DNA of 64,000 nucleotides from assembly GCF_014646195.1 (NCBI RefSeq), contig NZ_BMMZ01000017.1, forward strand, positions 1 through 64,000, written 5' to 3'. Both the position numbers and the translations under genes were made by a program. This DNA is from Microlunatus endophyticus (GTDB lineage: Bacteria; Actinomycetota; Actinomycetes; Propionibacteriales; Propionibacteriaceae). The notes beneath the pieces are model-generated. The model had not been told where the DNA came from. It worked only from the letters and a program-made list of their open reading frames with translations, and searched no databases. Within the stretch, counting starts at the first letter, position 1. Every line of letters begins with the position of its first letter. Of the stretch, positions 1 to 64,000 are shown one piece after another.

Positions 1-74
1 ACCTCGAACACAGTTGATGGCATACACCATCATCCCACACTGTAAACGAATTAATGACGCGCAACACTAGCTAC

Positions 75-1280
75 CTATTTGGTAGCGAACTTCTTCAGAT
101 TGCTGGTATCGCCCCGCGCGATGTCGCCGAACATCTCCTTGGCCTTGGCGTTGTCCCACAGCACCGACGAACCGGCCGAGGTCGTGGCGTTGGCGTTGGC
201 GATCGGAACCGTGAGCGTCAGGCCGTTGCCGCTGGAGACCCGGCCGAGCGCGATGATCATCTTCATGGCGGAGAACATCGAGGCGTTCTCACCGACAGCC
301 AGCGAATCGGTGCCGGAGTTGGCCAGCCGCCAATAGCGCATCGGGTTGACGATCGTCGCGGGCGAGGCGGCCTTCTTGGCCATGGCGCCGAGAACCTGGC
401 GCTGCCGCTCGACCCGGCCAAGATCACCATGCGGGTCGGCATGGCGTTCGCGGACGTATCCCAACGCGTCCTTGCCGACCAGAGTCTGGCAGCCCTTCTT
501 GAGGTTGATGTGCGCGTCGTGATCCTTGATCGGTTGCTTCAGGCACACGTGGATGCCGCCGATCGCGTCGATCACGTCCACAAACCCCGCGAAGCCGACC
601 TCGGTGTACTGGTCGACCCGCAGCCCGGTGTTCTTCTCGATGGTCTTGGTCAGCAGTTTGGCCCCACCGAAGGAGTAGGCCGCGTTGATCTTGTTGGAGC
701 CGTACCCGGGGATCGGCAGATAGGAATCGCGCGGAATCGAGATCAGCGCCGGCTGCCCGCCTGGCGGGACGTACAGCAGCATGATCGTGTCGGTCCGCTG
801 GCCCGCGTCATGTCCGGTTCCGAGCTTCTTCTGCTCCTCCTTGGTCAGTCCGGCGCGAGAGTCCGAGCCGACCATCAGGTAGAGGGTGCCGGGCTGGTCC
901 GCCGGACGACTCCCGGACGGCTCGAACGCGACCCGGTTGACATGGCTCCAGGCGTAGATCGGAACCGCGACCAGCCAGACCAGCACGGCCGCCAGGAAGA
1001 TCGCGATCCCGGCGGCGATTCGCCGCCCGACCCTCCGCTTCCGCGGCGGACGCGGTGCCCGGGCGGGTTGCGGCGGTGCGACCGGCGGCTGGGAGGGCGG
1101 TTCCTGCGGCGGTTGGGGAGCGCGCTGCGTAGGTTGCCGGCTCTCGACCTGCGGATTAGGGTCGTACGCCGCCGGTTCCTGCTGCGGCAGCAGGCGGGTC
1201 GGCTCGGGCTCCTGGTCCCGCGACTGTTTCGGGTCGCGGTGGTAGAGCCAGTCGAGATCGTCGTCGTGACTGGATGCCAT
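75..1280 (-). CDS. LCP (LytR-CpsA-Psr) family cell-wall ligase
   Basis: LCP proteins move undecaprenyl-linked glycopolymers onto peptidoglycan at the outer face of the membrane. The 401-residue protein has a Pro/Gln-rich cytoplasmic N-terminus (about 1-80), basic residues, one membrane segment (about 88-110) and an extracellular LCP domain (about 130-330). The domain shows the core features: a GSDSR strand, the RTDTIMLL strand, ISIPRDSYLPIPG with the phosphate-binding Arg, and YVRERH. I start at the ATG giving MASSHDDD; an in-frame ATG 13 codons upstream adds residues that do not look conserved. It is divergent from a second LCP gene and close to a glycosyltransferase, consistent with surface-polymer attachment. 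The exact polymer cannot be told from sequence. Confidence 0.9.
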   Translation of the reverse strand: MASSHDDDLDWLYHRDPKQSRDQEPEPTRLLPQQEPAAYDPNPQVESRQPTQRAPQPPQEPPSQPPVAPPQPARAPRPPRKRRVGRRIAAGIAIFLAAVLVWLVAVPIYAWSHVNRVAFEPSGSRPADQPGTLYLMVGSDSRAGLTKEEQKKLGTGHDAGQRTDTIMLLYVPPGGQPALISIPRDSYLPIPGYGSNKINAAYSFGGAKLLTKTIEKNTGLRVDQYTEVGFAGFVDVIDAIGGIHVCLKQPIKDHDAHINLKKGCQTLVGKDALGYVRERHADPHGDLGRVERQRQVLGAMAKKAASPATIVNPMRYWRLANSGTDSLAVGENASMFSAMKMIIALGRVSSGNGLTLTVPIANANATTSAGSSVLWDNAKAKEMFGDIARGDTSNLKKFATK

Positions 1281-1413
1281 TCCACCAAAGTACCTGTGAC
1301 CGGCGAGTCGGCCCGGCATCGTCGCCGGAGGGCCGGAATACTGAGGTCATCTGTACGTCGGCCGACCGAGCGGGTGGGCGCACGGATACCTTCCCCAACT
1401 GAAAGGCGCGCCG

Positions 1414-2940
1414 GTGACCGCAACAACGCTGCCGCCTGCCTCCCGTCCGGCAGGTCCGAACCCGACCCAACAGAAGAGCCAGCGGATCAAGCTCCGCCGC
1501 GGGCTGACCTTCTTGTTGATGACCTTGGTGCTTCCCGGCTCGGCCCAGATGGCCGCCGGAAGCAAGCGCCTGGGCCGGTTCGCACTGAGGACCTGGGCGG
1601 TGCTGGTGGTCGCGGTGCTGGCGACTGTTGCCCTCGCCCTCTTCCGTCGCAGCGCATTCATCACGCTGATGTCCAGCCAGGCCCCGCTGCGGCTGCTGCA
1701 GGGTCTGCTGATCGTCCTCGGGATCTGCTGGGCGGGTCTGATGATCGACGCCTGGCGGATCAGCCGGCCGCCGGAGCTGGCACGACAACACCGTCTCGGG
1801 TTCGCCATGCTCAGCGGCGCACTGGTGTTCCTGGTGACCGGCGCCATGTTCGCCAGTGCATCGATCGTCTCCGACCAGCGCGACTTCATGTCCTCGGTTT
1901 TCACCGGCGGTGGCGACAAGGTGGCCAAGGACGGCCGGATCAACGTGCTGCTGCTCGGCGGCGACGCGGGCTCGGACCGGGTCGGTCTGCGTCCGGACAG
2001 CATCACCGTCGCCAGCATCGACACCGACTCCGGACGTACGGTGCTCTTCAGCCTGCCGCGCAACCTGGAGGACGTGCCGTTCCCGGCCTCGTCACCGCTG
2101 CACAAAGTCTTTCCCAACGGCTACGGATGCGCCGACCACAGCTGCATGCTGAACGCGGTCTACACCTACGCCGAGGCCCACAAGGATCTCTATCCCGGCG
2201 TGAAGAATCCGGGTGCGCAGGCCACCAAGGAGGCCGTTGAGGGCGCCACCGGACTCAAGATCAACTACTACGCGCTGATCGACCTGAAGGGTTTCCAGAA
2301 GCTGATCGACGCGGTCGGCGGGATCACCATCACGGTCAACAAGAAGCTGCCGATCGGCGGCCAGGTGCCGGGCCAGAAGGTCAAGCACTACATCGAACCG
2401 GGCACCCGGCACATGGACGGCTATCACGCTCTCTGGTACGCCCGATCACGGCACGCCGATTCCGACTACGCGCGGATGGCCCGGCAGAAGTGTGTGATGG
2501 ACGCGATGCTCAACCAGCTCGACCCGGTCACCGTGCTCACCAAATTCAACAAGATCGCGGCCGCGGGCAAGCAGATCATCGAGACCGACGTGCCCCCGTC
2601 GGAGATCAACAAGCTGATCGACCTGGCCGGCAAGGCCAAACGGCACTCGATCGCCAGCGTCGCCTTCGTACCGCCGATGATCTATCCGGGCAGCCCCGAC
2701 TTCGCCCTGATGCACCAGACCACCAAGGCGGCTGTGGCCAAGGCCACCGATGCCGGTGCCAAGCTGGCCAAGGCGCAGCGCGCGGCGGCCAAGAAGGCGA
2801 AGGCCACGGCAAGTCCGTCCGGCCATGCGACGGCCGGCACCAAGCCGTCCGGCGGGTCGTCCAGCGCTTCGACCAAGCCCTCGGCGCCGACCAGTGGGAC
2901 GAACGATCTCAACTCGGTGTGCTCCGCGGGGTCGGCCTGA
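1414..2940 (+). CDS. LCP family protein with four N-terminal membrane segments
   Basis: This is a second LCP-type glycopolymer ligase, 508 residues, with a GTG start preceded by GAAAGG. It has four hydrophobic segments (about 28-48, 63-81, 93-112, 130-152), then the LCP domain (about 165-400) with LLGGDAGSDR, RPDSITVASI, FSLPRNLEDVPFP and YARSRHADSDYARM, the last carrying catalytic-region arginines. The final ~60 residues are a low-complexity Ala/Lys/Ser/Thr tail ending near a Cys. Multi-spanning LCP proteins are known in actinobacteria. It diverges from the single-span LCP gene across about 130 bases, and the glycosyltransferase gene follows 31 bases downstream, so the two are probably co-transcribed. 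Confidence 0.9.
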   Translation: MTATTLPPASRPAGPNPTQQKSQRIKLRRGLTFLLMTLVLPGSAQMAAGSKRLGRFALRTWAVLVVAVLATVALALFRRSAFITLMSSQAPLRLLQGLLIVLGICWAGLMIDAWRISRPPELARQHRLGFAMLSGALVFLVTGAMFASASIVSDQRDFMSSVFTGGGDKVAKDGRINVLLLGGDAGSDRVGLRPDSITVASIDTDSGRTVLFSLPRNLEDVPFPASSPLHKVFPNGYGCADHSCMLNAVYTYAEAHKDLYPGVKNPGAQATKEAVEGATGLKINYYALIDLKGFQKLIDAVGGITITVNKKLPIGGQVPGQKVKHYIEPGTRHMDGYHALWYARSRHADSDYARMARQKCVMDAMLNQLDPVTVLTKFNKIAAAGKQIIETDVPPSEINKLIDLAGKAKRHSIASVAFVPPMIYPGSPDFALMHQTTKAAVAKATDAGAKLAKAQRAAAKKAKATASPSGHATAGTKPSGGSSSASTKPSAPTSGTNDLNSVCSAGSA

Positions 2941-2971
2941 TCATCCGGTGTCGACCTGTCAGGATGGCGAG

Positions 2972-3973
2972 ATGATCTCGCAGTATCCCGGCGTGTCGGT
3001 CGTGATGCCGATCCTCAACGAGGAACGCCATCTGGCTGCCGCCGTCCGGCGGATCCTTGACCAGGAATACCCCGGGGATCTGCAGGTGATCATGTCGATC
3101 GGACCGAGCACCGATCACACCCATGAGATCGCCGAAAAGCTGGCTGCGGGGGATGCCCGGCTGCAGGTGGTCGACAATCCGACCGGTCGCACGCCGACCG
3201 CGCTCAACCTGGGCATCGCCGCCGCGAACTACGACATCGTCGCCCGGGTGGACGGCCACGGTGAGCTCACCGACGGCTACCTGAGGCGAGCCGTCGAACT
3301 GCTCGAGGAGACCGGAGCGGCCAATGTCGGTGGGGTGATGGATGCCCAGGGCCAGTCACCCTTCGAGGAGGCAGTGGCGTACGCGTACACCTCGCGGCTG
3401 GGCCTGGGCGGCTCGAAATTCCACCTCGAGGAGTCCCCCGCCGGGCCGGCCGACACGGTTTTTCTCGGCGTCTTCCGCAAACAAGCACTCCTGGACGCGG
3501 GGTGCTACGACGAGACCCTGCACCGGGCACAGGACTGGGAGTTGAACTACCGGCTCCGGCAGCGTGGCGAGCTGATCTGGTTCTCCCCAGAGCTGAAGGT
3601 CACCTATCGGCCGCGCTCGACGTTGCGCGCGCTGACCGCACAGTTCTACCTGACCGGAAAGTGGCGCCGCGAGGTGGTCCGGCGACACCCCGACACGGCC
3701 GGGCTGCGCTATCTGGCACCCCCGATCGCCGTGATGGGGATCGGTGTCGGCATCTCGGGCGGACTGGCTGGCATGATCACCAACAAGTTGATCTTGAAGC
3801 TGGGTTGGCTCGCACCGCTGGGCTATCTCTTGTTGATCATCGCTGGTACCGCAACGGCTTCCGGCCTCAGCCCTGCCGCGCGGGCACGGCTGCCGCTGGT
3901 GTTGATCATCATGCACCTGGCCTGGGGGCTGGGATTCCTGGTCGGGCTTGATCACGACACCAAGGCGTCGTAA
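2972..3973 (+). CDS. Glycosyltransferase family 2, ExoA-like, with C-terminal membrane segments
   Basis: A 333-residue GT-A fold transferase, probably adding a sugar to a lipid-linked glycan at the inner membrane face. The start is the ATG giving MISQYPG, with AGGA just upstream. The N-terminus has VSVVMPILNEERHL, a nucleotide-binding stretch around residues 45-85, and VARVDGHGEL as the metal-binding DxH-type motif. HRAQDWELNYRL is the equivalent of the ED/QxxRW region. Two or three hydrophobic helices lie near residues 245-325. This arrangement resembles succinoglycan ExoA-type enzymes. It follows an LCP gene, which suggests shared work on one surface polymer; donor and acceptor sugars are unknown. 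Confidence 0.85.
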   Translation: MISQYPGVSVVMPILNEERHLAAAVRRILDQEYPGDLQVIMSIGPSTDHTHEIAEKLAAGDARLQVVDNPTGRTPTALNLGIAAANYDIVARVDGHGELTDGYLRRAVELLEETGAANVGGVMDAQGQSPFEEAVAYAYTSRLGLGGSKFHLEESPAGPADTVFLGVFRKQALLDAGCYDETLHRAQDWELNYRLRQRGELIWFSPELKVTYRPRSTLRALTAQFYLTGKWRREVVRRHPDTAGLRYLAPPIAVMGIGVGISGGLAGMITNKLILKLGWLAPLGYLLLIIAGTATASGLSPAARARLPLVLIIMHLAWGLGFLVGLDHDTKAS

Positions 3974-3982
3974 TCCTGGCGG

Positions 3983-4246
3983 TTGCCGAGAACCCCGTCC
4001 CAAAGCTTCGTCAACAACCGGGTTTGCATCGAGCTGACCGGCAAGGACAAGCACTTCGATCGCCTGATCGACTCGATGGCCCGTGATGCCGAGGCTGCGC
4101 TGGGGACTCTTGACGGGCTGGGCCTCTATTTCGCCAATCTGTACGAGGACCTCGACACCTCGCCGGAATCGGTCGTGGTCGAGATCGGCGCCATCCGGGT
4201 GCGGCGCCGTCCGCTTCACGGCACCAGCGACACGTCCAGGGAGTAG
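3983..4246 (+). CDS. Small open frame, hypothetical, possibly a gene remnant
   Basis: An 87-codon frame with a weak TTG start and no convincing ribosome site. It encodes a fairly normal-looking acidic stretch (LTGKDKHFDRLIDSMARD, then LDGLGLYFANLYEDLD) that does not look like random antisense translation. I do not recognise the family. Its last 31 bases overlap the 3' end of the convergent GntR gene. It may be the tail of a decayed gene rather than an expressed one. Confidence 0.3.
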   Translation: MPRTPSQSFVNNRVCIELTGKDKHFDRLIDSMARDAEAALGTLDGLGLYFANLYEDLDTSPESVVVEIGAIRVRRRPLHGTSDTSRE

Positions 4247-4968
4247 TGCGGGGCGCGGTAGACATGCCGGCCGATCTCGATCAGCCGGCCGGTGTCGTCG
4301 TAGACGACCCGTTGGGTTGCCATACACGCCGACGGCTGGTGATCGGAGAGCAGCCGGCACTCCTCGGCGGTCATCAACCGCGCGCTGACGGTCTGGTGGG
4401 CGACCCGCAGATTGATGCCGCGGGACCGCAGCAACGCGTACAGGGCCCCGTCGGCAAGATCAGCTTCGCTGATCGACAGCCAGTCCGGCAGGTGGTTGAC
4501 CATGATCGCCAGCGGTACGCCGTCGGCCAGCCGGAGCCGTTTGATGGTGATGAAATTCGTCCCCGGATCGATGTCGGCGCCACAGGAGAGCACTTCCGGC
4601 CGAGCCTCACCGATCTCGTACGACAGCAGCCGGGTCTGCGGACTGCGGCCTGATGCGACCAGATCGTCGTACAGGCTCGACAGTCGGGCCTGCCGGTTGA
4701 TCTGCCGGCTCAGCACCTGGGTGCCGACGCCGCGCTTGCGGACGACCAATCCCTTCCGGGCCAGTTGGGCGATCGCCTGGCGGGCGGTCGGCCTGGCCAG
4801 TCCGAGCCGGCTGGTCATCGACAGCTCGTTCTCCAGTCGGTCGCCGGGAACCAACTCACCTGCGGTGATCGCCGCCTCGATCGCGTGTGCCAACTGGTGG
4901 TAAAGAGGGATCGGACTGGTCCGGTCCAGCACGATGTCCAGCTGCTTCGGCTCGGCAGACTGAGACAT
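4216..4968 (-). CDS. GntR/HutC-family regulator of the inositol cluster (UTRA domain)
   Basis: A 250-residue regulator that begins at the ATG giving MSQSAEPK; longer versions would run across the intergenic promoter. Residues about 15-80 are a winged helix (PLYHQLAHAIEAAI, then LGLARPTARQAIAQL and GVGTQV). Residues about 95-245 match a UTRA effector domain, which in this family binds a small sugar-derived ligand. It diverges from iolC, and a perfect inverted repeat sits in the shared promoter. By family precedent it probably represses the iol operon and itself until an inositol-derived inducer appears. The ligand is not deducible from sequence. Confidence 0.85.
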   Translation of the reverse strand: MSQSAEPKQLDIVLDRTSPIPLYHQLAHAIEAAITAGELVPGDRLENELSMTSRLGLARPTARQAIAQLARKGLVVRKRGVGTQVLSRQINRQARLSSLYDDLVASGRSPQTRLLSYEIGEARPEVLSCGADIDPGTNFITIKRLRLADGVPLAIMVNHLPDWLSISEADLADGALYALLRSRGINLRVAHQTVSARLMTAEECRLLSDHQPSACMATQRVVYDDTGRLIEIGRHVYRAPHYSLDVSLVP

Positions 4969-4991
4969 GAGCACGAGCTTAATATGTCCGA

Positions 4992-5003
4992 TTGTCTGGA
5001 CAA
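4992..5003. promoter_or_regulatory. Candidate GntR operator upstream of iolC
   Basis: TTGTC-TG-GACAA is a perfect 5-2-5 inverted repeat between the divergent GntR and iolC starts. A longer, looser pair (TGTCC at 4985-4989 and GGACA at 4998-5002) overlaps it. GntR/HutC proteins bind short palindromes of this size, so autoregulation and iol repression are plausible inferences. Confidence 0.5.
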
Positions 5004-5038
5004 AGACTTGACCTGCTCGCCGTCCGCCTGATTGGCTG

Positions 5039-5989
5039 GTGGTCATGGCGGGTGTGCACCACGAAGTCCTCACCTTCGGACGGAGCGGGGTCGACATCTA
5101 TCCCGACCAGATCGGCATCGGACTGGAGGATGTCACGTCCTTCGGCAAATATCTCGGCGGAACCACCGCCAATGTTGCGGTCGCCGCCGCCCGGCTGGGG
5201 CGGGCGGCGGCGATCATCACCGGCGTCGGTGACGATCCCTTCGGCCGCTACGTCCGCCGGCAGCTGACCACCCTCGGAGTGGACGACCGGCACGTCGTCA
5301 CCAACCACGAGTACGCGACCCCGGTCACCTTCTGCGAGATCTTCCCGCCGGACAACTTCCCGCTGTACTTCTACCGCAAGCCCTCGGCACCGGACCTGCA
5401 GGTCCGGCCGGCCGACATCGACTTCGACGCCGTACGGGACACCGACCTGATGTGGATCTCAGTCACCGGGCTGAGCGAGGACCCCAGCAGGGAGTCGCAT
5501 TTCGCGGTGCTCGAGGCGAGGGCCCGCAAACGGTTCACGGTGATCGATCTGGACTACCGGCCGATGTTCTGGCAGACCCCGGACGCTGCTCGGGAGCAGA
5601 TCGCAAAGGTGCTGCCGGACGTGACCGTCGCCGTCGGGAACCGGGAGGAGTGCGAGGTCGCGGTCGGCGAATCGGATCCGGAGAAGGCCGCCGATGCGCT
5701 GCTCGACGCCGGGGTCCAGATCGCAATCGTCAAGCAGGGCCCGGACGGGGTCCTGGGCAAGACCAGAACCGAACGGGTGGTCGCGCCGCCGATCCCGATC
5801 GAGCCGCTCAACGGGCTCGGGGCCGGCGACGGATTCGGCGGATCGCTCGCCCACGGGCTGCTCGCCGGCTGGCCGCTGGAGAAGGTCTTGCACCGGGCCA
5901 ATGCGGCGGGTGCCATCGTCGCCTCCCGGCTGGAATGCTCGACGGCGATGCCGACCGAGCAGGAGATCGACGAGTTGTTGCGGGCATGA
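5039..5989 (+). CDS. iolC: 5-dehydro-2-deoxygluconokinase (PfkB family)
   Basis: This kinase phosphorylates 2-deoxy-5-keto-gluconate in myo-inositol breakdown. The 316-residue protein has PfkB features: a substrate-binding start with FGKYLGGTTANVAVAAARLG (signature 1), SVTGLS mid-domain, and NGLGAGDGFGGSLAHGL (signature 2), where the Asp is the catalytic base and AGD forms the anion hole. The start is GTG 5039 or ATG 5045; an in-frame stop upstream rules out anything longer. Some bacterial IolC proteins carry a C-terminal DUF2090 aldolase-like domain. This one stops after the kinase, and the next gene may fill that role. Its TGA overlaps the next ATG. Confidence 0.92.
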   Translation: MVMAGVHHEVLTFGRSGVDIYPDQIGIGLEDVTSFGKYLGGTTANVAVAAARLGRAAAIITGVGDDPFGRYVRRQLTTLGVDDRHVVTNHEYATPVTFCEIFPPDNFPLYFYRKPSAPDLQVRPADIDFDAVRDTDLMWISVTGLSEDPSRESHFAVLEARARKRFTVIDLDYRPMFWQTPDAAREQIAKVLPDVTVAVGNREECEVAVGESDPEKAADALLDAGVQIAIVKQGPDGVLGKTRTERVVAPPIPIEPLNGLGAGDGFGGSLAHGLLAGWPLEKVLHRANAAGAIVASRLECSTAMPTEQEIDELLRA

Positions 5990-6855
5990 CCGAGATCAGC
6001 GACCTGACCGACATCCGCTTGACCGATCCCGGCCGAATCGGTCGGCTGCTGGCCGAGCGTAGCCGTCCGGGACTGCCCGCCGACGGTCGTTTGATGATCA
6101 TCGCCTGTGATCATCCGGCCCGCGGATCGCTGTCGGCGCTGGGCCGGCCGACCGCGATGGCCGATCGACCGGAGCTGCTGCGGCGGCTGGTGACGGCACT
6201 GTCGAGGCCGGGTGTGGACGGCGTCCTCGCGACTGCCGACATCCTGGAGGACCTGCTGCTCCTCGGCGCCCTCGAAGGCAAGATCGTCTTCAGCTCGCTG
6301 AACCGCGGCGGGCTGTCAGGTTCCTGCTTCGAGGCCGATGACCGGATGACGGGTTACGACGTCCGTGGCACTGTCGAATCCGGCTTCGACGGAGCGAAGA
6401 TGCTGCTGCGGATCGTCGTCGACGACCCCGCTACCGCGTCGACGCTGCAGGCCTGCGGGCAGGCGGTGACCGAGCTCAACCGGGCCGGACACATCGCCCT
6501 GGTCGAGCCCTTCCTGGCCCGGCACACCGACGCCGGCCGAATCGCCAACGACCTGACGCCCGAGGCCGTGATCACCTCGATCGCGATCGCCCAGGGGCTG
6601 GGGGCCTCCAGTGCCTACACCTGGCTGAAGCTGCCGGTGACCGATCGGATGGAAGAGGTTGCCGCGGCAACCACGCTGCCGAGTCTGCTGCTGGGCGGGG
6701 ATCCCGAGGGCTCGGCCGATGAGACGTACGCCCAATGGGCCGCCGCGCTGAAGCTGCCGCCGATCCGGGGCCTGGTCGTCGGACGCAGCCTGCTCTACCC
6801 GCGCGATGACGATGTCGCGGCGGCGGTGGACATCGCTGCCGGGATGGTGCACTGA
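5986..6855 (+). CDS. Cgl0158-type (beta/alpha)8 aldolase, probably 2-deoxy-5-keto-gluconate-6-phosphate aldolase
   Basis: A 289-residue protein of the deoxyribose-phosphate aldolase/Cgl0158 family that recurs in actinobacterial inositol clusters. Visible family features are LMIIACDHPARG near residue 37, then FSSLNRGGL, YDVRGTVESGFDGAKML and LVEPFLARH. SAYTWLKLPV carries the likely Schiff-base Lys, and LLLGGDPEG and GLVVGRSLLYP are phosphate-binding loops. It sits directly between iolC and iolB, with ATGA overlaps on both sides. I infer that it cleaves the phosphorylated IolC product into dihydroxyacetone phosphate and malonate semialdehyde, replacing IolJ. The chemistry is inferred from context. 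Confidence 0.75.
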   Translation: MTEISDLTDIRLTDPGRIGRLLAERSRPGLPADGRLMIIACDHPARGSLSALGRPTAMADRPELLRRLVTALSRPGVDGVLATADILEDLLLLGALEGKIVFSSLNRGGLSGSCFEADDRMTGYDVRGTVESGFDGAKMLLRIVVDDPATASTLQACGQAVTELNRAGHIALVEPFLARHTDAGRIANDLTPEAVITSIAIAQGLGASSAYTWLKLPVTDRMEEVAAATTLPSLLLGGDPEGSADETYAQWAAALKLPPIRGLVVGRSLLYPRDDDVAAAVDIAAGMVH

Positions 6856-7640
6856 TGCAGTACACGAGCCTTCGGGTGCTCGACGTCGCCGCGGGCGGGT
6901 CTATCGACATCGAGACAGCTGGCGAGGAACTGATCGTGGTGCCGTTGGCGGGGTCGGCAGCCGTCAGCTGTGACGGCAGGATCTACGAGCTCGTGGGCCG
7001 GGAATCGGTCTTCGCCGGACCCAGTGACTTCTGCTATCTGCCGATCGGTCGTACGGTTTCGGTCTCGTCACCGACGGGCATCCGCTTCGCGCTCTGCGGC
7101 GCGGCAACCGACCAGGAGCTGCCCTTCCGCTACGGCGCCGCCTCGGACGTGCCGATCGAACTCCGGGGTGCCGGACAGTCCAGCCGGCTGGTACGCAATT
7201 TCGGTACGGTCGGGTCGTTCGACACCGCGAAGCTGATCGCCTGTGAGGTGATCACGCCGGACGGCAACTGGTCGTCCTATCCGGCGCACAAACATGATCA
7301 TTCCAGCGAGACGGAGTCGGTGCTGGAGGAGCTCTACTACTTCGAGATCGCCGGCGGACCGCGCGGCGAGCCGGGTTTCGGGTATATGCAGACGACTGCC
7401 TCGGACGATCGGCCGATCGATCTGCTGCAAGAGGTCCGTGACCGGACGATCATCGAGGTCCCGTACGGATGGCACGGCCCCTGTGTGGCGGCACCCGGTT
7501 TCGAGATGTACTACCTGAATGCGATGTCGGGCCCCGGACAGGAGCGGGCGTGGTTGATCACCGATCACCCCGACCATGCTTTCGTCCGGGCGTCCTGGGA
7601 CGGTCAGCAGATCGATCCCAGGCTGGAAAGGAGACGATGA
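6855..7640 (+). CDS. iolB: 5-deoxy-glucuronate isomerase
   Basis: IolB converts 5-deoxy-glucuronate to 2-deoxy-5-keto-gluconate. The 261-residue bicupin shows the expected second-cupin metal motif PAHKHDHSSETESVLEELYYF, with His and Glu ligands, then YGWHGPCVAAPGFEMYYLN carrying the last His. ATG 6855 overlaps the previous stop (TGATG), indicating translational coupling. Its own TGA overlaps the iolD start region. Confidence 0.93.
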   Translation: MQYTSLRVLDVAAGGSIDIETAGEELIVVPLAGSAAVSCDGRIYELVGRESVFAGPSDFCYLPIGRTVSVSSPTGIRFALCGAATDQELPFRYGAASDVPIELRGAGQSSRLVRNFGTVGSFDTAKLIACEVITPDGNWSSYPAHKHDHSSETESVLEELYYFEIAGGPRGEPGFGYMQTTASDDRPIDLLQEVRDRTIIEVPYGWHGPCVAAPGFEMYYLNAMSGPGQERAWLITDHPDHAFVRASWDGQQIDPRLERRR

Positions 7641-9568
7641 TGTCGGAAACGGAGCTGGAGAAGGCACGAGAGACGGTCAGGCTGACCGTCGCCCAGGCGA
7701 CGATCAGGTTCCTGGCCAACCAGTGGACCGAACGCGACGGCGCCCAGCAGCGACTCTTCGCCGGCTCGATCGGGATCTTCGGGCACGGCAACGTGGCCGG
7801 ACTCGGTCAGGCACTGCTGCAGGCCGAGGTCGACGAACCGGGCAGCATGCCCTACATCCTGGCCCGCAACGAGCAGGGCGCGGTGCACACCGCGGTCGCG
7901 TTCGCCCGGGCCAGGAACCGGTTGCAGACCTACGCCGTCACGACCAGCATCGGCCCAGGCGCGACGAACATGATCACCGGGGCGGCGCTGGCAACGATCA
8001 ACCGAATCCCGGTGCTGTTGCTGCCCGCCGACGGTTTCGCCGCCCGGCACGCATCGCCGCTGCTGCAGGAGCTCGAACGCCCGGAGGCCGGCGATATCTC
8101 GGTCAACGATGCGTTCCGGCCCGTCTCCCGCTATTTCGACCGGGTCTCCCGGCCCGAACAGCTGCCCTCCGCGCTGCTCGGTGCGATGCGGGTGCTGACC
8201 GACGTTGCCGAGACCGGTGCGGTCACGGTCTGTTTCCCCCAGGACGTCCAGGCGGAGGCGTACGACTGGCCGCAGGCGCTGTTCGCCAAGCGGGTCTGGC
8301 GGCTGGGCCGTCCGCAGCCCGAGCCGGCATTGCTGGAGCGGGCGGCACAGTTGATCACTGCGGCACAGCGGCCGCTGATCGTCGCGGGCGGCGGCGTGCA
8401 CTACAGCCAGGCCGAGGACGCCCTGCAGGCGTTCGCCGAGCAGACCGGGATTCCGGTCGGTCTCAGCCAGGCGGGCAAGGGCGATCTGGTCGATGATCAT
8501 CCACAGTGTCTCGGGGCGATCGGCTCGACCGGGACGACGGCGGCCAACGCGATCGCCCGGGACGCCGACCTGGTGATCGGGATCGGCACCCGGTACTCCG
8601 ACTTCACCACCGCCAGCCGCTCGGCCTTCCAGGATCCGGGAGTCCGGTTCGTCAACATCAACGTCGCCGGTCTGGATTCGATCAAGGAAGCCGGTCTGCC
8701 GCTGCTCGCCGACGCGCGGGACACCCTGACCGCTCTCGCCGGCCTGGTCGGTGATCACCGGGTCTCCGCCGACTACACGGCCAGGATCACCGCCTTGAAA
8801 GCCGAATGGGATGCCATCGTCGACGACGCCTACCATCCGGCGGTCCCGGCCGCCGGCGACGGCGGGCTGCTCAGCCAGAACGAAGTGATCGGAATGGTCA
8901 ACGAGCAGTCCGACTCCCGTGACGTGCTGGTGTGTGCAGCCGGGTCGATGCCCGGAGATCTGCACAAGATGTGGCGGACCCGTGATCATGGTGGCTACCA
9001 CGTCGAATACGGCTATTCCTGTATGGGCTATGAGATCGCCGGCGGGCTCGGTGTCAGACTGGCGGATCCGAGCCGGGACGTGTTCGTGATGGTCGGCGAC
9101 GGCTCCTATCTGATGCTGTCCAGCGAACTGGTCACCGCGATCCAGGAGGGCGTCAAGATCATCGCCGTCCTGGTGCAGAACCACGGCTTCGCCTCGATCG
9201 GTTCACTGAGCGAGTCGCTGGGGTCGCAGCGGTTCGGCACCCGGTACCGGAGGCGTACGGGATCGGGTCGGTTGGACGGCGACCTGCTGCCGGTCGACCT
9301 CGCCGCCAACGCCGCCAGCCTCGGGGCAGACGTGATCAAAGCCAATACGGCCGACGAGTTCGTCGCCGCGATCAGGACCGCCAAGCAGGCCGACCACACG
9401 GTCGTCATCCACGTCGAGACCGACCCGTTCATCGACGCACCCGACTCCGGGTCCTGGTGGGACGTGCCGGTCAGCCAGGTCTCGACCCTTGACTCGACCC
9501 AGCAGGCGTACCAGGACTACCAAGATCACAAGAAGGCACAGCGGATCTACCTGGATCCTCATGACTGA
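7637..9568 (+). CDS. iolD: 3D-(3,5/4)-trihydroxycyclohexane-1,2-dione hydrolase
   Basis: This thiamine-diphosphate enzyme opens the inositol-derived diketone ring to give 5-deoxy-glucuronate. The 643-residue protein follows the acetohydroxyacid synthase plan: an N-terminal PYR domain with the Glu of NEQGAVHTAVAFA, a central Rossmann-like domain (about 200-340), and a C-terminal PP domain. The PP domain carries the TPP motif GDGSYLMLSSELV through QNHGFASIG. The start is ATGATG at 7637/7640, with a strong GGAAAGGAG ribosome site. It overlaps the stop of iolB. Confidence 0.94.
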   Translation: MMSETELEKARETVRLTVAQATIRFLANQWTERDGAQQRLFAGSIGIFGHGNVAGLGQALLQAEVDEPGSMPYILARNEQGAVHTAVAFARARNRLQTYAVTTSIGPGATNMITGAALATINRIPVLLLPADGFAARHASPLLQELERPEAGDISVNDAFRPVSRYFDRVSRPEQLPSALLGAMRVLTDVAETGAVTVCFPQDVQAEAYDWPQALFAKRVWRLGRPQPEPALLERAAQLITAAQRPLIVAGGGVHYSQAEDALQAFAEQTGIPVGLSQAGKGDLVDDHPQCLGAIGSTGTTAANAIARDADLVIGIGTRYSDFTTASRSAFQDPGVRFVNINVAGLDSIKEAGLPLLADARDTLTALAGLVGDHRVSADYTARITALKAEWDAIVDDAYHPAVPAAGDGGLLSQNEVIGMVNEQSDSRDVLVCAAGSMPGDLHKMWRTRDHGGYHVEYGYSCMGYEIAGGLGVRLADPSRDVFVMVGDGSYLMLSSELVTAIQEGVKIIAVLVQNHGFASIGSLSESLGSQRFGTRYRRRTGSGRLDGDLLPVDLAANAASLGADVIKANTADEFVAAIRTAKQADHTVVIHVETDPFIDAPDSGSWWDVPVSQVSTLDSTQQAYQDYQDHKKAQRIYLDPHD

Positions 9569-10460
9569 AGGAACTGAATTGATCACTATCGGGTCTGCAC
9601 CCGACTCCTGGGGCGTGTGGTTCGCCGACGATCCCGAGCAGATCGACCCCGGCCGTTTCCTCGACGAGGTCGCCGAGGCGGGCTACACCTGGATCGAGCT
9701 CGGTCCGGTCGGCTATCTGCCCACCGACGCCCAGGAACTCCAGGACCAACTCGACGCCCATGGACTGAAGGTGTCCGCCGGGACGGTCTTCGAGCACCTG
9801 CACCAGCCCGATTCCTGGGATGACGTCTGGCAACAGGTGTCGACGGTCGGCGCGCTGACGCAGGCCGTCGGTGGCGAGCACATCGTCGTGATCCCGGACG
9901 TCTGGCGCGATCACAAGACCGGCGAGCCGAAGGAGCCCCGCGAGCTCACCGTCGAGCAGTGGAAGCTGATGACCGACGGGATGAACGAGCTGGGCAAGCG
10001 GATCGCCGACGAGTACGGCCTCAAGGTCCAGTTCCACAGCCACGCGGACAGCCACGTCGGCTACCAGGTTGATATCGAACGCTTCCTGGCCGCCACCGAT
10101 CCGGCGTATGTGAACCTGTGCCTGGACACCGGCCACGTCGCCTACTACGGCGGCGACAGCCTCGACCTGATCAACCGGTTCCCGGAGCGGATCGGCTACC
10201 TGCACCTCAAGCAGGTCGACCCGGCGATCCGTGACACCGTGCTCGCCCAGGACCTGTCCTTTCCCGAGGCAGTACGCCGCGGCGTGATGATCGAGCCGCC
10301 GGCCGGCGAGCCCGATCTCGGGCCGATCCTGGACGCGGTGGGCCACCTGGGCCGACCGCTCTACGGGATCGTCGAGCAGGATCTCTATCCGTGCCCGCCT
10401 GACGTGCCGCTGCCGATCGCACAGCGCACCTTCACCTATCTGAAGAACTGCGTCGCATGA
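9561..10460 (+). CDS. iolE: Inosose (2-keto-myo-inositol) dehydratase
   Basis: IolE removes water from scyllo-inosose. The 299-residue TIM barrel of the xylose-isomerase-like family begins TEGTELITIGSAPDSWGVWF, the characteristic IolE opening. Metal-binding positions are suggested by FHSHADSHVG, LCLDTGHVAYYGG, YLHLKQVDP and GIVEQDLYP. The ATG at 9561 overlaps the iolD stop by eight bases, and the stop forms ATGA with iolG. Both overlaps point to strict operon translation. Confidence 0.93.
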   Translation: MTEGTELITIGSAPDSWGVWFADDPEQIDPGRFLDEVAEAGYTWIELGPVGYLPTDAQELQDQLDAHGLKVSAGTVFEHLHQPDSWDDVWQQVSTVGALTQAVGGEHIVVIPDVWRDHKTGEPKEPRELTVEQWKLMTDGMNELGKRIADEYGLKVQFHSHADSHVGYQVDIERFLAATDPAYVNLCLDTGHVAYYGGDSLDLINRFPERIGYLHLKQVDPAIRDTVLAQDLSFPEAVRRGVMIEPPAGEPDLGPILDAVGHLGRPLYGIVEQDLYPCPPDVPLPIAQRTFTYLKNCVA

Positions 10461-11467
10461 GTGATCTTCGGGTCGCCGTGCTCGGCGTCGGGATGATGGG
10501 CGGATTCCATGTCGAGACGCTGAGCCGACGCGTGCACGGGGCTACCGTCTCGGTGATCAACGACTACGACCAGGCCAAGGCTGTGGCTGTGGCCGGGTCG
10601 ATCGGTGCGAGGACCGAATCCGATCCGCTGGCCGCGATCAACGCCGACGATGTCGATGCGGTGGTGATCGCCAGTCCGGGCACGGCCCACGAGCAGCAGG
10701 TGCTGGCCTGCCTGGACCGCGGCATCCCGGTACTGTGCGAGAAGCCGCTGACGGTCGATCCGGTCAGTGCGCTCGAGGTCGTGAAGGCGGAGCGGCGTAC
10801 TGGGAAACAGCTTGTGCAGTTGGGATTCATGCGGCGGTTCGACCCGGAGTATGCAGCGGCCAAACAACTGATCGACTCCGGCGAGCTGGGCCGGGTGCTG
10901 TTGCTGCACTGTGTCCACCGCAACATGGCCAACGGCCCGCACTTCGACTCGGCGATGATGATCACCGACTCGGTGGTGCACGAGGTCGACGTCGCCCGGT
11001 TCCTGCTGGGTGAGGAGATTGCCTCGGTGCAGGTGCTGAAGCCGACGGCCACCTCCGCGGCACCAGAGGGCGTCTCGGACCCGATGATCGTGATCTTCCG
11101 GACCGGGAGCGGCGTGATCGTCACGGTCGAGATCTTCGTCAGGGCGCAGATCGGCTATGAGGTGCGGACCGAGGTCGTCGGGGAGCGGGGGAGCACGCTC
11201 TTCGGTCTGGACCAGCACGGCATCACCAAGCTCTCCGGACCGGATGGCAGCGGGCGGTGGGGCGGCCTGGTGCCGCCCGGATTCATCGAGCGGTTCGCGC
11301 CGGCATATCAGATCGAGCTGCAGCACTGGGTCGATGCGGCACGCACCGGTGGCATCGACGGTCCGGGTGCCTGGGACGGTTATGCGGCGGCGGCGGTTTG
11401 CGCGGCCGGAGTGGAGGCGGTGCGCACCGGTGAGGTCGTCCCGGTGACACTGGGATCGATCGAGTAG
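10457..11467 (+). CDS. iolG: Inositol 2-dehydrogenase (Gfo/Idh/MocA family)
   Basis: IolG oxidises myo-inositol to scyllo-inosose, the first step of the pathway. The 336-residue protein has an N-terminal Rossmann fold with VLGVGMMGGFH (dinucleotide loop) and the Gfo/Idh/MocA motif CEKPLT. Its C-terminal alpha/beta domain includes FMRRFDPEY and DSVVHEVDVARFLLG with the catalytic-region His/Asp. Its start overlaps iolE (ATGA). Paralogues acting on other polyols exist, but the operon context favours inositol. Confidence 0.9.
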   Translation: MSDLRVAVLGVGMMGGFHVETLSRRVHGATVSVINDYDQAKAVAVAGSIGARTESDPLAAINADDVDAVVIASPGTAHEQQVLACLDRGIPVLCEKPLTVDPVSALEVVKAERRTGKQLVQLGFMRRFDPEYAAAKQLIDSGELGRVLLLHCVHRNMANGPHFDSAMMITDSVVHEVDVARFLLGEEIASVQVLKPTATSAAPEGVSDPMIVIFRTGSGVIVTVEIFVRAQIGYEVRTEVVGERGSTLFGLDQHGITKLSGPDGSGRWGGLVPPGFIERFAPAYQIELQHWVDAARTGGIDGPGAWDGYAAAAVCAAGVEAVRTGEVVPVTLGSIE

Positions 11468-11496
11468 GAAACGAAGCGAAGGATGGGTTGCTGATC

Positions 11497-13014
11497 ATGG
11501 CAGGGTCGAACGAGCAGTCGGACAAGCAGACGATCAATCACTGGGCGGCCGGAGCGGAATTCGCCGGCACCTCGGGCAGGTTCGGCGATGTCACCGACCC
11601 GGCGACCGGAGCGGTCACCGCACAGGTGGCGTTCGCCTCGGAGCAAGATGCCGATCAGGTGATCGCGGCGGCGGCCAAGGCCTTCCCGGCCTGGCGCGAC
11701 ACCTCGCTGACCAAGCGGGTCCAGGTGCTCTTCCGGTTCCGCGAGCTGCTCAACCAGCGGTCCGGCGAGGTGGCGGAGATCATCACCTCCGAGCACGGCA
11801 AGGTGCTCTCCGATGCTGCCGGCGAAGTCAGTCGCGGCCAGGAGGTCGTCGAGTTCGCCTGCGGAATCCCGCATCTGATCAAGGGCAGCTTCACCGAGAA
11901 TGCCTCCACCGGCGTCGACGTGCACTCGGTCCGGCAGCCGCTCGGCGTGGTCGGCATCATTTCGCCGTTCAACTTCCCGATCATGGTGCCGCTGTGGTTC
12001 ACGCCGATCGCGATCGCGGCCGGCAACGCCGTGGTGCTCAAGCCGAGCGAGAAGGATCCCGGTGCCGCCCTGTGGATGGCCAGGCTGTGGAAGGAGGCCG
12101 GACTGCCAGACGGTGTCTTCAACGTCCTGAACGGCGACAAGACCGCGGTCGACGCGCTCCTCGGTCATAATCAGGTCAAATCGATCTCCTTCGTCGGCTC
12201 GACACCGATCGCCCGCTATGTCTACGAGACCGCAACCGCCAACGGCAAGCGGGTGCAGGCGCTCGGCGGTGCCAAGAACCACATGGTGGTCCTGCCGGAT
12301 GCCGATCTCGATCTTGCTGCCGATCAGGCGGTCAATGCCGGTTACGGATCGGCGGGGGAACGCTGCATGGCGATCTCGGCGGTCGTCGCCGTCGGCACCA
12401 TCGGCGACGAGCTGGTGGCCAAGATCAAGGAACGGACCGAGAAGCTCAAGATCGGCGACGGGCGCCGCGACAGCGACATGGGCCCGGTCGTCACCAAACA
12501 GGCCCAGGACAAGATCACCGGCTACATCGGCGCCGGCCAGGAAGCTGGAGCGACGCTGATCGTCGACGGCCGCGACGTGACACCGGATTCCGATGGCGAC
12601 GGCTTCTTCGTCGGACCGACGCTTTTCGATCATGTCGGCCGGGAGATGTCGATCTACACCGACGAGATCTTCGGCCCGGTGCTCTCGGTCGTCCGGGTGG
12701 AGACCTACGAAGAGGCCATCGACCTGATCAACAAGAACCCGTACGGCAACGGCACCGCGATCTTCACCAACGACGGCGGCGCCGCCCGGCGCTTCCAGAA
12801 CGAGATCGAGGTCGGCATGATCGGGATCAATGTTCCGATCCCGGTGCCGATGGCGTACTACTCCTTCGGCGGCTGGAAATCCTCGCTCTTCGGAGACACC
12901 CACGCGCACGGTGTCGAGGGTGTGCACTTCTTCACCCGCGGCAAGGTGATCACCTCCCGCTGGCTCGATCCCTCGCACGGCGGCATCAATCTGGGCTTCC
13001 CGCAGAACTCCTGA
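11497..13014 (+). CDS. mmsA: CoA-acylating methylmalonate/malonate-semialdehyde dehydrogenase
   Basis: This enzyme (also called IolA) converts malonate semialdehyde to acetyl-CoA and CO2, ending inositol breakdown. The 505-residue aldehyde dehydrogenase has SPFNFPIMVPLWF at the cofactor site, ALGGAKNHMVV (the MMSDH-type variant with Asn in place of the usual general-base Glu), and the catalytic Cys in GSAGERCMAIS. The C-terminus has YSFGGWKSSLFGD. I start at ATG 11497; an in-frame TTG at 11488 lies closer to the AAGGA ribosome site and cannot be excluded. It lies 29 bases after iolG and ends the operon. Confidence 0.92.
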   Translation: MAGSNEQSDKQTINHWAAGAEFAGTSGRFGDVTDPATGAVTAQVAFASEQDADQVIAAAAKAFPAWRDTSLTKRVQVLFRFRELLNQRSGEVAEIITSEHGKVLSDAAGEVSRGQEVVEFACGIPHLIKGSFTENASTGVDVHSVRQPLGVVGIISPFNFPIMVPLWFTPIAIAAGNAVVLKPSEKDPGAALWMARLWKEAGLPDGVFNVLNGDKTAVDALLGHNQVKSISFVGSTPIARYVYETATANGKRVQALGGAKNHMVVLPDADLDLAADQAVNAGYGSAGERCMAISAVVAVGTIGDELVAKIKERTEKLKIGDGRRDSDMGPVVTKQAQDKITGYIGAGQEAGATLIVDGRDVTPDSDGDGFFVGPTLFDHVGREMSIYTDEIFGPVLSVVRVETYEEAIDLINKNPYGNGTAIFTNDGGAARRFQNEIEVGMIGINVPIPVPMAYYSFGGWKSSLFGDTHAHGVEGVHFFTRGKVITSRWLDPSHGGINLGFPQNS

Positions 13015-13024
13015 AGGGCGATGC

Positions 13025-14566
13025 TCAGAGCTGGCCCGGGTAGAAGCCGTGTCGGGCCAACGGCTCGACCAGCTCGCGCTCCTCGTAGGCCAGATGGGAG
13101 AGCAGAGTGTCGGTGAGCAGATCGACGGCCTCCTGCAACTCGGTGTAGTCGCCGGGATGCTCGATCACGCCGACGAGTCGGCGGTCGACATCCTGGAGCA
13201 CCTCGTGGATCACGTGGTGCTCATCGGTGAGCCGGTCGAGGACCGCGCCCAGCTCGTGATCAGCCGCGCGCAGATTGGGAAAGACGGCCTGGTCCTCCAG
13301 CGTGTGGTGCTCGGCGACGGTCCGGCAGTAGGCCGCGCAATAGGCGCCGAGGGTCCAGTCGTTCTGCCGCATGGTCAACTCGTTGATCACCGATCGTGCC
13401 CGGCCGATGTCCAGCGCACCACTGCGCACCTGGTTGATCACGTCGCGCACGGTCTCGAGCTCTTGGCGTAGATGATCATGGACGTCGATCAGGTGTTGGC
13501 CGGCCATCCGACCACGGTCGGTATAGGTGACATCGGGGCCGGAAGCACTCCGGTGCGGTCGGGCGGACTCGTCCCAGAGCGTGCGCTGTGCCAGCCGGGC
13601 GCCACTGTCCGCGGTCGGGCGGATGCCGAGCCGGTCATATTCGGACCCGTCGTCGGTCGGCGTGACGGACTGATCATGGTCCAGGTCCGCCTCGGCGCCA
13701 TCCGTCGGTGAGGTGTCGGTGTGCACGGCACGGGCTGCAGCCACCCGCTCGCGTACCTCGGGGGCGATGCCGGCGAAGTGTTGCAGGACCGCCGGATCGT
13801 CGCCCATCACGATGAAGGTGTCGATGCCTTCGGTCAGCGCCAGCTCGACCAGATGATCCGGGTCGGCGTCGGTGACGTTGAGGAGTCTGCGGATGTCGGA
13901 CGGCTCACGGCCGGCGGTCCGGGCGGCATCGTCGATGATGGTGTTGCCGCGGGTCAGGTCACCCGGTTGCAGATACGGCTCGGACGGCAGCCAGCCGTCA
14001 CCGAGCCGGCCGGTCAGCCGCAGGATCCGTGGCTTGTACGCGCCGATCCAGATGCCGACCGGATGGGCCGGCGCCGGGCCGCGCTTGGCGCCGTGGAGTT
14101 GATAGTAGTGGCCGTCGAAGCGGACGCCGCCGCGCTGGTCGGCATCCCAGAGCTCGCGGATGATGGTGATCGCTTCCCCCAGCGCTGCAACGGATTCGCC
14201 CGGCTGCAGCCGTCGGCCGCCCATCGCTTCGATGGCGTCCCAGAATCCGCCGGCACCGATCCCGAGTTCGATCCGGCCGCCGGTGAGCAGGTCGAGGCTC
14301 GCCACGCTCCGGGCCAGCACCGCCGGTGGCCGGAGCGGGAGATTGGTGACGTTGCCGCTGATCGCGATCCGCTCGGTGCGTGCGGCGACATAACTGATCA
14401 AGGTCCAGGTGTCGGAGAAGCCGGCCTGATAGGGGTGGTCCTGGAAGGTCACCAGGTCGAGTCCGAGTTGTTCGCTCAGCTGGGCCAGGTGGACGGCCCG
14501 CTGCGGATCGGCGTTCGCCGGCGTGATGAAGCTGCCGAAGCTGAGCTCGCGGCCGTAGTCCGGCAT
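13025..14566 (-). CDS. Luciferase-like (LLM) flavin/F420 oxidoreductase fused to a hemerythrin-like domain
   Basis: A 513-residue two-domain protein. Residues about 1-300 are a luciferase-like TIM barrel (SFITPANADPQRAVHLAQL, YVAARTERIAISGNVTN, GGRIELGIGAG, a cofactor-binding pattern). Residues about 370-513 match an HHE/hemerythrin four-helix bundle, with VHDHLRQELE, EHHTLEDQAVFPNL, DEHHVIHEVL and HLAYEERELVEPL supplying regularly spaced His/Glu di-iron ligands. A charged linker joins them. The start chosen (MPDYGREL) has GAGGGA upstream; ATG 14599 would fall inside the inverted repeat. It is divergent from a MarR regulator. The substrate is unknown. F420 use is plausible because fbiA and fbiB lie in this window, but FMN cannot be excluded. 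Confidence 0.85.
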   Translation of the reverse strand: MPDYGRELSFGSFITPANADPQRAVHLAQLSEQLGLDLVTFQDHPYQAGFSDTWTLISYVAARTERIAISGNVTNLPLRPPAVLARSVASLDLLTGGRIELGIGAGGFWDAIEAMGGRRLQPGESVAALGEAITIIRELWDADQRGGVRFDGHYYQLHGAKRGPAPAHPVGIWIGAYKPRILRLTGRLGDGWLPSEPYLQPGDLTRGNTIIDDAARTAGREPSDIRRLLNVTDADPDHLVELALTEGIDTFIVMGDDPAVLQHFAGIAPEVRERVAAARAVHTDTSPTDGAEADLDHDQSVTPTDDGSEYDRLGIRPTADSGARLAQRTLWDESARPHRSASGPDVTYTDRGRMAGQHLIDVHDHLRQELETVRDVINQVRSGALDIGRARSVINELTMRQNDWTLGAYCAAYCRTVAEHHTLEDQAVFPNLRAADHELGAVLDRLTDEHHVIHEVLQDVDRRLVGVIEHPGDYTELQEAVDLLTDTLLSHLAYEERELVEPLARHGFYPGQL

Positions 14567-14586
14567 GATTCCCTCGGTTCCAAAAT

Positions 14587-14624
14587 GTTGATACGTCATC
14601 CTCTGTGTTGGATGATACATCAAC
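14587..14624. promoter_or_regulatory. Candidate MarR operator: 15-8-15 imperfect inverted repeat
   Basis: Arms at 14587-14601 (GTTGATACGTCATCC) and 14610-14624 (GGATGATACATCAAC) match at 12 of 15 positions around an 8-base centre. They lie in the 80-base gap between the divergent oxidoreductase (start 14566) and the MarR gene (start 14647). Position and symmetry fit a MarR-dimer site controlling both genes. Confidence 0.6.
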
Positions 14625-14646
14625 CTCTCCGGCGTACGATGGATAC

Positions 14647-15132
14647 ATGACGGTCGAAGCAGAGCGAGCGATCAGCGCCGAGCAGGAGCTGGGCTGGCGG
14701 CTTTACTACCGGATGCAGACCCAGCTGCTGGGCGTGCTGAACCGGGAACTGACCCAGGAGACCGGACTGTCCGAGGCCGACTATGAGGTCCTCATCACCT
14801 TGCTGGAGAGCCCGGACCACACGGTGCGGGCCCGCGAGATTCGGGCTGCCCTGATCTGGGAGAAGAGTCGGTTGTCGCACCAGTTGCGGCGGATGGAGGA
14901 GCGTGGTCTGGTCCGCCGCGACGACTGTGTCGAGGATGCCCGTGGCGCGATGGTGATCATGACCCCGGTGGGGCAGGAGATCATCGAGCGGGCGGAATGC
15001 GCGCGGCTGCGGGCCGTGAACGATCACCTGATCGGGGTGCTCAGCGAAGATCAGCTCCGGGCGTTGGGCGATATCAGCGAGACCGTGCTCGCCCATCTCG
15101 GCATCGCCTGCGCGGCTCACCAGGAAGTGTGA
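14647..15132 (+). CDS. MarR-family transcriptional regulator
   Basis: A 161-residue winged-helix regulator. It has a dimerisation helix (about 8-35), LSEADYEVLITLLES, the recognition region VRAREIRAALIWEKSRLSHQLRRMEERGLVRR, and a wing with Asp/Arg residues at about 95-105. A C-terminal helix closes the dimer. The start is the ATG giving MTVEAERA; upstream codons would run through the inverted repeat. Divergence from the LLM-hemerythrin gene with a shared palindrome suggests that it represses that gene and itself, released by an unknown small molecule. Confidence 0.88.
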   Translation: MTVEAERAISAEQELGWRLYYRMQTQLLGVLNRELTQETGLSEADYEVLITLLESPDHTVRAREIRAALIWEKSRLSHQLRRMEERGLVRRDDCVEDARGAMVIMTPVGQEIIERAECARLRAVNDHLIGVLSEDQLRALGDISETVLAHLGIACAAHQEV

Positions 15133-15199
15133 GTAATCTGCCGGTCCAGTTGCAGGTGGAGCCCGAATTTCGGCCCAGCGTCAGCACTGGACCGCTGAT

Positions 15200-15787
15200 T
15201 TACTCACCGCTGCTCCGGAACCGGAGTGCGACCTCTTCCAACCTGGCAGTGTAATCGCGCCACCAGTCACGATCACCGGCGTCCGACCAGTCGGTGCCAG
15301 CGCGGCTGTCGATCAGCTCACGCAGGATCTGCAGCTGGCCCGCGTGCATCGACGTGTCCTTCAAGACCCGGGCCACCAGGCCGGCAGCGGTGGTGACGCG
15401 GACTTCCTCCGGCCACCAGGGAACGCTCGCCTCGGCGGCCGGTCCGACTTCTGCCAGCACGGCGTCGGAATGTGCACAGGCCCGCTGATAGAGCTCGACG
15501 ATGTAGTCGCCCGACTCGTCGGCCGTGGCCCACATGTCGCGGTTGGGGCCGAGCGACTCATCGGCGATCCACGGCAGCGGCTGCTCGAACGGATGGCCGA
15601 GGCAGACGCCGAGGTAGCCCGCCTCGATCCCGATCAGGTGTTTCACCACACCCAGCAGATTGGTCCCCGTCGGCGTCATGGGATGTCGGAGCTCGTACGC
15701 TCCCAGGCCTTCCACGCAGCCCAGCACCGTTTGCCGCGATTCCTGCAGGTAGCCGTGATCATCCTGGCGGATCGGTGTGGTCGGCAT
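15200..15787 (-). CDS. DinB/DUF664 family protein
   Basis: A 195-residue four-helix-bundle protein of the DinB family. In characterised members of the wider superfamily three His residues bind a metal and some act as thiol-dependent transferases. Here VVKHLIGIEAGYLG supplies the first His and DTSMHAGQLQILRELID a later one. Also visible are the W-rich segments EASVPWW and DRDWWRDY. The function of this member is unknown. The first 127 bases of the gene reappear as a diverged copy at 19620-19745, so the locus has been partly duplicated. Confidence 0.8.
   Translation of the reverse strand: MPTTPIRQDDHGYLQESRQTVLGCVEGLGAYELRHPMTPTGTNLLGVVKHLIGIEAGYLGVCLGHPFEQPLPWIADESLGPNRDMWATADESGDYIVELYQRACAHSDAVLAEVGPAAEASVPWWPEEVRVTTAAGLVARVLKDTSMHAGQLQILRELIDSRAGTDWSDAGDRDWWRDYTARLEEVALRFRSSGE
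15661..15787 (-). repeat. Direct repeat copy A (5' end of the DinB gene)
   Basis: This 127-base segment, the N-terminal coding part of the intact DinB gene, matches 19620-19745 closely by eye, including the start-proximal run through GGATCATCCTGGCGGAT-type sequence and the EGLGxYELRHPMTPTGT coding stretch. Both copies have the same orientation and bracket about 3.8 kb. Confidence 0.75.
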
Positions 15788-15844
15788 GGCCGAATGCTAG
15801 ACGGCTATCAGCCTCGGCAAGGTCTGCCTTTCCCGTATGCCGGC

Positions 15845-16561
15845 TCAGCGAGCTCCGGCTGGCCGGAGCGCGAGCTGCAGGCAGTCCGGTTCGAAGCCCA
15901 GCCGGTCAGCGATGTGGCGGGAGGCCGTGTTGCCGGACAGTGCCCTCCATCGGGCGATGCCGAACTCCCGTACGGCGTGGGTGGTCGCGCGCACCCCGAC
16001 GGCTGTGGCAGCTCCGCGTCCGCGGGCCTCGGGTCGGGTCAGGATGCCGACATCCGACGGCGATCCATCGAAGGGTGTGAGGTTTGCGGCAGCGACCACA
16101 TGACCAGAGTCGTCGACGGCCTGCCAGGCACCTTCGATGTCGTCGCCGCCGAAACCGCTCTCGCCCCACTCCGCCGGGTCGACCCGGGACCGCAGCTCAG
16201 TGAGTTGTCCGGGCAGGACCGGCTCGATGCGGAACCGCGATGCCCGGTGATCGGCCGGCGGGGCTTCATCGGTGAAGGCATGGACACTCGGACCCAGGAT
16301 CTGCCAGTCGGGCAGCTGCCGAAGCCACCAGCCGGGATCGATCACTGTCGTGGGATCGATCCTCCATTGGCTGATGGCGTCAACGAGGTACTCCGGAGCC
16401 GAGACGTACGCCGTTTCCTGTCGCAGAACGGCGTAGATGCCCGGGTAACCGTGCAGGTCCGGCGCCCGATGCGGTGTGATCACCGCGTGGTTGGAGCAGT
16501 CGGTGGTACCGAAGACGGCACGCCAGAACGCCTCGACACGATCCCGGCCCCGCTGCTGCAC
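15845..16561 (-). CDS. GNAT-family N-acetyltransferase
   Basis: A roughly 238-residue acetyltransferase. The C-terminal half is a clear GNAT fold: GAWQAVDDSGHVVAAANLTPF, then VGILTRPEARGRGAATAVG, the acetyl-CoA binding RxxGxG/A loop, and ALSGNTASRHIADRLGFEPD. The N-terminal half (VEAFWRAVFGTTDCSN onwards) resembles other two-part GNATs. The start is uncertain; I chose a GTG 17 bases beyond the stop of the decayed SDR gene because longer readings enter that gene. Substrate unknown. Confidence 0.7.
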   Translation of the reverse strand: MQQRGRDRVEAFWRAVFGTTDCSNHAVITPHRAPDLHGYPGIYAVLRQETAYVSAPEYLVDAISQWRIDPTTVIDPGWWLRQLPDWQILGPSVHAFTDEAPPADHRASRFRIEPVLPGQLTELRSRVDPAEWGESGFGGDDIEGAWQAVDDSGHVVAAANLTPFDGSPSDVGILTRPEARGRGAATAVGVRATTHAVREFGIARWRALSGNTASRHIADRLGFEPDCLQLALRPAGAR

Positions 16562-16577
16562 TTGCGAAGTACAGCAT

Positions 16578-17266
16578 CTAGTCAGCAGCTGTGGCCAGCG
16601 ACCTTTCACGCCACGGCGCCAGGGCGGCGACGTCGTCGACGGCCCGCTGTTCGAGCACCTCGACCGCATCCCGGCCCATCGGGAGCCGCGGTGGCATCGG
16701 ATCGGTGGTCACCGCTTCATAGATCAGGGCAGCACCCTTGACCGGGTCTCCGAGCTGGAGATGGTTGTTCTGCTCGATCCATTCGCGATGCTCACGCCCT
16801 GCCGGCCCGTCGTCGTAATCGGTGATGGAGCTTGCCGTCTGCGCCAAGGACGAGGAGTCGAGGAAGTCGGTCCGGAAGACGCCCGGCTCGATCACCGTCG
16901 CCTGGATGCCGAACGGGGCGAGTTCGAGGGCGAGTGCGCCGGTGATCCCTTCCAAGGCGTACTTGCTGGCGTTGTAGATCGACGAACCGGCATCCGGACC
17001 GAGCCCCGCACGGGACCCGATGTTGACGATCCGGCCGGAGCGCTGGGCCCTCATCACCGGAGCACCGCACGGGTCATGTTGATCACTGCGAAGACGTTGA
17101 GGTCGAAGAGGTTGCGCACCTCGTCCTCGGTCGCCTCCTCGAGTGGCCCGAGCAGGCCACGGCCGGCGTTGTTCACGAGTACGTCGATGGTGCCGTGGTC
17201 GAGTGCGGTTCTGGCGATCAGCGCGCCGAAGCCGCGCGATGCGCCGATGATGAACCAGGCGGACAT
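16578..17266 (-). pseudogene. Short-chain dehydrogenase/reductase, frameshifted and internally deleted
   Basis: Starts MSAWFIIGASRGFG, a proper SDR cofactor loop, but joins directly to TIDVLVNNAGRGLLG. Normal SDRs have about 50 residues between these motifs, including the second beta strands that bind the adenine ribose. After TRAVLR the frame hits a stop near 17058; the remainder (MRAQRSGRIVNIGSRAG, YNASKYALEG with catalytic Tyr and Lys, then to the C-terminus) continues in another frame. Restoring one C in CTCCGG would rejoin them. An in-frame deletion plus a frameshift argue for a dead gene rather than only a sequencing slip. It lies immediately upstream of the GNAT gene on the same strand. 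Confidence 0.8.
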
Positions 17267-17426
17267 GTTGCTCCTTGCTGCCATGGGTTGTGTTGCGTCG
17301 TTTCCGCCATGGCACCAGCCGGAGACGTAGAACAAAATGGGATAGCCAGCCCTGGCAAACCGGCACTGTCAGTGCCTGCTTAGCCGTCCCGATTGCCTTG
17401 GGGTGAGGAAGACTGGGGAGATGGCC

Positions 17427-17867
17427 ATGCCCGACACTGTCCGGGAGTTCCTGGCCTCGCGGCGTACGGCTATCGAGCCGGCTGACGTGGGCCTGCCGCC
17501 GTCGCCGGTGCCGCGCCGCGGCAAGGGACTGGAGCAGGGCCGGGCCGGACAGGTCTCGGACCAGGTCCTGACGGCGATCGAAGATGCGTTGCGCCTCGAC
17601 GACTACGAACGCCAGCACCTTCGTGCTCTGGTGGAGCCCCGTCGGGCCCGGCCTCGACCGGCTCGTCCGGAGAAGATCCGGGTCCGGGCCGGTCTGCGGA
17701 CTCTGATCGCGGCCATGGATCCCACTCCTGCGATCCTGCAGGGACCGCGGTTCGAGGTGCTTGCCTGGAACCGGGCCGACGCGGCCTTGTTGACCGACTT
17801 CGGTGCGATGTTGTTCGCCGACCGGAACATCGCGCGGACGGGCAGTTCATCTCCGCCTATACCGTGA
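17427..17867 (+). pseudogene. MmyB-like regulator remnant lacking its helix-turn-helix
   Basis: The N-terminus (VREFLASRRTAIEPADVGLP) and the stretch LEQGRAGQVSDQVLTAIEDALRLDDYERQHL match the actinobacterial XRE/MmyB regulator family. The roughly 20-residue HTH core normally found between them is missing, with RRGKG fused straight to LEQGRAG. The ligand-domain part (PAILQGPRFEVLAWNRADA, FADRNIAR) breaks off near 17836. After that a different frame reads about 37 codons of another fragment (GQFISAYTVNVGSPSEDR) ending at 17947. It cannot bind DNA in the usual way and is best read as a remnant. Confidence 0.7.
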
Positions 17868-17943
17868 ATGTCGGCTCGCCGTCCGAGGACCGGCTGAAGC
17901 TCTTGATGAGTTGGGACGCAACTTGGGATGCCATGATCGAGCG

Positions 17944-18771
17944 GTGATTCTTCCCGAACCGCTGTGCTCAACGGGTTGCTTCTCGCGCGACCCCGGATTG
18001 TCCTCGGTCGACGTGATCACCGACGGCATGCGGCGGTTGGACGGCACGAGCTTCGAGGTGATCTTCTACAGCACCTGGTTCGATGCCGCGGTCGAGATCG
18101 CCGACCAGATCGCGGCGACCGGAGCGCCGACGCCGGTGCTGCATGCCGAGAAGTCGATCGGCCCCGCGTTCGCGAGCGACTCCGGCCACGAGATCGCATT
18201 CGACAGGTTCGCCGTGAACTGCCGGTTCGCACGGGCGATCGGGGCGAAGCTGATGGTGCTGCACCTGTGGGGGTTGCCTGATTCCGATCGCCGGCTCGAC
18301 CGCAACCTGGCGGCATTGACCCGGTTGCTGGACATCGCGGAGTCGTACGATCTCACGCTCTCGATCGAGACCCTGTTGTGTGCGGTGGGCACGCCTCTCG
18401 ATGCGGTCGTACGCTGCCGGACCGTCGATCAGCGGGCCGGAATCACTCTCGATACGGCCTTCCTGGCGATGCATGATCAACTCGGTGCAGCGGTTACCGA
18501 TGACCGGTTGTGGCCCGGTGTTGATCATGTGCATCTGAAGGACTACGCCGATCCGGGCCAAGGCTGGGGGACGAGCTATCTCCATCCGGGGCAAGGGAAG
18601 CTGGATCTTTCGGCGATGATCAACGGCCTGCACACCCGCGGCTACACGGGCACCGTGACACTCGAGGCACATGCCCTACGTGATGACGACACACCTGATA
18701 CCGCACGGATCGAGGAGAGCCTCGACTGGATCCGCACGACGCGGAGCAGCGCTGCCACCGTAGGCTCCTAG
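17944..18771 (+). CDS. Sugar phosphate isomerase/epimerase-type TIM barrel
   Basis: A 275-residue protein of the AP-endonuclease-2/xylose-isomerase-like barrel family. Expected metal ligands are visible in order: the Glu in LTLSIETLL, the Asp in ITLDTAFLAMHD, the His in VDHVHLKDY and the Glu in GTVTLEAHAL. LMVLHLWGLPDS marks an inner strand. The start is taken as GTG 17944, whose TGA-overlap with the preceding fragment mimics coupled translation; ATG 18028 is a shorter alternative that would lose the first strand. Substrate unknown. It is surrounded by decayed genes yet its own frame is intact. Confidence 0.7.
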   Translation: MILPEPLCSTGCFSRDPGLSSVDVITDGMRRLDGTSFEVIFYSTWFDAAVEIADQIAATGAPTPVLHAEKSIGPAFASDSGHEIAFDRFAVNCRFARAIGAKLMVLHLWGLPDSDRRLDRNLAALTRLLDIAESYDLTLSIETLLCAVGTPLDAVVRCRTVDQRAGITLDTAFLAMHDQLGAAVTDDRLWPGVDHVHLKDYADPGQGWGTSYLHPGQGKLDLSAMINGLHTRGYTGTVTLEAHALRDDDTPDTARIEESLDWIRTTRSSAATVGS

Positions 18772-19571
18772 GGCTTTCGCGAAGGTCCGGCCAACAGCTC
18801 GAACGGGTTGGCAGGCTCGTCCTGGGAGCGGCCGAACACGTGCAGGTGCACGTGCGCTGTCTCCTGGCGCGCGGCCGTACCGTCGTTGGCGAAGCAGTTC
18901 AGTCCGGTCGCTCCTGAAGCCAGCTGGAATTGCGTCCGGACCCTCCCGAGCTGTTGGTGGATCGACAGGACCTCTGCGGGAGCAAGATCACCGAGACTGA
19001 GGACGTGCCGCAGCGGCAGCACGATGACCTGCGAGTCGATCACCACATGCCGAGGACGGATGACCCGAGTGGCATGATCACGCCATCGCTCCTGCGTGGT
19101 CAGTACATCAGGACGGCAGCCGTCGCAGTCACTGTCGGAGGGTGCCGGGACGGTGATCATCTCCGGTTCCGCCAGAGCGGCGGCAAGGGCTGTCCTGATC
19201 ATCTCGTCAAGATCAATTACAGATCGCTCCGACCGCGGAACGGCCATCAGCCGGGACGGTGAGGTGTCGCCGGAGCGGCGCCCGAACACCTGGACGACGC
19301 GCGGTGCTGACTCGATCGGGTCCGGTTCACCGATGCCCGCGGCGTCGGGCTGCCAGTTGACAGTGAATCCGATGCGGAATCCGCGTGAGCCGCACACGGA
19401 CCACAGTGCTGACCGGGACCGGCGGTAGGCATCGAGCAGCTCTGCTGCTGCGGAAGCGTCGAGGGTCTCGTCGGGCGAACGGTCGATCAACGCCAGCTGG
19501 GCATCGGTCAAGGGCTTCGGCGGGACGACCACCTGCCAACGTCGGTTCTGCCACAGCGCCGCCAGGCTCAT
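18768..19571 (-). CDS. HIT-domain protein with an apparent degenerate second HIT domain
   Basis: HIT proteins are nucleotide hydrolases or transferases that use a histidine triad. The C-terminal half of this 267-residue protein has the full signature: GLNCFANDGTAARQ, then AHVHLHVFGRS (His-x-His-x-His). The N-terminal half has a parallel pattern, GFRIGFTVNWQPDAAG followed by VVQVFGRRSG, in which the triad histidines are gone. This looks like an internal duplication with one inactive copy, as in GalT-like proteins. ATG 19571 is the first plausible start. The activity and partner are unknown. Confidence 0.75.
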   Translation of the reverse strand: MSLAALWQNRRWQVVVPPKPLTDAQLALIDRSPDETLDASAAAELLDAYRRSRSALWSVCGSRGFRIGFTVNWQPDAAGIGEPDPIESAPRVVQVFGRRSGDTSPSRLMAVPRSERSVIDLDEMIRTALAAALAEPEMITVPAPSDSDCDGCRPDVLTTQERWRDHATRVIRPRHVVIDSQVIVLPLRHVLSLGDLAPAEVLSIHQQLGRVRTQFQLASGATGLNCFANDGTAARQETAHVHLHVFGRSQDEPANPFELLAGPSRKP

Positions 19572-19619
19572 TCCTCCAACCTATGGGGCGAAGGCGCGAT
19601 GTCCTGCAGGAAGTGCCCA

Positions 19620-19745
19620 TGGTCCCCGTCGGAGTCATCGGGTGTCGGAGCTCGTACTCTCCAAGGCCCTCCGCACAGCGCCGCACCGCGTGACGCGCTT
19701 ACTGCAGGTAGCCATGATCATCCTGGCGGATCGGTCTGGTCGGCA
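19620..19745 (-). pseudogene. Duplicated N-terminal fragment of the DinB gene (direct repeat copy B)
   Basis: A 126-base stretch nearly colinear with 15661-15787. It still encodes CAEGLGEYELRHPMTPTGT on the minus strand but then runs into unrelated sequence, so only the first ~40 codons remain. It contains scattered substitutions, consistent with age and lack of constraint. Confidence 0.75.
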
Positions 19746-19787
19746 GAGGGTTCGCGCCGAGCGCCGATGGTCGGGCAGGATCGTGGT

Positions 19788-20598
19788 GTGAATGGCGAAT
19801 TGGCCGCGCTCGTGGCCCTATGCCTGTACGGCAACAACTGGCTGGCCGCGCAGGCCGACGATCCGCCTGCCCTGGATGCGGACACCGAGATCTTCACGTT
19901 CGTGAAGCGGTGGCGGGCAATCGAGCTCACCGAGCGCGATGGCGAGTCCGTTCCGGTATGGCAGGGTGACGGCATCGCGGCGTGGTTCGCGCACCTCGCC
20001 GGTTCCGGGGTGCGGCGTCTCACCCTCGTGACGGCGGACGATGAGCGCACCGGTCCGCTCGACAGCCGGATCGCGGCCGCCTTCGCCAACGGTGGCAGCT
20101 GGACGATCGCCGCCGACGGGCCGCGGCCGCGTCTGTGGATGTCGCGCTGGACGGTCGGTGATCGCGATGATCCGCAGCAACGGATCTGGAACGTCGACCA
20201 CCTCGGACACGCCCTGCCACGCCCACTCGTCGCCAGCCCCGACCTCGCCGCGGCGCACGCGGCGCTGCACGAGCGGCTGCGTGCTGCCTTGGAGTTTGCG
20301 CAAGCGCAGGGCCTGGACTCCTGGGCCGGCTTGTTCCGCGACGCGCTCGGTTTGCTCGAGGACACCGATCCCAGCTTCGACCACTTCCCATGGCTCGCTT
20401 CTGCGAAAGCTCTCGGTCGACGCCCGCAGGCTCATGGCTGCCGGATCCCGGGCTTGGGTGTTCGGCGGCATGGGCTCGTGGAACGACCTTGGTTTCCCGG
20501 ACGAGGGCGTGGAACAGGACTACGAACAGCTCAGCTCGACTCTCTTCGCTGCGGTCCTGACCGCGATCACCACTGCCACCAACAGCGCCGCGCCATGA
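19788..20598 (+). pseudogene. Hypothetical protein gene with a frameshift near its 3' end
   Basis: From GTG 19788 (AGGA seven bases upstream) the frame encodes about 205 well-behaved residues (GNNWLAAQADDPPALDADTE, FVKRWRAIELTERDG, AFANGGSWTIAADG) up to SFDHFPWL near 20395. The natural-looking C-terminus (LSVDARRLMAAGSRAWVFGG, MGSWNDLGF) continues in the neighbouring frame to a stop at 20598, while the original frame reads into Arg/Pro-rich noise. One base gained or lost around 20390-20405 explains this. I do not recognise the family and infer no function. Confidence 0.6.
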
Positions 20599-20604
20599 GC
20601 TGGA

Positions 20605-21495
20605 TCAACCGGGCCCCTCGCTGGCCGCCGCAAGCAGCGGGACCACCACGTCGCTGATCGGGGTCGGGATGCCGTGGGCCCGGCCTCGTCGCTGGATGAC
20701 GCCGTTGCGGATGTCCCACTCGAGTGGCCGCCCGGCCTCCCGGTCCGCGAGGATGGAGGTCCCCAGGTCGGTGGGGTAGACCTGGAAGCTGTCGATGATC
20801 TGCTCCGGCACCTCGTCACCCAGGACCGCACCTTCGGCCCGCGCCACTTCGAGGCACTCTCGGAGATAGGCCACTGCCAACTCGGCGATGTCCGTCCGCC
20901 GGTACATGCCGGACCGGCGACCGCTGAGGACCATCAGTCCGGCAACCGCGTTCTGCAACAACTTGCGCCAGGTCACCGAGGTGAAATCCGCGGCCAGCTC
21001 GACCGAGCACCGGGTGCCGCCGAGCGCCTGGCGCACAACACCGGCGGCCGGCACGTCCGGCAGGGTCAGCCGGGCCGGGCTGCGCAGCCACACCGAGGCA
21101 TCGGGCTGGACCTGGGCCGGGAACCACACGACCGCAGGCAACACCGGGCAGCCGGGGACGTACGGCGCAATCATCGACTCCTGCTCGACGCCGTTCTGCA
21201 GTACGCAGACGATGGTGTGCGGGCGACACAATGCTGACAGCCACGGTGCCGCCGCCTCGATCTGCGTCGACTTCACGGCAAGAAAGACGAGATCGACAGG
21301 CTCCTCCACCAGGCCGGGATCGGTGCGCACGGGTCCTGGCACGACGATGACATTGTCGTCCTCCCGGAACTCCAGGGTCTTGCGGGCGGTCCGCCCGCAC
21401 AGCAGCGGCGAGCGGCCCGCCTCGTGCAACGCCGCGGCAACGGTCGTACCGATCGCGCCCGGTCCGACGATCGCCACGCTCGGGTGCTCGGTCAC
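20605..21495 (-). CDS. Ketopantoate reductase-like (PanE/ApbA) oxidoreductase
   Basis: A 297-residue NADPH-dependent reductase-type protein. The N-terminal Rossmann loop is AIVGPGAIGTTVAAALHEAG; a conserved Lys lies in FLAVKST, an Asn in VLQNGVEQE, and the C-terminal helical domain has WRKLLQNAVAGLMVLSG. I start at GTG 21495 because CAGGAG lies seven bases upstream; an ATG eight codons earlier would leave only 14 bases before the divergent gene. Whether it makes pantoate or acts on another 2-keto acid is open. Its neighbours, an RpiR regulator and an EamA exporter, suggest a dedicated metabolite pathway. Confidence 0.8.
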   Translation of the reverse strand: MTEHPSVAIVGPGAIGTTVAAALHEAGRSPLLCGRTARKTLEFREDDNVIVVPGPVRTDPGLVEEPVDLVFLAVKSTQIEAAAPWLSALCRPHTIVCVLQNGVEQESMIAPYVPGCPVLPAVVWFPAQVQPDASVWLRSPARLTLPDVPAAGVVRQALGGTRCSVELAADFTSVTWRKLLQNAVAGLMVLSGRRSGMYRRTDIAELAVAYLRECLEVARAEGAVLGDEVPEQIIDSFQVYPTDLGTSILADREAGRPLEWDIRNGVIQRRGRAHGIPTPISDVVVPLLAAASEGPG

Positions 21496-21532
21496 GGTCA
21501 ACTCCTGAGGGCTGGTCACGCCGGTAGGTTAT

Positions 21533-21543
21533 CGTGTTACACG
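21533..21543. promoter_or_regulatory. Short perfect inverted repeat at the RpiR start
   Basis: CGTGT-T-ACACG lies over the first codons of the RpiR gene and just beyond the divergent PanE-like start. Its position fits an autoregulatory operator, but it is short and could be chance. Confidence 0.3.
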
Positions 21544-22427
21544 TGAACGGGGACAGCGGTAATGACATTTCGGATCCGGGCGGTCTGCTGACCAGATGGC
21601 TTGGGACCGTCCAGGCCCGCAGCGGGGACCTCGCCGCGAGCGAGGCGAAGGTCGTGGATCTGCTGCTGACCGATCCGCTGTTCGTCGGCACCAGCACCAC
21701 CGCCCAGGTCGCGGCCCGCGCCGGCGTCTCCGCCCCGAGTGTCGTCCGTGCCGCACGCGCCATCGGATTCAACGGCTTCACCGAACTCAAGCTCGAGATT
21801 GCCCGGGCCCGCGGCACGACCGAGTTCTTCGTTCCGTCCCAGGCACTCGCCTCTGACGCGTCGACGGCAGCCGTGCTCGAGGCCTCGATTCGCACCGGGG
21901 CTGATGCGCTCACCGCGCTCGGCGGTGCGCTGGACCTCAGCGCCCTGGACGAGGCGGTCCGCGCGGTCGACCGGGCCAGCCAGGTGATCATCACTGGTGC
22001 CGGCACCTCTGCGGCGGTCGCGGCGGATGCGGTCTTCCGCCTCCGGGCACTCGGTGTGAAGACCCTCAACATCTCCGACCACGAGTCCGCCATGATCGCG
22101 ATGCGGCTCCTCGGATCAGACGATGTCGTGATCGCGGTCAGCTCGACCGGCCGCACGTCATCGACCCTCAGCGTCGCCGACGCCGGCAGTTCCGCGGGAG
22201 CGACGCTGATCGCGATCACCAACCAGTACGACACCCCGCTCGCGACCCTCGCCGACATCGCGCTCGTCGTCGGAGGGGCGCCGCTGCCGACCCAGATGGC
22301 CGCGGCCGGAAGTCGCCTCGCCCAATTGGTCGTCATCGACGCGTTGGCAGCCGCCCTCGCGCTCCGCGACCCGGAACGCGGTCGGCTGGCCGAGCAGGCG
22401 AGCATCGACCTGCCGGACATCTCCTGA
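21534..22427 (+). CDS. RpiR/MurR-family regulator with SIS domain
   Basis: A 297-residue regulator. Residues about 20-95 are the RpiR helix-turn-helix (LAASEAKVVDLLLTDPLF, TTAQVAARAGVSAPSVVRAARAIGFNGFTELK). Residues about 135-270 are a SIS sugar-phosphate-binding fold (QVIITGAGTSAAVAADAVF, VVIAVSSTGRTSST). The GTG start is at 21534, or possibly 21543. Its stop overlaps the EamA start, so regulator and transporter are coupled. RpiR proteins usually sense phosphosugars, so a sugar-linked effector is likely but unproven. Confidence 0.87.
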   Translation: MLHVNGDSGNDISDPGGLLTRWLGTVQARSGDLAASEAKVVDLLLTDPLFVGTSTTAQVAARAGVSAPSVVRAARAIGFNGFTELKLEIARARGTTEFFVPSQALASDASTAAVLEASIRTGADALTALGGALDLSALDEAVRAVDRASQVIITGAGTSAAVAADAVFRLRALGVKTLNISDHESAMIAMRLLGSDDVVIAVSSTGRTSSTLSVADAGSSAGATLIAITNQYDTPLATLADIALVVGGAPLPTQMAAAGSRLAQLVVIDALAAALALRDPERGRLAEQASIDLPDIS

Positions 22428-23290
22428 TGCATCCGGGCACGATTGCGATCGTCCTGGTGGCGGCCGTCGCCCACGCCATCTGGAACACGGTGTCGAAATA
22501 CAAGCGCGGCGACACGCTCGTGTTCGTCTGGGCCTACACCTGCGCAGCAGCGCTGCTGTGTGTCCCGGTCGGGATCATCCCGGTGATCACCGGCATCCAA
22601 ACCCTCAGCTGGTCGCTCGTCGTTGGTTCGGTCGTATCGGCGGTCTTGCACGTGGTCTACTCCCTGACGCTGCAGACCGGCTACGACCGGTCCGATCTCG
22701 GTGTCGTCTATCCGGTCGCGCGGGGCACCGGGCCGGTCCTGACGATGCTGTTCGCGATCATGGTCCTCGGGGAGCAGCTGACCCCGATCGTGATCATCGG
22801 TGCAGTCGCGGTCGTGGTGGGCATCGTCGTTGTCGCCGGCAACCCGTTCCGGGGCGGCCAGCGTCGACCGCTCCAGGGCGTGTCGTGGGGTGTGATCACG
22901 GGCGCGGCGATCGCGGGCTACACCTTGTGGGACAACCACTCTGTCACGACCCTGCACCTGGAACCGGTGACCTATTTCACCGGCACGTTCCTGCTCCAGG
23001 GGCTGATGCTGACTCCGCGTGCGCTCCGCCGGCGGGACCAGATCCCCACGGTCGTCCGTACGAACGCAGCACCGATCCTGATCATCGCGGTGTTCTCCCC
23101 GCTGGCCTACATCCTCGTGCTGACAGCGATGCAGACCGCTCCCGTCGCCCTGGTCGCGCCGCTGCGGGAATCCTCGATCGTGGTCGGATCGCTGCTGGCC
23201 TGGTGGCTGTTCGGCGAGGGACATCTCGCCCGCCGCATCATCGGCGCTGTGGTCGTGCTGGCCGGTATCGCGGCGATCAGCCTCGGATGA
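22427..23290 (+). CDS. EamA/DMT-superfamily transporter
   Basis: A 287-residue inner-membrane protein with about ten hydrophobic helices in two EamA repeats. Repeat 1 runs from IAIVLVAAVAHAIWNTVSK to LTPIVIIGAVAVVVG; repeat 2 runs from GVITGAAIAGYTLWDN to IIGAVVVLAGIAAISLG. SVVSAVLHVVYSLTLQTGY and PLRESSIVVGSLLAWWLFGE are typical EamA signatures. It starts inside the RpiR stop (TGATG). It probably exports a metabolite; the substrate is unknown. Confidence 0.87.
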   Translation: MHPGTIAIVLVAAVAHAIWNTVSKYKRGDTLVFVWAYTCAAALLCVPVGIIPVITGIQTLSWSLVVGSVVSAVLHVVYSLTLQTGYDRSDLGVVYPVARGTGPVLTMLFAIMVLGEQLTPIVIIGAVAVVVGIVVVAGNPFRGGQRRPLQGVSWGVITGAAIAGYTLWDNHSVTTLHLEPVTYFTGTFLLQGLMLTPRALRRRDQIPTVVRTNAAPILIIAVFSPLAYILVLTAMQTAPVALVAPLRESSIVVGSLLAWWLFGEGHLARRIIGAVVVLAGIAAISLG

Positions 23291-23331
23291 GATCCGAGCG
23301 AACGCGACCTGATCGGGCGGCCGGCCACGGT

Positions 23332-24042
23332 CTAATGATCAACCGCGTGTTCGGCGGTGGCAATGGCCGACCAACGCGCCGGATCCGCCCCGACCACGAC
23401 CACAGCGGACCCGCCGGTGACCACAGGTTCGATCAGTGCCCGGGCGATCGTCGCCCAGGGATCAGAGGCCGGCTCGGGCCCGACCAGCCGGCGTACGGCA
23501 TCCCCGCCGGCGCCCGCGACCACCTGGACCTGGCTGAGCCGGCGCTCGCCGTCGCGCCACGCCGGGTCCTCGGGCGACGGATGCGGACCGGTGAAGCTGT
23601 CCGGAAACGTACGAACCTCCACGCCGTAGTCGAGCACCCCGGCCGGCAGTGCGGAGCTGAAACCCAGGCCGAAGGGGTGCAGGCTGCAGGCGATCGTCTC
23701 GGTCGGCCCTGGCTGCGGATCGTCGGGGCCGACGACCTCGGCGGCCACCTCGTCGTCCGGGTCCAGGGTGACCACGCCGCGTGCCCGCCAGATGGCCGCC
23801 ACCCAGACCAGGGTGACCCAGTGGGCCGGATGAGCGCTCGCCAACGTCAGCCGTACGCGATCGCCCGGCTCGAGCAGGATCTCGTCAGTCAGCAGGCCGG
23901 CGGTCTTGTCCACCCAGTTGGCGAACGAGATGCCCGACAGTTCGACGCGTTCGCCGCGCGATTCGTCGTAGTAGGTGATCAGCGGCACCGAACCGGATCG
24001 TGCGTTACGGCGCTGCAACTGGGCGGTGAAAACTTCGGTCAC
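23332..24042 (-). CDS. TIGR03089 family protein
   Basis: A 236-residue protein resembling the N-terminal part of AMP-binding (acyl-CoA synthetase) enzymes: PLITYYDESRGERVELSG, FANWVDKTAGLLTDE, PGDRVRLTLASAHPAHWV. It lacks the adenylate-forming core motifs. Actinobacteria keep this family beside LCP, glycosyltransferase and mannose-1-phosphate guanylyltransferase genes, as here. Its role is unknown. It is divergent from manC across 86 bases. Confidence 0.85.
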   Translation of the reverse strand: MTEVFTAQLQRRNARSGSVPLITYYDESRGERVELSGISFANWVDKTAGLLTDEILLEPGDRVRLTLASAHPAHWVTLVWVAAIWRARGVVTLDPDDEVAAEVVGPDDPQPGPTETIACSLHPFGLGFSSALPAGVLDYGVEVRTFPDSFTGPHPSPEDPAWRDGERRLSQVQVVAGAGGDAVRRLVGPEPASDPWATIARALIEPVVTGGSAVVVVGADPARWSAIATAEHAVDH

Positions 24043-24128
24043 CCGGCGATGGTGTCAGACGTGATGTCGGGCTCATCACGTGCACCGAACTGGCGCAGAC
24101 CCCGGGTCGGCCCTCTACTCTGGCGGTC

Positions 24129-25208
24129 ATGCGTTATGTGGTCATTGTCGCCGGTGGGTCCGGAACGCGGTTGTGGCCGTTGTCCCGGCAGGGCACTCCC
24201 AAGCAGCTGCTGAACCTGGTCAACGGCAAGACCCTGTTGCGGATCGCGTACGAGCGGATCCAGGGTCTGGTGCCCGACGAGCAGGTGCTCGTGTGCACCG
24301 GCTCCGAATTCGGTGACGCCATCCATGCCGAGCTGCCGGAGATCCCGCGGGAGAATATCCTCGGCGAACCGGTCGGTCGCGACACGCTGAATGCGGTCGC
24401 GTTCCCGGCGGCCGTGCTCGCCCGGCGCGATCCCGATGCGGTGATGGCGTCGGTGACCTCGGACCAGATCATGAATCCGGTGTCGACCCTGCGCGCGGCG
24501 CTGCAGAAGGCGTTCCGGCTCGCCGAGACACACGCCGATTCGCTGATCACCTTCGGCGTCGTGCCGACCACACCGCACACCGGTTTCGGCTATCTGCAGC
24601 GCGGGCCGGCGCTGGCCGGTCACGGCGACGTGTCGATGGTCGCCAGTTTCACCGAGAAACCGGACCGGGAGACCGCCGAGAGTTATCTGGCCTCGGGGCG
24701 GTATTGGTGGAATTCGGGCATGTTCGTCTGGCGGGTCGCCACTTTTCTTGATCAACTGCGGCAATTGCGGCCGGACGCGTACGACATTCTCGAGACGATC
24801 GCCGACGATCCGTCCCGGCGCGATGATCTCTATCCGCAGCTGCCCAAGATCAGCGTCGACTACGCGGTGATGGAGCCGGTCTCGCGCGGCGAAGGCACCG
24901 CCCAGGTGCTGGCCGTACGACTCCCGATCACCTGGCACGACGTCGGCGGGTTCGAGGCGCTCAGCACGCAGCTGCCGCGTGATCACGCCGGCAACGCCAC
25001 CACCGGGCATAGCGTGCTGGTGGACAGTTCCGACAATGTCGTGATCAACACCGACGAGGACGGCCGGGTGGTCGCGGTGGTCGGGTTGTCCGGGACCGTG
25101 ATCGTCCAGACGCCGCAGGTGACCCTGGTCTGCCCGATGAGCGAGGCCGAGCGGATCAAGGAGCTGGTCGCCGAGGTCACGGAGCGGATGGGCACCTCGT
25201 ACGCCTAG
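24129..25208 (+). CDS. manC: Mannose-1-phosphate guanylyltransferase
   Basis: It makes GDP-mannose from mannose-1-phosphate and GTP for glycolipids and surface glycans. The 359-residue protein begins YVVIVAGGSGTRLWPLSRQ, the nucleotidyltransferase signature. NILGEPVGRDTLNAVAFPA, FGVVPTTPHTGFGYL, FTEKPDRETAESYL and GRYWWNSGMFVW follow as in ManC. ITWHDVGGFEALS and a beta-helix-like C-terminus end the protein, and the isomerase domain of bifunctional versions is absent. The ATG at 24129 is the clear start. Confidence 0.93.
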   Translation: MRYVVIVAGGSGTRLWPLSRQGTPKQLLNLVNGKTLLRIAYERIQGLVPDEQVLVCTGSEFGDAIHAELPEIPRENILGEPVGRDTLNAVAFPAAVLARRDPDAVMASVTSDQIMNPVSTLRAALQKAFRLAETHADSLITFGVVPTTPHTGFGYLQRGPALAGHGDVSMVASFTEKPDRETAESYLASGRYWWNSGMFVWRVATFLDQLRQLRPDAYDILETIADDPSRRDDLYPQLPKISVDYAVMEPVSRGEGTAQVLAVRLPITWHDVGGFEALSTQLPRDHAGNATTGHSVLVDSSDNVVINTDEDGRVVAVVGLSGTVIVQTPQVTLVCPMSEAERIKELVAEVTERMGTSYA

Positions 25209-25213
25209 CACTG

Positions 25214-25232
25214 CGCTTCGACGGGCTCAGCG
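25214..25232. repeat. REP-like short palindromic element (CGCTTCGACGGGCTCAGCG)
   Basis: The element lies between convergent manC and fbiB and overlaps the fbiB stop. It matches the GCTTCGAC-xx-GCTCAGC pattern that I recall as dispersed in many high-GC actinobacterial genomes, usually between convergent genes. It may form a small hairpin or act as a mobile REP-type unit. Confidence 0.4.
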
Positions 25233-26123
25233 ATCGGGCGGTGGCCAGAGCGGCTGGGCTGCAGTGATCAACTTCCGGATCATGATCAGTTCCGGGTCGG
25301 TCAGCTCAAGATCAGCGGTGATGGCCGCGAGGAGCGCGTCGCGGTCCCACAGCCGTACGACGTCCTCGTAGCGGTCGGCGCGCCCGACCGCTGACAGGAT
25401 CGCGCCGAGGACAGCCTCCCGAGTGCCGCGGTAGAAAAGATCTTCCTCACCGGTCCGCAGCAACTCGCGGGCCACCGGTCCCGGGTCGACGACATGATCA
25501 CCGATGCCGCGGATGATCGCCACCGGATTGCCGCCCAGCTTGGTCTTGGCAAGATCGGCGGCCGCCGCCAGCTCGTCGGCGATCGCGATCGCCGTGACGT
25601 GCAGTTCGTTGCCGTAGCTGTCGACGCGGCCCGCATAGCGATCAAGGACCGTGACCCCTGCCGACCCGATCGCGTGGTCCGTCTGGCCGATCCGCCAGGC
25701 GCGACCGGCAGTGTCGGACATGATCACTCCGATCCGGACGCCGAAGCGTGCGGCCAGACCGGCCCGCAACCGCTCGGAACTGCCGTCCGGATCGGCCGGC
25801 AACAACAGGATCCGACCCTGATCGACATTGGAGTTGTCCACCCCGGCGCCGGCCTGGGTCAGCCCGTGGTGGGTCTCGACGATCCCCATCGATTGCCGAC
25901 GGGCGACGGTCCGTACGGTCTCGGAGTCGATCACCGACTGCCGGTCCTCGGCGTCGGCGAACCGGCCCTCGGCCTTGCTGACGATCTTGGACGTGATCAC
26001 CAGGACATCGCCGCCCCGCAGCCGGCTGCGGTCGGATGCCTGGGTCGCGTCACCGATCACCGTGACCAGGTCGGTGCCCGGGACGATCTCGCCGATGCCG
26101 GCAAGTGCGAAGATCTCGATCAC
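25227..26123 (-). CDS. fbiB: Coenzyme F420-0:L-glutamate ligase (single-domain FbiB/CofE)
   Basis: It adds the gamma-glutamate tail to F420-0 using GTP. The 298-residue protein starts at a GTG overlapping the fbiA stop. It shows the CofE fold: GDVLVITSKIVSKAEGRF near 40, the RTVARRQSMGIVETHHG segment, GVIMSDTAGRAWRIGQTDHAIG, DSYGNELHVTAIAIADELA (metal-binding Glu) and GNPVAIIRGIG. Mycobacterial FbiB has an additional C-terminal FMN-reductase domain. Here only ~50 residues follow CofE, so that domain is missing. A separate dehydro-F420 reductase would then be needed. Confidence 0.88.
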   Translation of the reverse strand: MIEIFALAGIGEIVPGTDLVTVIGDATQASDRSRLRGGDVLVITSKIVSKAEGRFADAEDRQSVIDSETVRTVARRQSMGIVETHHGLTQAGAGVDNSNVDQGRILLLPADPDGSSERLRAGLAARFGVRIGVIMSDTAGRAWRIGQTDHAIGSAGVTVLDRYAGRVDSYGNELHVTAIAIADELAAAADLAKTKLGGNPVAIIRGIGDHVVDPGPVARELLRTGEEDLFYRGTREAVLGAILSAVGRADRYEDVVRLWDRDALLAAITADLELTDPELIMIRKLITAAQPLWPPPDR

Positions 26124-27103
26124 TCGGTGGCCAGCTTCACGCCGTACTGGATGAAGCGGGAGGTTGCCGCCGGATCCTTCATGATCAGATCGGTGCTGAC
26201 CGCGGTCAGCCCGGCCTGTGCGAGCCGGGGGAGCAGACCGGCGTCGGTGTCGTCGATCACCCAGCCGTCCAGAATGCCACCGGCGGCACGGCTGCCGTAG
26301 TGCAGGCCGACCGCGGCAGCGTCCACGTCGACCCCGATCGCCGGCAGCAGGCGGTGCGCCATGCCCAGCACCGGAGCACCGGAGATGATCCCGGAGAAGC
26401 CGACGACGGGTGCCTTGGTCGCGATGATCGCGGTACGGATGCCGGGCACGGCCAACACCGGCCCGACCGACACGACGGGATTGCTGGGGGCCACCAGCAC
26501 CAGGTCGGCCTCGGTGATCGCCTCGATCACGCCGGGGGCGGGACGGGACTTCTCGATGCCCACCTGCAGCACCTGCCGGGCCTCGGGCTCGGCGTGCAGC
26601 TTCACCCAGTACTCCTGGAAGTGCACGGCCCGCACCCCGGAGGGTGCCGACGGAGCATCGATGACGACGTGGGTCTCGACCCTGTCGTCGGTCATCGGCA
26701 GCAGTTGCAGATGGTCGGAATCGGTCAGCCAGCGGGTGCACAACGCCTGGGTGACCGCTGAGAGCGGATAGCCGGCGTCCAACATCTGGGTGCGGACCAG
26801 ATGGGTGGCCAGGTCCAGGTCGCCGAGCCCGAACCAGGTCGGCTCGACGCCGTAGGCGGCCAGTTCGGCGCCGACCCGCCAGGTCTCGTCGGCCCGTCCC
26901 CAGCCGCGTTCGGGATCGATCGCGTCGCCCAGGCTGTACATCATCGTGTCCAGGTCGGGGGAGATGTGCAGCCCGTGCAGCCTGATGTCGTCGGCGGTGT
27001 TGACGATGACCGTCAACCGGGCGTCGGGGTAGGCGTGGCGTACTCCCCGGACGAAACGTGAACCACCGACGCCACCGGCGACAACCGCGATCTGCACGTC
27101 CAC
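26120..27103 (-). CDS. fbiA: 2-phospho-L-lactate/phosphoenolpyruvate transferase (F420 biosynthesis)
   Basis: FbiA (CofD) transfers the Fo deazaflavin onto the activated lactate/PEP moiety to make F420-0 or its dehydro form. I chose GTG 27103, giving 327 residues, the usual length; ATG 27136 would add 11. Motifs are IAVVAGGVGGSRFVRGV, VNTADDIRLHGLHISPDLDT, WFGLGDLDLATH, VLVAPSNPVVSVGPVLAVPG (substrate loop) and KAPVVGFSGII. It is translationally coupled to fbiB and divergent from whiB2 across about 380 bases. Confidence 0.9.
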   Translation of the reverse strand: MDVQIAVVAGGVGGSRFVRGVRHAYPDARLTVIVNTADDIRLHGLHISPDLDTMMYSLGDAIDPERGWGRADETWRVGAELAAYGVEPTWFGLGDLDLATHLVRTQMLDAGYPLSAVTQALCTRWLTDSDHLQLLPMTDDRVETHVVIDAPSAPSGVRAVHFQEYWVKLHAEPEARQVLQVGIEKSRPAPGVIEAITEADLVLVAPSNPVVSVGPVLAVPGIRTAIIATKAPVVGFSGIISGAPVLGMAHRLLPAIGVDVDAAAVGLHYGSRAAGGILDGWVIDDTDAGLLPRLAQAGLTAVSTDLIMKDPAATSRFIQYGVKLATE

Positions 27104-27377
27104 CAGTCTCGCATCGGGGGCGGTTCGGTCCAGCATCAGGGGATCCGCGTGGTCGCGGGCCGGCAAACCGGACTGCCGAGGGTGTTCGCCGAGCGCTCTC
27201 GAACGCAATATCCGGCGAGATCACAGACTGATCAATTCGGAAACCCGGATTCAAATTCTCTGCCAAATTCCCGATACCCGGTTCGGGGCGGCTCAACCAG
27301 CCTGTGAGCGCCGCCAACGAGCGGTTGGCCGGTGGCCCGCCGATGTGATATTGGCAGCGCTTCTACCATGCTCGCAC
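27104..27377. other. Non-coding stretch between fbiA and the whiB2 promoter
   Basis: No convincing gene or RNA is seen. The bases around 27200-27280 are noticeably more AT-rich than the flanking genes, consistent with promoter DNA for the divergent fbiA transcript. No specific element could be assigned. Confidence 0.5.
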
Positions 27378-27407
27378 TTGACTTATCGGTATTGACAGGC
27401 ATGTAAT
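27378..27407 (+). promoter_or_regulatory. Candidate sigma-70-type promoter of whiB2
   Basis: TTGACT at 27378-27383 and TGTAAT at 27402-27407 are separated by 18 bases, each differing from consensus at one position. A second TTGACA at 27392-27397 lies between them. The ATG lies about 80 bases downstream, leaving a short leader. Confidence 0.5.
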
Positions 27408-27486
27408 TTCACTCATGTTGTTCGTTGCGCAGCGTTCCGCGAGCGGTGCCGGAGCAACACGGGCGATCGAGGGTCGAGGAGGCAGC

Positions 27487-27771
27487 ATGATGGAGGACTA
27501 CGGATTGGATCCGACTGTCCTGGATCCGGGAGCCGGTTTCGACGACGACGGTGCACTGGCCTGGCAGGAGCGAGCGCTGTGCGCCCAGACCGATCCGGAG
27601 GCGTTCTTCCCTGAGAAGGGCGGCTCCACCCGGGAGGCCAAGAAGGTCTGCCTGTCCTGTGATGTCCGGTCCGACTGCCTGGATTACGCGCTCGCCAACG
27701 ACGAGCGGTTCGGGATCTGGGGCGGGCTGAGCGAACGGGAGCGCCGCAAACTCAAGCGCCGGGCCGTCTAG
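27487..27771 (+). CDS. whiB2: WhiB2/WhmD-type iron-sulfur transcription factor
   Basis: Wbl proteins hold a [4Fe-4S] cluster and, with sigma factors, control septation and development. The 94-residue protein has the four Cys: one in RALCAQTD, two in VCLSCDV (CxxC) and one in DCLDYAL. These are followed by the GIWGG turn and a basic C-terminus, SERERRKLKRRAV. The first ATG of an ATGATG pair follows GAGGAGG. Its place beside fbiA and a large glycosyltransferase matches the whiB2 (whmD) locus of other actinobacteria. A GC-rich hairpin follows the stop. Confidence 0.92.
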   Translation: MMEDYGLDPTVLDPGAGFDDDGALAWQERALCAQTDPEAFFPEKGGSTREAKKVCLSCDVRSDCLDYALANDERFGIWGGLSERERRKLKRRAV

Positions 27772-27786
27772 TCCGGTGCCGAGGGC

Positions 27787-27814
27787 CGGATCCGTGGCAT
27801 TCGCCGCGGATCGG
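27787..27814 (+). terminator. Hairpin terminator after whiB2
   Basis: CGGATCCGTGGC (27787-27798) can pair with GCCGCGGATCGG (27803-27814) around a four-base ATTC loop, with one mismatch and one G-T pair. It starts 16 bases past the whiB2 stop. No T-tract follows, which is common in high-GC actinobacteria. Confidence 0.55.
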
Positions 27815-28056
27815 AGATCTGACGGCCCAAATCCGCCTCCGAGACGACCCCAGCCCGACCGCGCCCGCAGCTGGCGTCCACCGGTCCCGACCCTCGACCG
27901 GGACCCGGCTGCCGGAGCACTGAGTCCACCGGCGTACTGAGCGCAGCACAGGCGGAGAATGGCCTTCGCCTTCGGTCCTCGCATACAGTAGTGGCCGCCC
28001 GTGTAACGGAATGGACACGGAGACTCCACAGCGGCGAAGGATTCTGCAGGCAGGCG

Positions 28057-31000
28057 ATGGACGACAGCGTGGCACCGGGGACACACCCCGACAGGTCGGC
28101 TGATCCCGGCGACACCACCTTCCTGCCCCGTGTCACCGCACCACTGCTCGATCGCCCGGTAGCCGGCCCGCCGGCCGCCGTGGCCTCCGGAGTGGATCTC
28201 CTCGATCCGGACGACCCGTGGGCGTGGGCGTCGGTCGAGGACCAGCCCGTCATCATCGACATCTCGCACTGTCGGGTGACGGCCGTACTGGTCAGCCAGA
28301 ATGCCGGGCGCTGGCTCGCCGAGACGTTGACCGCGCTCGCCGGCCTGACCCGCCGCCCCGACCGGGTGATCGCGATCGACAACGAGAGCACCGACAACAC
28401 TCTCGACCTGCTCGACGACGCCATCCAACGGCGCGAGATCGACGCCGTCTACCTCGGCCGGCACGGCTACGGCTACGGCGACGCGATCCGGTCCGCCCTC
28501 TCCCAGGACGCCGTCGCCCACCCCGAGACCGCTGCTGCGGTCGGCCCGCACGACTGGCTCTGGCTGCTGCATGACGACGCGGCACCCGCCCCCGAGGCGC
28601 TGGCCCAGCTGCTCGGACACGTCGTCAGCGATCCGACCATCGACATCACCGGACCGAAACTGCTGCGGCCCCGCCGCCGGCACCGGCCGTACCAGATCAG
28701 CGAGATCGGCGTCTCGATCTCCAGCTCCGGCCGCCGGCACCTCGGGCTCGACACCGGCGAGATCGACCAGGGGCAGCGGGACCAGCCGGCCCGCCGGCTC
28801 GCGGTCTCCAGTTGCGCGATGCTGGTCCGCCGTTCCGTCTGGGACGAGCTGGGCGGATTCGACCCGGCGATGCCGGGCTTCCGCGACGGCGTCGAATTCG
28901 GCTGGCGTGCCCAGCTCGCCGGGCACAAGGTGCTCACCACTCCGGCGTCCGCCGTGGTCCACCGTCAGGTCGGTCGGGCCGGGCTGCGGCCCAGTGGGGT
29001 CGGCGGCTCGAGCCCGGAGAAGATCGACCGCGAATTCGGCATGGCCCTGGTGGCCGCCCACGCTCCTGCAGCACGGCTGCCGTTCGTCTGGCTGCGGTTG
29101 GTGCTCGGATCGGTGCTGCGGGCGATCGTCTATCTGATCGGCAAGGCGCCCGGTCGGGCCGGCGCCGAACTGGCTGCTGCCCGGTCGTTCGTCCGGCACC
29201 CGCGTCGGATCAGCCGCATGCGGCACCGGATCAGATCCGGGCGGATCACGCCTCGGGGACGGGCGGTCGTCGAACGGCTGCGCCCGGGTCGGTTCACCGG
29301 GATCAAGGCCGCGGTCGACGTCCTCACCACGGCGATCGGCAACCGCTACGTCGAGATCGCCGGCACCGAACCGGAAGCCGCCAGCCTGGACGAGCTGACC
29401 AGCGACGAGCTGCCCAGCAGCCCGGACGAGCGCCGGTCCAACCCGTGGTTCAGCCCGATCGTGATCACCGTGGTGCTGAGCGTGATCACCAGTGTGGTCG
29501 CCGCCCGCCGGGTGATCGGGCTCGGGTCGCTGGCCGGGCCGCAGTTGCTGCCGATCACCACCGACCTCGGCCGGCTCTGGCACAATTTCCTCGACGCGAT
29601 CCCGGGGGCCCCGCACACCACGACGGCACCGTGGACCGGTCTGGTCGCGGCCGCCTCGACGATCTTCTTCGGCCAGCCGGAATGGCTGGTCACCGTGCTG
29701 CTGGTCGGCACCGTCCCGCTCGCTCTGCTCAGCGTCTATCCGCTGATCCGGCGCACCATCGACGACCGCCGCGTACGGCTGTGGGTCGCAGTCAGCTACG
29801 CGTTGCTTCCGGTACTGCTCGGCGGCAGCAATCAGGGCCGGCTGGTGCTCAGCGTCGCGGCGATCATGTTGCCGGTGCTGGCCATCGCCGGCCGGGCGCT
29901 GGTGCTGCGCCGGGCCGGCTACCCGGAAGCCTGGCGCGGCGGCTGGGGTGCCGGCGTCGCCCTGACGGTGCTCGGCGCCTTTGTCCCGGCCCTGATCCTG
30001 ATCGCTGCGCTGACCGCCGTCGTCGCCGCATTCACTGTCGCCCGGACACCCCGCAAGATCGGCCGGCTGGTGATCGCGATCGGCGTGCCGGTCGTGATCC
30101 TCAGCCCGTGGTGGCCGACGATTTTCTCGTCCTGGGGCCGGTTGCTGACCGGACCGGATCCTGCACTCGAGCCGACCGCGGTGCCGGGCTCGGCCGTCTT
30201 CTTCCTGTTCGGGCGCGACGGGGGCGCCGGGCTTCCGCCGCTGTGGGTCGGGCTGATCATCTTCGGGTCGTTCTGGGCGGTCGGACTGGTCGGGCTGCTG
30301 CGCGGCTACCGGCGTCGCGCCGTCATCGCCGGCTGGCTGATCGGGCTGGTCTGTCTGGCGGTCGCCGTCGGACTTTCCCGGCTGCTGGTCGAGGTGCCGC
30401 CGGCCGGTGTCCAGACGCGCCCGTACGTCGGCATCTATCTGCTGACCGCCTTCGGGGCCTTGATCCTCGCCGGTGGCATCGGCGTGGACGGCTACACCAA
30501 GGATCTCGGCCAGCAGAGTTTCTCGGTCGTGCAGCCACTCAGTGTGCTGGCCGGTGTGCTGGCTGCGGTGATCTGTATGGGCGGCGCCGGCTGGTGGGTG
30601 CTGGACGGCATGGCCGGCCCGATCCATCGCACTCAGCTGGCCGCGATCCCGTCCTACATCGTCGACGAACAGACCGGCCCGAACCAGGTCCGGACGCTGG
30701 CCATCGATCTGCACGGCAGCCAGGCCGACTACTCGGTGATCCAAGGCGATCAGAGCCGGCTCGGAGATCCCGAGCGCGGCGACAGCTTCGGTGGCTCCCA
30801 GGCTGCCAGGAACGAGGCCGCGGGGGTGGTGGCGCGTCTGGTGTCGGGCTCCGGTGACACCGATCTGGCCTCCGATCTCGCCGATCTGGGCATCAACTAT
30901 GTGTGGGTCAGCGGCGCCAATGACGACGTACGCTCCCGGATCACCAACACACCGGGGCTCGCGCCCGCCAGCGGCAGCGCCAGCGGCGCCGTCTGGCAGC

Positions 31001-31605
31001 TGAGCCAGCCCACCTCGCGGGTCCGGCTGGTTTCCGGTCAGCAGGTGACCCGGCTGGGCAGTGATCCGGACGGCGTACGGATCCCGGCGAGCAGTCTGCA
31101 GCGGGTGCTGCGGCTCGGCGTGCCGGTCGACCCGCGCTGGCAGGCGACCCTGGACGGTCGCCCGCTGACGCCGCTGCGGGACGGCAACTGGCAGCAGAGT
31201 TTCACCGTGCCGGCTGCGGGCGGGGTGCTGCGCTACCACCTGGACAGCCCGATCCCGTGGCTGCCGCTGGGGCAGGGGATCGCGCTGCTGATCACTCTGG
31301 TGCTGGCCGCCCCGGGTATCCGCAGGCCCGAGGTACGGGACCCGGTCCAGGTCGCGCGCCGGGTCGCGGCCGTCGGCCCGAACGGCCGGCTGCAACTGTC
31401 CGACAGCATGATCATGACCGAGCTGAACGATCTCACCGGCCTGACCATGACCGGCGGATTGATCACGACCTCCGACGGGGTGACGACCTCGACCGGCGGC
31501 ACCAGCGGTGAGAACCTGTTGGGCACCACGACCCTGGAGTCGTTGCGCCGGGGCGAGGCACCGGTCGAGTCCGGGCAGACCGGACCGTGGAAGGGTGCCT
31601 CATGA
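28057..31605 (+). CDS. Large glycosyltransferase family 2 fused to a multi-pass membrane protein
   Basis: A 1182-residue protein. Residues about 70-330 form a GT2 catalytic domain: VTAVLVSQNAGRWLAETL, VIAIDNESTDNTLDLL, WLWLLHDDAAPAPEAL with the metal-binding Asp pair, and GFRDGVEFGWRAQLAGH. From about 335 to 880 come a dozen or more hydrophobic segments in a GT-C/PMT-like region. A soluble region follows (about 880-1080, NYVWVSGANDDVRSRI), then one more membrane segment near 1085-1105. I start at the ATG giving MDDSVAPG with GGCAGG upstream. Its conserved position near whiB2 and LCP genes suggests cell-envelope glycan assembly; donor and acceptor are unknown. Confidence 0.85.
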   Translation: MDDSVAPGTHPDRSADPGDTTFLPRVTAPLLDRPVAGPPAAVASGVDLLDPDDPWAWASVEDQPVIIDISHCRVTAVLVSQNAGRWLAETLTALAGLTRRPDRVIAIDNESTDNTLDLLDDAIQRREIDAVYLGRHGYGYGDAIRSALSQDAVAHPETAAAVGPHDWLWLLHDDAAPAPEALAQLLGHVVSDPTIDITGPKLLRPRRRHRPYQISEIGVSISSSGRRHLGLDTGEIDQGQRDQPARRLAVSSCAMLVRRSVWDELGGFDPAMPGFRDGVEFGWRAQLAGHKVLTTPASAVVHRQVGRAGLRPSGVGGSSPEKIDREFGMALVAAHAPAARLPFVWLRLVLGSVLRAIVYLIGKAPGRAGAELAAARSFVRHPRRISRMRHRIRSGRITPRGRAVVERLRPGRFTGIKAAVDVLTTAIGNRYVEIAGTEPEAASLDELTSDELPSSPDERRSNPWFSPIVITVVLSVITSVVAARRVIGLGSLAGPQLLPITTDLGRLWHNFLDAIPGAPHTTTAPWTGLVAAASTIFFGQPEWLVTVLLVGTVPLALLSVYPLIRRTIDDRRVRLWVAVSYALLPVLLGGSNQGRLVLSVAAIMLPVLAIAGRALVLRRAGYPEAWRGGWGAGVALTVLGAFVPALILIAALTAVVAAFTVARTPRKIGRLVIAIGVPVVILSPWWPTIFSSWGRLLTGPDPALEPTAVPGSAVFFLFGRDGGAGLPPLWVGLIIFGSFWAVGLVGLLRGYRRRAVIAGWLIGLVCLAVAVGLSRLLVEVPPAGVQTRPYVGIYLLTAFGALILAGGIGVDGYTKDLGQQSFSVVQPLSVLAGVLAAVICMGGAGWWVLDGMAGPIHRTQLAAIPSYIVDEQTGPNQVRTLAIDLHGSQADYSVIQGDQSRLGDPERGDSFGGSQAARNEAAGVVARLVSGSGDTDLASDLADLGINYVWVSGANDDVRSRITNTPGLAPASGSASGAVWQLSQPTSRVRLVSGQQVTRLGSDPDGVRIPASSLQRVLRLGVPVDPRWQATLDGRPLTPLRDGNWQQSFTVPAAGGVLRYHLDSPIPWLPLGQGIALLITLVLAAPGIRRPEVRDPVQVARRVAAVGPNGRLQLSDSMIMTELNDLTGLTMTGGLITTSDGVTTSTGGTSGENLLGTTTLESLRRGEAPVESGQTGPWKGAS

Positions 31606-33080
31606 GCAGGCGATCGGTTCCGCGTGCCGTCCGGGGTCCGGCGGTGGTCGCCTTCGCCGCGGTCGCCGCGGCGGCCATCGCGGTCGCCGGCACCCTCGTC
31701 CCGACCCAGCGACCGGATCCCACCGCGGCCGCGGTGCCGATCCAGGGGCGTACGAGCTCGGTCTGCACGACCGGCACCCTGGGCACCGGCAAGGGCTCCG
31801 ACGACTCCGAATCCCAGGTCTTCGGCGCTTCTGCGACTGCCGAGGTCGGTGCCACCGGCACGTTGACGGGTCGCTCGCTGGGTGCCGGCGACACCAGCTC
31901 ACCGCTGTTGTCGATCGACCGCCAGGGCCAGAGCAAGACCATCAGCTCACCGGATTCCTCGGTCGTCCTGGTCGCCGACGGCGTGATGGCCGGAGCGTCG
32001 GCAGGGATGGTCTACGGCCAGACCGACACCGGCGAGGACCGCGGTTTGTCGCTGGGACCCTGTACGGCGCCGGTGGTCGAGCAGTGGTTCACGGGACTGG
32101 GTGCCACGGCGGCCCTGCGCAGCCAGTTGGTGCTGACCAATCCCGACGACCGGCAGGCCGAGGTCGATCTGGAGTTCTTCGGGCCGCACGGGTTGCTGAC
32201 GGTCCCCGGCGCATCCGGCCTGATCATCCCGGCCGGCACCAGCCGTACGCTCTCGCTGGAGGATCTGCTCGGAAGTGTCAGCGGCAGCATCTCGGTCCGC
32301 GTCAAAGCCTCGGTCGGCCGGGTCTCGGCGATCTCCCGGGACCTGCGCGCCGACTCCCACGGCGACCCGACCGGTGTCGACTGGCATCCCGCCTCGGCCA
32401 TGCCGGCTGGCACCCAGATCATCCCGGCGGTGCCGGGCGGCGATGGCTACCGCAAGCTGGTGATCTTCAACCCGGGCCAGCGGCGTGCCGACGTCAAAGT
32501 CGAGGTCCTCGGTCCGGACGGACCGTTCGCGCCCGCGAACGCGGCCTCGGTGTCGATCGGCCCGGGCGGCTCGACCACCGTCGACGTCGCATCCGGATTG
32601 GCCAAGACGATCGGCGCGCTCCGGGTGACCAGCAGTCAGCCGATCGTGTCAGCGGTGCAGTCCGAACGCTCGGCGAGCAAGGAAGCCAGCGATATCGCGG
32701 TCACCACCGCTCAGTCGCCGGTCAGCGGGATGGGGATCGCTCCGGCGACCGCGATCGACGGCACCGAGACCGAATTCGCGATCAGCAACGGCGGCACCAC
32801 GGCCAGCAACGCCGATGTGACGCTCTACAACGCCGACGGCGTCGCGCTCTACCACGAGCAGGTGCCGGTTCCGGCGGGCGCCTCGATCGAACGCCGGGTG
32901 ACCCAGGCCGGACCGGCCTTCCTGGTGCTGCGGGCCCCGGTCGGATCGTCCCTGTACGGCGGTGTGACGCTCACCCAGACCTCCGGCAGCGTCGCCGGGC
33001 TGGCGGCAGCGTCCTTCGTCACCCCGGGCCTGGCCGGTCGGGCGCGGGTGCCGGTGGAGAATCCGCGGGTCACGCAGTGA
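31602..33080 (+). CDS. DUF5719 secreted/membrane-anchored protein
   Basis: A 492-residue protein starting in an ATGA overlap with the large glycosyltransferase gene. An N-terminal membrane anchor or signal (VVAFAAVAAAAIAVAGTLV, about 14-32) precedes an extracytoplasmic region of repeated beta-sandwich-like units. In these units patterns such as RSQLVLTNPDDRQAEVDLEFFG and YRKLVIFNPGQRRADVKVEVLG recur, each followed by a glycine/serine-rich turn. Actinobacteria pair this family with the glycosyltransferase upstream, implying joint work at the cell surface. The molecular function is unknown. Confidence 0.8.
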   Translation: MSRRSVPRAVRGPAVVAFAAVAAAAIAVAGTLVPTQRPDPTAAAVPIQGRTSSVCTTGTLGTGKGSDDSESQVFGASATAEVGATGTLTGRSLGAGDTSSPLLSIDRQGQSKTISSPDSSVVLVADGVMAGASAGMVYGQTDTGEDRGLSLGPCTAPVVEQWFTGLGATAALRSQLVLTNPDDRQAEVDLEFFGPHGLLTVPGASGLIIPAGTSRTLSLEDLLGSVSGSISVRVKASVGRVSAISRDLRADSHGDPTGVDWHPASAMPAGTQIIPAVPGGDGYRKLVIFNPGQRRADVKVEVLGPDGPFAPANAASVSIGPGGSTTVDVASGLAKTIGALRVTSSQPIVSAVQSERSASKEASDIAVTTAQSPVSGMGIAPATAIDGTETEFAISNGGTTASNADVTLYNADGVALYHEQVPVPAGASIERRVTQAGPAFLVLRAPVGSSLYGGVTLTQTSGSVAGLAAASFVTPGLAGRARVPVENPRVTQ

Positions 33081-33100
33081 CCACTGCCGTGTGACGGGAC

Positions 33101-33538
33101 TCAGTCCTCGTCGTCGGCGTCCGGATCGATCTCGCCGATGCTCAGCCCGGTCAGCGCGGCCAGCTGTTCGACCAGAGTCCGGTGCACCAGGATCTGCAGG
33201 CCCGGACGGGTCGCCGCCCGGTGCTCCAGCGGGCGGCGGTAGAGCACCACCCGACCCAGCGCGGCCGGTGTCGGAGCGACCGCTGCGGCCAGCGGCACCT
33301 TCTCCCCCGACCAGGCGGTCTGCAGGAACGGCACCTCCTCGACCCCGAAGACGATCCCCACCAGCGCCTCCGGACAGTGGGCCTGGACCCGGTCGATCGA
33401 CGCCTGCAGCGCCTCCTCGAAGAAGGTCGCCCGGCCGGGCGGGCCGACCGGCTCGACGGCCGTACCAGTGAGAGGATTCGTGGTCGCCAGCGGGCCGCGG
33501 AGGCCGCGCCCGTGCCGATCTCGCCGCCGGGTGGACAT
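33101..33538 (-). CDS. Metallopeptidase-family (minimal zincin-like) protein, active-site motif degenerate
   Basis: A 145-residue protein. The N-terminal RRRDRHGRGLRGPL and the core ASIDRVQAHCPEALVGIVFGVEEVPF, VVLYRRPLEHRAA and VHRTLVEQLAALTGLSIGEIDP match a family kept beside DUF3499 in actinobacteria. It is annotated as metallopeptidase from a HExxH-like helix. Here the motif reads HRTLVEQ, so the catalytic Glu and second His are absent. It may not be an active peptidase. The start is the ATG giving MSTRRRDR, divergent from the DUF3499 gene. Confidence 0.75.
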   Translation of the reverse strand: MSTRRRDRHGRGLRGPLATTNPLTGTAVEPVGPPGRATFFEEALQASIDRVQAHCPEALVGIVFGVEEVPFLQTAWSGEKVPLAAAVAPTPAALGRVVLYRRPLEHRAATRPGLQILVHRTLVEQLAALTGLSIGEIDPDADDED

Positions 33539-33633
33539 GATCGATGAGTGTACTTGCGGGCCGGTCCCGGGAGTGTCCCGCGGACCGGGTGTCACTGCTC
33601 CATCGGCTGGTGCAACGGCGGTAGCGTGCGGGG

Positions 33634-33996
33634 GTGACGTCGAGAAGTTGCTCCCGTAGCGGGTGCGATGAGCGGGCGGTCGCCACCCTGACCTATGTCT
33701 ACCTCGAGTCGACCGCCGTGATCGGGCCGCTGGCCACCCGGGCCGAGCCGCACGGCTACGACCTCTGCCGGCGGCACTCCCTGAATCTTTCCGCACCGCG
33801 CGGCTGGGAGGTCATCCGCCTCGCCGAGGATTTCACCGATCCCGAGCCCAGCGACGACGACCTGCTGGCGCTGGCCGATGCTGTCCGCGAGGTCGGCCTG
33901 AACTACGGTGCCGAGGACGAGCCGCCGGCCAGATCCTCGATGATCGAGGTCGCCCGTCGCGGTCACCTCACTGTGCTGGCCGACCCCGAAGCCTGA
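33634..33996 (+). CDS. DUF3499 domain protein
   Basis: A 120-residue protein with a GTG start. The N-terminal CSRSGCDERAVATLTYVY and YDLCRRHSLNLSAPRGWEVIRL provide Cys and His residues placed like a small zinc-binding unit. The C-terminal ~50 residues are acidic and look flexible. The family is actinobacterial and of unknown function. It normally sits beside a phosphomannomutase gene, which is absent here. It is divergent from the metallopeptidase-like gene. Confidence 0.85.
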   Translation: MTSRSCSRSGCDERAVATLTYVYLESTAVIGPLATRAEPHGYDLCRRHSLNLSAPRGWEVIRLAEDFTDPEPSDDDLLALADAVREVGLNYGAEDEPPARSSMIEVARRGHLTVLADPEA

Positions 33997-34073
33997 TTCC
34001 CGAGGCTGGCTCCGGGACCCGATCGGGCCACTAAGCTCAGGTGTCGCTACCTGCGCAGATCCGAGGAGGAACG

Positions 34074-34328
34074 ATGCCGGTTGAGTTGGTGCCCGAGCTG
34101 CTGGACATCCTGGCCTGCCCCAACTGCCACGGCAGTCTTGCGGTCGACCACGATCGCGACGAGTTGGTGTGCACGGCACCGGACTGCAGCCTGGCCTATC
34201 CGGTGCGCAACGGCATTCCGGTGCTGTTGGTCGACGAGGCCAGGTCGCCGCAGCGCGAGCCGAAGCCCGCGGTGAAGACCGAGGCACAGGTCGAGGCACA
34301 GGCCGACCCGGCGCCGGACACCGAATAG
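34074..34328 (+). CDS. Trm112-family zinc-ribbon-like protein
   Basis: An 84-residue protein with a strong GAGGAGG site before ATG 34074. Residues 1-50 follow the Trm112 plan: [17 protein letters not shown] (CxxC), [27 protein letters not shown]. In other organisms Trm112 binds and stabilises methyltransferases; bacterial partners are less clear. The last ~30 residues are a Lys/Glu/Ala tail with repeats of TEAQVEAQA type. The SIS-domain gene follows seven bases later, so they share a transcript. Confidence 0.87.
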
Positions 34329-34335
34329 TCCGGCG

Positions 34336-35376
34336 ATGCCGTTCTTCGACGACTCGCTGCTGGACGACCGGGACGCGCTCGCCGCGGCCGATCCGATGTT
34401 GCGCCGGCTCGCCCAGGCCGGGGCACGGATCCGGACCGAGGCCGAGCAGGCCACCGACGCGCTGGCGGCGGTCAGCGAGTTGTCCCGGCCGCGTGCGGTG
34501 ATCGTCGCCGGTGCCGAGGCCCGCTTGGTCCGCGCCCTGCTTGAGCCCACCTGCCCGGTGCCGTTCCTGGCCTGGCCGCGGCACGGCCTGCCGGGCTGGG
34601 TCGGCGCGTTGGACCTGGTCGTCGTGCTGGCCACCGACGGCGCGGACGCCGACCTGATCGCCACCGCCCACCAGGCCAGGCGCCGGGGCAGTCAGTTGAT
34701 CATCGCCTGTCCGCAGCCGTCGGCGATCGCCGACGAGGTCGGCGGCCGGGACACGATCATGATCCCGACCCGGACCGGGGACGTACTGGCTGCTGCCGTG
34801 GTGATGCTGGCCGCTCTGCACCGGATGCAACTCGGTCCGCAGGTCGATCCGGAGTCGGTAGCGGCTGCGTTCGACCGGGTCGCGGAGGACTGCTCGCCGT
34901 TTCTCGACGTCTCGGAGAATCCGGCCAAGGACATCGCGCTCGGGCTGGCCGAGGCGCAGCCGCTGGTCTGGGGCGGCTCGGTGCTGGCCGGCCGGGCCAG
35001 CCGGCGGGTCGCCGAGGCGTTGCGGGCTGCCAGTGGTCGGATCGCGTTGGCCGCCGACTCCAGCGAACTGCTGGCGGTGCTCGGTGGAGTGGCGCCGAAA
35101 GATCTTTTCGACGATCCGTTCGAGGATCCGCAGCCCGAGGAACGGCGGCCGGCGCTGGTGATCTTGGACGACGGTACAGGTGATCAACTCACGCTTAGAG
35201 CCCAGTACGCCCTCCGCGACGTTGCCGAACGGGCCGACATCCGGGTCTGTCCGGTGACCTTCGGCTCCGGCGGTGATCTTGACCGCTATGCCGGGCTGCT
35301 GCAGACCGGTCTGTATGCGGCCGTCTATCTCGCGCTGGGTCTTCGCCGTACGGTCTGGCAGGATGACCCGTTGTGA
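34336..35376 (+). CDS. SIS-domain phosphosugar isomerase-like protein
   Basis: A 346-residue protein of the family found between Trm112 and manA in actinobacteria, distantly related to phosphoglucose/phosphomannose isomerases. Visible elements are PRAVIVAGAEARLVRALLE, DLVVVLATDGADADLIATA, RRRGSQLIIACP (sugar-phosphate-binding SIS strand-loop pattern) and QPLVWGGSVLAGRASRRVAEAL. The catalytic activity of this family is not established to my knowledge. The stop overlaps the GTG of the CDF gene. Confidence 0.75.
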   Translation: MPFFDDSLLDDRDALAAADPMLRRLAQAGARIRTEAEQATDALAAVSELSRPRAVIVAGAEARLVRALLEPTCPVPFLAWPRHGLPGWVGALDLVVVLATDGADADLIATAHQARRRGSQLIIACPQPSAIADEVGGRDTIMIPTRTGDVLAAAVVMLAALHRMQLGPQVDPESVAAAFDRVAEDCSPFLDVSENPAKDIALGLAEAQPLVWGGSVLAGRASRRVAEALRAASGRIALAADSSELLAVLGGVAPKDLFDDPFEDPQPEERRPALVILDDGTGDQLTLRAQYALRDVAERADIRVCPVTFGSGGDLDRYAGLLQTGLYAAVYLALGLRRTVWQDDPL

Positions 35377-36407
35377 CCGACATCTCGACGAGCGGGCAAC
35401 CAGCCGGCCACAGTGACAACGACGAGCCGGAGCCGGGCCACAACAGCAATCGCGCGATCATCGCCGCGTTGGCCGCCAACACCTTCATCGCGTTACTGAA
35501 GTTCGCTGGCTGGGGACTGACCGGCGTTTCCTCGATGCTGGCCGAGGCGATCCATTCGGTGGCCGACACCGGCAACCAGTTCCTCTTGTTGGTCGGCGGG
35601 CGAAGGGCGCAAAAGGCAGCGACCGAGGAGCATCCGTTCGGTTACGGCCGGGAACGCTATGTCTTCGCCTTCATGGTGGCGATCGTGATGTTCAGCATCG
35701 GTGGCGTCTTCGCGCTGTACGAGGCCTGGCACAAGCTCCAGGAAGTGCTGGCCGGCGAGCATCACGACATGGGTCGCTGGTGGTGGGTACCAGTCGTGAT
35801 TTTGATCGGCGCGATCTGCGCCGAGGGGGCTTCGCTGCGGACCGCCCTGCGGGAGTCCGACAAGGCACGGGGCCGGCAGCGGCTCTTCAAGTACATCCGC
35901 TCGGCGAAGGCACCCGAGCTGCCGGTGGTGGTGCTGGAGGATTCCGCGGCCGTGATCGGCCTGGTCTTCGCACTCTTCGGCGTGGTGTTGACCAAGATCA
36001 CCGGACACGGGATCTTCGACGTGATCGGCACTGCCCTGATCGGCTTCCTGCTGGTCGCGGTCGCGATCACGCTGGCCACCGAGACCAAGAGCCTGCTGCT
36101 CGGCGAGGCCGCATCGCCGGACAGCATCCGGACCATCTCCGACGCTCTGATGGCCACGGAGGGGGTCGACCGGATCATCCACATGAAGACCCTGCATCTG
36201 GGGCCGGAGGAGATCATGGTCGCTGCCAAGATCGCGGTCAGCCCGACCGAGTCGGCGGCCGAGGTCGCTGCGACCATCGACCGCGCCGAGGTGGCGATCC
36301 GGTCCGCCGAGCCGATGGTCACCTCGCTCTACCTCGAGCCGGACATCTACTCCACGTCCTACCAGCCGGCCTCGCGGCCCGAGCGCCCGTCCGCGCCGTC
36401 GCACTGA
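35373..36407 (+). CDS. Cation diffusion facilitator family transporter
   Basis: A 344-residue inner-membrane metal/proton antiporter. Six hydrophobic helices run from about residue 28 to 235. [17 protein letters not shown] (helix 2) carries the HxxxD metal site, and [19 protein letters not shown] (helix 5) carries the second Asp-rich site. [16 protein letters not shown] is the conserved loop. The cytoplasmic C-terminal domain (about 245-330) is the ferredoxin-like metal sensor fold. The GTG start overlaps the upstream stop. The metal (Zn, Mn, Fe or Co) cannot be set from sequence. Confidence 0.9.
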
Positions 36408-36450
36408 GATCCCCGTGCCCAGGATGTCGCCGCCCACTAAGGTCGTGCCC

Positions 36451-36876
36451 ATGACCAAGGTGCTGGTGCTCAACGGACCGAATCTGGGCCGGCTCGGTAA
36501 ACGTGAGCCGGACACGTACGGCCACACGACTCACGCCGACCTGGTGGAGCGCCTGGTGAAGGTCGGGGCCGAGCTCGGGCTCGACATCGAGGTCCGGCAG
36601 ACCGACGCGGAGGCGGAGATGATCGGCTGGCTGCACCAGGCCGCCGACGAGCAGCTCCCGGTGGTCCTCAACCCGGCCGGTTGGAGCCATTACTCGATCG
36701 CGGTCGCCGACGCCGTCGCGCAGCGGACCGCGGACCTGATCGAGGTGCACATCTCCAACATCCACACCCGCGAGGAGTTCCGGCACCACTCGGTGATCTC
36801 CGCCTACGCGACCGGGGTGATCGCCGGGCTCGGGATCGAAGGTTACGAACTGGCGCTGCGGCGGCTGGCGGCGTGA
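36451..36876 (+). CDS. aroQ: Type II 3-dehydroquinate dehydratase
   Basis: It dehydrates 3-dehydroquinate in the shikimate pathway. The 141-residue protein has [20 protein letters not shown] (active-site Arg/Tyr loop), [15 protein letters not shown] and [32 protein letters not shown] with the catalytic His. The usual NPGAYTHTS segment reads NPAGWSHYS, a variant I have seen in actinobacterial members. ATG 36451 is chosen because the upstream ATG gives a non-conserved extension. Its 3' end overlaps the convergent membrane protein gene by 34 bases. Confidence 0.9.
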
Positions 36877-37355
36877 TCGAGATCGGGCCAGTCCGGGACG
36901 TACGCCAGCTGGTGTGAGATCCGGCGCACCCGCCCCGGCCGGTCGTAGACGGTGGTGTCGACCCGCAGATACGGCCCGCGAAGGCCTTCGTCGACGGTGA
37001 CGACGATCCGTCGGATGGTCGCGGCCGGCACCACCTCGACCACCGCCTCGTCGGGCGGCATGATCACCCGTCGCAGCAGGGTCCTTCGGCCGACCGGTGT
37101 GCCCAGCCAGGCGGCGGCTCGTGAGGAGGACCGGATCCGTACGGTGATCACCACCGGTCGCGTACCCGGATTCTCCACCTGTACGGCGATCCGACCGGCA
37201 GGAGGCCGGAGTTGATCGTCGTCGATCGTGACCTTCAGGTCGTCGAGTTCATCGCCGTCGCGCAGTCCGAGCCAGGTCAGCACGACCAGTCCGATCAGCG
37301 CCAGGGCGAACAGCAGTACGCCGATCGCGACGACGGAACCGTGGGCGGCCGGCAT
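36843..37355 (-). CDS. Membrane-anchored hypothetical protein
   Basis: A 170-residue protein with one N-terminal membrane segment ([21 protein letters not shown], about 9-29) and a soluble region rich in beta-strand patterns ([41 protein letters not shown]). The latter suggests an immunoglobulin-like fold. I do not recognise the family. Its ATG overlaps the stop of the upstream small protein (TGATG), so the two are coupled. The last codons overlap aroQ on the other strand. Confidence 0.6.
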
Positions 37356-37570
37356 CACGCCACGTCCAGGTGGGTGCGGACCGCACGGACCGCGGCGTCG
37401 GCACGATCCGGCCGGGACTCCGCGATCCGTCCGTAAGCTGTCAGGTGGGTCTCCCCGCAGGGGCACTCCCATCGCATGACGATCATGCCGGGCTCGAGGT
37501 TGAACAGATTGCGCACGGACTCGTCGCCGATCAGCAGCCGGCCGCGCGCCGGGCACACACCGAGGAACAT
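37355..37570 (-). CDS. Small hypothetical protein with Cys pairs
   Basis: A 71-residue protein beginning MFLGVCPARGRLLIGDESV. It has WECPCGETHLTAYGR near residue 34, so its Cys and His residues could form a small metal site of the zinc-ribbon kind. Similar short proteins occur in actinobacteria as unannotated genes. I start at the ATG with GAGG nearby rather than the ATG 14 codons upstream. It is coupled to the membrane protein downstream. Confidence 0.55.
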   Translation of the reverse strand: MFLGVCPARGRLLIGDESVRNLFNLEPGMIVMRWECPCGETHLTAYGRIAESRPDRADAAVRAVRTHLDVA

Positions 37571-37636
37571 GCCTCGATGGTGCGGCGGAGCGAAGCCGGT
37601 CGGAAGAGCCAATCGTCTCGGATTGGTTCGTATCAG

Positions 37637-39067
37637 CTAGACGGCAAGCACGGGTACGGGAGCGGTCACGCGGGCGGGGGCAGCGTAGCTCGACCAGGCC
37701 ACAGCCAGACGTTGTACCGCCTCACTGAGCAGTGCGTTGTCCAGCGCGTAGTGGATGCGGATCCGGTCCGTGCTCTGCCGGGACGGATCCAGGCCGTCGC
37801 CGGGCAGGATCGCGACTCCCTGTCGCAGCGCCGCCTGGGTGAAGGACGCGCCGTCGCCGCGGGGCAGCCGGATCCACAAGGTCTGGCCGCCGAGGGCGGG
37901 CACGGTGGTCCACTCCGGTATGGCCTCGGCCAGCTCGGCGCGCAGATGATCATGGCCGACCTGGAGGGCCCGGGACCGGCGGCGCGCCAACTCGTCCAGG
38001 ATCGGAACCAGTTGTGCGGCGGCCATCTGGACGGGGAGGTTGCCGCCGAGATCGTGGATCGCCCGGATCCGTGCGGCGCGGTTGATGATCGCCTGGGGCG
38101 CCCGGATCCACCCCACCCGGAGCCCTGCCCAGACCGACTTGGACAGCGAGCCCACTGAGATCACCGTGCCGCGCCGATCGGTGGCGATCGGCGGTGGCGC
38201 CGGTTCGTCGGCGAAGGTCAGGCCGGCCAGCACCTCGTCCTCGATGATCGGGATTCCCGCCTCTGCGGCGATCCCGGCCAGCCGATTGCGGCGCAGCGCG
38301 GGCAGTGTGGTCCCGGTGGGGTTGTGGTTGGTGGGGATCACATAGGCCAACGCCGGCCGACGGTCACGGACCGCGTGTCCGAGGCCCTCGAGCCCGAGTC
38401 CGAGGGGAAGTGTGACGGCGCCGGCCTCGCGGATCGCCTCGAGTGCACCGGTATAGGTCGGTGCCTCGACCGCGACCTGGTCTCCGGGTCGCAGCAGGCT
38501 GGTCGCCAGCAGTGACAGCGCCTGCTGGCTGCCGTTGGTGATCATGATCTGGTCCGGCTGGGTCGACATGCCGCGTTCGCAGTAGCGGCGGGCCAACGCG
38601 GCGCGCAGCCGCGGGTATCCGATCGGGTGGTAACCGACGTCGGTGAGCAGCGCCAGTTCGTCGATCGCTGATCGGTACGCCTCGATCACCTCCACCGGCG
38701 GTCGGTCCGGGGCGGCCGACGCCATGCTGATCACGCGATCATCGGGCTCCAGTCGGGCCAGGAACATCGGATCGGTCGTCGGCTCGACGCCGGTCGGTAT
38801 CGGTTCGGTGCTGCCGGCCACCCTCGTGCCGCTGCCCTGGCGGCGTACGACCCGGCCGTCCATCCGCAGTTGCTCGTAGGCGTTGACGACGGTTCCGCGA
38901 CCGACGGCCAGGGTCCTGGCCAACAGCCGCTCCGGCGGCATCCGGGTGCCAGGCTCGAGATCGCCGTCGTCGATCATTTGCCGCAAGCGGCCGGCGAGCA
39001 GGAGATACAGCGGCCCGCGGCCCGACGACCAGCGCCCGAGCAGCTCCACGACCCGACGCGCGTCCAT
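37637..39067 (-). CDS. MocR-type GntR regulator with aminotransferase domain
   Basis: A 476-residue fusion. Residues about 15-85 are a GntR winged helix (GPLYLLLAGRLRQMIDDGDL, LARTLAVGRGTVVNAYEQLRMDGRVVRRQGSG). Residues about 110-460 are a PLP aminotransferase class I fold: NGSQQALSLLATSLL, YVIPTNHNPTGTTLP, GIPIIEDEVLAGLTF, the PLP Lys in GSLSKSVWAGLRVGW and a C-terminal RIHYAL. MocR proteins usually sense PLP or an amino-acid-derived adduct and control nearby genes. A perfect 7-base inverted repeat lies 20 bases upstream. The target is unknown. Confidence 0.9.
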   Translation of the reverse strand: MDARRVVELLGRWSSGRGPLYLLLAGRLRQMIDDGDLEPGTRMPPERLLARTLAVGRGTVVNAYEQLRMDGRVVRRQGSGTRVAGSTEPIPTGVEPTTDPMFLARLEPDDRVISMASAAPDRPPVEVIEAYRSAIDELALLTDVGYHPIGYPRLRAALARRYCERGMSTQPDQIMITNGSQQALSLLATSLLRPGDQVAVEAPTYTGALEAIREAGAVTLPLGLGLEGLGHAVRDRRPALAYVIPTNHNPTGTTLPALRRNRLAGIAAEAGIPIIEDEVLAGLTFADEPAPPPIATDRRGTVISVGSLSKSVWAGLRVGWIRAPQAIINRAARIRAIHDLGGNLPVQMAAAQLVPILDELARRRSRALQVGHDHLRAELAEAIPEWTTVPALGGQTLWIRLPRGDGASFTQAALRQGVAILPGDGLDPSRQSTDRIRIHYALDNALLSEAVQRLAVAWSSYAAPARVTAPVPVLAV

Positions 39068-39087
39068 GTGGCCAAGCGTAGCCAGAT

Positions 39088-39106
39088 TGGATCGGTACGC
39101 GATCCA
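39088..39106. promoter_or_regulatory. Candidate MocR operator
   Basis: TGGATCG (39088-39094) and CGATCCA (39100-39106) form a perfect 7-5-7 inverted repeat in the 74-base gap between the DUF2786 gene and the MocR start. Autoregulation is a reasonable inference. Confidence 0.5.
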
Positions 39107-39141
39107 TTTTCGGGGCCCGATCGGTGTCGGCAACTCCGCCG

Positions 39142-40359
39142 CTAGTCGCCCCCGCCGGACAGCCGACCACGTGGCAGCACAGCCTGGTCCGCGGCGGCAG
39201 TGCCGGCCTGCCAGCCGCGCAGGTCGACCGTCCGACTGCCGCCGCGACTGACGTGCGGGAACAGTTCGTCGACAGCCTCGTCCACGGCGGCCCTGCGCTC
39301 GGCCAGCACCGGCACGAGCTCGGTGCCGTACTCGGCCGCCACCCGGTCCGAGGCCTCGGACAGCCGTTCGCCGATGCGGGTCGCGTACGCCGAGAGGAAC
39401 GATCGGCGGAAGGTGGGGGAACGGTTCACGCTGCCGGAGCGGGTGCCGTGCGCGGCCTCGGTCATCGCCCGGGTGGCCTGGACGAGCAGTGAGGTGACCA
39501 GCAGTTCGACCTGCTCGAGATCCACCTCCATGCCGATCACGGTGCTCGCGCCGGCTGCCTCGTCCCAGATCGCCCGGACCTGGTTGGCCCCGGCGACCTC
39601 CTGCACCAGCAGTGCCTTCGTCATGGCGTACGGGTTGTCGAGGTGCAGGCGGCGGGCGGAGACGTCGTAGCGCCGGCCGGGTCCTCCGGCGTTCACCAGG
39701 GCCTCGTCGATCGAGTGCCGGGCGGTCAGCTCCTGCGCCTTGGCGGTCAGCGCCTCGGCCTCGGCGCTGAAGGTGGTGGATTCGGCCTTCGCCAGCAACG
39801 CGCGAACCCGGTCGAGAAGGTCGCTGTCGCGATGGGGCCGCGGTGTCCGCACCTGTGCACCGAGCGTGGATCGGGGCGTCCGGCTCCATTGGGAGGGTGG
39901 CGGCCCGACGGGCGCCAGCGGATGCATCTGCCGCAGTCGAAGCATCAGGTGCAACACCCGGGGCCAGGCCCGGATGGGATCCGCATCGATGCCGAAGAGC
40001 CAGTCCGCGCGGCCGGTCGGACGGGGCCGCCGGATGGGGTGACCGTCAAGCTGCTGCTGCCACTCGGGTGGGAGTCGTTGATCAAGTCCGGAGCGCCGCA
40101 ACTGCTCCCGTGCCGCGGCCGCACCGAGGTCGTCCACCTTCGGGTTCTTGCGGCTGAGATAGTGCAGCAGGTCCGCCGGTTGCCAGCCTCGCTCCCAACG
40201 ATTCCCGATCATCGTGATGATCTCTTCGCCGATCACGAATTCCGGGTCGAGCCAGTCCTCGGTCGCTGCGGCGCTGGTCTCGTACAGGTCGGTGAGTTCG
40301 CGCTCGATCAGATCGGCCGGCCGACCCGACGCCGCCATCCTGACGCCGTGATCGATCAT
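39142..40359 (-). CDS. DUF2786 domain protein
   Basis: A protein of about 405 residues with an uncertain start (ATG 40359 chosen; sense-looking residues such as STEDIRRVIALRIRQ lie just before it without a good start codon). The DUF2786 signature is DLLDRVRALLAKAESTTFSAEAEALTAKAQELTARHSID at about 165-205, a helical segment common in small predicted metallopeptidase or zinc-associated proteins. The N-terminal ~150 residues include LIERELTDLYETSAAATEDW. Function unknown. It lies divergent from the LysR gene. Confidence 0.75.
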   Translation of the reverse strand: MIDHGVRMAASGRPADLIERELTDLYETSAAATEDWLDPEFVIGEEIITMIGNRWERGWQPADLLHYLSRKNPKVDDLGAAAAREQLRRSGLDQRLPPEWQQQLDGHPIRRPRPTGRADWLFGIDADPIRAWPRVLHLMLRLRQMHPLAPVGPPPSQWSRTPRSTLGAQVRTPRPHRDSDLLDRVRALLAKAESTTFSAEAEALTAKAQELTARHSIDEALVNAGGPGRRYDVSARRLHLDNPYAMTKALLVQEVAGANQVRAIWDEAAGASTVIGMEVDLEQVELLVTSLLVQATRAMTEAAHGTRSGSVNRSPTFRRSFLSAYATRIGERLSEASDRVAAEYGTELVPVLAERRAAVDEAVDELFPHVSRGGSRTVDLRGWQAGTAAADQAVLPRGRLSGGGD

Positions 40360-40557
40360 CTGCCGGATCCGCAGCGCGATGACGCGCCGGATGTCCTCCG
40401 TGCTGCCCCTTCCGCGCTGACCCTCGCGCGCAGATCGTCTCGCGCTGACCCTTCCGCATCGACCCCTCGGCTCCGGGCAACGACCATAATCGCGGTCGGC
40501 GACAATCCGGCGGCGCTGTCCACAGGCCCGCGACGGCGGGCTCCGTACACTGGCTGC

Positions 40558-41430
40558 GTGGAACTGAGGCAGCTCGAGCATTTCGTCGCGGTCGCCTCCG
40601 AGCAGCACTTCACCCGTGCTGCCGAGGCGATGCAGATCTCCCAGTCGGGACTATCGGCATCGGTGCGTGCGCTGGAGCACGAACTCGGCACGCCGTTGTT
40701 CACCCGTAGCACCCGCCGGGTGGTGCTGACCCAGGCCGGCGAGGCGCTCCTGGACGAGGCGCGGCGGACGCTGGCGAGCGCGGCGGCTGCGCGGCGCGCG
40801 GTGGAGTCCGTACGCGGTGTGCTGGGCGGGACGCTCAGTGTCGGCACCGAGCAGTGCCTGGGGGTCGTTGATCTCGGCCGTGAGCTGGCCAGGTTCCGGA
40901 CCGAACACTCCGGTGTGGAGATCCGGCTCGGCTTCGACGGCTCGGCCGATCTGGTGGAGCGGATCGCCAACGGTCAGATGGATCTGGCCATGGTGGCCGA
41001 GACCGGCGCGTTGCCCACCGGGGTGCGTACGGTCCCGGTATCGACCGAGTCGTTCGTGATCCTCTGCAATCCCGAGCACCGGTTCGCCGATCTCAAGGGA
41101 GTCACCCTGGACGAGATCGCCGAGGAGCCGCAGGTCGGCTTCCTGCCCGGCTGGGCGGCACGGTCCATCGCCGAACGGGCCTTCACCGCGGCCGGGCTGC
41201 GGACCCGGGTGACCATGGAGGTCAATGACGTCCACACCCTGCTCGATCTGGTCGGGCACGGGCTCGGTGTCGCCGTCGTGCCGGAGCATTTCAAGCACAA
41301 GCGCCCGCAGACACTGTGCTCGGTCCCGGTCAAGGAACCGGACCTGGACTGGAATGTCGCGATCGCGATCCCCGAACAACAAGGACCGGCCGGGCTCGCG
41401 TTGATGAAGCAGATCCTCGCCTCGCTCTGA
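40558..41430 (+). CDS. LysR-family transcriptional regulator
   Basis: A 290-residue regulator with a GTG start. The N-terminal HTH is VELRQLEHFVAVASEQHFTRAAEAMQISQSGLSASVRALEHELG, followed by LFTRSTRRVVLTQAGEALL. From about 90 onward it has the two-lobed co-inducer domain (GTLSVGTEQCLG, GQMDLAMVAETG, VNDVHTLLDLVGHGLGVAVVPEH). Inducer and targets are unknown. It could control the convergent aldo/keto reductase, but LysR targets are more often divergent, which here would be the DUF2786 gene. Confidence 0.88.
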   Translation: MELRQLEHFVAVASEQHFTRAAEAMQISQSGLSASVRALEHELGTPLFTRSTRRVVLTQAGEALLDEARRTLASAAAARRAVESVRGVLGGTLSVGTEQCLGVVDLGRELARFRTEHSGVEIRLGFDGSADLVERIANGQMDLAMVAETGALPTGVRTVPVSTESFVILCNPEHRFADLKGVTLDEIAEEPQVGFLPGWAARSIAERAFTAAGLRTRVTMEVNDVHTLLDLVGHGLGVAVVPEHFKHKRPQTLCSVPVKEPDLDWNVAIAIPEQQGPAGLALMKQILASL

Positions 41431-41438
41431 ACCAAGAA

Positions 41439-41502
41439 ATCCCGGCCCGGCCCCGCGACGCAGTTGTGAGCCCGGTATGTGTCGTGGGGCCGGGGCCGGG
41501 AT
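41439..41502. terminator. Long GC-rich hairpin between convergent genes
   Basis: The left arm 41439-41459 and right arm 41481-41502 pair almost completely (about 20 pairs, one mismatch, one bulge) around a 21-base loop. It begins eight bases after the LysR stop and lies before the convergent aldo/keto reductase. It fits a bidirectional terminator without a T-tract. Confidence 0.65.
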
Positions 41503-41589
41503 GGCCGGACCGGATTGCTCCGGTTCATGATCATCGCGACCGGCGGCGGTTAAGGGAGTGCCGTGGTCGCGGTGATCACATTCGGGGGA

Positions 41590-42579
41590 TCACCAGGCGT
41601 AGTCCTCTGGTGCCGTCTTGTAACCCGGGAAGATCTCGTCCAAACGATCCAGGACGCCCTGTTCGAGCCTCAGCTCGACCGCGCGAACGGCGCTGTCGAA
41701 CTGGTCCGCGGTCCGCGGGCCGATGATCGGGGCGGTGATGCCCGGACGGTGCAGCAGCCAGGCCAGACCAAGATCACCGGGCTCCACGCCCAGCTCGTCG
41801 GCGAGGTTCTCGTAATCGGTCAGAGCGTCGCGATTGGCCTCCAGCGCTTCCTTCGCGCGACCCTCGTAGCGCCGTACGCCTTCCCGCTCCTTCTTCACCA
41901 CGCCGCCGAGCAGACCACCGAGCAGTGGCGACCAGGGGATGATGCCCAGGCCGTAGTGCTGCGCTGCCGGGATGACCTCGCGCTCGATGTCACGGGTCAT
42001 CAGGTTGTAGAAGGACTGCTCGCTGACCAGACCGAGGAAATTCCGCTGCGCGGCAGCCGCCTGGGCCTGCGCGATGTGCCAGCCGGAGAAGTTGGACGAG
42101 CCGACGTAGATGATCTTGCCCTGCTGGGTGGCCACCTCCATGGCCTGCCAGATCTCCTCCCACGGAGTGTCGCGATCGACGTGGTGGAACTGGATCAGGT
42201 CGATGTGGTCGGTCTGCAGCCGCTTCAGGCTCTCGTCGATGGCGCGGCGGATGTTGACCGCGGAGAGCTTGCCGGCGTTGGGCCAGCTGTCATCGGCGCC
42301 CTCGAACGGCATCGCGCCGTAGAGCTTGGTGGCCAAGACCGTACGCTCCCGGCGTCCGCCGCCCTGGGCGAACCAGTTGCCGATGATCTCCTCGGTGCGG
42401 CCGGGGTAGATCTGTCGGCCGTAGCCATTGGCGGTGTCGAAGAAGTTGATGCCCGCATCGTGTGCGGCGTCCATGATCTTGTGTGAGTCGGCCTCTTCGG
42501 TCTGCGGGCCGAAATTCATCGTGCCCAGGCAGATCCGGGATACGGACAGGCCGGTGCGCCCGAGGTGCGTGTACTCCAT
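41590..42579 (-). CDS. Aldo/keto reductase
   Basis: A 329-residue NADPH-dependent TIM-barrel reductase. The active-site tetrad is visible: Asp and Tyr in FFDTANGYG, Lys in VLATKLYG, His in IQFHHVDRDTP. GRTGLSVSRICLGTMNFG opens the barrel, and APIIGPRTADQFDSAVRAV holds the cofactor phosphate-binding site. The start is the ATG giving MEYTHLGR. The natural substrate is unknown. It diverges from ahcY. Confidence 0.88.
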   Translation of the reverse strand: MEYTHLGRTGLSVSRICLGTMNFGPQTEEADSHKIMDAAHDAGINFFDTANGYGRQIYPGRTEEIIGNWFAQGGGRRERTVLATKLYGAMPFEGADDSWPNAGKLSAVNIRRAIDESLKRLQTDHIDLIQFHHVDRDTPWEEIWQAMEVATQQGKIIYVGSSNFSGWHIAQAQAAAAQRNFLGLVSEQSFYNLMTRDIEREVIPAAQHYGLGIIPWSPLLGGLLGGVVKKEREGVRRYEGRAKEALEANRDALTDYENLADELGVEPGDLGLAWLLHRPGITAPIIGPRTADQFDSAVRAVELRLEQGVLDRLDEIFPGYKTAPEDYAW

Positions 42580-42599
42580 ATCGACCAGCCTCACCGACG

Positions 42600-42753
42600 G
42601 CCCTCAATTAGTCAAACAGTGAAAAGTGGTGGGATTGAGAAGCAGCGGTGATGGATCCGCTGCAGGCTCCGGGATCGGTTGACTGGCGCCACGATCGGTG
42701 AAGGATCGTCGATGATTGCCGCCTCGGCCAACCGACCCGATAGATTGGCCGAC
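42600..42753 (+). promoter_or_regulatory. Structured leader/promoter region of ahcY
   Basis: Two perfect stems are visible: GCAGCGG (42642-42648) with CCGCTGC (42657-42663), and ACGATC (42691-42696) with GATCGT (42704-42709). AGGCTCCGGG follows the first stem, faintly like part of the SAH-riboswitch core, but the remaining consensus is not found. Treat it as a possible regulatory leader only. Confidence 0.3.
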
Positions 42754-44193
42754 ATGGAATTTCGCGTCAAAGATCTGGGCCTGGCCGCTTACGGCCGCAA
42801 GGAGATCACCCTTGCCGAACAGGAGATGCCCGGCCTGATGGCCATGCGCGCCCAGTACGGCGCGAGCAAACCGCTGACCGGTGCGCGGATCGCCGGGTCG
42901 ATCCACATGACTGTGCAGACGGCGGTGCTGATCGAGACCCTGGTCGACCTGGGTGCCGACGTCCGTTGGGCCAGCTGCAACATCTTCTCCACCCAGGACG
43001 AGGCTGCGGCCGCCGTCGTGGTGGGCAAGGACGGCACCCCGGACGACCCCAAGGGCGTCCCGGTCTTCGCCTGGAAGGGCGAGACGCTGGAGGAGTACTG
43101 GGAGTGCACCAACGAGATCTTCAACTGGGGCGACGAACTGCCCAACATGATCCTCGACGATGGTGGTGATGCCACCCTGCTGGTGCACAAGGGTGCGGAG
43201 TACGAGAAGACCGGCGAGGTCCCGCAGGCCGGCGCCGACGATCCCGAAGAACTGCACGTCATCCTCGCGCAGCTGAAGAAGTCGATCGGCTCCGGCTCCT
43301 CCCGCTGGGTCGAGGTCGCGGGCGCCGTCAAGGGTGTCACCGAAGAGACCACCACCGGTGTCCACCGGCTCTACGAGATGGCCCGCGAAGGGTCGCTACT
43401 GTTCCCGGCGATCAGCGTCAACGACTCCGTCACCAAGTCCAAATTCGACAACAAGTACGGCTGCCGGCACTCCCTGATCGACGGCATCAACCGCGCCACC
43501 GACGTCCTGATCGGCGGCAAGGTCGCGGTCGTCGCCGGCTACGGCGACGTCGGCAAGGGATGTGCGGAATCGCTGCGTGGCCAGGGCGCCCGGGTGATCA
43601 TCACCGAGATCGATCCGATCTGCGCCCTGCAGGCCGCGATGGACGGCTACCAGGTCACCACCCTGGAGGAGACGCTCCCGTACGGCGACATCTTCGTCAC
43701 CTCGACCGGCTGCAGGGACGTGATCACGGCCGACCAGATGAGCCGCATGAAACATCAGGCGATCGTCGGAAACATCGGCCACTTCGACAACGAGATCGAC
43801 ATGGCCGGTCTGGCCCGGATCCCCGGGATCGTCAAGGACGAGATCAAGCCGCAGGTCCACGAGTGGACCTTCGAGGCCGGCACCGACAACGCGCACTCGA
43901 TCATCATTCTGAGTGAGGGCCGGCTGTTGAATCTCGGCAACGCCACCGGGCATCCCAGCTTCGTGATGAGCAACTCCTTCACCAACCAGGTGCTGGCGCA
44001 GATCGAGCTCTTCACCAAGCCGGACGAGTACCCGGTCAACGTCTACACGCTGCCGAAGAAGCTCGACGAGTTGGTGGCTCGGTTGCATCTGGACTCGCTC
44101 GGCGTCAAGCTGACCGAGCTGACCTCGGTGCAGGCGTCCTACCTCGGCGTCGATCCGGCGGGCCCGTACAAATCTGATTTGTACCGCTACTGA
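42754..44193 (+). CDS. ahcY: Adenosylhomocysteinase
   Basis: It reversibly splits S-adenosylhomocysteine into adenosine and homocysteine, relieving methyltransferase inhibition. The 479-residue protein shows [52 protein letters not shown]-binding [28 protein letters not shown] and [19 protein letters not shown]. It ends in the conserved YKSDLYRY tail that reaches the neighbouring subunit's NAD site. ATG 42754 begins the conserved [11 protein letters not shown]. Several SAM-dependent methyltransferases lie downstream in the window. Confidence 0.96.
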
Positions 44194-44201
44194 TCTGATT
44201 C

Positions 44202-45206
44202 GTGTTCGAGCTGCCGGGTGATCTTGCCGCGGCTGTCGCCCGGTTGTCGGACGGGCAGTCCCGGCAAGATCAACTCGGTGCGACGACCCGGCAGCTGATC
44301 GAGCGCTACCAGGCCGACACACCGGCGGTGCCTGGCCGGCCGATCATGGCTGGTGATCGGGAGGCTCTGGCGTACGCGGTCTATAGGATGCCGGCGACGT
44401 ACGCGGCCATCCGGACCGTGCTCGAGCAGGTACCTGACACGTGTATCCCTGCGTCCGTACGGCATCTGGACATCGCCGGCGGCACCGGCGCCGCGGTTTG
44501 GGCAGTCGCCGATCGCTGGCCCCAGGTGGCGGACCACAGGGTGATCGAGCAGTCGGTTGCGGCGATCGATCTTGGCCGGCGACTGCAGAAGTCGGCCTCC
44601 GGGCCGGTGGGGCGGACCAGCTGGGAACAGCGGGTGATCAACTCCCGGATCGAATTGGGAGAAGCGGACCTGATCACCGTCGGCTACCTGCTGAGCGAGA
44701 TCGACGCCGGGCTTCGTACGGCATTGCTCGACGCGGCACTCGCCAGCGCCCGGCGCCTGCTGGTCATCGTCGAACCGGGGACCAAGACCGGCTATCGCCG
44801 GATCCTGGACGCACGGGATCAGATCATCGCCGCCGACTGGCAGATCGTCGCACCGTGCCCGCATCAGGCCGACTGCCCGCTGGCCGGTCAGGAGCGGGAC
44901 TGGTGTCATTTCTCGGCACGGCTCAACCGGAGCAGCATCCATCGCCGGGCCAAGAGTGCGGAGCTGGGCTTCGAGGACGAGAAGTTCAGCTACCTGGTCG
45001 CAGCACCGACACCGGTGCGGCGGCCTCAGGGGCGGGTGCTGCGACATCCGTCGTTTCCCAAGGGCCGCGTCGAATTCAGCTGCTGTCAGGCGTCGGGCGC
45101 AGCGGAGCGCGTCACGATCGCCAAACGCGACGCGGACCGCTACCGGGCCGCCCGCAAGATCGAGTGGGGTGACCCGTGGCCCGCACCGGCACCGGGCGTG
45201 GAATAG
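44202..45206 (+). CDS. Rsm22-like SAM-dependent methyltransferase family protein
   Basis: A 334-residue protein eight bases after ahcY (GTG start), so probably co-transcribed. It has a SAM-binding fold at VRHLDIAGGTGAAVWAVADRW and ITVGYLLSEIDAG. The Rsm22 hallmarks are VIVEPGTKTGYRRILDARDQI, the Cys cluster CPHQADCPLAGQERDWCHF, SAELGFEDEKFSYLV, and a further Cys pair in EFSCCQ. The family is tied to small-ribosomal-subunit maturation in mitochondria; the bacterial substrate is unknown. The link with ahcY is biochemically sensible. Confidence 0.82.
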   Translation: MFELPGDLAAAVARLSDGQSRQDQLGATTRQLIERYQADTPAVPGRPIMAGDREALAYAVYRMPATYAAIRTVLEQVPDTCIPASVRHLDIAGGTGAAVWAVADRWPQVADHRVIEQSVAAIDLGRRLQKSASGPVGRTSWEQRVINSRIELGEADLITVGYLLSEIDAGLRTALLDAALASARRLLVIVEPGTKTGYRRILDARDQIIAADWQIVAPCPHQADCPLAGQERDWCHFSARLNRSSIHRRAKSAELGFEDEKFSYLVAAPTPVRRPQGRVLRHPSFPKGRVEFSCCQASGAAERVTIAKRDADRYRAARKIEWGDPWPAPAPGVE

Positions 45207-45213
45207 TGATCGT

Positions 45214-46038
45214 GTGCTGACCTCCAACGGTTATGTGCTCGACGAAGCGCCGCACAGGCTGGGCGCGCTGCGGCCGGTCCCGGACGGGGAGCGTCGCTCC
45301 CGCGAGGCGCTGTGGAACCGGCTGGACTGCGACGGTTATCTGTTGCTGCGCAATTTCCTGGACCCAGCTGTCGTCGGGGAGTTCCGGCGCTACTACTTCG
45401 CACGACTGGCCGAGGCCGGGCTGCGGGAGGACGGCAGCGGCGAAGTTGATCAAGCCCGGCTGCGGCACATCCTGTTCCGGGAGATCGTGCCGGGACCCGA
45501 GTACGACGCGTTCTGCCGGCAGCCGGTGATCGTCGACTTCTTCTCGTGGCTGCTCGGCGACGACGTCCACCTGCACCGCCGCAAGATCATCCGTCACACC
45601 CGACCGGGGGATTCGGGTATCGGGCAGGCCACGCAGGCACACTACGACCTGCTCTACCTGCGGGAGGGCACCGACGAAGTGCTCACCCTCTGGATCCCGC
45701 TGGGTGACTGCCCGGTGCCGCGCGGTGGGCTGATCTATCTGGAGGGCAGCCACCACTGGGTGCAGGCCGAGGAAGCTGCCGGCGTCCGGAAACGGCCTGC
45801 GGCCTCGATCACCGCCGACCTGCCGGGTCTCGCTGATGATCATGATGGTCGATGGCTGATGACCGACTACGCCGCGGGCGACGTGATGGTGCATACCGCG
45901 CAGATGGTGCACGCGGCACTCGACAACGTCGATCCTGCGCACATCATGCGGCTGTCCACCGACATCCGCTACCAGCGCGTCTCGGATGCCGTCGACGGAC
46001 GGTGGCAGCACGACTGGCACGACCGCGACGGTCTCTAG
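45214..46038 (+). CDS. Phytanoyl-CoA dioxygenase (PhyH) family Fe(II)/2-oxoglutarate oxygenase
   Basis: A 274-residue cupin-fold oxygenase (GTG start, seven bases after the previous stop). The iron ligands are suggested by TQAHYDLLYL (HxD) and the distal His in VHTAQMVHAALDN. A later Arg in HIMRLSTDIRYQ would bind 2-oxoglutarate. LWIPLGDCPVPRGGLIYLEGSHHW is the classic PhyH core, and DCDGYLLLRNFLDP its start. Many relatives hydroxylate secondary metabolites; the substrate here is unknown. Confidence 0.85.
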   Translation: MLTSNGYVLDEAPHRLGALRPVPDGERRSREALWNRLDCDGYLLLRNFLDPAVVGEFRRYYFARLAEAGLREDGSGEVDQARLRHILFREIVPGPEYDAFCRQPVIVDFFSWLLGDDVHLHRRKIIRHTRPGDSGIGQATQAHYDLLYLREGTDEVLTLWIPLGDCPVPRGGLIYLEGSHHWVQAEEAAGVRKRPAASITADLPGLADDHDGRWLMTDYAAGDVMVHTAQMVHAALDNVDPAHIMRLSTDIRYQRVSDAVDGRWQHDWHDRDGL

Positions 46039-46047
46039 GAGCGCGGG

Positions 46048-46569
46048 CTACTTCTGTCCACGGGGCACATCGAAGTCGGTCAGCCGGGCGGACTGTTTGG
46101 ACAGATCGGCCCAGTTCCCGTCGTAGTCCAGCGAGGCCAGACCGCTGGTCGGGAATTTCTCGTCCATCCGTTTCCAGAGATTCTTGTGCCCCTTGCGCGG
46201 CGCCAGGCGGTCGACCAACTCGGGGACCGCCGGCGAATGTCCGATCAGCAGCACTGTCCGGACGTCGTCCGGTGTCTTGCGTAGCACTTTGACCAACTCG
46301 TGGGCGACTGCCTCGTAGAGATGATCGTCGTACTGCACGGTCCCGGCTGATGCGCCCGCGGCGACTGCCCGCTCCCAGGTCTCGCGCGCACGGACCGCAG
46401 TGGAGCACCAGACGAGATCGGGGTTGACATGGCGCTCCGCCAGCAACTGGCCCAGGGCGGCGCTGTCCCGTCGTCCCCGGCCGGACAGCGGACGCTCATG
46501 GTCGGGCACGTCGAGTCCCCAGGCCGATTTGGCGTGCCGGAGAAGGAAGATCCTGCGGCTGGTGCTCAT
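46048..46569 (-). CDS. SixA-type histidine phosphatase family protein
   Basis: A 173-residue single-domain phosphatase of the histidine-phosphatase superfamily. The active-site motif is IFLLRHAKSAW (RHG-type with catalytic His). Supporting residues lie in CSTAVRARETWERA and VLLIGHSPAVPELVDRL (second His). SixA acts on phosphohistidine, but most actinobacterial relatives are uncharacterised. It is convergent with the PhyH gene, nine bases apart. Confidence 0.85.
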   Translation of the reverse strand: MSTSRRIFLLRHAKSAWGLDVPDHERPLSGRGRRDSAALGQLLAERHVNPDLVWCSTAVRARETWERAVAAGASAGTVQYDDHLYEAVAHELVKVLRKTPDDVRTVLLIGHSPAVPELVDRLAPRKGHKNLWKRMDEKFPTSGLASLDYDGNWADLSKQSARLTDFDVPRGQK

Positions 46570-46725
46570 GACCCAACCCTAGGGAAACTCGTCAAGGCCA
46601 AAGTGGCCGGAAGGTTACGAGACGGCGGTGAGATCCTGCCTACCAGCTCTCGACCCGCACCTGCCACAAGAGCACCTTGGTACGGCCCACCTACCCGAGC
46701 TTCGCCGTTTGGCAGACTCCATCGG

Positions 46726-47520
46726 GTGATATCTGCAGAGGTGCTCCGGATCGGTGTCGAAGAGGCTCTCATCGATCGGTGGCGTGGCTGGTTCGCCCCG
46801 CCGGTGCAGCCGTTCCGCACTGATCTGCTCGGCCCTCAGATGGCAGCGGCAGTTCCGGTGCGTCAGGCAAGACCGACGGCCGAGTGGACTGACACATTCT
46901 TCATGTACTCCGGTACCTGGACGTGGCTGAGCGAAGACGAGTTCAGCTCGCTACGACCGAGCCTTCGACGCAGTCTGCTGGCGGTACGACGTCGAACGGT
47001 GCGTCCGAAGTTGATGCCGCTCTGGCCGTCGGAGCTGACTCGATCCGGCGATGATCCGATGCTTCGGTGGATCGCATCGGGAGCCGTCCGGCCCAGTCGG
47101 CACAAAGAGGTTCCCGGCAGGGTCTGGCAACGGGCGCAGGCGGTACTGCCGGAGGCTGAGCGGCTGGCGGGGACCTTTGCTGCCAGCGGTTCCGGCCCCA
47201 ACTGCTTCGGCACAGTGCTGGCTGCCACGGGTCTCGATCTCAGCGATGTTCAGGTTGGCCCGGACAAGTTTCAGGCTTGGTTGTGCGAGCACACCGAACG
47301 CGTCAGCGGCACCGGCAGCGATGACGAGGCGGGCATCGTTTTCGCCTGGACCGAGCACGGAGACCTGGCTCATGCAACTGTGACCGTTGGCGGCGGTTGG
47401 ATGTTGACCAAGCCGTCACAATCGTGGTCCAGTCCGCGATTGATCTATGGCGTGCGAGAAGCAGTCAACTCCTGGCGATATCCGGACACCCGTCTGGAGC
47501 GGTACCGCATCGTTCGGTAG
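46726..47520 (+). CDS. Hypothetical protein, possible NlpC/P60-like fold
   Basis: A 264-residue protein with a GTG start (VISAEVLRIG). I do not recognise the family with confidence. The C-terminal half carries SGPNCFGTVLAATG, a Cys at the start of a helix, and later GDLAHATVTVGGGWMLTKPSQSW, a His on a strand. This Cys...His order and spacing (about 55 residues) resembles papain-like NlpC/P60 enzymes. No signal peptide is seen, so a cytoplasmic role is likely. Proposed by pattern only. Confidence 0.55.
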   Translation: MISAEVLRIGVEEALIDRWRGWFAPPVQPFRTDLLGPQMAAAVPVRQARPTAEWTDTFFMYSGTWTWLSEDEFSSLRPSLRRSLLAVRRRTVRPKLMPLWPSELTRSGDDPMLRWIASGAVRPSRHKEVPGRVWQRAQAVLPEAERLAGTFAASGSGPNCFGTVLAATGLDLSDVQVGPDKFQAWLCEHTERVSGTGSDDEAGIVFAWTEHGDLAHATVTVGGGWMLTKPSQSWSSPRLIYGVREAVNSWRYPDTRLERYRIVR

Positions 47521-47552
47521 TCGAAGGCACTGATCTTGGTGGCGGGCCCCAG

Positions 47553-47709
47553 CTACTGGATGTTCTTGCGGAACGTGATCCAGGTCGGTTGGAAGCCAAG
47601 TTGCCGGATACTGGCGAACGTGTCGGCGTGCCAGGTCAACGATTCGAGTGCGAGATCGATGATTGCCTCAATGTCATGATCGTGGGGGTCGCACGCAACC
47701 TCGCCCAGC
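47553..47709 (-). pseudogene. Possible GNAT N-terminal remnant
   Basis: A short minus-strand frame without a start codon reads DPHDHDIEAIIDLALESLTW and stops at 47553. The wording is typical of the first helix of GNAT acetyltransferases, but the acetyl-CoA-binding half is absent. It lies directly beyond the stop of the NTF2-like gene. Confidence 0.3.
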
Positions 47710-48219
47710 TCAGCCGACGCCGTGGTCGACGATCCGCCAGGCGTGATCGGGTCCGACCTGCTGAAGTTCGTAGGTCCAGCCGTTGGTGCCAGGCTGGTAG
47801 CCGATGTCGGCTCCTCGAATATGGGTGTAGTCGAGGGCCACGTCGACAGCCCAGTAGCGGCTGTGCTGCCCGTACGTCGTGTCGTGGTGGCTGTCGATGA
47901 TCTTGAGGTGGCTCATGGTGCCGAGTGCTCGATGACGGTTGGCATTGTGGAATCGGCGTTGGCTGGGATAGAGCGCGTTCATGGTGTCGAAGTCGCGATG
48001 GTTGTACGCGGCGACGTAGGCGCGGACGACGTCATCAGGGCTGGCGCTCGGAGCTGGTACGCCGACTGATGCGGTCTGGAGGTTCAGCCGGTATCCGAAC
48101 GCCCACGCGCCGGACGTGCAGATCATGATCACGGCGATCAGGATGGCGGCAGGAGGAAGCCAGCGTCGTACCGCCGGAGATCGATCAGCGGTATCGACGG
48201 GCAGTCGCCGGTCAGCCAC
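47710..48219 (-). CDS. Membrane-anchored NTF2-like hypothetical protein
   Basis: A 169-residue protein with a GTG start that overlaps the end of the 41-residue micropeptide gene by eight bases. One membrane segment (AAILIAVIMICTSGAWAFG, about 23-42) is followed by an external domain with SPDDVVRAYVAAYNHRDFDTMNALY and a C-terminal YELQQVGPDHAWRIVDHGVG. This is the layout of SnoaL/NTF2-like proteins, often lipid-linked or membrane-tethered in actinobacteria. Function unknown. It is likely made with the micropeptide. Confidence 0.65.
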   Translation of the reverse strand: MADRRLPVDTADRSPAVRRWLPPAAILIAVIMICTSGAWAFGYRLNLQTASVGVPAPSASPDDVVRAYVAAYNHRDFDTMNALYPSQRRFHNANRHRALGTMSHLKIIDSHHDTTYGQHSRYWAVDVALDYTHIRGADIGYQPGTNGWTYELQQVGPDHAWRIVDHGVG

Positions 48220-48337
48220 GCCGCCGACCTCGGGTGACCGTGAACATGATCGCGGTGAATGCTCCGGCAATCACCACCAGACCTCCGAAAGCAACGAGCA
48301 CAAGGATCAGCAGCTCTGGTGCGCCCAGATCGAACAT
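48212..48337 (-). CDS. 41-residue single-span membrane micropeptide
   Basis: From ATG 48337, with GGAGGCG six bases upstream, a 41-codon frame begins MFDLGAPELLILVLVAFGG and contains one long hydrophobic helix (about 9-33). It ends in a basic TRGRRRG tail and a TGA. It overlaps the start of the NTF2-like gene by eight bases. The hydrophobic core with positive C-terminus predicts an N-out/C-in membrane peptide. Its role is unknown. The good ribosome site and overlap argue that it is real. Confidence 0.6.
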   Translation of the reverse strand: MFDLGAPELLILVLVAFGGLVVIAGAFTAIMFTVTRGRRRG

Positions 48338-48803
48338 GGTTCTCGCCTCCGTACCGGCACATTCCCCGCCGTGTCCAAGAGTGCCATTTCAGAGGCCTGC
48401 CGGGGGCGATTCGTCTGTAGTTGATCGGTGCCGGGATCTGGACTGCGCTTGTTCCATCGGACGCAACGGGCAGCCCGCGCATCGATCGAGTTCAATTCGT
48501 GGCGAACCTGTGGTTGACGTCACCGGGGAAGGTCGGTCAGGTCGGGGACTTGTCCAGCTCGGTCGTCCGTATCCGCACGGCGGCTATGCCGAGCGACGGC
48601 TGCACTGTGATCCATTGTCCGAGGTAGCCGTCGTGGCTGCGCGCTCCGCCATTAGTCGCTACCTGGTCGTACCAGTGTCAGAATCAGGTCGCGCCAGGTT
48701 GTGGCTCCCTTGCGAACGCGGCTGGGAATCATGTCAGCCGCCGGTGCGAGACGACCCCGGGCCACCTCTTCGTGCGATTCGCGCAATCCGGTCGGTCGAG
48801 GTC
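48338..48803. other. 466-base stretch with no intact gene
   Basis: No frame here looks functional. The minus strand between about 48490 and 48665 holds the decayed serine hydrolase end described separately. The rest (48338-48489 and 48666-48803) shows no recognisable gene or RNA. Confidence 0.55.
48490..48665 (-). pseudogene. C-terminal remnant of a beta-lactamase-family serine hydrolase
   Basis: The minus strand reads NGGARSHDGYLGQWITVQPS then LGIAAVRIRT, which is the characteristic end of class-C-type serine hydrolases (small-residue, Gly, Tyr-Leu-Gly-Gln, then the VxP strand). A frameshift near 48535 separates the final FPGDVNHRF-like piece. No upstream Ser-x-x-Lys half is present, so only the tail survives. 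Confidence 0.45.
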
Positions 48804-49781
48804 TTACTCGAACAGCTGCTCCCACTTTCGCGCGTTTGCCACAGTGTCAGGTAGTCGCTCGATTCGCTCGCGGATCTTCTGCTCCTCGTCCTGTGTGTCG
48901 AAGAAGCGGCCCAGAGTGTCGGCGATCTTCGACAAGTGCTGGCCGATCATTCGATCCAGCAGCCCGGGTCTCGCGGTGAGCGGTTGACCGCCGGCGGTCA
49001 CGTATGCCTGGTGCGAGCGATGTATCAGGTGAGGATCGGGCTCGTCGCGTCCTCTCCTGGCGAAGGAGGCGAAGACGTAGGCCGCTTCGAGCGGAATGCT
49101 TTCCGGACCGGTGGTGTCCCAATCGATCAGCATGGGCCGCCCATCGGCCATGAGCACGTTCCACGGCTCGAAGTCGCGATGGCTCAGCGCATAGGGTGGC
49201 GATGCGGTGAACGTCGCGACAACCCTTTCTGCTTGGTCCTGCACCAGGTCGAGATGTTCCCGCAGCGCTGGGGCCCAGACCGCGCCGGAGGCCTGACCGT
49301 CCTGCAGCCACTTTCGCCACCGATCCGCCGGTACCGGAGGAAACTGGCAATACCACCAGTTCGGGGCGGGTCGATGACTCAGGCGCTGAAGCCCATGGAT
49401 GAGTGCCAGTGTCGCTCCGATCCACTCGGCGATGTCGTCATCGTCGGAGAGCGGCAGGTGCTCGATGAAGGGAAACGCGCGGAACAGTCCGTGCCCGTCG
49501 ATTCGAGCGACTGACCCGAACAGCGGCCGTACAGGCTCGATTGGTGGTGGACTGTCGATGCCGACCTGGATCGCCTGCTTTTCGATCTTCATGGCGACGT
49601 CGAGTTGATCTTGCCACGGCAGCTCATCGTCGGCCCAGAAACGCTTGATCAGCACGGGTCCGGAGCCGGTCGGGATGCGCCAAGCTTCGACCTGGCCGCG
49701 TCGACGTATCAGGCGTGGGGGACCGATCGGATCAGCGAGACCAAATGCCTCGGCCATCGCTGCCACGTCCACGTCAGTCAC
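48804..49781 (-). CDS. Aminoglycoside phosphotransferase (APH)-fold kinase
   Basis: A 325-residue protein with a protein-kinase-like fold. The catalytic loop is ALSHRDFEPWNVLMADG (HxDxxxxN) and the metal-binding DxD-type motif is MLIDWDTTG. An N-lobe Lys lies in GPVLIKRFW. APH-fold enzymes phosphorylate aminoglycosides, choline, homoserine and other small molecules; no feature here fixes the substrate. Resistance is possible but unproven. A second APH-fold gene lies 45 bases downstream on the same strand, in the 49827-50705 block. Confidence 0.8.
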   Translation of the reverse strand: MTDVDVAAMAEAFGLADPIGPPRLIRRRGQVEAWRIPTGSGPVLIKRFWADDELPWQDQLDVAMKIEKQAIQVGIDSPPPIEPVRPLFGSVARIDGHGLFRAFPFIEHLPLSDDDDIAEWIGATLALIHGLQRLSHRPAPNWWYCQFPPVPADRWRKWLQDGQASGAVWAPALREHLDLVQDQAERVVATFTASPPYALSHRDFEPWNVLMADGRPMLIDWDTTGPESIPLEAAYVFASFARRGRDEPDPHLIHRSHQAYVTAGGQPLTARPGLLDRMIGQHLSKIADTLGRFFDTQDEEQKIRERIERLPDTVANARKWEQLFE

Positions 49782-49826
49782 AAGACCTGCATCGTATGAC
49801 AGCCGGGTATCGCGGTCGGGTGCCTG

Positions 49827-50705
49827 TCATGAGATCAGGGCCAGTGCGGCGGTTGCAGCCGAGATCATCTGCTGACCCTTGGCATCGCCGAACATCTTGG
49901 TCGCGAAGGCCAGGTACTTGATGTTTGCCCAAACGGTGGCAGTCAGCCGAGCGCGCTGCCAGTCAGGATCGGCGACAGGGTCGTGCCCGGTGAGATCCCG
50001 CCAGGTTCTCAGATAGGTCCGAAATCCGGTGCTGTCGGCTCCGCCGATGTTCGGCAGATCCAGCGCCGGCGACCCGATGAAGGAACCGCCCCAGTCGATG
50101 ATGTGTCCTTGTCCATTCGCCCCGACGAGCACGTTGTTCCGGTGGACATCGCCATGGATCAGCGTGCGGGGCAGTTGTTCCAGCGCCTCGAGAATCGCGT
50201 GAGCTTCTCGGAATTCCTTCACTTGTGCGCACAGCTCCTCCGCGACCGGGCGTTCCAGTGCATGGAGGCGCTTCATCGACACGTCGCATTTGGTACGCCA
50301 CCAATCGGGGTCGACAACCGGAACGCCGCGAGGCACCTGGATGCGCAGATAGTGTGCGTGTATCCGAGCCAGTGTTTCGATCACGTTGCCCGGCAGAGCC
50401 GATTCGCTCTTGGCAGGACTGGCAGCGTAGAACTCAGTCAGGATGTAGGGACCATCTGAGTTCTCGCCGGCGTAGATGAGTTCGGGGATCGCGGTCACGT
50501 CCGGAACACGCGCCGCCGCAGTCAGTGCAGCCACCTCGGTCGCGGATGTTTGCTTCAGCAGCAGCGTTCGCTCGACGGGTTGGCCGCCGCCGGTCAGTAT
50601 CACCTGGACTCGGAACGTTGATGCATCGCTGACTCCGCCAGCGACAGGCTCCCGTGCCACGACTTCGATCCCATTGCCGAACAGGGCCGCTGCATCGTCG
50701 GTCAT
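49827..50705 (-). CDS. APH-fold kinase, second copy
   Basis: A 292-residue kinase-fold protein clearly different in sequence from its neighbour. The catalytic loop is TLIHGDVHRNNVLVG and the metal motif is HIIDWGGSFIG, with an N-lobe Lys in TLLLKQTSA. IGGADSTGFRTYLRTWRDL lies in the C-lobe. The start is the ATG giving MTDDAAAL, divergent from a methyltransferase across 120 bases. The substrate is unknown; two adjacent members suggest an accessory locus. Confidence 0.8.
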   Translation of the reverse strand: MTDDAAALFGNGIEVVAREPVAGGVSDASTFRVQVILTGGGQPVERTLLLKQTSATEVAALTAAARVPDVTAIPELIYAGENSDGPYILTEFYAASPAKSESALPGNVIETLARIHAHYLRIQVPRGVPVVDPDWWRTKCDVSMKRLHALERPVAEELCAQVKEFREAHAILEALEQLPRTLIHGDVHRNNVLVGANGQGHIIDWGGSFIGSPALDLPNIGGADSTGFRTYLRTWRDLTGHDPVADPDWQRARLTATVWANIKYLAFATKMFGDAKGQQMISAATAALALIS

Positions 50706-50825
50706 GGCGACACAGACTAGGCGATTGGCGGGACGCTCTCGGAGGTGCGACTGCCGTCTACCCGGATCGTTCGAGGCCTCGCAATCACTGGGTGGCACAG
50801 CTCGGCAGATTGCGATACTGAGCCC

Positions 50826-51674
50826 GTGACCACCGAGGACATCAACGCGACCCGTATCTACTACGACCAGCTTGGAGAGCGGGAGTGGACCCGGCTCACG
50901 AGTGCTATCGCAGGCCGTGTCAGTTTTGAAGTGCACCGCCGGTTCCTTGCACGGTTTGTCGGGCGAGGAGACCGCGTCCTGGAGATCGGCGCCGGACCCG
51001 GACGATTCACGATCGAGCTGGCGGCGCTGGGCGCCCGCGTGGTCGTCAGTGATCTGTCGCCGGTGCAACTTGAGCTGAACAGGTTTCACGTTGCCAGGAC
51101 GCCTGCAGAGAGCGCGGTCGAAGATCGAGTACTCCTTGATGTGTGTGATGTCAGCCGCTATGCCGACGGCGAGTTCGACGCTGTCGTCGCGTACGGCGGC
51201 CCGCTGTCCTACGCGTTCGACGCCGCCGAGGATGCCCTAAATGGGCTGCTTCGGATCACTCGTCCCGGTGGGATGGTCGTTGCCTCGGTCATGTCGACGC
51301 TTGGGACGTGGCGCAGCTCGTTACCCGGAGTTCTGGGTGTCGCCCACCGGTTCGGTGAAGAAGTCAACGACAAGGTACTCGCCACTGGAGACATGCGTCA
51401 TCTGGTAGGGCTTGATCATGTTTGTCGGATGTTTCGAACCCGTCAGGTTGAGGAGTTGATTGATACGGTAGGTGGGGAGTCCGTCGCACTGAGCGCGAGC
51501 AACTGGGCGTCAATGAGCGATCCGTCGGCCCTGGAACCTCTTGAGGACGACCCCGAGCGCTGGAGGCATTTCCTTGACAACGAAGTCGCTGCCTGTGCGG
51601 AACCTGGCGCCACCGACGGTGGCACGCATATCCTCTTTGCGGCAGCGCCGGGTCGCGACGCGTCTGACGGATGA
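50826..51674 (+). CDS. Class I SAM-dependent methyltransferase
   Basis: A 282-residue enzyme (GTG start). The SAM site is GDRVLEIGAGPGRFTIELAALG (motif I), with RVVVSDLSPVQLEL as motif II and FDAVVAYGGPLSYAFDAAED as motif III/post-motif region. LLRITRPGGMVVASVMS follows. ATRIYYDQLGEREWTRL at the N-terminus is typical of small-molecule methyltransferases. The acceptor is unknown. It is divergent from the second APH-fold kinase. Confidence 0.83.
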   Translation: MTTEDINATRIYYDQLGEREWTRLTSAIAGRVSFEVHRRFLARFVGRGDRVLEIGAGPGRFTIELAALGARVVVSDLSPVQLELNRFHVARTPAESAVEDRVLLDVCDVSRYADGEFDAVVAYGGPLSYAFDAAEDALNGLLRITRPGGMVVASVMSTLGTWRSSLPGVLGVAHRFGEEVNDKVLATGDMRHLVGLDHVCRMFRTRQVEELIDTVGGESVALSASNWASMSDPSALEPLEDDPERWRHFLDNEVAACAEPGATDGGTHILFAAAPGRDASDG

Positions 51675-51837
51675 TTGACCTGGCTCAATGGCTGGCGATT
51701 AGATCCGATGAATGGATTTGTTGCGCACCTTCCCGGGAACGTCCGCTCGATCAACGACGGCCTGCGGCCTGCGGCGGTCGTCAACCTTGTCGCGTGCTAA
51801 CCGGCTACCCATCTGACGGCTGGGGTGGCGCCGTGAC

Positions 51838-52467
51838 TCAACGGACGAAGTTGAACCAGTGCGCTCCGACATCGAGCGGCTGCGGTGTTCCGGTGAACCG
51901 ATGCGAGCCGACCGACCACGAAGCGTTGTCCGGAGCAACGAAGGAGACTTCTTCGAATCCAGTTGTTCGGAACCACTCGCGGATCAGAGGTGTTAGGTCG
52001 GGCCCCTCGCGATGTCTCGTCCAGATGACATGGGCGCCGGCTCCGCAGAGTTGGGGCAGTGCGGCGATCGTGCCGTGGACGTCCTGGTCGCTGATGTTGC
52101 CGAACACACCACACATGAGTACGAGCTCGGCCGGCGCAGCTTCAGCGTAGACGCTGCTGTCGGCTGCATCGGCGCAGCGAACGGTTAGGTGCGCCGGGGA
52201 CCCTTCGATCGCCTTCCGGGCTCGTTCGGCGAGCCCAGGGTCGTATTCGACGAGGAGTCCTTCGACGCGGCTGGCATCATCGCGGACCGCCAAGGCCCCG
52301 AGGAGATCACGGCCGTCGCCTGAACACATGCTGATGACGCGAGCGAAGCCTGTGCCGGACATATCGAGGTAATGATTGATGGCCGTCCGCACTTCTGCCA
52401 GCCGTTCCGCCAAGCCCGACCCTGGACGTGTGTACGCCTCGTGCCATTCCACCCAATCTGCGCTCAC
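51838..52467 (-). CDS. SAM-dependent methyltransferase-like protein
   Basis: About 209 residues from a GTG; the upstream open frame is long but Arg/Pro-rich and out of family. Motifs are VSADWVEWHEAYTRPGSGLAERL (start of this family), VISMCSGDGRDLLGALAV (SAM motif I variant), VRCADAADSS and ELVLMCGVFGNISDQDVHG. FEEVSFVAPDNASWSVGSHRF follows near the end. Similar proteins are frequent in actinobacteria but uncharacterised. It is divergent from the HIT gene. Confidence 0.72.
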   Translation of the reverse strand: MSADWVEWHEAYTRPGSGLAERLAEVRTAINHYLDMSGTGFARVISMCSGDGRDLLGALAVRDDASRVEGLLVEYDPGLAERARKAIEGSPAHLTVRCADAADSSVYAEAAPAELVLMCGVFGNISDQDVHGTIAALPQLCGAGAHVIWTRHREGPDLTPLIREWFRTTGFEEVSFVAPDNASWSVGSHRFTGTPQPLDVGAHWFNFVR

Positions 52468-52532
52468 GAGGAACGATGCTGCCAGATTGGGGTGCCGGTC
52501 CGGCCAGCCCTGATAGATGTTGAGGTGTGTCG

Positions 52533-52982
52533 ATGCCTCATGTCGATGAGCCTGGCTGCCACTTCTGTGACGCACTCCGAGGACGGGAGCGCGGTGTGTT
52601 CTGCGCTTTCGATGACGGGCAGTTCGCGGTGCTGATGGGCCGGTACCAGCCGACGGGACCGGGCTATGCGCTCGTCGTTCCGTATGCGCACATCCCGGAC
52701 TTGCACTCACTGTCGCAAAGTGAGTGCGGGCAAGTGCTCCACTTGGTTGCACGGGTGTCGGCGGGTATCACCAGCGCGTTCGACGTGACCGGCACGACGG
52801 TCGTTGAGAACAACGGCCGTCCTGGTCAATCCGTGATGCATCTCCATTTCCACGTGGTTCCGCGGTGGGAGGGAGATCGATATCCCAGGCGGACCGAGAA
52901 ACCCGAGTCCGACCGCGTGTTGGCCGAGCAGTCCGCCCGGTTGGCCGCAGTCCTGGGTTCGTCGACAGGTCGCCCTCGATAG
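52533..52982 (+). CDS. HIT-family hydrolase
   Basis: A single-domain histidine-triad protein of about 149 residues. It has an N-terminal CHFCDAL Cys pair (zinc-type), GYALVVPYAHIPDLHSL, TTVVENNGRPGQSV and the triad MHLHFHVVPRWEGD. This is a normal, intact HIT enzyme of the Hint/GalT-like group, in contrast to the two-domain HIT protein at 18768-19571. The start is ATG 52533; GTG 52527 is also possible. Its nucleotide substrate is unknown. Confidence 0.88.
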   Translation: MPHVDEPGCHFCDALRGRERGVFCAFDDGQFAVLMGRYQPTGPGYALVVPYAHIPDLHSLSQSECGQVLHLVARVSAGITSAFDVTGTTVVENNGRPGQSVMHLHFHVVPRWEGDRYPRRTEKPESDRVLAEQSARLAAVLGSSTGRPR

Positions 52983-53005
52983 CGCAGCCAGGGTGATCGA
53001 CCTGT

Positions 53006-53137
53006 GCGATCAAGCTCCGTGCCGGCCCACTGCGGTACGGCGAGTTCGAGGTGATCAGCTCCTACGAGAGCGACGATGCCGTGATCGTCGAGATGACGCT
53101 ACGCGACGGCAATGCGGGCGGTTCCGCGGTTACCTGA
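53006..53137 (+). other. Coding-like fragment without a start
   Basis: The frame reads LRYGEFEVISSYESDDAVIV and MTLRDGNAGG, ordinary protein-like sequence, but has a stop immediately upstream and no start codon. It may be the tail of a lost gene. I do not recognise the family. Confidence 0.25.
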
Positions 53138-53189
53138 ACCCAGGCATGGTCGGGCAGTGCGATACCGAGTGGCGTCGGGCGGACCGGCC

Positions 53190-53961
53190 GTGATCGATTG
53201 TGCGCTTGTGGATGACGTCCGGGTGGAACAGATCGATCTCGCGGCATCGGATCGGTTGGTGGAGTGGAACGACATCCTCCGCCAGGGGTACGTAGCCGGA
53301 CGGGAGGCTGTTTGGTGGCGCAGTGCCGAGGCGACGGTTTCCCAGTTTCAGTCGCCAAAGCCCGGCCGGGTTTCGGTCGCGGTGCTGGCAATGGACGGCG
53401 GTCGACCCGTCGGCGCTCGACCTGCCGATGAGCGCCGAGCAGCTGACCCGACTTGGCCGCCCATCGGCGAGGGCCGAGATCAAGGGGTGGGTCGGCAGAT
53501 GTCCGGAGGAGCTGATCGAGGACTGGGCAAGTCTGACACGGCAGATGGACGTCGACGTGCCGATGGGGGATCTGACGCGATCGTCAAAGGTCACAGACGT
53601 TTCCGCAGTCCGGCAGAACGAGGAACGGATGCTCGCCCAGGGCTACATCCCGATCAACTGCCTGGCGCAGATCGCCGGGCGGAGCGTCGGCTACACCGAA
53701 CTGCTGGTATCCAGCCACGATCCCGAGATCGTCAACCAGGACGACACTCTCGTCGATCGAGCACATCGCGGCAACGGCGTTGGACGGGCACTGAAGCTGG
53801 CGAACCTTCGACAGCTCCTGGAAGTGCCGCAAGCGAGGCGTTCCCGCTGGGTCCAGACGTACACCGCAAGGGACAACGAACCGATGCTGGCGCTGAATCG
53901 CGCGATCGGTTTCCGTGAAGCAGACGTCATGACGGCTTTGGAGGGGCCACTTGCCCGGTAG
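53190..53961 (+). pseudogene. Tandem-GNAT acetyltransferase with deletion and frameshift
   Basis: From GTG 53190 the frame gives a family-like N-terminus (VIDCALVDDVRVEQIDLA, RVSVAVLAMDGG). Near 53400 it fuses to DPSALDLPMSAEQLTRLG in a different frame. Intact relatives carry a first GNAT domain of ~100 residues between these points, and it is missing here. The second GNAT half survives: WVGRCPEELIEDWASLTRQM, AQIAGRSVGYTELLVSSHDP, VDRAHRGNGVGRALKLANL (CoA loop) and LNRAIGFREADV. A truncated product from ATG 53429 is conceivable. Its end overlaps the convergent flavoprotein gene. Confidence 0.7.
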
Positions 53962-55195
53962 CAGCGCCGAGCGCGACCTTGGCCTCGGCGAACGGCCTGC
54001 GATCGGAGATCAGTTGCTGGGCGTGCTCGTAGACGTCGTCCCATTCGTGGCACAACACGCCGACGATCAGCCCGTCGCCGGCATACACGACGGCCCAACC
54101 GGCCGCATTCTCGAGTAGCTCAGCGTGGTCGAAGCCGTCGCCCCAGGCGCTGTACTTCAGGGTGCGGTCACCGATCTCCGACCAGAAACCCGGCGGCTGA
54201 TCCCAGGCTGCACCCTGGCCGGCAATGGCCCGGCCCGCGATCTCGCCCATAGTCTCCGCTTCGCCCCAGTGCTCGACCCGCAGCGGCCGGCCGGCTGCAC
54301 GATTGACCGCAGACGCGACATCGCCAGCCGCCCAGATCTGCTGATCGGACGACCGCATGCTCGCGTCGACGGCGATCGCGTCGTCGCGGATGGACAGGCC
54401 GGCCTCGCGCGCCAAGGACGCATCGGGTGTGGCGCCACTCGCGCTGACAACAGCGTCGCACCCAAGCGCGCGGCCGTCGGCCAGTGTCACCTGCCACCCG
54501 TCGCCGTCGCGCTCGATGCGCGACACCTTCGCGTCGGTCTGCAGGTCGACACCGTCGCTGCGCAACCATTCGGCGACACGGTGGCCTGCGTCCGGCCCGA
54601 GCCGTCGCTCGTGGGGGACTGCCTCGGGGGTAAGCATCGTGACCATGGTTCCGGTGCGGGCCAGACTGGCCGCGGCTTCGCAGCCGATGAATCCCGACCC
54701 GATGACGACGGCCCTGATGTCTGCACCGCGGAGCCCGCGCAGCCGCTCACCGCTGGCGCGGTCGCGCACGTAGATCACGCCGGGGTGGTCTGCGCCTTCC
54801 ACGGGAAGTACGGCCGGCCTCGATCCGGTCGCCAACACCAGCTGGTCGTACGCCACCGCGTCCCCCGCCGCGGTGATGACCTGGCGCGCGTCGCGGTCGA
54901 TCCGGGTCACGCGGGTATCGAGGACCAGACCGACATCGTGCTGCGCGTACCAGTCGGCGTCGACCAGCGGCAGCGTGTCCGCAGCGGACTCGCCGCGCAG
55001 ATAGTCCTTGGTCAAGGGCGGCCGGTTGTACGGCGGGTACTGGTCCGCGCTGATCATCAACACCGGCGCGCTCCCGCCGGCGTCGCGGTATCCCCGCGCA
55101 CACGCGAGCCCAGCCGGCCCGCCGCCGACAATCAGCAGACCCACTCGATGTGAACCGGAACCCAGACCGTCGCGGTCGTCGTGCCCAACAGACAT
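53927..55195 (-). CDS. FAD/NAD(P)-dependent oxidoreductase (ferredoxin-reductase-like)
   Basis: A 422-residue flavoprotein. The FAD loop is LLIVGGGPAGLACARGY, followed by YPPYNRPPLTKDYLRG. The NAD(P) loop is AVVIGSGFIGCEAAASLA, and the FAD-closing motif is QIWAAGDVASAVNRAAG. HWGEAETMGEIAGRAIAGQG lies in the C-terminal domain. Such enzymes pass electrons to rubredoxin or ferredoxin in oxygenase systems or detoxification; no electron-carrier gene is adjacent. The start chosen is ATG 55195. Confidence 0.88.
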   Translation of the reverse strand: MSVGHDDRDGLGSGSHRVGLLIVGGGPAGLACARGYRDAGGSAPVLMISADQYPPYNRPPLTKDYLRGESAADTLPLVDADWYAQHDVGLVLDTRVTRIDRDARQVITAAGDAVAYDQLVLATGSRPAVLPVEGADHPGVIYVRDRASGERLRGLRGADIRAVVIGSGFIGCEAAASLARTGTMVTMLTPEAVPHERRLGPDAGHRVAEWLRSDGVDLQTDAKVSRIERDGDGWQVTLADGRALGCDAVVSASGATPDASLAREAGLSIRDDAIAVDASMRSSDQQIWAAGDVASAVNRAAGRPLRVEHWGEAETMGEIAGRAIAGQGAAWDQPPGFWSEIGDRTLKYSAWGDGFDHAELLENAAGWAVVYAGDGLIVGVLCHEWDDVYEHAQQLISDRRPFAEAKVALGAATGQVAPPKPS

Positions 55196-55292
55196 GCTGA
55201 GGAGGTACCCAGGTCGGTCGGCTCAAGCAGATGAATCCGCAGTCGACCCGCTGACATCGGGATAGACGGGGCCGCTGCGTAGACTCCCGGGC

Positions 55293-57122
55293 GTGGTGGA
55301 CGAGGGGCTGACGGCCGAGCAAGTGCTGCAGCGAGTCTTCGGCTACGACAGCTTCCGCGGCAGCCAGGCCGAGATCACCCGGCAGCTGATCGACGGCGGC
55401 GACGCTCTGGTGCTGATGCCGACCGGTGGCGGCAAATCGCTGTGCTACCAGATCCCCGCACTCGTACGACCCGGGACCGGCATCGTGATCTCCCCGCTGA
55501 TCGCGTTGATGCAGGACCAGGTCGACGCTCTGCTGGCTCTCGGCGTACGCGCCGGGTTCCTCAATTCCAGCCAGGACTACCAGGCCCGGCAGGAGACCGA
55601 GCAGGCACTGCTCGCCGGTGATCTTGACCTTCTGTATCTGGCACCCGAACGACTCCGGCTGCCGGCCACCATCGAACTGCTCGACCGGGTCAGCGCCCGG
55701 ACCGGGATCGCCCTGTTCGCGATCGACGAAGCACACTGTGTTTCCCAATGGGGACATGACTTCAGGCCCGACTACCTCGAGCTGTCGGCACTGCACCAGC
55801 GCTGGCCGGACGTGCCGCGGATCGCGCTGACCGCAACCGCGACCAAGGCAACCCGGGACGAGATCGTCCAGCGACTTGATCTTGGCAACGCCGCACAATT
55901 CGTGTCCAGCTTCGACCGGCCCAACATCACCTATCGGATCGTCGCCAAGGACAACCCGCGCCGGCAGCTGCTCGACCTGATCAGGACCGAGCACTCCGAC
56001 GACGCGGGGATCGTCTACTGCCTGAGCCGGGCATCGGTCGAGGACACCGCGGACTTCCTTTCCCAGCAGGGAATTCCGGCTCTTCCGTACCACGCCGGCC
56101 TCGACCAGCGGACCCGTCGTGATCATCAGGCCCGGTTCCTCCGCGAGGACGGGTTGATCATGGTCGCCACCATCGCCTTCGGGATGGGCATCGATAAACC
56201 GGACGTACGCTTCGTCGCCCACCTCGACCTGCCCAAGTCGGTCGAGGGCTACTACCAGGAGACCGGCCGGGCAGGCCGCGACGGTCAGCCCGCCACCGCT
56301 TGGCTGAGCTACGGACTGCAGGACGTCGTCCAGCAGCGGCGGTTGATCAACAACGGCGACGGGGACATCAACTACAAGCGCCAGCAGACCGCCCATCTGG
56401 ACGCGATGCTGGCGCTCTGCGAAACCGTGCAGTGCCGACGCCGGCAACTGCTGGACTACTTCGGCCAGAGTGCCGACGACTGCGGCAACTGCGACACCTG
56501 CCTGCAGCCGGCCCAGTCCTGGGACGGCACCGTCGCGGCTCAGAAGGTGCTGTCGACCGTCTACCGGCTGCACACCGAACGCCGCCAGCACTTCGGTGCC
56601 GGGCACATCATCGACATCCTGACCGGCAGCGCGACGGCGAAGATCGAACAGTTCCGGCACCAGCAGCTGAGCGTGTTCGGGGTGGGGGCTGATCTCGACC
56701 CGGTGGCCTGGCGGGCGGTGATCCGGCAACTGCTCGCCCAGGGATACCTGGCGGTCGAATCCGATCACGGCACTCTGGGGCTGACCGACAAGAGCCGGGA
56801 TGTGCTGTTCGAGCACGCCGAGGTCCGGCTGCGCCGCGACCCCGAGCGCAGGAAGCCGGTCCGGACCAAGACCGCCAAGCAGGTTGTCGAGCTGCCCGCC
56901 GAGGCGATGCCGATCTTCGAGCGGCTCCGCGACTGGCGCGCCGCGACGGCCAAGCAACAGGGGATTCCGGCCTACGTGATCTTCCACGACGCGACGCTGC
57001 GCGACATCGCCACCCGGCGGCCGCAGGATCTGGCCGGACTGGCGGGAATCAGTGGTGTCGGTGAGGCGAAGCTGGAGCGGTACGGGGAGCAGCTACTTGC
57101 CGTGCTGGGCGAGAATCGCTAA
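55293..57122 (+). CDS. recQ: ATP-dependent DNA helicase RecQ
   Basis: A 3'-5' DNA helicase for repair and recombination. In the 609-residue protein motif I is [17 protein letters not shown], motif [22 protein letters not shown], motif [17 protein letters not shown], and motifs V/VI are [20 protein letters not shown] and [15 protein letters not shown]. Four zinc-binding Cys occur around [16 protein letters not shown] and [12 protein letters not shown] winged-helix (RQC) and a C-terminal HRDC-like segment ([11 protein letters not shown]-type at about 570-600) follow. It starts at GTG 55293. A structured convergent region separates it from DUF3039. Confidence 0.93.
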
Positions 57123-57154
57123 CAACGTGCTTGCGGATCTCCAGGCCGGCGGCT

Positions 57155-57176
57155 GGGATGCCCTTTCGGGTATTCC
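57155..57176. terminator. Nested hairpin between recQ and the DUF3039 gene
   Basis: GGGATGCCC (57155-57163) pairs with GGGTATTCC (57168-57176) over nine pairs, two of them G-T, with a TTTC loop. It is nested inside a larger inverted repeat, CGCTAACAACGT (57117-57128) and ACGTTCTTAGCG (57183-57194), matching at 11 of 12 positions. It probably terminates both convergent genes. Confidence 0.6.
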
Positions 57177-57205
57177 GCGACGACGTTCTTAGCGGTGTGC
57201 TGCTG

Positions 57206-57472
57206 TCAGTCCTCGTCGTCCCCGCCGCCGGGCAGGCCGTCCCAGATCTCCTTGCAGTCCGGGCAGATCGGGAACTTCTCCGGATCCCGGCTGGGCACCC
57301 ACACCTTGCCGCACAGGGCGACCACCGGCGTGCCCATCACCATCGCCTCGGTCAGCTTGTCCTTGGGCACGAAGTGACTGAACCGCTCGGCGTCGCCCTC
57401 GTCATAGCGATACTCGGATTCGGTGCGCTCATCGACGATGGTCTCCGAACCGGGGCTCAACTGCTGGCTCAT
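57206..57472 (-). CDS. DUF3039 domain protein
   Basis: An 88-residue actinobacterial protein of unknown function. It has YDEGDAERFSHFVPKDKLTEAMV at its centre, a Cys in ALCGKVWVPSR and the pair in CPDCKEIWDGLPGG, compatible with a small zinc site. Actinobacteria often keep it next to an MFS transporter and a DEAD/DEAH helicase, as here. The ATG at 57472 is the start, divergent from the MFS gene. Confidence 0.87.
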   Translation of the reverse strand: MSQQLSPGSETIVDERTESEYRYDEGDAERFSHFVPKDKLTEAMVMGTPVVALCGKVWVPSRDPEKFPICPDCKEIWDGLPGGGDDED

Positions 57473-57605
57473 GCGCCCATCCTATGTCGGCCCTCGTCAG
57501 AAGGCCGGTGCTATTCCACAGGTCCTGTTCCACGGCCGTTCCGTCGAACCTGCCTGCGGGATTCCCGTTTGACCTCAACCTGGGATGAGGTGATGGACTG
57601 TCCCG

Positions 57606-59012
57606 GTGACCAGCCCAACGACGGATCCGGCGACCGTGGACAGACCAGAACCGCCCGCGGTGAGCAAGAGGGCGTTGGCGGTCGGTCTGTGTGCGGTGAT
57701 CGTCGGGATCGCCTTCGAGGCTGCTGCGGTCGCAACCGCGATGCCGGTCGCGGCACGCCAACTGCACGGACTGGGTAGCTATGCGTGGGCGTATTCGCTC
57801 TTCACCATCGGCATGCTGTTCTCGACGGTGGTCGGTGGCCGGATCAGCGACCGGATCGGCCCGGTCCGGCCGCTGCTGCTGGGCATGGCAATCTTCGGCG
57901 GCGGACTGGTGATCGGCGGCACCTCGGTCAGCTGGCCGATGCTGATCGGCGGCCGGCTGGTCCAGGGGCTCGGCGGCGGCATGCTCAACACCGCTTCGTA
58001 CGTGCTGATCGCGCGGGTGTTCCGCCCGGAGCAACGGCCGCGGATGTTCACCTACATCTCGATGGCCTGGGTGCTGCCGGGCATCGCCGGGCCGGCTGCC
58101 GCGGCCTGGATCACCCGGAGCCTCGGCTGGCACTGGGCCTTCTTCGCGGTGCTGCCGGTGCTCGGCTTCGGCGGCCTGCTGGTGGCACCGACGCTGCGGA
58201 TACTGGCGCGGTCTCCGCGCCCGGAACCGACGCCCGCCGACGCCGACGACCACAGCAGCCCGGCACCGATCTGGGCCGCCGCGATCGCCGCACTGTCGGC
58301 GGTGGCGATCCAGTACGCCGGCCAGCGGCTCGACCTGATCGGGATCATCCCCGCCCTGGCCGGGATCGCCGGTCTGGGCTTCAGCCTGCCTCGATTGATG
58401 CCGCCCCGTTTCATGCGGCTGGCCCGCGGGCTGCCGGCGGTGGTCCTGACCCGGATGCTGCTGCCCGGCGCCTTCTTCGGTTCGGAGGCATTCATCCCGC
58501 TGATGCTGGTCGTGGAGCGTCATCTGGCGCTGACCCTGGCGGGTTCCGCGCTGACCATCGGCTCGATCGGCTGGTTCGGCGGCGCCTGGATGCAGTCGCA
58601 GCGCTGGATGACCCTGCAGCGGAACCGGATGATCATCCTCGGCACCAGCTGCGTGGCCGTCGGCGTGGCGCTGATGGCGCTGGTCGCGTGGGTGCCGGCC
58701 ATCTGGGTCGGTCTGGTCGTGCTGGCCTGGATCATCGCCGCCTTCGGGATGGGCGTGGCCACCGCAACCTCGACAGTGGCCACCATGGCCTTCTCATCCG
58801 ATGCCCAGCAGGGTCGTAACGCCTCCTCGCTCAATCTGGGCGATGCGCTCGGTTCCGGTCTCTTCGTCGGCATCTCCGGTTCGGTGTTCACCGCACTCCG
58901 CGGCCACGGTGCGCTGTCGGGAACCTTCGGCGCCGCGTTTCTGGTGATGGCCGTGGTGGCGCTGCTGAGCGTTGCCGCGTCGACCCGGATCGGTCGGGTC
59001 CCGCACAGCTGA
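57606..59012 (+). CDS. Major facilitator superfamily transporter
   Basis: A 468-residue, roughly 12-14-helix inner-membrane transporter with a GTG start. The loop after helix 2 is VVGGRISDRIGPVRPLLLG, the MFS signature G-x-x-x-D-R-x-G. LIGGRLVQGLGGGMLNTASYV and VFRPEQRPRMFTYISMAWVL are drug-antiporter-like. The substrate is unknown. The conserved neighbours suggest a chromosomal core role rather than acquired resistance. Confidence 0.88.
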   Translation: MTSPTTDPATVDRPEPPAVSKRALAVGLCAVIVGIAFEAAAVATAMPVAARQLHGLGSYAWAYSLFTIGMLFSTVVGGRISDRIGPVRPLLLGMAIFGGGLVIGGTSVSWPMLIGGRLVQGLGGGMLNTASYVLIARVFRPEQRPRMFTYISMAWVLPGIAGPAAAAWITRSLGWHWAFFAVLPVLGFGGLLVAPTLRILARSPRPEPTPADADDHSSPAPIWAAAIAALSAVAIQYAGQRLDLIGIIPALAGIAGLGFSLPRLMPPRFMRLARGLPAVVLTRMLLPGAFFGSEAFIPLMLVVERHLALTLAGSALTIGSIGWFGGAWMQSQRWMTLQRNRMIILGTSCVAVGVALMALVAWVPAIWVGLVVLAWIIAAFGMGVATATSTVATMAFSSDAQQGRNASSLNLGDALGSGLFVGISGSVFTALRGHGALSGTFGAAFLVMAVVALLSVAASTRIGRVPHS

Positions 59013-59067
59013 CCCTGCGGTGAGTCGGGTTCGGATCTGTGGGCGGGCTGATCTAAAGTCTTGACGC

Positions 59068-60849
59068 GTGACAGCCCAGCCCGGATCTTCTGACATCTTC
59101 ACCGGGCCAGGGCAGGGTCCCGACTTCACCGCGACCGGGTTGCCGCCGGCCTTCCCGGACCGAGCCGCCTGGGGGACCGCTCGTCAGCTTCGGGCCTGGC
59201 AGTCCGCAGCCCTGGAGCAGTATTTCGCCGGCAATCCGAAGGACTTTCTCGCGGTCGCGACGCCGGGCGCCGGCAAGACCTCCTTCGCGCTCACCCTGGC
59301 CGCCAACCTGTTCAGCCGCCGGGTGATCGACCGGGTGGTCGTGGTGGCACCGACCGAGCACCTCAAGACCCAGTGGGCCGAGGCCGCCGACAAGATCAAC
59401 ATCCCGATCGACCCGAATTTCGGCAGCAAGCAGGGCAAGACCAGCAAGGACTTCAAGGGCATCGCGCTGACCTACGCCGGCGTGGCCACCAACCCCCTCG
59501 CGCTGCGGATCCGGGTCGAGGGTTTCAAGACCCTGGTGATCCTGGATGAGGTGCACCATGCCGGGGACTCGATGGGCTGGGGCGAGGCCGTACGAGAGGC
59601 GTTCGAGCCCGCGACCCGCCGGCTGGCCCTGACCGGTACGCCGTTCCGCTCCGACGCCAATCCGATCCCGTTCGTCCGCTACGAACCGGACGGCAGCGGC
59701 GCGTTGCGCTCGGTCGCCGACTACTCGTACGGCTACGGCCCGGCCCTGGAGGACGGCATCGTCCGGCCGGTGCTCTTCATGGCCTACTCCGGTGACATGC
59801 ACTGGCGGACCAAGGCCGGCGACGAGGTCGCCGCCCGGCTCGGCGAGCCCCTGACCAAGGACCTGACCAACCAGGCGCTGCGGACCGCGCTCGACCCATC
59901 CGGGTCCTGGATCCCGGCCGTCCTGACCGCAGCCGACCATCGGCTGACCGAGGTCCGCCAGCACGTCCCCGATGCGGGCGGCCTGGTGATCGCCAGCGAC
60001 CAGACCCACGCCAGGGCGTACGCCGACATCCTCAAGTCGATCACCGGCAAGAAGCCGGTGCTGGTGCTCAGCGACGAGGCCCAGTCCGGGCGCAAGATCA
60101 GCAAGTTCGCCGCCGGTGACGACCGCTGGATGGTCGCGGTCCGGATGGTCTCCGAGGGTGTCGACGTGCCCCGGCTGGCGGTCGGGGTGTACGCAACCAT
60201 GACCGCGACGCCGCTGTTCTTCGCCCAGGCCGTCGGACGATTCGTCCGGGCCCGGGCCAAAGGCGAGACTGCCTCGGTGTTCCTGCCCAGCGCGCCCCAT
60301 CTGTTGCGCTACGCCGCCGAGATGGAGGTGGAGCGGGATCACGCGCTCAAGCCGCGGTCGGAGGACGAGTCGCAGCTGCTGGTCGATGCCGAGCAGACCG
60401 AGAGCGAGCCGGATGCCGACCTCGACGGCGAGCACTCCTTCGCCGCGCTGGCCAGCGATGCCGACTTCGACCGGGTGGTGTTCGACGGCGGCGAATTCGG
60501 GCTCGGTGCCTACTCCGGTAGCGAGGACGAGTTGGACTACCTGGGCATCCCGGGCCTGCTGGAGCCCGACCAGGTCAAGGACCTGTTGCGCCAGCACCAG
60601 GCCAAGCAGGTCGCGCGCGGCGGCGCTGAACCTCCGGAGTCCTACAGCACGCACCGGCGGCTGCGGGAGCTGCGCAAGGAGCTCAACGGGCTGGTCGCCG
60701 CGTGGCACCACCGGACCGGCAAGCCGCACGGCGTGATCCACGCCGTCCTGGTCAGCGAGTGCGGGGGACCGCCGAGCGCGGTGGCCAGCGAGGACCAGCT
60801 GCAGGAACGGATCGATGCGGTCCGGCAGTGGGCGACCTCAGGAGCCTGA
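59068..60849 (+). CDS. DEAD/DEAH-box helicase
   Basis: A 593-residue superfamily 2 helicase (GTG start). Walker A is FLAVATPGAGKTSFALTLA, Walker B is LVILDEVHHAGD (DEVH), motif III LALTGTPFRSDA, and VRMVSEGVDVPRLAVGVYAT plus FAQAVGRFVRAR are motifs V and VI. An acidic linker (about 430-475) precedes a C-terminal region (TGKPHGVIHAVLVSECGG). Relatives are annotated only as helicases. It sits 55 bases after the MFS gene. Confidence 0.9.
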   Translation: MTAQPGSSDIFTGPGQGPDFTATGLPPAFPDRAAWGTARQLRAWQSAALEQYFAGNPKDFLAVATPGAGKTSFALTLAANLFSRRVIDRVVVVAPTEHLKTQWAEAADKINIPIDPNFGSKQGKTSKDFKGIALTYAGVATNPLALRIRVEGFKTLVILDEVHHAGDSMGWGEAVREAFEPATRRLALTGTPFRSDANPIPFVRYEPDGSGALRSVADYSYGYGPALEDGIVRPVLFMAYSGDMHWRTKAGDEVAARLGEPLTKDLTNQALRTALDPSGSWIPAVLTAADHRLTEVRQHVPDAGGLVIASDQTHARAYADILKSITGKKPVLVLSDEAQSGRKISKFAAGDDRWMVAVRMVSEGVDVPRLAVGVYATMTATPLFFAQAVGRFVRARAKGETASVFLPSAPHLLRYAAEMEVERDHALKPRSEDESQLLVDAEQTESEPDADLDGEHSFAALASDADFDRVVFDGGEFGLGAYSGSEDELDYLGIPGLLEPDQVKDLLRQHQAKQVARGGAEPPESYSTHRRLRELRKELNGLVAAWHHRTGKPHGVIHAVLVSECGGPPSAVASEDQLQERIDAVRQWATSGA

Positions 60850-60854
60850 CCGGC

Positions 60855-61655
60855 TCACGGTTTCGATCGCGTGGCGGACCGGCGCAGGAAGGTCCGCCAA
60901 TGATCATCTCCGTCATCGATCGTGCCACCCACCTCGGTGCCGTCCAGAACGTCGCCGGTGGCGTTCTTGGTCTGGCGGTTCCACTGTCCGGTGATCGGGA
61001 CCGGCGTCTGCCACAGATGGGTAAGGATCGCCTGGACCGCCTGCACCTGGCTGACCGAGTCGGTGTCGAAGCTGGACAATCCGCTGCCGGAACGGCCGTT
61101 GTCGATGTGGATGTGGTTGTGGTGGTCGGCGTTGTAGAGGTGGGTCAGCACATATTCGAAGTGCAGGTGCAGGCTCGCCGCCAGCGCCCAGTAACGGGTG
61201 CGGAAATGGGTCAGCCGGGTGCCGGTGTAGGTGCTCCAGATGTCATAGCGGCAGGACACCTGGACCGCCCCCTCGCTGACCAGCCGGGACAGGTCGAAGG
61301 CCCGCCCGGCGTCGTGCCAGGAGTCGCACTGGGGATGGCCGTCCAGCCAGGAGCCGTACGTCCAGACCTGGTCGGGCCGACTGGTGCCGCTGAGCGTGAG
61401 GTAGTCCTCCAGCCAGGTCCCGAGCTGGCCGTAGAAACCTCGGTCGAACCGGAAACTCGTCGGCTGCTGATCGGGGTCGTAGACGAAGGTCGCGTTCTTC
61501 AGGCTGTTGTGCCGGGCGAGCTTGAGCTGGGATGTGCAGTACGGCTCCGGTTCGGGTCCGCGGTCGGAGCCCGAACAGCCGGCCACTCCGGCGGCCACTG
61601 TTGCGGCCAGTCCGCCGGCTCCCAGGCCCAGGAGCGCGCGTCGGGTCACCGGCAT
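60855..61655 (-). CDS. Tat-exported lipoprotein with VanY/extensin-like peptidase fold
   Basis: A 266-residue exported protein. The signal has the twin-arginine TRRALLG, a hydrophobic core and a lipobox VAGC (Cys at about 27), so it should be a membrane-anchored lipoprotein. The mature part has the M15/VanY-type zinc motif SWHDAGRAFDLS (His and Asp ligands) and HHNHIHIDN (second His pair). Cys residues that may form disulfides also occur. A murein D,D-carboxypeptidase or related hydrolase role is likely by motif; activity is untested. Confidence 0.78.
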   Translation of the reverse strand: MPVTRRALLGLGAGGLAATVAAGVAGCSGSDRGPEPEPYCTSQLKLARHNSLKNATFVYDPDQQPTSFRFDRGFYGQLGTWLEDYLTLSGTSRPDQVWTYGSWLDGHPQCDSWHDAGRAFDLSRLVSEGAVQVSCRYDIWSTYTGTRLTHFRTRYWALAASLHLHFEYVLTHLYNADHHNHIHIDNGRSGSGLSSFDTDSVSQVQAVQAILTHLWQTPVPITGQWNRQTKNATGDVLDGTEVGGTIDDGDDHWRTFLRRSATRSKP

Positions 61656-61731
61656 GCCCCGAGCATAGGTGGCCGGCCGGAGCTATCCGAACGATCCGGA
61701 TCTATCTCGATCTGTCCCGACCTACGCGGAT

Positions 61732-62505
61732 CTACCAGCGGTCGGCGTCGCGGCCGGCCAGGTCCTGGATGATCTCCGAGCTGCCGTCCGGCCGTCCGAC
61801 CACGACGCCATCGGCGATGCCGACGAAGAACCCGTTCTCCACCACGCCAGGGATCTGGTTGAGCAGCACGGTCAACTCGGCCTGGTTGGTGACCGTACCG
61901 AGCGTGACGTCGAGGATGTAGTTGCCGCTGTCGGTGATCACCAGGTCGTCGCTGCGGTTGCGCAGTACCGGATCCGGATTCTCGTACCCGTGGTCGGCCA
62001 GCAGCTCGACGATCTGCTTCCGGCTGCTCCGCCACCCGAAGGGCAGCACCTCGATCGGCAGCGGGAAGGTGCCGAGATGATCGGCGAGTTTGGTGTCGTC
62101 GGCGACGATCATCACCCGACGGGATGCCTTGGCCACCACCTTCTCCCAGAGCAGGCAAGCGCCACCGCCCTTGATCATCGATCCGTCGGGCGCCATCTGG
62201 TCCGTCCCGTCGATGGTCAGGTCGAGCTCGACGAGATCGTTGAGATCGGCCAGCGGGACGCCCAGCTCACCCGCCAGGTCGTAGGTCTGCGTCGAAGTCG
62301 GCACGCCGACGATGTCGAGGCCGTCACGAACCCGCTCGGCGAGTGCCCGGACGAAGGCGTGTGCGGTGCTCCCGGAACCGAGGCCGAGCTTCATGCCGTT
62401 CTGGCACAGGTCGGTCGCAGCACGGATGCCGGCGCTGGCCTTGGCCAGGTCCTGGCCGCTGAGACCGGCCGTCAGCCGGGATGGGAGGGATCCGGAATCG
62501 GTCAT
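61732..62505 (-). CDS. rpiA: Ribose-5-phosphate isomerase A
   Basis: It interconverts ribose-5-phosphate and ribulose-5-phosphate in the pentose phosphate pathway. The 257-residue protein has MKLGLGSGSTAHAFVRAL (phosphate loop), VELDLTIDGTDQMAPDGSMIKGGG (active-site Asp/Lys region), LPIEVLPFGW and SGNYILDVTLG. The ATG gives MTDSGSLP, with AGGAG ten bases upstream. It is divergent from a MarR gene. Confidence 0.93.
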   Translation of the reverse strand: MTDSGSLPSRLTAGLSGQDLAKASAGIRAATDLCQNGMKLGLGSGSTAHAFVRALAERVRDGLDIVGVPTSTQTYDLAGELGVPLADLNDLVELDLTIDGTDQMAPDGSMIKGGGACLLWEKVVAKASRRVMIVADDTKLADHLGTFPLPIEVLPFGWRSSRKQIVELLADHGYENPDPVLRNRSDDLVITDSGNYILDVTLGTVTNQAELTVLLNQIPGVVENGFFVGIADGVVVGRPDGSSEIIQDLAGRDADRW

Positions 62506-62558
62506 CGGGCTGCTCCTGGTGTGGTGACGGGTGACCGTATCATCGCCGGAATCCGGGC

Positions 62559-62592
62559 GATGATCGAGGTGATGATCGAGGTGATGATCGAG
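62559..62592. repeat. Short tandem repeat (12-base unit, about 2.8 copies)
   Basis: GATGATCGAGGT is repeated exactly twice, then 10 bases of a third copy follow, between the divergent rpiA and MarR starts. It may be a replication-slippage array or clustered operator half-sites. Confidence 0.7.
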
Positions 62593-62647
62593 CCGTGCGG
62601 GCGACCCCGTCAACTGCCTGACAGCCCGGCTTGTTAACCTCCGGTCC

Positions 62648-63103
62648 ATGGTTGAGCGATCGAATACTTCGGCTGGCAGCGACGGGCAGGAGCGGATCGC
62701 CCACCAGGCCCGACGCCTCCAGCAGTTGCTCCGCCGGACCGGGGACGCGGCGCTCCAGGCGAGTGGACTGACCCTGGCGCAGCACACCGTGATGCGGGTG
62801 ATCGCGGATTCCCCGGACGCCTCCTCGGCTGAGATCGCCCGGCAATGCAACGTCAGCCGACAGTCCCTGCAGGACCTGATCCGGATTCTCCGCGACCACG
62901 GCCTGGTCCGGGTGGCCGAGCAGCCGGTCAGCGGCCGGTCGCTGCCGATCCGGATCACTCCCGAGGGCCGCCGGGTGCTCCGCAAGGCCGATCGAGCGAT
63001 CAGCCGGGTCGAGGACCGGATGGTGGCAGGCATCCCGGCCCGCGACGTCGAGCGGGTCGCGGCACTGCTGGACCGGTGCGCGGAGAACCTCGAGGCGCTC
63101 TGA
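62648..63103 (+). CDS. MarR-family transcriptional regulator, second
   Basis: A 151-residue winged-helix protein. SGLTLAQHTVMRVIADSP precedes the recognition region ASSAEIARQCNVSRQSLQDLIRILRDHGLV. The wing is RSLPIRITPEGRRVL, and a C-terminal dimer helix ends the protein. It is divergent from rpiA with a 12-base tandem repeat between them. Effector and targets are unknown. Confidence 0.85.
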   Translation: MVERSNTSAGSDGQERIAHQARRLQQLLRRTGDAALQASGLTLAQHTVMRVIADSPDASSAEIARQCNVSRQSLQDLIRILRDHGLVRVAEQPVSGRSLPIRITPEGRRVLRKADRAISRVEDRMVAGIPARDVERVAALLDRCAENLEAL

Positions 63104-63143
63104 TCCGAGGGGTGCGCCGGCGACGGAAGTTAGGCTTGGAACT

Positions 63144-64000
63144 GTGAGCGACATACCGATCGGATCCCCGCCCGTACCTCCGGGCCGGCATGCCGCGCCA
63201 CAGGGTTGGTATCCCGATCCGGTCGACCAGCGCCGCGAGCGCTATTGGGACGGCTGGTCGTGGTCGCGGAACACCCGCGAGTCCAGCCAGCCGTATTTTC
63301 CGCAGGACCAGTTCCCGCAGTTCCCGTCCCACCGGCCGCAGCACGGCCAGCAGCACGGCCATGGCGGGGGCCAGCAGGGGCCGGATCGGCCCGGCGGCTT
63401 CCAGCAGCCGCCCTACCGGCCGTATCCATCTGGCCGGGAACCGCAGGCGAGTCATCAGACTGCGCCGGCAGTGACCGCGGACGGTGTGCCGATCGCCGGC
63501 TGGGGCTGGCGATTTCTGGCCGGGATCCTGGATCTGATCGTCGTCTTCGTCGTTGCCGACATCGTCAGCATCCCGATCCTGATCAGGATGCTGCAGCCCC
63601 TGCGGGAGTATTTCGACGCTGTCGTCGAGGCTGCGCAACGCGGCACCGGGACACCGCCGACGCTCAACCCGACCGATCTGCTGTCCAGTGGCGATCAGAT
63701 CCTGGTGACTGTCATCACCCTGGTCGTCGGCCTGGGGTATTTCAGCCTCTTCTGGCGATTCAAGGCCGCCACGTTGGCACAACTGCTGTGTGGTTTGAAG
63801 ATCGTTCCGGTCGACGATGGCCACAACGACCAGTTGTTGTCCTGGCAGGTCGTGGTCGTCAGAGCCCTGACCTGGTGGGTGCCGATCGCAGTCAGCAATG
63901 TGTTGTTGATCTTCGCGGCGATCAACGTGCTGTTTCCGCTCAGCAACGTGAAACGGCAGGCGATCCACGATCTTGCTGCCCGGACGCAGGTCGTCAAGAT
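63144..64000 (+). CDS. RDD-family membrane protein with N-terminal DUF2510 domain (partial)
   Basis: From GTG 63144 the frame stays open to the window end (285 codons, 3' end missing). Residues about 20-45 (GWYPDPVDQRRERYWDGWSW) are a DUF2510 Trp-rich module, a common N-terminal cap of actinobacterial membrane proteins. A Gln/His/Pro-rich linker (about 50-105) leads to an RDD domain with WGWRFLAGILDLIVVFVVAD, LVTVITLVVGLGYFSLFW and RALTWWVPIAVSNVLLIFA as membrane helices. RDD proteins may be ion or small-molecule transporters; this one is uncharacterised. Confidence 0.82.
   Translation, partial: MSDIPIGSPPVPPGRHAAPQGWYPDPVDQRRERYWDGWSWSRNTRESSQPYFPQDQFPQFPSHRPQHGQQHGHGGGQQGPDRPGGFQQPPYRPYPSGREPQASHQTAPAVTADGVPIAGWGWRFLAGILDLIVVFVVADIVSIPILIRMLQPLREYFDAVVEAAQRGTGTPPTLNPTDLLSSGDQILVTVITLVVGLGYFSLFWRFKAATLAQLLCGLKIVPVDDGHNDQLLSWQVVVVRALTWWVPIAVSNVLLIFAAINVLFPLSNVKRQAIHDLAARTQVVK

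What the first reader, a model, noticed from the sequence alone, without database searches (positions are those of the whole stretch)
13025..14566. Luciferase-like oxidoreductase fused to a hemerythrin domain
The sequence shows an LLM barrel (about 1-300) and a C-terminal HHE bundle with repeated His/Glu ligand patterns in one frame. Established knowledge: LLM enzymes use F420 or FMN, and hemerythrin bundles bind di-iron for O2 or NO sensing. A fusion under MarR control suggests an oxygen- or NO-gated flavin/F420 enzyme. How common the fusion is, I cannot say.
Basis: partly seen in the sequence, partly recalled or inferred. Interest (0 to 1): 0.7.

Follow-up and report, generated by a model that had tools for sequence, protein, structure and literature searches.

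The report
Luciferase-like enzyme fused to hemerythrin
A soil-type actinobacterium makes one protein that joins a luciferase-family redox enzyme to an iron-binding hemerythrin bundle with a conserved cysteine pair; the fusion is widespread in Actinomycetes, often paired with its own MarR switch, and I found no published study of it.

Summary
Window 13025-14566 (minus strand) is one uninterrupted 513-aa frame with a Pfam luciferase-like domain (PF00296, E 4e-47) and a hemerythrin domain (PF01814, E 8e-12). It is an established family: 97 distinct fusion proteins, nearly all from Actinomycetota, about 37 of 395 sampled Actinomycetia genomes. The di-iron ligand set is invariant (H363, H420xxxE424, H450, H491xxxE495; H454 in 94/97). 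So is a C410-x3-C414 just before the helix-B ligands.

MarR control is supported: a divergent MarR gene (14647-15132) faces it across two near-identical palindromic half-sites, one unique in the 5.1-Mb genome. MarR genes sit divergently beside at least 45 of 95 fusions and beside none of 39 unfused relatives.

F420 versus FMN is unresolved. The nearest solved folds are F420 enzymes and the genome has cofD/cofE, but two near-complete genomes carry the fusion without either. An unfused copy of the hemerythrin module lies in an operon with an FMN monooxygenase and FMN reductase. In sister clades an FAD (berberine-bridge-type) oxidase replaces hemerythrin. I read this as a MarR-inducible two-part redox enzyme rather than proven O2/NO sensing. 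New variant of a known kind; function untested.

The parts
13025..14566 (-). LLM-hemerythrin fusion gene, 513 aa, ATG start at 14566
13727..14566 (-). Luciferase-like (LLM) barrel, residues 1-280 (Pfam PF00296 13-232)
   Evidence: Z 30.9 to F420-dependent Mer 8qpl over 252 residues, rmsd 1.8
13646..13726 (-). Variable linker, residues 281-307; 287-305 predicted disordered (pLDDT < 50). E273-to-H358 spacing ranges 36-122 residues in 97 homologues
13520..13645 (-). Conserved N-terminal arm of the hemerythrin module, residues 308-349 (family consensus PTPDxGxRL...WDExxRP); ordered in the model and present in stand-alone copies
13049..13519 (-). Hemerythrin-like bundle, residues 350-506; ligands H363, H420/E424, H450/H454, H491/E495 (E496 also invariant)
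13325..13339 (-). Invariant C410-AAY-C414 (CxxxC) at the start of helix B, six residues before ligand H420
   Evidence: 97/97 fusions; all 45 representatives of the module, stand-alone ones included
14647..15132 (+). Divergent MarR-family regulator (ATG 14647 preferred over GTG 14605, which lies inside the operator region)
   Evidence: Pfam PF12802/PF01047; divergent MarR beside at least 45 of 95 fusion loci
14611..14624 (.). Operator-like half-site TTGATGTATCATC, the only exact match of the degenerate pattern in the whole genome
14587..14600 (.). Second operator-like half-site (ATGACGTATCAAC), conserved in L119, L010 and L065

Best explanation
The gene encodes a MarR-inducible two-part redox enzyme. 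Shown: an N-terminal LLM barrel joined by a flexible linker to a C-terminal hemerythrin-like module with an intact di-iron ligand set and an invariant CxxxC, divergent from a MarR gene across a palindromic intergenic region. Inferred: when the MarR protein is released by its effector, probably a small aromatic or electrophilic compound or an oxidant, the LLM half performs hydride transfer or flavin-dependent oxygen chemistry on that class of compound with F420 or FMN. The tethered di-iron half then carries out the oxygen- or peroxide-side chemistry of the same process: a second catalytic step, or disposal of O2/H2O2 produced by the flavin. It occupies the slot that an FAD oxidase fills in sister clades. 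The CxxxC pair is inferred to be a redox-active or metal-tuning element beside the di-iron site.
For: Domains, frame and folds. Ligands and CxxxC invariant in 97/97. Divergent MarR in at least 45/95 fusion loci and in 0/39 LLM-only or BBE loci, with lineage-specific palindromes between the genes. In a Streptomyces plasmid the order is MarR(divergent)-MFS transporter-fusion, a layout typical of xenobiotic response (the MarR matches the same profile). Partner slot: the same LLM clade is fused to, or directly downstream of, a FAD_binding_4/BBE oxidase. The hemerythrin module also occurs in trans: in G413 and G406 it is a separate gene after a CE1758-family FMN monooxygenase (704 bits) and a CE1759 FMN reductase (266 bits). 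Variable flexible linker fits a tethered partner rather than a rigid relay.
Against: No substrate, cofactor or metal is shown. The hemerythrin fusions that have been characterised biochemically are described as sensors (PMC9388753). Stand-alone copies of the module also occur without any LLM or oxidase recognised nearby, so the partnership is not obligatory. The partner-swap branches in the tree have 90-93% SH-aLRT, not starred, from a quick tree. MarR counts come from related genomes and are not independent.
Confidence: 0.42

Rival explanations
1. The hemerythrin module is a sensor: O2, NO or redox change at the di-iron site switches the LLM enzyme on or off.
For: Complete ligand set; [quoted passage not shown] an ordered N-terminal arm precedes the bundle, like the redox-mobile N-terminal loop of DcrH-Hr.
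Against: The linker is disordered and varies from 36 to 122 residues and pTM for the whole is only 0.61, so no fixed relay is predicted; the module is replaceable by an oxidase enzyme and exists as a separate gene; MarR already gives a signal-responsive switch.
Confidence: 0.27
2. The hemerythrin module is a guard: it removes O2 or H2O2 leaking from reduced flavin, protecting the LLM active site, with no role in catalysis.
For: The trans-acting copy sits with a two-component FMN monooxygenase and its FMN reductase, a pair expected to leak peroxide; the module's fold resembles the Rv2633c homologue 6q09 (Z 9.6) as well as DcrH (Z 10.7).
Against: If the LLM half uses F420 it need not leak peroxide, and F420 genes accompany nearly all fusions. 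A guard would not have to be covalently attached or replaced by an oxidase.
Confidence: 0.17
3. Cofactor question, not exclusive of the others: the LLM half is an F420-dependent hydride-transfer enzyme, as the nearest solved structures suggest, and not an FMN enzyme.
For: Best sequence and fold matches are F420 enzymes Mer and FGD; cofD over cut-off in 34 of 37 further fusion genomes, and a match in 33 of 33 good-quality ones; cofD and cofE lie 12 kb away in the window.
Against: G078 (single contig, 99%) and G397 (98%) carry the full fusion but neither cofD nor cofE over cut-off. cofD enrichment over relatives is weak, 15/16 against 28/41, p 0.08. The whole genus of the window lacks FO synthase. 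The unfused module sits with FMN enzymes.
Confidence: 0.45
4. Nothing special: an accidental fusion with a passive or degenerate hemerythrin.
For: Annotation pipelines simply call the protein an LLM class flavin-dependent oxidoreductase.
Against: All primary ligands and both cysteines are invariant in 97 proteins at 50-70% identity, across many families.
Confidence: 0.04

Closest known systems
F420-dependent LLM enzymes (FGD1, Mer, Adf; PF00296, NCBIfam TIGR03619 group)
   Same: Same barrel over residues 6-277, 23-29% identity, Z about 30; invariant DH motif at D43-H44.
   Different: Below the cut-off of every NCBIfam LLM family among the 25 best matches (best TIGR03619, 119 against 166.9 bits); carries a C-terminal hemerythrin module; two carriers lack F420 genes.
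Bacterial hemerythrin-domain sensors (DcrH, Bhr-DGC, Bhr-HD-GYP)
   Same: Hemerythrin-like bundle fused to a functional domain; fold match to DcrH-Hr Z 10.7.
   Different: Hemerythrin is C-terminal to an oxidoreductase, not attached to a signalling output; motif ends HxxxE/HxxxxE rather than HxxxxD; extra invariant CxxxC and an N-terminal arm.
HHE proteins NMB1532 (2p0n), PF0695 (3cax), Rv2633c homologue (6q09), YtfE/RIC
   Same: Best fold matches (Z 13.1, 12.2, 9.6); YtfE is the only hemerythrin among sequence-profile hits, at E 0.057. The H-HxxxE-H-HxxxE pattern is recalled for YtfE, not tested.
   Different: No significant sequence match to any solved hemerythrin at E < 0.001; no luciferase-like partner domain is known to me for them (from memory).
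CE1758/CE1759 two-component FMN monooxygenase pair (TIGR04036/TIGR04037)
   Same: In G413/G406 the pair is followed by a stand-alone copy of this very hemerythrin module.
   Different: The window's LLM is not a CE1758 member (47.7 against a 479 cut-off) and has no reductase beside it.

Membership tests
Luciferase-like monooxygenase superfamily (PF00296) | Match above Pfam gathering score and LLM barrel fold | tested here: met
   161.6 bits against 27.9; Z 25-31 to about 50 LLM entries
Named F420-dependent LLM families (NCBIfam TIGR03619, TIGR03560 and others) | Score above the curated cut-off | tested here: not met
   Best 119 bits against 166.9
F420-dependent enzymes | Use of coenzyme F420 | tested here: inconclusive
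   cofD co-occurs widely but is absent with cofE from G078 and G397; binding not measurable here
Hemerythrin/HHE domain (PF01814) | Match above gathering score | tested here: met
   46.1 bits against 25.3
Hemerythrin/HHE domain (PF01814) | Di-iron ligand residues in the four helices | tested here: met
   H363, H420, E424, H450, H491, E495 invariant, H454 in 94/97
Bacterial hemerythrin-domain sensors | Canonical motif H-HxxxE-HxxxH-HxxxxD (as given in PMC9388753) | tested here: not met
   Last motif is HxxxE with E at +5, no Asp; the rest fits
Bacterial hemerythrin-domain sensors | Fusion to an N- or C-terminal functional domain in one polypeptide | tested here: met
Bacterial hemerythrin-domain sensors | O2- or redox-dependent change of the partner's activity | not testable with these tools
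   needs purified protein
CE1758 FMN-dependent LLM (TIGR04036) | Score above 479.1 bits | tested here: not met
   47.7 bits

The most novel reading that the evidence does not exclude
The CxxxC hemerythrin module is a dedicated di-iron/dithiol redox partner for luciferase-like flavin or F420 enzymes, working in cis or in trans, so that the fusion is a flavin- or F420-fed di-iron reductase of peroxide, NO or O2 and not a sensor.
Probability: 0.13. Interest if true: 0.75.

Novelty: new variant of a known kind. Interest (0 to 1): 0.5.

Why it matters
Actinomycete genomes carry dozens of LLM enzymes of unknown substrate. This family gives three handles on one of them: a cognate MarR regulator with visible operators, a di-iron partner with an invariant cysteine pair, and natural swaps of that partner for an FAD oxidase. 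If the di-iron site proves catalytic rather than sensory, it would be a new pairing of deazaflavin/flavin hydride chemistry with non-haem di-iron chemistry. Two carriers without F420 genes make the cofactor question testable by comparing natural orthologues.

Tried and rejected
Stop or frameshift between domains: rejected. Chance or degenerate HHE: rejected by invariance. Conserved operon partners other than MarR: neighbour clustering found none beyond genus-level synteny, and reading 18 loci by eye found none. mmsA and the mycothiol-transferase-like neighbour of the window are not conserved beside other fusions. First MarR search by single-sequence phmmer found few homologues near fusions; a profile raised it to 40 (+5 whose frame runs antisense through the fusion gene). 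F420 as a proven universal cofactor: not upheld; G472 was first taken as a third exception but has cofE, so it was dropped. Fold search of the full model covers only the LLM half, so the hemerythrin part was folded alone. Foldseek alone gave no significant hit for that module (E > 0.1); VIA-align then ranked HHE proteins and DcrH among its top rows, at Z values that helical bundles can reach by chance. A p53 hit of the HHE profile is spurious. Literature: searches of the open-access library found no paper on this architecture; subscription papers were not searchable.

Full report
What is there. The finding's coordinates are right and the strand is minus. Reading 14566->13025 gives 513 codons without a stop; the plus strand is not coding here. 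Pfam finds Bac_luciferase (PF00296, residues 13-232, E 3.8e-47) and Hemerythrin (PF01814, residues 359-500, E 8.4e-12), both above their gathering scores. AlphaFold2 on 45 homologues gives mean pLDDT 89.1 but pTM 0.61, with residues 287-305 disordered: two well-formed domains on a flexible tether. The LLM part aligns to F420-dependent Mer (8qpl, Z 30.9, 252 residues, rmsd 1.8) and FGD, then to FMN enzymes. The hemerythrin module folded alone reaches pTM 0.88. Its best fold matches include the HHE protein NMB1532 (Z 13.1), PF0695 (Z 12.2) and DcrH-Hr (Z 10.7), modest values for a helical bundle; the sequence family and ligands carry the assignment.

How common. A scan of genome contigs returned the maximum of 80 loci, all matching essentially the full length. 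With the loci from genome searches I collected 97 distinct fusion proteins. In an even sample of 395 Actinomycetia genomes the module was found strongly in about 50; of those fetched, about 37 including the window's own are LLM fusions and about 11 are separate genes. The range covers Propionibacteriaceae, Micromonosporaceae, Streptosporangiaceae, Nocardiopsidaceae, Kineosporiaceae, Frankiaceae and others, plus MAGs labelled Solirubrobacteraceae and Acidobacteria. Annotation pipelines call it simply an LLM class flavin-dependent oxidoreductase.

The di-iron site and the cysteines. In all 97 fusions H363, H420, E424, H450, H491 and E495 (and H358, H421, D425, E449, E496) are invariant, and H454 is present in 94. 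With more distant and stand-alone modules added, the set that never changes includes H363, H420, H421, E424, H450, H491, E495 and E496, plus C410 and C414; H358 and H454 drop out. The motif is therefore H-HxxxE-H(xxxH)-HxxxE. It differs from the H-HxxxE-HxxxH-HxxxxD of the reviewed bacterial sensors (PMC9388753) in the last acid. The cysteine pair CxxxC, six residues before ligand H420, is present in every one of 45 representatives. I found no description of it; its role is inferred. A conserved arm (PTPDxGxRL...WDExxRP) precedes the bundle, is ordered in the model and travels with the module when it is a separate gene.

Regulation. A MarR-family gene (14647-15132, plus strand) faces the fusion. 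The 80-bp gap holds two near-identical palindromic half-sites at 14587-14600 and 14611-14624. With one mismatch the window has four matches to the pattern against 0.31 expected, all of them at these two sites, and the exact pattern occurs once in the 5.1-Mb genome. The pattern was written after seeing the sites, so these counts measure rarity rather than give an independent test; the independent support is that three other loci with a divergent MarR keep the sites. Micromonospora and Nonomuraea loci have different palindromes in the same gap. A MarR profile finds a divergent, adjacent MarR at 40 of 97 fusion loci, plus 5 whose MarR frame runs on antisense through the fusion gene (two of the 97 have too little upstream sequence to tell). 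None is found beside 39 LLM-only or BBE-associated relatives with 1.5 kb of flank (Fisher p 3e-9, not corrected for relatedness). In Streptomyces plasmid NZ_CP109587 the order is MarR (divergent), MFS transporter, fusion, which looks like a xenobiotic-response cassette.

Partner exchange. In a quick LG+C20 tree of LLM domains, HHE fusions share a supported clade (96*) with a minority of proteins of other design. Five carry a C-terminal FAD_binding_4/BBE oxidase instead of hemerythrin. Nine unfused members lie directly downstream of such an oxidase gene. Conversely, in two genomes of the window's own genus (G413, G406) the hemerythrin module is a separate gene behind an LLM of the CE1758 FMN-dependent family (704.5 bits) and a CE1759 FMN reductase (265.9 bits) whose start overlaps it. 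The module thus keeps company with two different LLM families, and the LLM clade with two kinds of redox partner. Other stand-alone copies have no such neighbours that I could recognise.

Cofactor. For F420: nearest folds and sequences are F420 enzymes, cofD and cofE lie in the window (25227-27208), and cofD was matched in all 33 good-quality fusion genomes of one set. Against: the enrichment over relatives is weak (15/16 against 28/41, p 0.08); G078 (one contig, 99% complete) and G397 (98%) carry the full fusion but neither cofD nor cofE over threshold; the trans-acting module sits with FMN enzymes. I leave this open, near even.

Most likely mechanism. Shown: anatomy, invariance, MarR divergence, partner exchange. 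Inferred: a MarR-inducible oxidoreductase whose LLM half acts on a small xenobiotic-like compound, and whose tethered di-iron/dithiol half handles the oxygen- or peroxide-side chemistry of the same process. Because an oxidase enzyme can take its place and the tether is long and variable, I favour a catalytic or auxiliary partner over a sensor, but only modestly (0.42 against 0.27 for sensing and 0.17 for a guard role; the F420 rival concerns the cofactor and is not exclusive of these).

Comparison with the known. It is a member of the LLM superfamily and of the HHE family. It is not a member of any named NCBIfam LLM family among the best matches, all below cut-off, and does not meet the canonical sensor motif. 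The fusion as such is present in databases under a generic name; no paper on it was found in the open-access library.

Noticed in passing
window 25227-27208 (-) and same-genus genomes: cofE and cofD are present, but no FO synthase (CofG/CofH/FbiC) is found in the window's genome or in any same-genus genome tested, including several complete ones (only a trace CofH match in G399); other orders score 450+ bits. Possible FO uptake or an unrecognised FO synthase. The same pattern (cofD, no CofG/CofH) appears in Pedococcus, Ornithinimicrobium, Nakamurella, Segeticoccus and Actinotalea genomes.
   Followed up: partly
L093 148-2382 (-), L100, L101, L130 103-2346 (-), L096 2512-3900 (+): The same LLM clade fused to a berberine-bridge-type FAD oxidase; in G041 (L152) an LLM-BBE fusion is directly followed by a second, unfused LLM gene.
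   Followed up: partly
L148 4740-7481 (-), L149 4944-7646 (-): Operon of CE1758 FMN monooxygenase, CE1759 FMN reductase and a stand-alone CxxxC hemerythrin gene.
   Followed up: partly
L208 (Streptomyces plasmid NZ_CP109587.1, 412428-421960): The fusion is carried on large Streptomyces plasmids; in this one it lies behind an MFS transporter with a divergent MarR gene, and a sulfurtransferase and a second LLM gene follow on the other strand.
   Followed up: no
window 15200-15787 (-): A mycothiol-S-transferase/DinB-like gene (PF04978) just beyond the MarR gene; not found beside other fusions.
   Followed up: partly
window 7469-13014 (+): A run that looks by eye like an inositol-catabolism cluster (IolD-, IolE-, IolG- and MmsA-like), convergent with the fusion and apparently unrelated.
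   Followed up: no
L029 (contig JANWJC010000143.1, labelled Acidobacteria MAG): A fusion from an Acidobacteria-labelled MAG sits inside the actinobacterial part of the tree: horizontal transfer or a mis-binned contig.
   Followed up: no

What the first reader, a model, noticed from the sequence alone, without database searches (positions are those of the whole stretch)
48212..48337. A 41-residue membrane micropeptide overlapping its neighbour
It is too short for ordinary gene finding but has GGAGGCG, an ATG, one clean membrane helix and a basic tail. It also has an eight-base overlap with a membrane-anchored NTF2-like gene. Coupled translation suggests a functional pair.
Basis: partly seen in the sequence, partly recalled or inferred. 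Interest (0 to 1): 0.55.

Follow-up and report, generated by a model that had tools for sequence, protein, structure and literature searches.

The report
Membrane micropeptide with TatB-like head
An actinobacterium carries a tiny membrane protein whose first residues copy those with which TatB, part of the export machine for folded proteins, grips its partner, so it may act as a natural decoy or modulator of that machine, although this has not been tested.

Summary
The 41-codon frame at 48337-48212 (-) has a good Shine-Dalgarno site, gene-like codon usage and one long membrane helix. It is the only such ORF in the window, and none appeared in 100 shuffles. It overlaps the GTG start (48219) of an NTF2-like gene by eight bases.

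The proposed pair with the NTF2-like gene is only partly supported. None of 23 NTF2-like homologues examined has the micropeptide in front. It was not found in any other genome searched. Both genes lie in an 8.7-kb variable segment between sixA and recQ.

MFDLGAPELL is the TatB signature, start codon included, with Asp3 and Glu8, the residue that TatB needs to bind TatC in E. coli. It matches the genome's own tatB at 27 of 30 nucleotides. Among 20,712 start-anchored 17-mers, eight tatB starts score 46-61 and the next best scores 30. The TatB hinge and amphipathic helix are missing; a plain 26-residue membrane stretch and a basic tail replace them. It fails the TatA_B_E family test.

Best reading: a real orphan membrane micropeptide with a TatB-type head, possibly a TatC-site decoy or modulator. 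That mechanism is inferred, and only one genome is known.

The parts
48212..48337 (-). 41-aa membrane micropeptide ORF (ATG...TGA): TatB-type head (residues 1 to about 10-17), 26-residue hydrophobic stretch (9-34), basic tail TRGRRRG
48308..48337 (-). codons 1-10, MFDLGAPELL: 27 of 30 nt identical to the start of the genome's own tatB (C1:162176); Asp3 and Glu8 present
48344..48350 (-). GGAGGCG, Shine-Dalgarno for the micropeptide (GGAGG, 8-nt spacer)
48212..48219 (-). 8-base overlap of micropeptide end and NTF2-like gene start
48228..48231 (-). GAGG, Shine-Dalgarno-like site for the NTF2-like gene, inside the micropeptide's codons
47710..48219 (-). 169-aa NTF2-like protein with N-terminal membrane anchor or signal peptide (helix 23-45), GTG start
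46570..55313 (.). variable segment between sixA and recQ that holds the pair; absent or replaced in two relatives

Best explanation
It is a real, lineage-restricted gene for a single-pass membrane micropeptide (N-terminus outside, C-terminus inside), translated just ahead of, and probably coupled to, an NTF2-like exported or anchored protein. Its head is the TatB N-terminal signature with Asp3 and Glu8. Most likely mechanism: the head lets it sit at the TatB (polar-cluster) site on the cell's single TatC. Because it lacks the hinge and amphipathic helix, it cannot do TatB's job, so it would dampen or bias Tat transport, perhaps while the accessory NTF2-like protein is made. Shown by computation: the ORF, its coding character, the helix, and the TatB-specific head. 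Inferred: topology, coupling, TatC binding, effect on Tat.
For: Coding. TatB head: start-aligned BLOSUM62 score of 61 to the best of eight genus/family tatB starts; 0 of 20,000 class-preserving shuffles reach it (z 5.6 in a run of 5,000). Of 20,712 distinct start-anchored 17-mers in all DNA held, the eight tatB starts score 46-61 and the next best 30. The degenerate pattern for MFDxGxxEL hits 7 places in 197 family genomes, six tatB genes and this ORF, with no hit of the reversed control; in 197 class genomes it hits only the own tatB and this ORF. At DNA level 27 of 30 nt match the own tatB, against at most 20 in 613,128 non-tat 30-mers. TatB Glu8 is needed for TatC binding in E. coli (passages of PMC5201420); Asp3/Glu8 charges mark E. 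coli TatB (passages of PMC5777986; sequence). The genome has one tatC, two tatA-type genes and one tatB.
Against: Known from one genome only: no homologue in 391 order or 394 class genomes, plasmids or phages. No match to PF02416 up to E 10. The hinge Pro and amphipathic helix are missing and the hydrophobic stretch is longer than TatA/TatB helices. The head's similarity ends after about 10-17 codons and the rest does not resemble tatB DNA (682 of 2000 codon shuffles do as well). Not linked to tat genes. The pattern and the shuffle test were made after TatB had come up in a search. No expression or interaction data.
Confidence: 0.35

Rival explanations
1. A translated leader: the first codons were copied recently from tatB (or are a chance product), and the short frame mainly delivers ribosomes to the NTF2-like start by termination-reinitiation. 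The peptide itself has no Tat role and may be degraded.
For: 8-base overlap with an internal SD; 27 of 30 nt shared with the own tatB, more than with other tatB genes of the genus and family (22-25); found in one genome only; variable segment.
Against: The tail is a clean membrane helix with a basic end and gene-like codons, more than a leader needs. The excess of shared synonymous codons is weak (P 0.077), and the 60 bases upstream are unlike tatB's (17 of 60), so copying is not shown.
Confidence: 0.3
2. A partner of the NTF2-like protein: the micropeptide binds its membrane anchor; the TatB-like head is convergent.
For: Gene overlap; both predicted membrane proteins.
Against: 0 of 23 NTF2-like homologues has it upstream. 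The head's match to TatB is far beyond other N-termini.
Confidence: 0.2
3. A spurious ORF, not translated.
For: Single-genome orphan; 40 open codons are not rare at this GC; no consensus sigma-70 promoter found.
Against: SD, codon score, membrane helix absent from shuffles, TatB head aligned at the start codon.
Confidence: 0.07

Closest known systems
TatB (TatA/B/E family, Pfam PF02416)
   Same: Start-aligned MFDxGAPELL head, Asp3 and Glu8, acidic N-flank and basic C-flank (N-out/C-in by the positive-inside rule, recalled).
   Different: No match to the PF02416 model; no FGP hinge (FGG three residues earlier); no amphipathic helix; 26-residue hydrophobic stretch; 41 aa against 149; not near tat genes.
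TatE and TatA paralogues
   Same: Small TatA-family accessory subunits that interact with TatC.
   Different: They keep hinge and amphipathic helix (recalled; 63-78 aa for the shorter paralogues in passages of PMC5777986); polar residue 8 is Lys or Gln there, here Glu.
Small single-pass bacterial membrane proteins that modulate a larger complex (such as CydX, AcrZ, KdpF; recalled, not tested)
   Same: Tens of residues, one helix, overlooked by gene finders.
   Different: This one is a single-genome orphan whose only clue to a target is the TatB head.

Membership tests
TatA/B/E family (PF02416) | Match to the family profile over its cut-off | tested here: not met
   No Pfam match up to E 10 while own TatB matches at 6.4e-9; whole-genome search finds three tat genes and not this one; NCBIfam TatB model only E 0.2 over residues 1-17.
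TatA/B/E family (PF02416) | TatB-type N-terminus with polar residue 8 (Glu) | tested here: met
   E. coli TatB sequence.
TatA/B/E family (PF02416) | FGP hinge after a short membrane helix | tested here: not met
   Residues 9-34 are an unbroken hydrophobic stretch; FGG at 17-19; one helix 6-40 in the model.
TatA/B/E family (PF02416) | Cytoplasmic amphipathic helix | tested here: not met
   Only TRGRRRG, seven residues, follows the membrane stretch.
TatA/B/E family (PF02416) | Binding to TatC | not testable with these tools
   Needs co-purification or cross-linking.
NTF2-like superfamily (the neighbour) | Fold similarity to NTF2-like proteins | tested here: inconclusive
   Model pLDDT 67; many of the top Foldseek hits are Mtr2, ketosteroid isomerase and NTF2-like chains but the best E is 3.8e-3; Pfam DUF4829 0.018 and SnoaL_2 0.061, below cut-off.

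The most novel reading that the evidence does not exclude
A natural Tat decoy: an accessory-segment micropeptide that carries TatB's TatC-binding head on a plain membrane helix and occupies the polar-cluster site, inhibiting or re-tuning export of folded proteins, possibly to favour or spare the co-translated NTF2-like protein.
Probability: 0.22. Interest if true: 0.75.

Novelty: new variant of a known kind. Interest (0 to 1): 0.47.

Why it matters
If it binds TatC, it would be an encoded micropeptide regulator of the Tat translocase and a ready-made probe of the TatB/TatA exchange at the polar-cluster site. It would also show that a fragment of a translocon subunit can become a separate small gene. 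The four paper searches made here (only the listings looked at, apart from passages of three papers) showed no such case; that is a limited check. If it is only a leader, it is still an example of a small membrane ORF next to an accessory gene.

Tried and rejected
Homologue hunt for the micropeptide. 96 relatives at E 1: the start-anchored hits of note were to residues 1-16 or 1-17, tatB where read; the others I read were membrane stretches of larger proteins. 391 order genomes at E 0.05 and 394 class genomes at E 0.02: nothing convincing. Plasmids and phages: no match. PDB: none. PHROGs: none.

The C-terminal half (AFTAIMFTVTRGRR) resembles the second membrane segment of a 178-185-aa open frame of the genus at 7 of 14 residues, while DNA identity to the own genome's copy is only 43 of 93, so I took it as generic. 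A Pfam scan of part of one such protein gave no family.

Copy of tatB at DNA level: 27 of 30 nt, but the synonymous excess has P 0.077 and the upstream bases are unlike, so descent against convergence is undecided.

The NTF2-like scan of genome contigs with a single protein found no relatives; with alignment A1 it found five, three of which are, by matching place or sequence, also among the 21 loci. Upstream regions of six weak family hits (L057-L062) were not examined. Rfam: no match. tRNA: none. I recognised no direct repeats flanking the segment among the repeats found.

Full report
Observation. The ORF at 48337-48212 (-) is as described: ATG, 41 codons, GGAGG with an 8-nt spacer, and an 8-base overlap with a GTG-started 169-aa frame that has its own GAGG site inside the micropeptide's codons. 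It is the only ATG ORF of 30-70 aa in the window with a 19-residue hydropathy of at least 2.2; 100 dinucleotide shuffles give none. Its codon score is ordinary for genes here (37th percentile of 364 in-frame windows) and is reached by 2.7% of 1820 off-frame windows. I take it as a real gene.

Neighbour. The 169-aa protein is modelled with an N-terminal helix followed by an alpha-alpha-beta layout. Many of Foldseek's best hits are NTF2-like chains, at weak E-values (3.8e-3 and up). Homologues are scattered: 6 of 96 relatives, 12 of 198 family genomes at E 0.001 and 22 of 391 order genomes at E 1e-6, the own genome included in each. One homologue (L049) has a lipoprotein-like N-terminus (judged by eye), which fits a domain outside the cytoplasm.

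Is it a conserved pair? No. Upstream of the 21 other loci there is no TatB-like micropeptide; two have unrelated hydrophobic ORFs. Two further homologues, L047 and L049, have none. The nearest, G012 (62% identity), has no such frame. It also lies elsewhere in the chromosome: in G012 the NTF2-like gene, the APH-like gene and the sixA-side flank match at three separate places.

Setting. In G006 the window's flanks at 46561 and 55314 lie 143 bases apart. In G007 the same interval holds a major-facilitator gene between sixA and recQ. So about 8.7 kb (46.57-55.31) is variable. Most of it is lower in GC (62-65% over 47-53 kb, against 67.4% for the window), and it carries two APH-like kinases, a methyltransferase, a GNAT and a pyridine-nucleotide oxidoreductase.

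The TatB head. In the relatives search a set of start-anchored hits to residues 1-16 or 1-17 lay, in the genus, in frames of about 140-160 aa, which proved to be tatB where read. The own TatB begins MFDMGAPELLVLGMLAIIVFGPDKLP; the micropeptide begins MFDLGAPELLILVLVAFGGLVV. The DNA pattern for MFDxGxxEL, exact, occurs 7 times in 197 family genomes: six tatB starts and this ORF; the reversed control has none. In 197 class genomes it hits only the own tatB and this ORF. Most tatB genes of these genomes do not match the exact pattern, so it measures specificity, not how many tatB genes there are. Scored against all 20,712 distinct start-anchored 17-mers in the DNA held, the eight tatB starts give 46-61 and the best other 30. 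Class-preserving shuffles never reach 61 (0 of 20,000). These tests were framed after TatB had appeared, and part of the DNA held was fetched as hits to this query or to tatB, so some selection is built in, but the gap is wide.

At DNA level codons 1-10 agree with the own tatB at 27 of 30 bases, other tatB genes at 22-25, and non-tat DNA at 20 at most in 613,128 places. Given the same residues, sharing 6 of 8 synonymous codons has P 0.077; the upstream 60 bases (17 identical) and the rest of the frame are unlike tatB. A short copy of tatB's start and convergence both remain open.

What is missing. The profile PF02416 does not match. The FGP hinge and the amphipathic helix are absent; residues 9-34 are one hydrophobic stretch, modelled as one helix 6-40. 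A 2026 review (passages of PMC13186574) states that TatA and TatB need the membrane anchor, the following amphipathic helix and a few more residues for function. So this is not a working TatB.

Mechanism. In E. coli, TatB Glu8 mediates binding to TatC at a polar cluster, and TatA can replace TatB there (abstract and passages of PMC5201420). Asp3 and Glu8 are TatB's N-terminal charges (passages of PMC5777986, which name the positions; residues). Both are kept here, and the flank charges give the same orientation. I therefore favour a peptide that can occupy that site without completing TatB's job. The genome has a single tatC match, next to a tatA. TatC binding and any effect on export are inference. 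A leader role for the NTF2-like gene is the main rival and could hold at the same time.

Limits. One genome; no close relative with the locus; no expression data. The collections were sampled (391 order, 394 class and 197 + 197 pattern genomes), not exhausted.

Noticed in passing
window 46570-55313: Variable 8.7-kb segment between sixA and recQ, mostly of lower GC, with two APH-like kinases, a methyltransferase, a GNAT and a pyridine-nucleotide oxidoreductase; 143 bases in G006, a major-facilitator gene in G007.
   Followed up: partly
L067 1177-1623; L071; L072; L096: Own tatB is unlinked to tatA-tatC; there is a second TatA-type gene on another contig, and the tatA beside tatC has FGG where FGP is usual.
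   Followed up: no
L052 (G017, M. flavus): The NTF2-like frame reads on into a 320-aa open frame with extra sequence after the domain: a fusion, or a sequencing or annotation matter.
   Followed up: no
L066 1501 onward: A protein starting MSDAAANALLIVVAIAYLGGAVVVVGAL is the best non-TatB start match to the micropeptide (score 30); probably chance.
   Followed up: no
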